Positions 1 to 11,972 of a stretch of DNA of 11,972 nucleotides are shown here, piece after piece; within the stretch, counting starts at the first letter, position 1, and each line of letters starts with the position of its first letter. The notes under the pieces are model-generated. The model was not told where the DNA came from. It did not search any database and was given only the letters and a program-made list of their open reading frames with translations. This DNA comes from an uncultured Lachnospiraceae bacterium (GTDB taxonomy: Bacteria > Bacillota > Clostridia > Lachnospirales > Lachnospiraceae): NCBI GenBank assembly GCA_944376975.1, contig CALWEE010000032.1, positions 1-11,972 of the forward strand, read 5' to 3'. The position numbers and the translations under genes were made by a program.

Positions 1-1556
1 GAAACCGCAAACCCTTTGTCTGCCGCCATCTTTTTAAAGATCTGCTCCAGTTCTTCCGGTTTATAGTCCTCAATACGGATCCAATTGTCTCCAAACCGTC
101 CTTTAAGGCCCTCGTTTGTCTCCATCAGTTCTTCCATCCGATCCGGATAGCCGGCCATGACCAGGGAAAACTCACCCTTGAACCGGTCCATATCCGCCAC
201 GATCTGGGTGACGATCTCCGGTTCGCCCGCCAGTTCGTAAGCTTCATCGATGAACAGAACACCGCCGATGGCATCTTCCACCGCCTGACGTATATTTTGC
301 TCCGATGCGCCTCTTACGCTTCCCACCAGTCTGGCCGGAGAAGTGACTATAGTATGACCAGTGGTCAAAAATCCATATTCACACAATATTTCCCCGAGAA
401 GTCTGGCCGCTGTCGTCTTTCCCGTTCCCTTGCTCCCTGTCAGCACAAAATGCAGGTTCGTCCGTTGGTTTTTCGGGCGTCCGGCAGGTCTTGACAGCCG
501 GTCCGGCGGCGCGTACCGATCGGCCTGTCCCTGATTTCTGTTCAGGTTTAAAAATCCGTTCACCGTATCCTTGACCGGTTTCATGCCCGTCAGATCGTTC
601 AGTTTTTCCAGGGCGGTTTTCTCGTCTTTTCTCCGGCATATCCTCCGGCAGGCTGCTTCGTTGAGCAAAGCGCCCTCCCCGGAAAAATGGATCATCAGAT
701 AACGGATCGTCCGTTCCAGATTATACGTTTTCAGTTCATCCCCGCCGTACAGATCCCCTGCGTCCATCTCTGAAACGTTCCTGGCGATCTTTCGGGCGAT
801 CAGATCACTGATCACATCCAGGTCTTTGCAGGCCACATTCAGTTTCCTGCCGTTAGTTCCGTGTATCCGCAGGTAATTCAAAGTGTTCCGGATCTCCTTT
901 TTCCCCGGAAGCGGGATCGTATGGGAAGTCGTCAGGGAAACATCCATCAAATATTTGTGCAGAGATTCTTTCTCCTTGCCCGACAGTATCGTTTCCACCT
1001 GGGAACGGCTTCGGTTGAACAGAAAAATGACCACATTGGGATTCATAACCCGCTCTATGCTGCTTTCCGTGATCCGGACAAAAAAATCATCCAGGATCTT
1101 GCCGTTCTCCACTCCGGCGAACTCCTTAAGAGTTTCGATCCCGTTTGGAAAGATGACGGCTGTGGCAATCTCTTTGTCATTGACAAAATGTTCGGCAGTA
1201 CGCATCATTTCCGCCGGCGCCACAGTAAAGGATAACTTTTCTTTTTTATCATCTGTTTTTGGCTTTGGGCGAAGGCTTCCCTTGATCAGACGTTTTGAAC
1301 CGAACAGATCCGTTTTTGGCTTTTCTTCCGTACGGCCGTACCATAGTTTTTTTGATCCTTCATCCAGGAAATAAGCGCCGTCTTTATAATTGTAAAAGAC
1401 GATCCGCTCATAGCCATGTACCCGCAGTTCCCGGTGGAGAGCCTGGCAGATGGTCTGGGGATAAAGGGTCTCATCCACAAACAGATCCCCCGTATTGCCG
1501 TAATAGGCAAAGAGCCGGGTTCCCAGATTCTCCCTGTCATAATAGGATGTCTTCAT
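1..1556 (-). CDS. CbbX/SpoVK-like AAA+ ATPase with long N-terminal extension (partial, C-terminus beyond left edge)
   Basis: 518 complete codons are visible and the frame is still open at the left edge. Residues about 317-518 form a AAA+ module of the CbbX/SpoVK type: an LTGMKPVKDTV lead-in (322-332), Walker A GSKGTGKT (374-381), Walker B GGVLFIDEAY (431-440), a MAGYP segment (467-471) and the GLKGRF arginine-finger motif (483-488). All ATPase residues expected in the visible part are present, so it should hydrolyse ATP and remodel a protein partner; CbbX relatives act as hexamers. The first 316 residues are extra compared with CbbX, which has about 300 residues in total. They contain repeated beta-strand-like hydrophobic runs (RIVFYN, VVIFLF) and could be a degenerate AAA module without a Walker A; that is inference. 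The ATG overlaps the stop of the preceding gene as ATGA, with GGAAGGA 11 bases upstream, which suggests translational coupling. The substrate is unknown. Confidence 0.9.
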   Translation of the reverse strand, partial: MKTSYYDRENLGTRLFAYYGNTGDLFVDETLYPQTICQALHRELRVHGYERIVFYNYKDGAYFLDEGSKKLWYGRTEEKPKTDLFGSKRLIKGSLRPKPKTDDKKEKLSFTVAPAEMMRTAEHFVNDKEIATAVIFPNGIETLKEFAGVENGKILDDFFVRITESSIERVMNPNVVIFLFNRSRSQVETILSGKEKESLHKYLMDVSLTTSHTIPLPGKKEIRNTLNYLRIHGTNGRKLNVACKDLDVISDLIARKIARNVSEMDAGDLYGGDELKTYNLERTIRYLMIHFSGEGALLNEAACRRICRRKDEKTALEKLNDLTGMKPVKDTVNGFLNLNRNQGQADRYAPPDRLSRPAGRPKNQRTNLHFVLTGSKGTGKTTAARLLGEILCEYGFLTTGHTIVTSPARLVGSVRGASEQNIRQAVEDAIGGVLFIDEAYELAGEPEIVTQIVADMDRFKGEFSLVMAGYPDRMEELMETNEGLKGRFGDNWIRIEDYKPEELEQIFKKMAADKGFAV

Positions 1557-2704
1557 ATCTGCTGTCTTCCTTCCGTTTCAGGCGCTGCCCTTTTTGCCGC
1601 AGCCTTCTGTTCAACTAAAGCTTCCTCCACTTCTTCCGTCCTGCTGTCCGGAGCCGCTGAACGGTTGGCATCCGCTTCACCGTCTTCCCCATTCATGCAC
1701 TGGCCGGATGCTTTTACCGCGCCGCCGTCCACCAGAGCGCCAAGTACCGTCTGCTGAAGCGCCGTGCGCAAAGCTTTGTTCCCTTCTTTAAAAAAACTGT
1801 CGATACGCACTTCCCCATTGATACCAAAGGTGATCACGGCCCGGTCGCCGGACACGTTCTTTACGCCGATATACAGGTCGTCAAACATATCCCGGCCTTC
1901 GGAAATCTCCCCGATCTGCCAGCCGGCATCCGCCAGTTTTTCGGCCACATTCTGAGCCTGTTCTTCCCTCCAAAGCTGGGTCGTGAACACTTGCCGGGCC
2001 TGTTCCGGAAGCTGGCCGATCTTTCCCTCCAGCGCGGAAAGCTTTTTTTCTCCATCCATCGTCTGTTCCATATCATATCCGGGCAATGCCTGACTCAGTT
2101 CGTCCAGCTGTTCCCGGATCCTTTCCAGCTCGCCCCTTGTCCGCTCATCCACCAGGGCTTCTGCCGTTTCCAGCCCTTCGCTTGTCGGGACCTGGAACAT
2201 GAGCATTTCCAGTTTTTGTATATTTTTACGGTCTGTCCGTATACGTTCCGTAAGTTGGTTCTGCGCTTCCGTCCATTCCAGCTGTTTTCGGCATGTCTCC
2301 TTTTCCAATGCCCGTCCCATTCCCATGATCCGGGCCGCGCAGGCGGCCAGGATCTGGCCGTCGCCGTCATAATGACCGGCTGCCTCATTCCACTCTCTGA
2401 ACAGCCCTTCCAGCTTCCCCGGGCAAAACTTTTCACAGTCGGATGCTGCCAGCCGGTCCAGCATGTTGCCTACCAGGGCCGCGTATTCTGTCCCGAGATC
2501 CGAGAAATCTTCTTCCATCTCCAAAGACCGGATATCTTCTTTCAGTTCTTTGATCTTCACATTGTTTTCCGACATCCGTATCAATTCCTGTTCTTCCTGA
2601 TAGGTGGCCGGTTTTACCGTCATTCCCCGTTCATCCCGATAAGTCGCTGTGGCGATCAGCGAATCTACGATAATGCCGTCTTTTATAATATAAACTGTAC
2701 TCAT
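1553..2704 (-). CDS. Coiled-coil protein, paralogue of the adjacent membrane-anchored protein
   Basis: This is a 383-residue protein of unknown function. The N-terminus (1-25) looks like a short beta-rich segment. Residues about 38-66 and 133-235 are charged and helical, likely coiled coil. Residues about 236-330 look like a compact domain, and the tail (335-383) is low-complexity, acidic then Ala/Lys-rich. The 236-330 domain matches the C-terminus of the next gene upstream: both have a GW dipeptide, an NG turn, then K-x-GN and a helical end. QVP-x-x-EG (171-177) and TRG-x-L (189-193) also occur in both, so the two are divergent paralogues. There is no signal peptide or membrane segment, so it is probably cytoplasmic. 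The start has AGGAGG five bases upstream, and the gene begins nine bases after its neighbour's stop. A scaffold or adaptor role for the AAA ATPase encoded next is inference. Confidence 0.85.
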   Translation of the reverse strand: MSTVYIIKDGIIVDSLIATATYRDERGMTVKPATYQEEQELIRMSENNVKIKELKEDIRSLEMEEDFSDLGTEYAALVGNMLDRLAASDCEKFCPGKLEGLFREWNEAAGHYDGDGQILAACAARIMGMGRALEKETCRKQLEWTEAQNQLTERIRTDRKNIQKLEMLMFQVPTSEGLETAEALVDERTRGELERIREQLDELSQALPGYDMEQTMDGEKKLSALEGKIGQLPEQARQVFTTQLWREEQAQNVAEKLADAGWQIGEISEGRDMFDDLYIGVKNVSGDRAVITFGINGEVRIDSFFKEGNKALRTALQQTVLGALVDGGAVKASGQCMNGEDGEADANRSAAPDSRTEEVEEALVEQKAAAKRAAPETEGRQQI

Positions 2705-2713
2705 ACATACCTC

Positions 2714-3811
2714 CTAAACCGCCAACGTCTGAAAATCGGTTATGGTAAAATCATTTTCATTTAAAGCCTGACGGATCATCGCCGCCAAATATTGCTGGAG
2801 ATCCCGGTTGCCCGTTTTACTGATCCGGACAGATACATGAAAGCCTCCATTTTCGGTGAAACGGAAACTCACCCGGTCCCATACGGCATTACGCATGATC
2901 AAAAAAGCCGGCTGCCGTTCATCATCCTCGTCATGGCCGACCGCCCTTTCCCCATCCAGTATCCATCCCCGTTTCTGCATGGCGTGATAAACGGCTTCGC
3001 ACATCTCCATCCTCTGGGCGGCATCCATGAATTTTTCCACTGCTTCCGTATTCAGATCCCGCATCCGATCCCGGATTCCGGCCAGCCTTTCCGTACGCTT
3101 CACAAGTTCTTCCGTACCCAGACTCCGATCCGGCGTCAGGGCCATGGCCTGGTCATAAAATCCGGACAGCTGTCCCCTTGTCCAGTAGTCCACATCCAGT
3201 GTCACCTGCTCATTTCCTTCGGCCGCAGGCACCTGAACCGGCCATGCTCCATATAATTCCTTAAGTCCCTTTACCACCGCTTCCGTCTCCAGATAGGCGG
3301 TATAAGCCTGTTCCCATTCGATCTCCCGGTCCAGGATGATCTTTTTGTCTCTCCGCGCCATCCGGCAGGCATTGCCTGCTTCCAGAAAGGCGGCCTGGCC
3401 GGCCCCTTTTTCTTTAAATACCTCCGTCTGCTCCATAGCCAGATCGATCTCTTCCAGAGCGCCGGGCAAAAACATTGCGTGACGTTTTCCGGCAATCTCA
3501 TCCCGCAGCTGTTTTGTCTCTTCGATCCACTTCTCTGTCTGCTCCGACTGATTTACGGCTCTTTCCGCCTTTTCTTCCTCAAGACTCTGTTTCTGTTTTT
3601 CCAGACCCCGGATAACCGATTCCTGTTCTTCCAGTTCCGTCCGGTTGTAGTCTGCCTGGTTCCAGAACTGCTCGTATTCCCTGTCAAAGGCAGAAGAACC
3701 ATCCTCGGAAAGGGCTCCCAGCAGAAGGATCAGTCCGCCCATCACCGCAGCGCCTTTCAGCACAGGTGAAGCATCCGCTAAGCTTTCGGTAATATTTTCA
3801 ATGATCTCCAT
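2714..3811 (-). CDS. Membrane-anchored coiled-coil protein
   Basis: This is a 365-residue protein of unknown function. A single hydrophobic segment at about residues 17-34 (VLKGAAVMGGLILLLGAL) is followed by an acidic stretch rather than a signal peptidase site, so it is more likely a membrane anchor than a cleaved signal. Residues about 55-110 are a strongly charged coiled coil. The middle (165-260) is helical, and the C-terminal domain (about 265-355) matches the C-terminal domain of the following gene (GW, D-rich turn, F-x-F, NG, K-x-GN pattern). The start is well supported: AAGGAGG lies five bases before the ATG, and the gene overlaps the radical SAM gene by 14 bp. It could tether the complex encoded by this operon to the membrane. 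Topology is unproven. Confidence 0.85.
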   Translation of the reverse strand: MEIIENITESLADASPVLKGAAVMGGLILLLGALSEDGSSAFDREYEQFWNQADYNRTELEEQESVIRGLEKQKQSLEEEKAERAVNQSEQTEKWIEETKQLRDEIAGKRHAMFLPGALEEIDLAMEQTEVFKEKGAGQAAFLEAGNACRMARRDKKIILDREIEWEQAYTAYLETEAVVKGLKELYGAWPVQVPAAEGNEQVTLDVDYWTRGQLSGFYDQAMALTPDRSLGTEELVKRTERLAGIRDRMRDLNTEAVEKFMDAAQRMEMCEAVYHAMQKRGWILDGERAVGHDEDDERQPAFLIMRNAVWDRVSFRFTENGGFHVSVRISKTGNRDLQQYLAAMIRQALNENDFTITDFQTLAV

Positions 3812-4400
3812 CCGGTCCTCCTTTCCAAAAATCTCTCAAATACCGGGCAAAATCCGCGCTGTGGCCGGAAGGCACACCCACCATGACCACTTCATTCCTG
3901 TCGGTTTCCGCCATCTGGATTTTTCTTCCCCATTCACCGTATTCTATCTTTCCCCGGTAACGTTCACTCAAGTGTATAAGCCTCTGATTGGAAGAACCTC
4001 TCATACTCCGGCCATCATCGGCTTCTTTGATATAAGGTCCATCGATCAGCGCATCGCATTGGCGCAGCAGCGGATGCCCGGCAACTTCTTCATAGGTGTA
4101 ACCTGTATAAAGGATAACCCCCAGATCCTTTTCCCGCCGGACGCGGCAAAGGAGTTTTTCCAGCGCCTCCGCCTGCAAAAAAGGTTCTCCTCCGCTTACG
4201 GTGATCCCTTCGATATCCGGAACGGAAAGGATTTCTCCGGCAAGGGTATCCTCGTCTGCCAGATAGCCCCCATCCATCCGGCCTGCCTCCGGGGAGATGC
4301 AGCCCGGGCAGTTCCTTTCACAGCCTTGAAGCCACAGTCCGAACCGGTCGTAGGGGCCTAAAGTCCGTATCCGGCGGACTGTCTGATATACCCGCAGCAT
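3798..4400 (-). CDS. NrdG-like radical SAM protein (anaerobic ribonucleotide reductase activase family)
   Basis: This 200-residue protein has the canonical radical SAM cluster motif CERNCPGC (Cys27, Cys31, Cys34; C-x3-C-x2-C) for a 4Fe-4S cluster that cleaves S-adenosylmethionine. SGGEP (69-73) is the SAM-binding motif and GSSNQR (135-140) is typical of NrdG. The rest also follows NrdG: a GLWLQGC strand before the cluster and DALIDGPYI at 116-124. Family members install a glycyl radical in the class III ribonucleotide reductase NrdD, but no nrdD is in view. The neighbours are chaperone-like and coiled-coil genes, so here the protein may activate or modify another target, or serve as an iron-sulfur or oxygen sensor. 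It starts three bases after the preceding stop with GGAG six bases upstream. The family call is strong; the target is unknown. Confidence 0.92.
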   Translation of the reverse strand: MLRVYQTVRRIRTLGPYDRFGLWLQGCERNCPGCISPEAGRMDGGYLADEDTLAGEILSVPDIEGITVSGGEPFLQAEALEKLLCRVRREKDLGVILYTGYTYEEVAGHPLLRQCDALIDGPYIKEADDGRSMRGSSNQRLIHLSERYRGKIEYGEWGRKIQMAETDRNEVVMVGVPSGHSADFARYLRDFWKGGPDGDH

Positions 4401-4403
4401 GGC

Positions 4404-5147
4404 TTACTCCAGGGAAACGGACTGGCTGATCCGTTCCATCTCGGCCAATATCTGATCCAAAAGACCGGAAGAAAGCTGTCTCCTTTCCTCGGCCTCCTTG
4501 CGGGTTTGTTTTGCGCGGGCGATCAGGTCGTCCACGCTTTTCATCCCTGTCTCATCCGGCATGGCCTGGATCAGCCGGCTGTTTTCTCCCAATTCCGCCG
4601 TCATGTCCTCCAGTTCTTTCCGGCCAAGACGGCACTGTTCGGTCAGCGTCGCAGCCTTTTCCTTCCAGCCGTCGATCTCTTTCTGAAGCTCTTTCAGATC
4701 TTTTTCCTTCAGCTCGGAAAGTTGCTTTTCTTTTTCTTTTAGTTTCTTCAGTTCTTTTTCCTTATCGCAAAGAGCCTTCTCCATGGAAAGCAGCTCTTTT
4801 GCCCGTTCCTTTTCTTCCTCCAGCTCCGCCTGCTTTTTTTCAAAATCCTTTTGGAGTATTTCTATCCGCTCTTTCAGCTTTGGCGTCAGACCTGCCTGCT
4901 CCCAGTAGGGCCTGGTCCGGTTAAAAACAGCGGCCATTTCGTTGGCCCCAGCCACACTGACCATGTACAGCCGGCGCAGCCCATCCCCGTCTTCATCCGC
5001 TTTTGCCGCCTTTTCCATAACCGCCGCGGACTGGCTGATCAAAAGCCGGGCCGCCGTCAGAGCATATTCGCAGGCTTTTATATCGGAGCCCTTTTCCGCT
5101 TCCTGCTCACAGTCCGACAGCGTCTGCCGGATCAATTCCATATTCAT
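4404..5147 (-). CDS. Lys/Glu-rich coiled-coil protein
   Basis: This is a 247-residue cytoplasmic protein with no recognised family. Residues 1-88 look like a helical bundle (AACEYALTAARLLISQS-type pattern), about 90-195 is a long coiled coil very rich in Lys and Glu, and 200-245 is another helical stretch. There is no signal peptide, membrane segment or catalytic motif. The ATG overlaps the stop of the Hsp70-like gene as ATGA, with GGAGGGG just upstream, so the two are probably translationally coupled. That pairing makes it a candidate partner of the Hsp70-like protein, for instance a nucleotide exchange or cochaperone factor in place of GrpE (also a coiled coil). There is no sequence evidence for GrpE homology, so this is speculation. 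An internal ATG two codons downstream is an alternative start. Confidence 0.8.
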   Translation of the reverse strand: MNMELIRQTLSDCEQEAEKGSDIKACEYALTAARLLISQSAAVMEKAAKADEDGDGLRRLYMVSVAGANEMAAVFNRTRPYWEQAGLTPKLKERIEILQKDFEKKQAELEEEKERAKELLSMEKALCDKEKELKKLKEKEKQLSELKEKDLKELQKEIDGWKEKAATLTEQCRLGRKELEDMTAELGENSRLIQAMPDETGMKSVDDLIARAKQTRKEAEERRQLSSGLLDQILAEMERISQSVSLE

Positions 5148-6787
5148 AGCTGCTCCCCTCCTTTCTTAGCAAGTCTCAGGGAAATTTTTTCCACGATCCG
5201 ATTCAGCGATTCGCTTCGCACATTCCCATATTTATCTTTTATGTGGATCATCGGTATCTGATGTTTCCCCATGGACAGGCCGATACGGTAATCATTGTCC
5301 GGATCATCCGTATTCGGGCACAGCTGCACAAGACTTTCATCCATCTTCACCGGTATCTTCCCGCTGCCGTCGTCGAAAAACAGCCGGATCACGCTGGACC
5401 TTCCAAGGGAACTGACTTTTAAAACACCGCCGAAATAAACCGGTTCCCTATAATCTTTCACCGGGTGATCCCGCCGGATCAGCGCCGCCGTCTTTTCTTC
5501 CTCATCAAAAACATCGTAATAGTAAAAGCCTATGTCGCTCTGACACTGATAGGAAACCTCCGCCATACCGGAAGCAATAATGGCAGCCCCATGGGCAATG
5601 GCGGTGGAACGGGCGTCCATCCGCAGTCCATGATCAAACCGCCGGTCTTTCACTCCGTCCATGGACTCAAACACTTCCCTCACAGTGGATTCCACACAAT
5701 AAAGACTGGAAAAGCCGCCCACCATCAGCACCCGGAAATGATCCTGGCTCTTTGTGTCGATATCCAACTCATGGCAATAACGGGCAATGTTGTCCAACGC
5801 TTCTTTCAGCGGCTTCTCGTTCACCCGGGCAAAAGTTTCCGCCACATCCGAAGCCATGATCTCAAATTCTCCAAACCGGTCGTCGATCAGGTCAAAAGCC
5901 GGCATATCGTTGTAACTTTCCCCGCTGATCTTATCATAGAGTTCATAATATCCTTTCAAAGCTTCCGTCGTTGTCTCCGAGGAAGCGATCTTTGCCGTTT
6001 CAAGCGCGCTGCGCAGGGCGATGAACCGGGATGTCCCTTCCTCATATTCTTTCGAGTCCAGGCCGTTGTTTTCGATCATCCGTTTTGTCAGCGCATCATC
6101 AAAGGCAGCCCCCGCGCAGCCGGTATCCCTGCCGCCATCGCCGCACCGGCGCAGCACGGTTATATTGGTCCCGTCTCCGGTTTCACACAAGGTCAGATCC
6201 AATGTGCCGCCGCCATAATCCACCACAACCATATGGCCCCTGTATTTTCCGCGGCAGACTTCCCGGCAGTAATAGACAGCGGCGGATACCGGTTCGCTCT
6301 CAAAAGCCACGTTTTCATCTGCTTCATAGCCGAGCTGATCATAGATTTCTGTCAGGTGATCTACGGCAATTTTGTTTTCCTCTTCATTCTTCCATATATC
6401 CGGAACCGTCATCACGATGCCGGTCACCTGTTCACCGGATTTTTGTTCATACTTTTTTATGACTTCACTGATAAAATCCCGGGCTGTTTCCATGGGTGAT
6501 TTTTCCCGCCCGTTTTTCTTTTCCGCGCCCTGTCCCATGGACAGTTTGAAACGCTCGTAAAAATCATATTTTGATGAAAAGCGGTATCTTTCCGCCGCCT
6601 TGCCAATGTAACGGATGTGATCGTTATCCTTCCGGTAGGCGATCATGGTCGGAAAAAAATCCATACTCTGACTGTCAAATTTAAGAAAATCGAAGGCGTT
6701 CCTTTCCCGGTTGAAAAAGCAGCAGGCGCTGTTGGTCGTACCCAAGTCCAGTCCCAGCCGGTCGCCCCTTCCGGTTACTTTGTCCAT
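5144..6787 (-). CDS. Non-canonical Hsp70-family ATPase (DnaK-like)
   Basis: This 547-residue protein has a complete Hsp70/actin-type nucleotide-binding domain. Phosphate-1 is GLDLGTTNS (12-20). A lysine at 63 in IGKAA fits the catalytic Lys70 of DnaK. The ESEPVSAA segment (163-170), phosphate-2 VVDYGGGTLDL (188-198) and the adenosine motif VGGFSS (356-361) follow, then ARSTAIAHGAA (392-402). ATP binding and hydrolysis are therefore expected. The region after about residue 430 is only about 115 residues and has no obvious long helical lid, against roughly 230 residues for the DnaK substrate domain plus lid. Substrate binding is therefore likely different. No DnaJ or GrpE gene is in view. GGGGGAG lies six bases before the ATG, and the gene overlaps the upstream gene by 13 bp and the downstream gene by 4 bp. 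It is probably a specialised Hsp70 dedicated to this operon, not the housekeeping DnaK. Confidence 0.92.
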   Translation of the reverse strand: MDKVTGRGDRLGLDLGTTNSACCFFNRERNAFDFLKFDSQSMDFFPTMIAYRKDNDHIRYIGKAAERYRFSSKYDFYERFKLSMGQGAEKKNGREKSPMETARDFISEVIKKYEQKSGEQVTGIVMTVPDIWKNEEENKIAVDHLTEIYDQLGYEADENVAFESEPVSAAVYYCREVCRGKYRGHMVVVDYGGGTLDLTLCETGDGTNITVLRRCGDGGRDTGCAGAAFDDALTKRMIENNGLDSKEYEEGTSRFIALRSALETAKIASSETTTEALKGYYELYDKISGESYNDMPAFDLIDDRFGEFEIMASDVAETFARVNEKPLKEALDNIARYCHELDIDTKSQDHFRVLMVGGFSSLYCVESTVREVFESMDGVKDRRFDHGLRMDARSTAIAHGAAIIASGMAEVSYQCQSDIGFYYYDVFDEEEKTAALIRRDHPVKDYREPVYFGGVLKVSSLGRSSVIRLFFDDGSGKIPVKMDESLVQLCPNTDDPDNDYRIGLSMGKHQIPMIHIKDKYGNVRSESLNRIVEKISLRLAKKGGEQL

Positions 6788-7710
6788 AGCCGACTCCCCC
6801 TTTCCCTAAACTGTCCGATCTTATCTTCACATAATATCATATATTGATCGCGAAAACTTTTCTTTGAGCGAAAAAGCCCCTTTCCCGACCACAGGTGGGT
6901 CACCAGATCCTGCTTTTCGAGTGGCCGATCATACTCCAGATAAGTCTTTACAGATATATTCCATGATGCGGCGCACATGCCCAGGATCCTCTGTTCCGCA
7001 AAAACCATACACCAGGAACCGTTATCCAGAGTATCCCTTTCATACTGCATGAACCGGACGGATTCTTTTGCATAGTAATTCTTAAAATCTTCGTCACCAA
7101 AATAGGCAATGGATGTGTTCAGAGGCAATGCCTTTGTGTCCCAGGCCGGCCATGTGTAATAGGGACTCATCAGGAAAAAATCCGGTGACGGATAAATATT
7201 TTCATCCAACGGCTCTGTGTGGGCCGCTGCCAGCAGGCATCCATCCACATCCAGCTCCTTCCAGACGATCAGATCCAGATCCATCAAAAGACAGGGGGCC
7301 TTGATCCGGTGCAGCGCCTGGATCTTTCCTGCCGCCCAGAACTTGGACGGATCGATACCGTAATTGCGCCTGTCCAGTATTTCAAGCACATCGTCATACA
7401 CCTGATCCATATGGTATTTTCTGAAATATTCCGCCCCAGGCCCATCGGTCACAAGACAGATGGGCCCGTTGTAGCGTCTCCAGGCAAGGGCGGATAAAAC
7501 CGCCGTCTGTCTCTCAAATTCCGGCATAAAAAAGGGTTCATCCGGATGATGGTAAGACCATGGAGAAGTTAAAAGCACATGATACGCCGTCAGTTCCTGC
7601 CGCTTCTTTGGCGCCGGAAGAAGGGACGCCGCCATATTGTGCATGCCCACGCCTCCCAGGAACAGTTCCCCGTCAAAAAAAGCCTGTCTGATGATCATAT
7701 CCTTTTCCAT
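6775..7710 (-). CDS. Glycosyltransferase-like protein with DxD motif
   Basis: This is a 311-residue protein when started at ATG 7710. A central segment FWAAGKIQAL (124-133) followed by CLLMDLDLIVW (140-150) has the form of a GT-A-fold nucleotide-sugar enzyme: a hydrophobic strand ending in Asp-x-Asp (144-146), which in that fold binds the metal and sugar nucleotide. CLVTDGPG (85-92) would fit an earlier Rossmann-like strand, and LNTSIAYFG further on fits the acceptor region. I recall uncharacterised GT-like families with a similar K-x-x-A...D-x-D layout but cannot assign one with certainty. There is no signal peptide or membrane segment. The longer frame from 7827 was rejected because it lies inside the upstream gene, whereas ATG 7710 has GGAGG seven bases away. 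ATG 7698 (ATGA overlap) is another possible start. A sugar donor or acceptor is not evident. Confidence 0.8.
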   Translation of the reverse strand: MEKDMIIRQAFFDGELFLGGVGMHNMAASLLPAPKKRQELTAYHVLLTSPWSYHHPDEPFFMPEFERQTAVLSALAWRRYNGPICLVTDGPGAEYFRKYHMDQVYDDVLEILDRRNYGIDPSKFWAAGKIQALHRIKAPCLLMDLDLIVWKELDVDGCLLAAAHTEPLDENIYPSPDFFLMSPYYTWPAWDTKALPLNTSIAYFGDEDFKNYYAKESVRFMQYERDTLDNGSWCMVFAEQRILGMCAASWNISVKTYLEYDRPLEKQDLVTHLWSGKGLFRSKKSFRDQYMILCEDKIGQFRERGSRLWTK

Positions 7711-8963
7711 ACTTTTTCCTCCGGAAGCCGGAACACCACGCCCTCCTCTTGTCCCAAAAGCTTCAATTTTTCCGTAAATCGGCGAAGATCCTGTTTCATC
7801 TCTGTCAAATAAGACCGACGGATCCACAGGAAATCACCGTTCTTCAAAGCAAGGAGCAGATGCGTCCGGTTCTCATCCATAGCTTTTACGTCTTCCAGTT
7901 CCGTCTGGGAAACCTTTGAGGGTTGTTCCGGTTTCTTTGCCGGAATCGGATCGTAAATCCAGGCATTGGTCCGATACAAAACAGGCCGACAGCTTCTCCG
8001 TCGGATGATTTCCGTCACCCGAGGACTTGTTGTGACCCGGGCTCCGGCCTGCTGCCGTTCCTCCTTCAAGTCATCCCACCATCCGCCGTCCGGGCGCTCA
8101 TAACCGTACTCCTGATCATAAAACATGGAATAGGCGAGGGGCCGTTTCTCTTCCTTTTCATCTTCTTGCCTGTTTTCTTCCACTTCCAGGTTAATCTCTC
8201 CATACTGATAGGCAAAACGGGGATACATCTCCGTCTCCCAAAGCTGCCTGTAGAGATCTTCCTGTTCCGTATACATCTTTTTGAGGCAGGAAAAATCCCG
8301 GCTGTACTCCTGACGGCGCTTTTTCATGGCAACCATTTCCTTCCCTTCGATCTGATAGTCGCAGCTTTGCAAAGTCATCTCCGGAAAAGAATAGATTTTC
8401 TCTTTCGCCACCGGTTCCACAATGCCGTCCGTATTATCCCCGAAAACATACCACTGCCCCTTTTGATCCAAAATGTAAAATATATCCCTCAGACGGACCG
8501 ATTCCACATGGGCAGCGCCGGAAAGGTTTTTGATCGTATCGCTTTCGTAAGCCGGTCCCCGTATATGGACTGCTCCGTCTTTTGTCACATAAACCGAGTG
8601 GCTGGAGCCGGCCGCCGCGCTGATGACATTGGACGCCATCCGCCTTGGCCTGTGATAATATGTCTCGCCAAATGCGTGAAAAGCTGTTTTCCTGTATTTC
8701 GTGATCTGGCCGTCTTCATTGCTGCCAATGCCGTACAATACATCCTTATCCGACAGGATCAGTCCATGTTTTACTCCGGCACAGACCCATGGACGCAGCC
8801 GATCCCTGCAAAGCCTGAAATGGGAACCGACCCATGCTTCATATTCCTCTTTGTCTAAAAAAATCCGGTCCAGCTGGTCGAATCCGCAGAATGGGCAGGC
8901 ATCCGCCCCTTCCGGCAGTTCCTTATAGCAGGCCGGACATGTTTTATTTTTTTCTTCATTCAT
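7695..8963 (-). CDS. Zinc-ribbon/RCC1-like repeat protein (third paralogue)
   Basis: This is a 422-residue protein. The N-terminal zinc ribbon has two CxxC pairs (Cys9/12 and Cys23/26) and is followed by a family-specific FDQLDRIFLDKEEY linker (28-41). Residues about 62-185 carry three degenerate RCC1-like repeats: VKHGLIL..LYGIGSNEDGQI, then ISAAAGSSHSVYVTKDGAVHI, then FYILDQKGQWYVFGDNTDG. RCC1 repeats form beta-propellers that bind proteins or chromatin in eukaryotes; bacterial ones are mostly uncharacterised. A charged helical segment (215-310) precedes the shared IYDPIP motif (336-341) and a C-terminal domain with KNGDFLW (374-380). The gene starts 22 bases after its paralogue's stop with GGAG seven bases upstream, and overlaps the GT-like gene by 16 bp. 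It is probably a cytoplasmic recognition or adaptor protein; binding partners are unknown. Confidence 0.87.
   Translation of the reverse strand: MNEEKNKTCPACYKELPEGADACPFCGFDQLDRIFLDKEEYEAWVGSHFRLCRDRLRPWVCAGVKHGLILSDKDVLYGIGSNEDGQITKYRKTAFHAFGETYYHRPRRMASNVISAAAGSSHSVYVTKDGAVHIRGPAYESDTIKNLSGAAHVESVRLRDIFYILDQKGQWYVFGDNTDGIVEPVAKEKIYSFPEMTLQSCDYQIEGKEMVAMKKRRQEYSRDFSCLKKMYTEQEDLYRQLWETEMYPRFAYQYGEINLEVEENRQEDEKEEKRPLAYSMFYDQEYGYERPDGGWWDDLKEERQQAGARVTTSPRVTEIIRRRSCRPVLYRTNAWIYDPIPAKKPEQPSKVSQTELEDVKAMDENRTHLLLALKNGDFLWIRRSYLTEMKQDLRRFTEKLKLLGQEEGVVFRLPEEKVWKRI
7718..7722 (-). promoter_or_regulatory. Ribosome binding site deciding the start of the GT-like gene
   Basis: GGAGG lies 7 bases before ATG 7710, inside the end of the upstream gene. 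This selects the 311-residue product over the 350-residue frame that starts at 7827. Confidence 0.65.
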
Positions 8964-8984
8964 TTCTTTTCTCCGAAAATTCCA

Positions 8985-10007
8985 TCAATCGTCGCCATCT
9001 GTCATTCCGTCTTTTCTTTCACAAGGAATCGGCTCGAAAACAGCCTCATTCGTCCGATACACCACCGAATGATAATCCCTCCAGTATTCACTCACTTTTA
9101 TCCAGGACGGCGAAACCATCTCCCAGTCTTTTTGGGCCCACCAGTAGGATACCGGATTTCCGGCAAACATTTCCTGCCATTTTCCAAAGTCCTCCTTGTC
9201 CTCTTTGGCGATCCGGATATTTTTTTCACTGATCCGTGTATACTCTGCATCTAAATCTACCCAAAGATTATGGCTTGAATACCGGGCGCAAAGTTCTTTA
9301 TATCTGTCCAGTCCGCAGATCCATCTGTATATTGAGCTGAGATCTTCTCCAAACAGCCGGTTGCCGGAAGCGCTTCGGGTGATCATAAAAGAGCCCTTTT
9401 CCTCCAGGCGTTGCGCCCATCCCTCAAAGTAATAGTTGACTGTCCTTTCATGTCTGTCCGGCGGCCGCCATACTTCTTCTTTCACCCGCGGGGCAAAAAT
9501 GTCCGTCCGGTTATCGCCAAAGGCAAACCACTGTCCCTGCGTATCCAGGATAAAAAAACGATCCCGCTTTTTATCCGCCTCCACCCGTACCGCGCCGGAA
9601 AAGCCTTTAAACCGTTCTCCGAATACACCCCTTCCCTGGATGTGTACCTGTCCGTCAGATGTGACATAAATGGAATAGTTACAGCCGGCATCGGCGCTGA
9701 TCACCCCATCCTGCATCCGTATCCGGTGATCATAATTCTCCTGATCCGTATCGCTGATCTGCCCCGTATCATTGCAGCCAATGCCGTAAAGAGCGCCGCC
9801 TTCCAGTATCAGCCTATGCTTTGCCCCCTGGAATACGCAAGGCTCTGACCGCCCTGCGCAGGAATCCAGCTTTGTCCGCAGCCATACCTTTTGATCGTCT
9901 CTGTCCAGAAATATCCGATCCAGTTGGGAAAACCCGCAGAATGGGCAGGTATCCGTCCCTTCCGGCAGATCCTTATGGCAGGCCGGACATATTTTCCCTT
10001 TTCCCAC
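8985..10007 (-). CDS. Zinc-ribbon/RCC1-like repeat protein (second paralogue, short C-terminus)
   Basis: This is a 340-residue protein from a GTG start at 10007. The zinc ribbon uses Cys7/10 and Cys21/24, followed by FSQLDRIFLDRDD. Three RCC1-like repeats follow at about 58-170: AKHRLILEGGALYGIGCND, then ISADAGCNYSIYVTSDGQV, then FFILDTQGQWFAFGDN. Its repeats align without gaps to the first paralogue (both have QGRGV...RFKGF.GAVRVEA), while its zinc ribbon is closest to the third. The protein ends ten residues after the shared FEPIPC motif and lacks the roughly 80-95-residue C-terminal domain of both paralogues. Only 21 bases separate it from the next gene, so no remnant can follow. GTG 10007 is preferred because AAGGAGG lies six bases upstream; ATG 10013 abuts that site directly, and the 10094 start would put the TATAAT box inside the gene. 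It is the first gene of the main operon. Confidence 0.85.
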   Translation of the reverse strand: MGKGKICPACHKDLPEGTDTCPFCGFSQLDRIFLDRDDQKVWLRTKLDSCAGRSEPCVFQGAKHRLILEGGALYGIGCNDTGQISDTDQENYDHRIRMQDGVISADAGCNYSIYVTSDGQVHIQGRGVFGERFKGFSGAVRVEADKKRDRFFILDTQGQWFAFGDNRTDIFAPRVKEEVWRPPDRHERTVNYYFEGWAQRLEEKGSFMITRSASGNRLFGEDLSSIYRWICGLDRYKELCARYSSHNLWVDLDAEYTRISEKNIRIAKEDKEDFGKWQEMFAGNPVSYWWAQKDWEMVSPSWIKVSEYWRDYHSVVYRTNEAVFEPIPCERKDGMTDGDD

Positions 10008-10013
10008 ATTCAT

Positions 10014-10020
10014 CCTCCTT
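10014..10020 (-). promoter_or_regulatory. Ribosome binding site deciding the start of the second zinc-ribbon/RCC1 gene
   Basis: A full AAGGAGG directly abuts ATG 10013 and lies 6 bases before GTG 10007 in the same frame. Zero spacing is not functional, so GTG 10007 is the better start. Confidence 0.6.
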
Positions 10021-10058
10021 TTTTGATAAACTTCTTCCTTTCTGATGCTTCTGTATTT

Positions 10059-10089
10059 ATTATACAGGCCGTTTCCCGTTTTTTCTCCA
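10059..10089 (-). promoter_or_regulatory. Putative promoter of the main operon
   Basis: A perfect TATAAT lies at 10059-10064 on the minus strand, about 50 bases upstream of the start codon at 10007. The -35 region is weak: TGGAGA (10084-10089, spacing 19) or GGAGAA (10083-10088, spacing 18). A weak -35 box is often seen where an activator helps. Transcription would begin near 10052, downstream of the alternative ATG at 10094. Confidence 0.5.
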
Positions 10090-10110
10090 GTCATTTACCG
10101 CCGTTTCCCG
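10068..10110 (-). repeat. Pair of 11-bp direct repeats at the operon promoter
   Basis: CGGGAAACGGC occurs exactly twice on the minus strand (10068-10078 and 10100-10110), 32 bases apart start to start, which is about three helical turns. One copy lies inside the promoter spacer and the other upstream of the -35 region. This spacing is what a regulator binding two sites on one face of the DNA would need, so it is a candidate operator. Confidence 0.4.
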
Positions 10111-10117
10111 GAATACG

Positions 10118-10189
10118 GGAACAGATCATCCGCGCTCCGGTCTTGCATGGATCCTTCGAAGTGATCGCTCGCCCGTCAGAACCTGTTCC
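10118..10189 (-). repeat. Inverted repeat in the 10014-10210 gap
   Basis: GGAACAG (10183-10189, minus strand) and CTGTTCC (10118-10124) are a perfect 7-bp inverted repeat enclosing 58 bases that include a CTTCGAAG palindrome (10154-10161). It lies after the stop of the first paralogue. No T-run follows, so it is not a standard terminator. No known riboswitch or T-box signature is seen in this gap. Confidence 0.25.
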
Positions 10190-10210
10190 GCCGCCCGGAA
10201 ATTTTCCATC

Positions 10211-11590
10211 TTAAAGACTCAGTTCAAAAGCGATGGGCACATCAAATAACATCCAGCTATATTTATCATTTCTCACGTCTTTCCAAACTTTTCTTAAAAA
10301 TGTTTTAGAAGATTTCGAGTTTATCCGTATCAAAGGCTTTGTAAGCTGACGCTCCATATACTCTTTTATTTTTTTCTCTGCCACCCAGAGGAATTTGCCT
10401 TCTTCAATACAGATAAGATATCTCTCACCGTATTTATCCGCCATCGGAATCTCTTGAAACATCCACGGCCATTCCCGTTTTTCCTCTTTTACTTTACAGG
10501 GGATCGGATCGTAAATCTGACGGCATTCATAATATAAGGCTATACTGTAAGATTCTTCATATTCTTTTGCATATAAAGCGTTTCTGTCCCAAGGATACCC
10601 TCTATTATCGTATCTCCGATCCATTAAGTAATTCCAGCACTCATTCAGCGTCTGCTGATCCGCTTCTTTTTTTAACCGACTATCCAGTTGTGTGATTTCC
10701 ATCCGCAGATTTTTTTCTCCCAGCCGTTTTCTCAGATCCTGGTACCTTTCATGACGGCTGACCTGGAAAAGAAGCTGATTTCGGGCGTCTGTCAGTTCGC
10801 CATGAACTGAAAAATGTCCCGTATAAAAACTACGGCCAGTGTAGGGCTGGAAGGCCTTTGGAAGTATTTCGCCTTTTCCGCTATAGAAGTACCGAACCGT
10901 CTGCACCTTACAGTTTGGCCAATAAAACGCCATTTTTTCTACCTGCCCAGTCAGATGGCCGTCCTCATTATCTCCGAACGCAAGCCACTGCCCTTCTTTA
11001 TTTTGTAAATAAAAAACATCTCCATGATCTTTGGATGCTTCTACCCGCACGGCACCCTCAAACCCTTTGAAACGATCCTTATAGACGCCCCTCCCCTGCA
11101 AATAAACCTGCCCGTTTTTTGAAATATATAGAGTGTAATTTAAACTTGCGGCCGCGCTTAGCACGTGATCGGCGATCAGATGAGGGGTGGTATAGGATCT
11201 TCTATCAGAATCAGCTATTTGTCCGGTATCATTTTCACCGATGCCATAAAGTTTTCCATCGCCGGTAAGGATAAGTCCGTGTCTGGCGCCAGCGATCACC
11301 TTCACATTCTCATGCTCAACCGCAGGCCGTCCGAACCATGACTTTACGATCGTCTGCTCCCTTTCCAAAAACAAAGGCGGCAAAACGTCCTCCTTTATCT
11401 GTCCTCCATCCAGCCTGGTTTCTTTTTTGGGCTTCTCTTGGGATGAACGCTTTTCTTTTTGCCAGTCCTCATAATCCTCTTTGCTTAAAAATATCCGATT
11501 CATCTGGTCAAAACCGCAAAACGGACAAACATCTGCTTCCTGCCCGATATCTTTTTTACAAACCGGACATATTTTTCCTCTTTTCATCAT
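10211..11590 (-). CDS. Zinc-ribbon/RCC1-like repeat protein (first paralogue)
   Basis: This is a 459-residue protein from ATG 11590. The zinc ribbon uses Cys8/11 and Cys22/25, then FDQMNRIFLSKEDY (27-40) and a charged, probably disordered linker (41-75). RCC1-like repeats occupy about 96-212: VKVIAGARHGLILTGDGKLYG, LSAAASLNYTLYISKNGQVYL, and FYLQNKEGQWLAFGDNEDG; the first fits the RCC1 consensus best. A helical middle (265-345) leads to IYDPIP (359-364) and a C-terminal domain with EEGKFLW (396-402). The gene looks more AT-rich by eye than the operon below it. It is a single gene with its own putative promoter and is separated from the second paralogue by 200 bp. The start is one of GTG 11593, ATG 11590 or ATG 11587; 11590 lies eight bases from AGGAG. 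Function is not established. A protein-recognition propeller is the likely role. Confidence 0.87.
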   Translation of the reverse strand: MMKRGKICPVCKKDIGQEADVCPFCGFDQMNRIFLSKEDYEDWQKEKRSSQEKPKKETRLDGGQIKEDVLPPLFLEREQTIVKSWFGRPAVEHENVKVIAGARHGLILTGDGKLYGIGENDTGQIADSDRRSYTTPHLIADHVLSAAASLNYTLYISKNGQVYLQGRGVYKDRFKGFEGAVRVEASKDHGDVFYLQNKEGQWLAFGDNEDGHLTGQVEKMAFYWPNCKVQTVRYFYSGKGEILPKAFQPYTGRSFYTGHFSVHGELTDARNQLLFQVSRHERYQDLRKRLGEKNLRMEITQLDSRLKKEADQQTLNECWNYLMDRRYDNRGYPWDRNALYAKEYEESYSIALYYECRQIYDPIPCKVKEEKREWPWMFQEIPMADKYGERYLICIEEGKFLWVAEKKIKEYMERQLTKPLIRINSKSSKTFLRKVWKDVRNDKYSWMLFDVPIAFELSL

Positions 11591-11598
11591 CACCTTGT

Positions 11599-11603
11599 CT
11601 CCT
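11599..11603 (-). promoter_or_regulatory. Ribosome binding site of first zinc-ribbon/RCC1 gene
   Basis: AGGAG within AAAAGGAGA lies 8 bases before ATG 11590 and 5 before GTG 11593. Three consecutive start-capable codons (GTG ATG ATG) follow, so the exact start within nine bases is open. Confidence 0.6.
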
Positions 11604-11668
11604 TTTACAGCCCGTCTTTTCTGACACAGCGGTTTTTAAAGCCCCCAATTTTCTTTCTGCGCTGTTTA

Positions 11669-11697
11669 TATATAACAAAAGAAGGGGATCTCTCCAA
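11669..11697 (-). promoter_or_regulatory. Putative promoter of the first zinc-ribbon/RCC1 gene
   Basis: TTGGAG (11692-11697) and TATATA (11669-11674) are separated by exactly 17 bases on the minus strand, about 80 bases upstream of the start codon at 11590. Both boxes are imperfect (3/6 and 4/6 to consensus). The position between a terminator and an isolated gene supports the call. It overlaps the terminator hairpin. Confidence 0.4.
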
Positions 11698-11723
11698 CGT
11701 TTACCGTCTTCGGGATCCCCTCC
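11671..11723 (-). terminator. Likely rho-independent terminator of the EF-G gene
   Basis: Reading the minus strand, GGAGGGGATC (11714-11723) pairs with GATCCCCTTC (11681-11690), a 10-bp stem with one G-T wobble. A 23-base loop follows, and then TTTTGTTAT. The loop is long but contains a small CCG/CGG pairing. The plus strand also has a T-rich run after the stem, so it might work in both directions. Its 3' arm overlaps the putative promoter of the next gene. Confidence 0.55.
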
Positions 11724-11741
11724 TTTATCATGAAGGAAATG

Positions 11742-11777
11742 ACAGATAGCATCCGGCGGATGCCGCTTCCTATCTGT
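11742..11777 (-). other. Hairpin just after the EF-G stop codon
   Basis: An outer 8-bp inverted repeat ACAGATAG / CTATCTGT (11770-11777 and 11742-11749) encloses an inner perfect 6-bp stem GCATCC / GGATGC with a GGC loop (11749-11763). The outer arm touches the EF-G stop codon. No T-run follows, so it may protect the 3' end of the mRNA or be the first part of a two-hairpin terminator. Confidence 0.55.
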
Positions 11778-11972
11778 TATTCATCCGTACCTTCCGCCAC
11801 GACTTTATCCTGTACGTCCGAAGGCGCCTGTTCATAGCGGCTGAAGGAATACGCGTAAGTACCTCTGCCGCCGGTCATGGAACGAAGATTCGTGGAATAT
11901 CAGTATAATTCTGAAAGCGGGATATCCGCGACGATTTCTGTCTTACCGCCTTCAACCGGGTTCATGCCAAGC
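11777..11972 (-). pseudogene. fusA: Elongation factor G-family C-terminal domain with in-frame stop (partial)
   Basis: The visible 3' end encodes the C-terminal domain of an EF-G-type translational GTPase: GMNPVEGGKTEIVADIP, SELY, then after an in-frame TGA (11900-11902) YSTNLRSMTGGRGTYAY and RYEQAPSDVQ to a TAA at 11777-11779. The reading frame is the same on both sides of the TGA, so this is a nonsense codon, not a frameshift. Family members have an amino acid here (GELYGYSTDLRSM-like), and one base change (GGA to TGA, for example) would explain it. If real, the product loses its last 40 residues, part of domain V, which is needed for function. Alternatives are a sequencing or assembly error, or a redundant paralogue decaying. 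The GTPase domain lies outside the window, so the exact EF-G subfamily and gene symbol are provisional. Confidence 0.75.

Follow-up and report, generated by a model that had tools for sequence, protein, structure and literature searches.

Why does a radical SAM enzyme related to NrdG share a tightly packed gene cluster with an Hsp70-like ATPase and an AAA+ protein, and on what might it act? This question is raised by the window, the 11,972-nucleotide stretch of DNA analyzed here, which is an entire contig of an uncultured gut Lachnospiraceae bacterium and which cuts the AAA+ gene at its end. A preliminary description placed two ATP-driven machines and a radical SAM enzyme in one unit and knew of no described system of such composition. 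Domain assignments and gene order bear out the unit, and our full-text literature search, which had most subscription journals outside its reach, found no published description of the operon.

Gene Content and Order

The ten genes, all on the minus strand in the ORF list, form one compact unit. They encode, in order, three zinc-ribbon/RCC1 proteins, a DUF6734 protein, a protein with an Hsp70 ATPase domain, a coiled-coil protein, the NrdG-like radical SAM enzyme, two further coiled-coil proteins, and the AAA+ protein. Nine of these genes had been reported to follow one another with gaps of +21, −16, −13, −4, +3, −14, +9, and −4 bp. The ORF coordinates confirm this observation, reproducing all eight values when the DUF6734 gene is started at the ATG at 7710; its mechanical ORF start is 7827. 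Likewise, the reported end of the nine genes at 10007 is compatible with a GTG start of ZR2, for which the mechanical ORF start is 10094. A tenth co-directional gene, ZR1 (10211–11593), lies 116 bp upstream of the first ATG of ZR2. Eight genes recur in identical order in a second genus, at 24–51% identity, so the grouping goes beyond chance, and the operon-like arrangement expected of co-transcribed genes is upheld.

ZR1 (460 aa), the product of the first gene, combines a zinc-ribbon-like N terminus (CxxC..CxxC) with RCC1-like repeats, matching RCC1_2 (2.5e-7) and WD40_RLD (1.3e-11). Its zinc-ribbon cysteines were found by eye and align with those of its paralogues ZR2 (8985–10094, at most 369 aa, with alternative starts at GTG 10007 or ATG 10013) and ZR3 (7695–8963, 422 aa), both of which carry a zinc ribbon and RCC1-like repeats according to their ORFs and Pfam. 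The earlier designation of propeller-type proteins holds insofar as each contains a few RCC1 repeats, but a complete propeller is not apparent in any of them. The DUF6734 protein (6775–7710, 311 aa from ATG 7710) appears glycosyltransferase-like by eye, with a DLD motif. Its Pfam match (4e-7, 30.2 bits versus a cut-off of 27) was scored on the longer ORF, 6775–7827, and the protein is retained in the related locus L107 at 51% identity.

The Hsp70-like protein, HSP (5144–6787, 547 aa), has an actin-like ATPase domain that matches PF00012 (2.9e-13, residues 11–405) and also DnaK chains. With respect to a canonical C-terminal substrate-binding domain, the PDB Hsp70 matches listed fall within residues 8–286, and the Pfam match ends at 405. 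Three coiled-coil proteins follow from their ORFs. CC1 (4404–5147, 247 aa), for which a Pfam search returned no family, is retained in L107. CC2 (2714–3811, 365 aa) matches both CC2 and CC3 of L107 and has a hydrophobic stretch at its N terminus, seen by eye, in agreement with the membrane-anchored coiled-coil protein described earlier. CC3 (1553–2704, 383 aa) has a conserved N terminus and, in a model with a pLDDT of 78, a predicted C-terminal α/β domain.

The window holds the first 518 aa of the AAA+ protein (3–1556), comprising an N-terminal domain and the first of two SpoVK/CbbX-like AAA modules. The full-length protein of a sister genome, L003, which is 98.2% identical across the window, has 843 aa, with both Walker A/B pairs intact. 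The AAA+ tail turns up elsewhere in the window's own genome, where 275 aa with 100% identity to it are encoded next to leuS as contig C74 ends. The module in the window, with its Walker motifs intact, matches spore_V_K (3.5e-34), EccA (3.5e-30), and CbbX (1.4e-25). However, the scores lie far under each equivalog cut-off (118.1 versus 422.95 bits for SpoVK, with the truncated window protein), and the protein differs from all three in that its two AAA modules follow an N-terminal domain of unassigned fold. This domain is conserved among relatives. By eye it looked like a decayed AAA module, an idea rejected by an hhalign probability of 3.9%, and its profile found nothing below E 0.06 among PDB sequences. 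A glycyl-radical-like VSGYF near the C terminus of the AAA+ protein was also dropped, as it appears by eye to be ordinary C-terminal AAA region.

Relation of RS to NrdG

The radical SAM enzyme, RS (3798–4400, 200 aa), was assigned from its match to Fer4_12 (1.8e-27), the NrdG profile, a tree, and its motifs. It resembles NrdG (TIGR02491) in sequence, overall length, CX3CX2C cluster motif, and GGEP. However, its score of 90.5 bits does not reach the cut-off of 126.1, and the tree places it in a supported 43-row clade (100/97) separate from NrdG. CX3CX2C and GGEP are kept in all 43 rows. NrdD is present in none of the 43 fetched loci of this clade versus 31 of 37 rows outside it. Moreover, the window's own genome encodes a true NrdG–NrdD pair elsewhere, with NrdD adjoining NrdG on contig C270, and RS was accordingly rejected as the NrdG of this genome. 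On sequence grounds, RS belongs to a distinct NrdG-related clade and is not a ribonucleotide reductase activator. The earlier label of an NrdG-like radical enzyme therefore stands as a statement of kinship but not of NrdD activation, and nothing points to the redox sensing that had been offered as one of its roles.

Conserved Core and Variable Flanks

The operon belongs to a wider family with a recurrent core, in which RS is joined by an AAA+ ATPase with its own N-terminal domain and by either one or two coiled-coil proteins. Around this persistent core, Hsp70, TerD, GAP1-like, and vWA/PP2C/kinase flanks alternate. Among the best 36 RS loci, the AAA N-domain is found in 28 (weakly, at 25 bits, in L027); the other eight comprise four whose AAA belongs to the same cluster but is diverged and four in which the contig ends first. 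In the reverse direction, all three family genomes other than the window's own that were found via the AAA N-domain also contain RS. RS was counted by a profile search over all ORFs because greedy gene calling misses it under longer overlapping ORFs in some loci (e.g., L019 and L024). An apparent loss of RS in L107 was rejected as such an artefact, the RS frame being present. The trio of Hsp70-like, NrdG-like, and SpoVK-like genes proposed earlier does co-occur in relatives, but its Hsp70 member is not invariant, being one of several alternative modules around the core.

The distribution is patchy. The core was found in 4 of 200 genomes of the family; at the class level (391 genomes), the window's own genome and one weak partial match were recovered. 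The site is empty in the congener G202 and holds two other ORFs, one of them recombinase-like by eye, in G200, which supports the suggestion of a variable genomic site. No integrase was seen within the operon. The core occurs in several bacterial phyla. A plasmid of Calothrix sp. PCC 6303, a cyanobacterium, carries the complete Hsp70 version, with genes for Hsp70, a TPR protein, RS, a coiled coil, AAA, and a zinc-ribbon protein (by eye), and Flexilinea flocculi is a named relative with an Hsp70–RS pair. On a Rhizobium plasmid, AAA and RS are followed by a kinase–helicase–REase fusion that matches candidate-defence profiles. No relatives were found in viral contigs (by exact-peptide scans) or in phage records, but related Hsp70, AAA, and RCC1 domains do occur among the phage families of PHROGs.

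Comparison with Described Systems

Proximity to defense genes had been suggested, and defense-like genes do stand beside the loci of relatives. However, the ten window proteins gave no strong match to PADLOC-DB; those obtained were weak and of coiled-coil, generic AAA, or similar type, the best at E 0.0007 (coiled coil). Chaperone ATPases form the core of the GTPase-centric and MoxR-vWA "NTP-dependent conflict systems" (Kaur et al. 2020, PMC7159879). In the available part of that paper, some systems contain Hsp70, zinc ribbons and kinase/PP2C/vWA partners occur, and one subset has a radical SAM protein, as here. The recurrent part differs, being radical SAM, coiled coil, and AAA+ rather than a GTPase or MoxR-vWA, and SpoVK, CbbX, and RCC1 have no mentions in the available text (Kaur et al. 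2020, PMC7159879). A GAP1-like gene is found in three RS loci, L021 (GAP1-M, 24.8 versus a cut-off of 24 bits), L034, and L038 (the latter two by clustering only). In Pfam, the ten window proteins have no GAP1 or GTPase match, and hence no DO-GTPase with GAP1; the window also has no vWA or MoxR-type match, its AAA+ protein being SpoVK/CbbX-like.

A second likeness is to the Ter (TerD/TerC/TerY-P) stress-response loci, reportedly described by Anantharaman and colleagues in 2012. TerD-profile genes lie upstream of this core in 12 of 43 RS-clade loci (Pfam TerD, 1.4e-68 in one), nine of which also contain a P-type ATPase gene (checked with Pfam on one), and vWA-like, PP2C, and kinase genes lie downstream of the core in three Bacteroidota loci. 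In contrast, the window has Hsp70 and zinc-ribbon/RCC1 proteins instead of Ter genes, with no Pfam match to TerD, TerC, or vWA, and TerD and Hsp70 occur together in no RS-clade locus examined.

Proposed Function

The explanation that we tentatively favor, at somewhat below even confidence, is an accessory stress or conflict operon: Hsp70 and AAA+ would remodel a complex, and RS would modify it. We infer this function and substrate. The proteins would form one machine, placed near the membrane in view of the hydrophobic stretch of CC2. The zinc-ribbon/RCC1 proteins may form its input or docking side; elsewhere, the core has TerD, GAP1-like, vWA/kinase, or TPR proteins at its flanks instead. The partner that Hsp70 and the tandem AAA+ ring would hold or remodel at the expense of ATP is most likely one of the coiled-coil subunits, and RS, using a 4Fe-4S cluster and SAM, would make a radical modification that switches the complex on. 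Such a machine could shield the cell during stress or from invading DNA; the window's own proteins lack a convincing PADLOC match, and the links to defense come from the loci of relatives. The interpretation given in the preliminary description is partly supported.

RS might instead have retained an NrdG-like role and activate, or re-activate after damage, one of the host's glycyl-radical enzymes, the target being opened by Hsp70 and the CbbX-like AAA+ protein. The similarity of RS to NrdG extends over most of the RS sequence, CbbX is a Rubisco activase, and an RGSSNQR-type motif occurs in 14 of 43 RS-clade rows (12 of 36 outside). Most RS-clade genomes hold glycyl-radical enzymes (NrdD in 37 of 43, Gly_radical in 35 of 43), so RS may act on one in Clostridia. 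However, five of the 43 have no NrdD or Gly_radical match (their completeness is not given, and most are MAGs), and this evidence, together with the absence of NrdD from the RS-clade loci and the separate NrdG–NrdD pair, makes this activity unlikely. A Ter-type response to metal or oxidant stress, with the Hsp70/zinc-ribbon module taking the place of TerD as the sensor and with invaders not the target, would account for the TerD and P-type ATPase genes of related loci. The window's lack of Ter and vWA matches, the separation of TerD from Hsp70, and the candidate-defense genes adjoining related cores in other loci leave it doubtful, albeit less so than enzyme activation. That the genes are co-transcribed neighbors with no joint function is highly improbable. 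The recognized domain families are individually common, but the gene order is kept in another genus and the core across phyla, and HSP, CC2, and AAA+ show few nonsynonymous changes relative to the sister genome (dN/dS of about 0.05–0.10, from small counts).

The stress or conflict operon favored above could also be an instance of something broader, an undescribed class of response systems with the NrdG-related radical SAM enzyme as a shared switch, although we regard this as rather unlikely. Interchangeable modules would feed the RS–coiled coil–AAA+ core, which would mark its own scaffold protein by radical chemistry, possibly at the conserved N terminus of that protein, which often reads MSG. 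The sensor or chaperone modules would be Hsp70 with zinc-ribbon/RCC1 proteins, TerD, GAP1-like, kinase/vWA, and a TPR protein. If this is true, one radical SAM–AAA+ core links Ter stress loci, GAP1/Hsp70 conflict systems, and kinase/vWA/PP2C clusters, and a single biochemical question applies to all three of these poorly understood groups, namely, what RS targets and whether the ATPases control it. NrdG-type enzymes would then have a second role, apart from glycyl-radical enzymes. Because the operon is small and has named relatives in the Calothrix plasmid and F. flocculi, these proposals are testable.

Comparison with L003 also bears on the upstream genes. The first 116 bp of ZR3 resemble those of ZR2 (9898–10013), at ~82% in this comparison. 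Diversifying selection on the ZR genes was considered and rejected, the ratios of 0.30–0.57 resting on few changes and giving no evidence for it. The two genomes also seem to diverge locally within the DUF6734 gene.

Organization and Conservation of the Operon

The operon in the window is real, conserved, rarely found and accessory, and it is part of a wider family of gene clusters that is apparently undescribed. The window is the whole of contig C32 (11972 bp), one of the 274 contigs that make up a 1.83 Mb draft genome, and it carries ten consecutive genes, all on the minus strand, in the order ZR1, ZR2 and ZR3 (zinc-ribbon/RCC1 proteins), DUF6734, HSP (Hsp70-like), CC1 (coiled coil), RS (NrdG-like radical SAM enzyme), CC2 and CC3 (coiled coils), and AAA+. 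The preliminary description counted nine tightly spaced genes. The gaps given between those genes are exact, but ZR1, which lies 116 bp upstream of the first ATG of ZR2, is also a member of the set. The AAA+ gene is incomplete at the contig end; its counterpart in L003, a locus of Candidatus Onthocola gallistercoris that is 98.2% identical to the window, encodes a protein of 843 aa that has two pairs of Walker A/B motifs.

A model of the conserved N-terminal domain of the AAA+ protein (AAA N-domain) was built from loci found through RS, and the genome search made with it was not itself conditioned on RS. The domain was found in 4 of 200 family genomes, the window's own included; among 391 class genomes, one weak partial match was recovered besides the own genome. 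RS lies within the cluster in all three of the other family genomes (G067, G194 and G112). Conservation of gene order, a question raised in the preliminary description, is seen in G067 (L107), where ZR, DUF6734, HSP, CC1, RS, CC2, CC3 and AAA+ follow one another in the window's order. Over the aligned parts, identities to the window proteins are 27-37% for ZR, 51% for DUF6734, 46% for HSP, 39% for CC1, 51% for RS, 24% for CC2, 34% for CC3 and 41% for AAA+; the alignment takes in just 41-56% of the window protein in the case of CC1, CC2 and two ZR proteins out of three. G194 has an Hsp70-type locus (L106), and G112 (L105) has the core of RS, coiled coil and AAA+ plus adjacent FtsK-like and weakly HerA-like ATPases. 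These two large ATPases, FtsK/SpoIIIE-like in the first case, follow the RS core (L105:1-6147) and match Mads (mad8) profiles, one also SspH, at 56-63 bits.

The most obscure proteins of the set have few close relatives. Among 5.8 billion proteins (8000 best candidates scored), CC3 has five beyond the species' own copy. For ZR1, a search of the 5.8 billion proteins yielded just two: its own copy and, from the same species, a protein of 340 aa that appears to be ZR2.

A Variable Site within the Genus

The HSP gene occurs at 99-100% identity in two of the five genus genomes searched, the own genome and G201, apparently the genome of L003. In L003, the operon is flanked by an EF-G-like gene and leuS (both identified by eye), and a T-box leader (RF00230, L003:15449-15674) lies after the AAA+ stop codon, upstream of leuS. 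The site is variable within the genus, because it is empty in G202, where the EF-G-like and leuS neighbours stand 238 bp apart with nothing in between, and holds two different ORFs in G200, one serine recombinase-like (by eye). This bears out the variable location considered in the preliminary description. The fifth genome, G203, has no leuS match and is uninformative on the site. No integrase was seen within the operon.

Other features were noted nearby. L003 has a second T-box leader at 105-353. At the operon-free site of G202, genes of phage type (tail, holin and amidase, by eye; L102:1-8271) adjoin the EF-G gene on its upstream side. Between the own genome and L003, the DUF6734 gene (window 6775-7710; L003:6574-7626) is more diverged than its neighbours, with 28.5 synonymous changes, perhaps through recombination.

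RS Is Distinct from NrdG

By sequence, RS is distinct from NrdG. It scores 90.5 bits against the NrdG profile (cut-off 126.1), whereas the own genome encodes a full NrdG (178.8 bits, above the cut-off) adjoining NrdD on C270. In an 80-row RS/NrdG tree, 43 rows (the RS clade) are separated from the rest by a branch supported at 100/97; the bootstrap is unsettled (0.987 versus 0.99 wanted), and the branches of L059 and L079 are long. None of the 43 fetched RS-clade loci, many shortened by contig ends, has an NrdD match, and 31 of the 37 rows outside the clade are NrdD-adjacent, the own NrdG row being so labelled from the C270 finding. Members of the clade come from Bacillota, Bacteroidota, Chloroflexota, Cyanobacteriota, Actinomycetota and Myxococcota, and all 43 rows keep CX3CX2C and GGEP.

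RS could still act on a known glycyl-radical enzyme encoded elsewhere, and NrdD is present in 37 of the 43 clade genomes and a Gly_radical domain in 35. Neither was seen in five (the genomes of L027, L049, L052, L059 and L072), so such a substrate is unlikely there, with the caveat that four of these are MAGs; the fifth is a named strain, Flexilinea flocculi TC1.

A Common Core with Changing Flanks

An RS search of GTDB species genomes gave 127 loci, of which the best 80 were retrieved. The AAA N-domain is present in 28 of the first 36 (L003-L038), weakly in L027. Four others (L032, L035, L036 and L037, the last a duplicate of L036) encode an AAA+ protein that belongs to the same cluster but whose N terminus has diverged. 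L008, L015, L017 and L022 complete the 36, and there the contig ends before AAA+ could appear. One or two coiled-coil genes occupy the RS-to-AAA+ interval in most of these loci; more distant loci, L050, L059 and L079 among them, have another gene order.

The flanking genes change. An Hsp70-profile match occurs anywhere in the fetched stretch in 14 of the 43 RS-clade loci, weakly in L032 and L036 (31 and 54 bits) and downstream of AAA+ in L009. TerD-profile genes precede RS in 12 of the 43, and no locus among them combines TerD with Hsp70. A GAP1-like gene is common to three loci; the GAP1-M profile, run solely on the protein from L021, scores 24.8 bits there (cut-off 24). Downstream of AAA+, three Bacteroidota loci have in common genes for a zinc-ribbon protein, a vWA-like protein, a PP2C and a kinase (Pfam on one representative each; zinc ribbon by eye; vWA at 23.1 bits, just under the 23.8 cut-off). 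Protein kinases occur in L043 and L059, and zinc-ribbon/RCC1 relatives (cluster F12) lie downstream of AAA+ in L005, L006, L007, L016 and L019.

In the Anaerolineaceae loci L049, L052 and L072, an Hsp70-like gene stands directly upstream of a clade RS, and AAA+ and coiled-coil profiles found no match in the fetched stretch; these may be minimal Hsp70-RS pairs. The Bacteroidota locus L024 encodes a ubiquitin-like pair, JAB-domain and ThiF/E1-like proteins (4003-6133), with the RS core on the other strand.

Plasmid Relatives

Of the 37 records that the plasmid search returned, the analysis covers 7, and the 13 from Clostridioides are not among these; RS rows were placed by profile score (RS clade versus NrdG) rather than by tree. 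Calothrix (227/160 bits), Geminocystis (213/160) and Rhizobium (149/120) lean clearly to the clade, and Treponema, Paenibacillus and Rhodococcus are near ties. Polaromonas leans to NrdG (140/158); its best blastp match is nevertheless clade member L079.

A mobilizable plasmid from Calothrix sp. PCC 6303, pCAL6303.02, carries a complete Hsp70-type set. It comprises Hsp70 (139 bits with the HSP profile), a TPR protein in which a P-loop-like segment is visible by eye, RS, a coiled coil beginning MSG, AAA+ (N-domain 158 bits) and a zinc-ribbon-like protein (by eye). On a Rhizobium leguminosarum plasmid, RS lies between an L043/L059-type AAA+ gene and a gene whose 2086-aa product combines kinase, DUF4011, SF1 helicase and MTES_1575 nuclease-like domains. 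On a Polaromonas plasmid, an AAA+-RS pair adjoins a PIN-domain protein.

Further clusters were observed. A Treponema succinifaciens plasmid (L112, 2561-14162) has NrdG-like radical SAM and AAA+ genes within a contractile-injection-type cluster. Plasmids of Paenibacillus (L113) and Rhodococcus (L114) have clusters that run from AAA+ through DUF1257 or a hypothetical gene and DUF2997 to radical SAM; this is another radical SAM-AAA+ pairing, with different partners. On the Geminocystis plasmid pGM01 (L116, 2719-13114), the genes after an RS 69% identical to that of L027 are hypothetical, and two of them have a P-loop-like start (by eye); a dGTPase and an annotated anti-phage dCTP deaminase are encoded nearby.

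Proposed Mechanism

The function of the operon is inferred. HSP keeps the Hsp70 ATPase domain, and no substrate-binding domain was recognised in it; AAA+ keeps two sets of Walker motifs and RS its cluster motif. CC2 has a hydrophobic N-terminal stretch (by eye) and is related to CC3; its 146-residue alignment with the L107 CC3 has an E of 1e-9. Conservation is strong at the N terminus of CC3, and an alpha/beta domain is predicted at its C terminus. HSP, AAA+, RS and the coiled coils may form one complex with CC2 as its tether, receiving input from the ZR proteins or alternative flanking modules. HSP and AAA+ would remodel a coiled-coil subunit, which RS would modify.

Across L003-L082, 22 of 51 coiled-coil genes (two clustered families) begin xSG, versus 10 of 946 other genes. 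This start is a possible docking or modification site, and possibly a pointer to modification of the coiled coil by RS. The window's CC3 begins MST and its CC2 MEI. An MSG start is frequent in coiled-coil genes beside AAA+ despite the divergent remainder, and it recurs in L110 and L111.

Links to Conflict Systems

In its presumed manner of working, the operon would resemble NTP-dependent chaperone-based conflict systems, but it lacks the features that define membership. PADLOC gave no convincing match for the window's own proteins, and the conflict link therefore rests on relatives. Nearness to defence genes, which the preliminary description proposed to check, is seen for relatives, as in Rhizobium, where the 2086-aa protein matches the candidate-defence profile PDC-S37 at 462.5 bits, and not among the window's proteins.

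A second Hsp70-like gene, 26-27% identical to HSP, occurs in the own genome (G000:C94, L108) and in G201 (C17, L109: 594-10694). The gene beside it encodes a protein of 603-611 aa, the beginning of which is similar, by eye, to the AAA N-domain. L109 also contains a coiled-coil gene (by eye) and encodes a 1742-aa helicase-nuclease that matches PDC-S37 at 762 bits.
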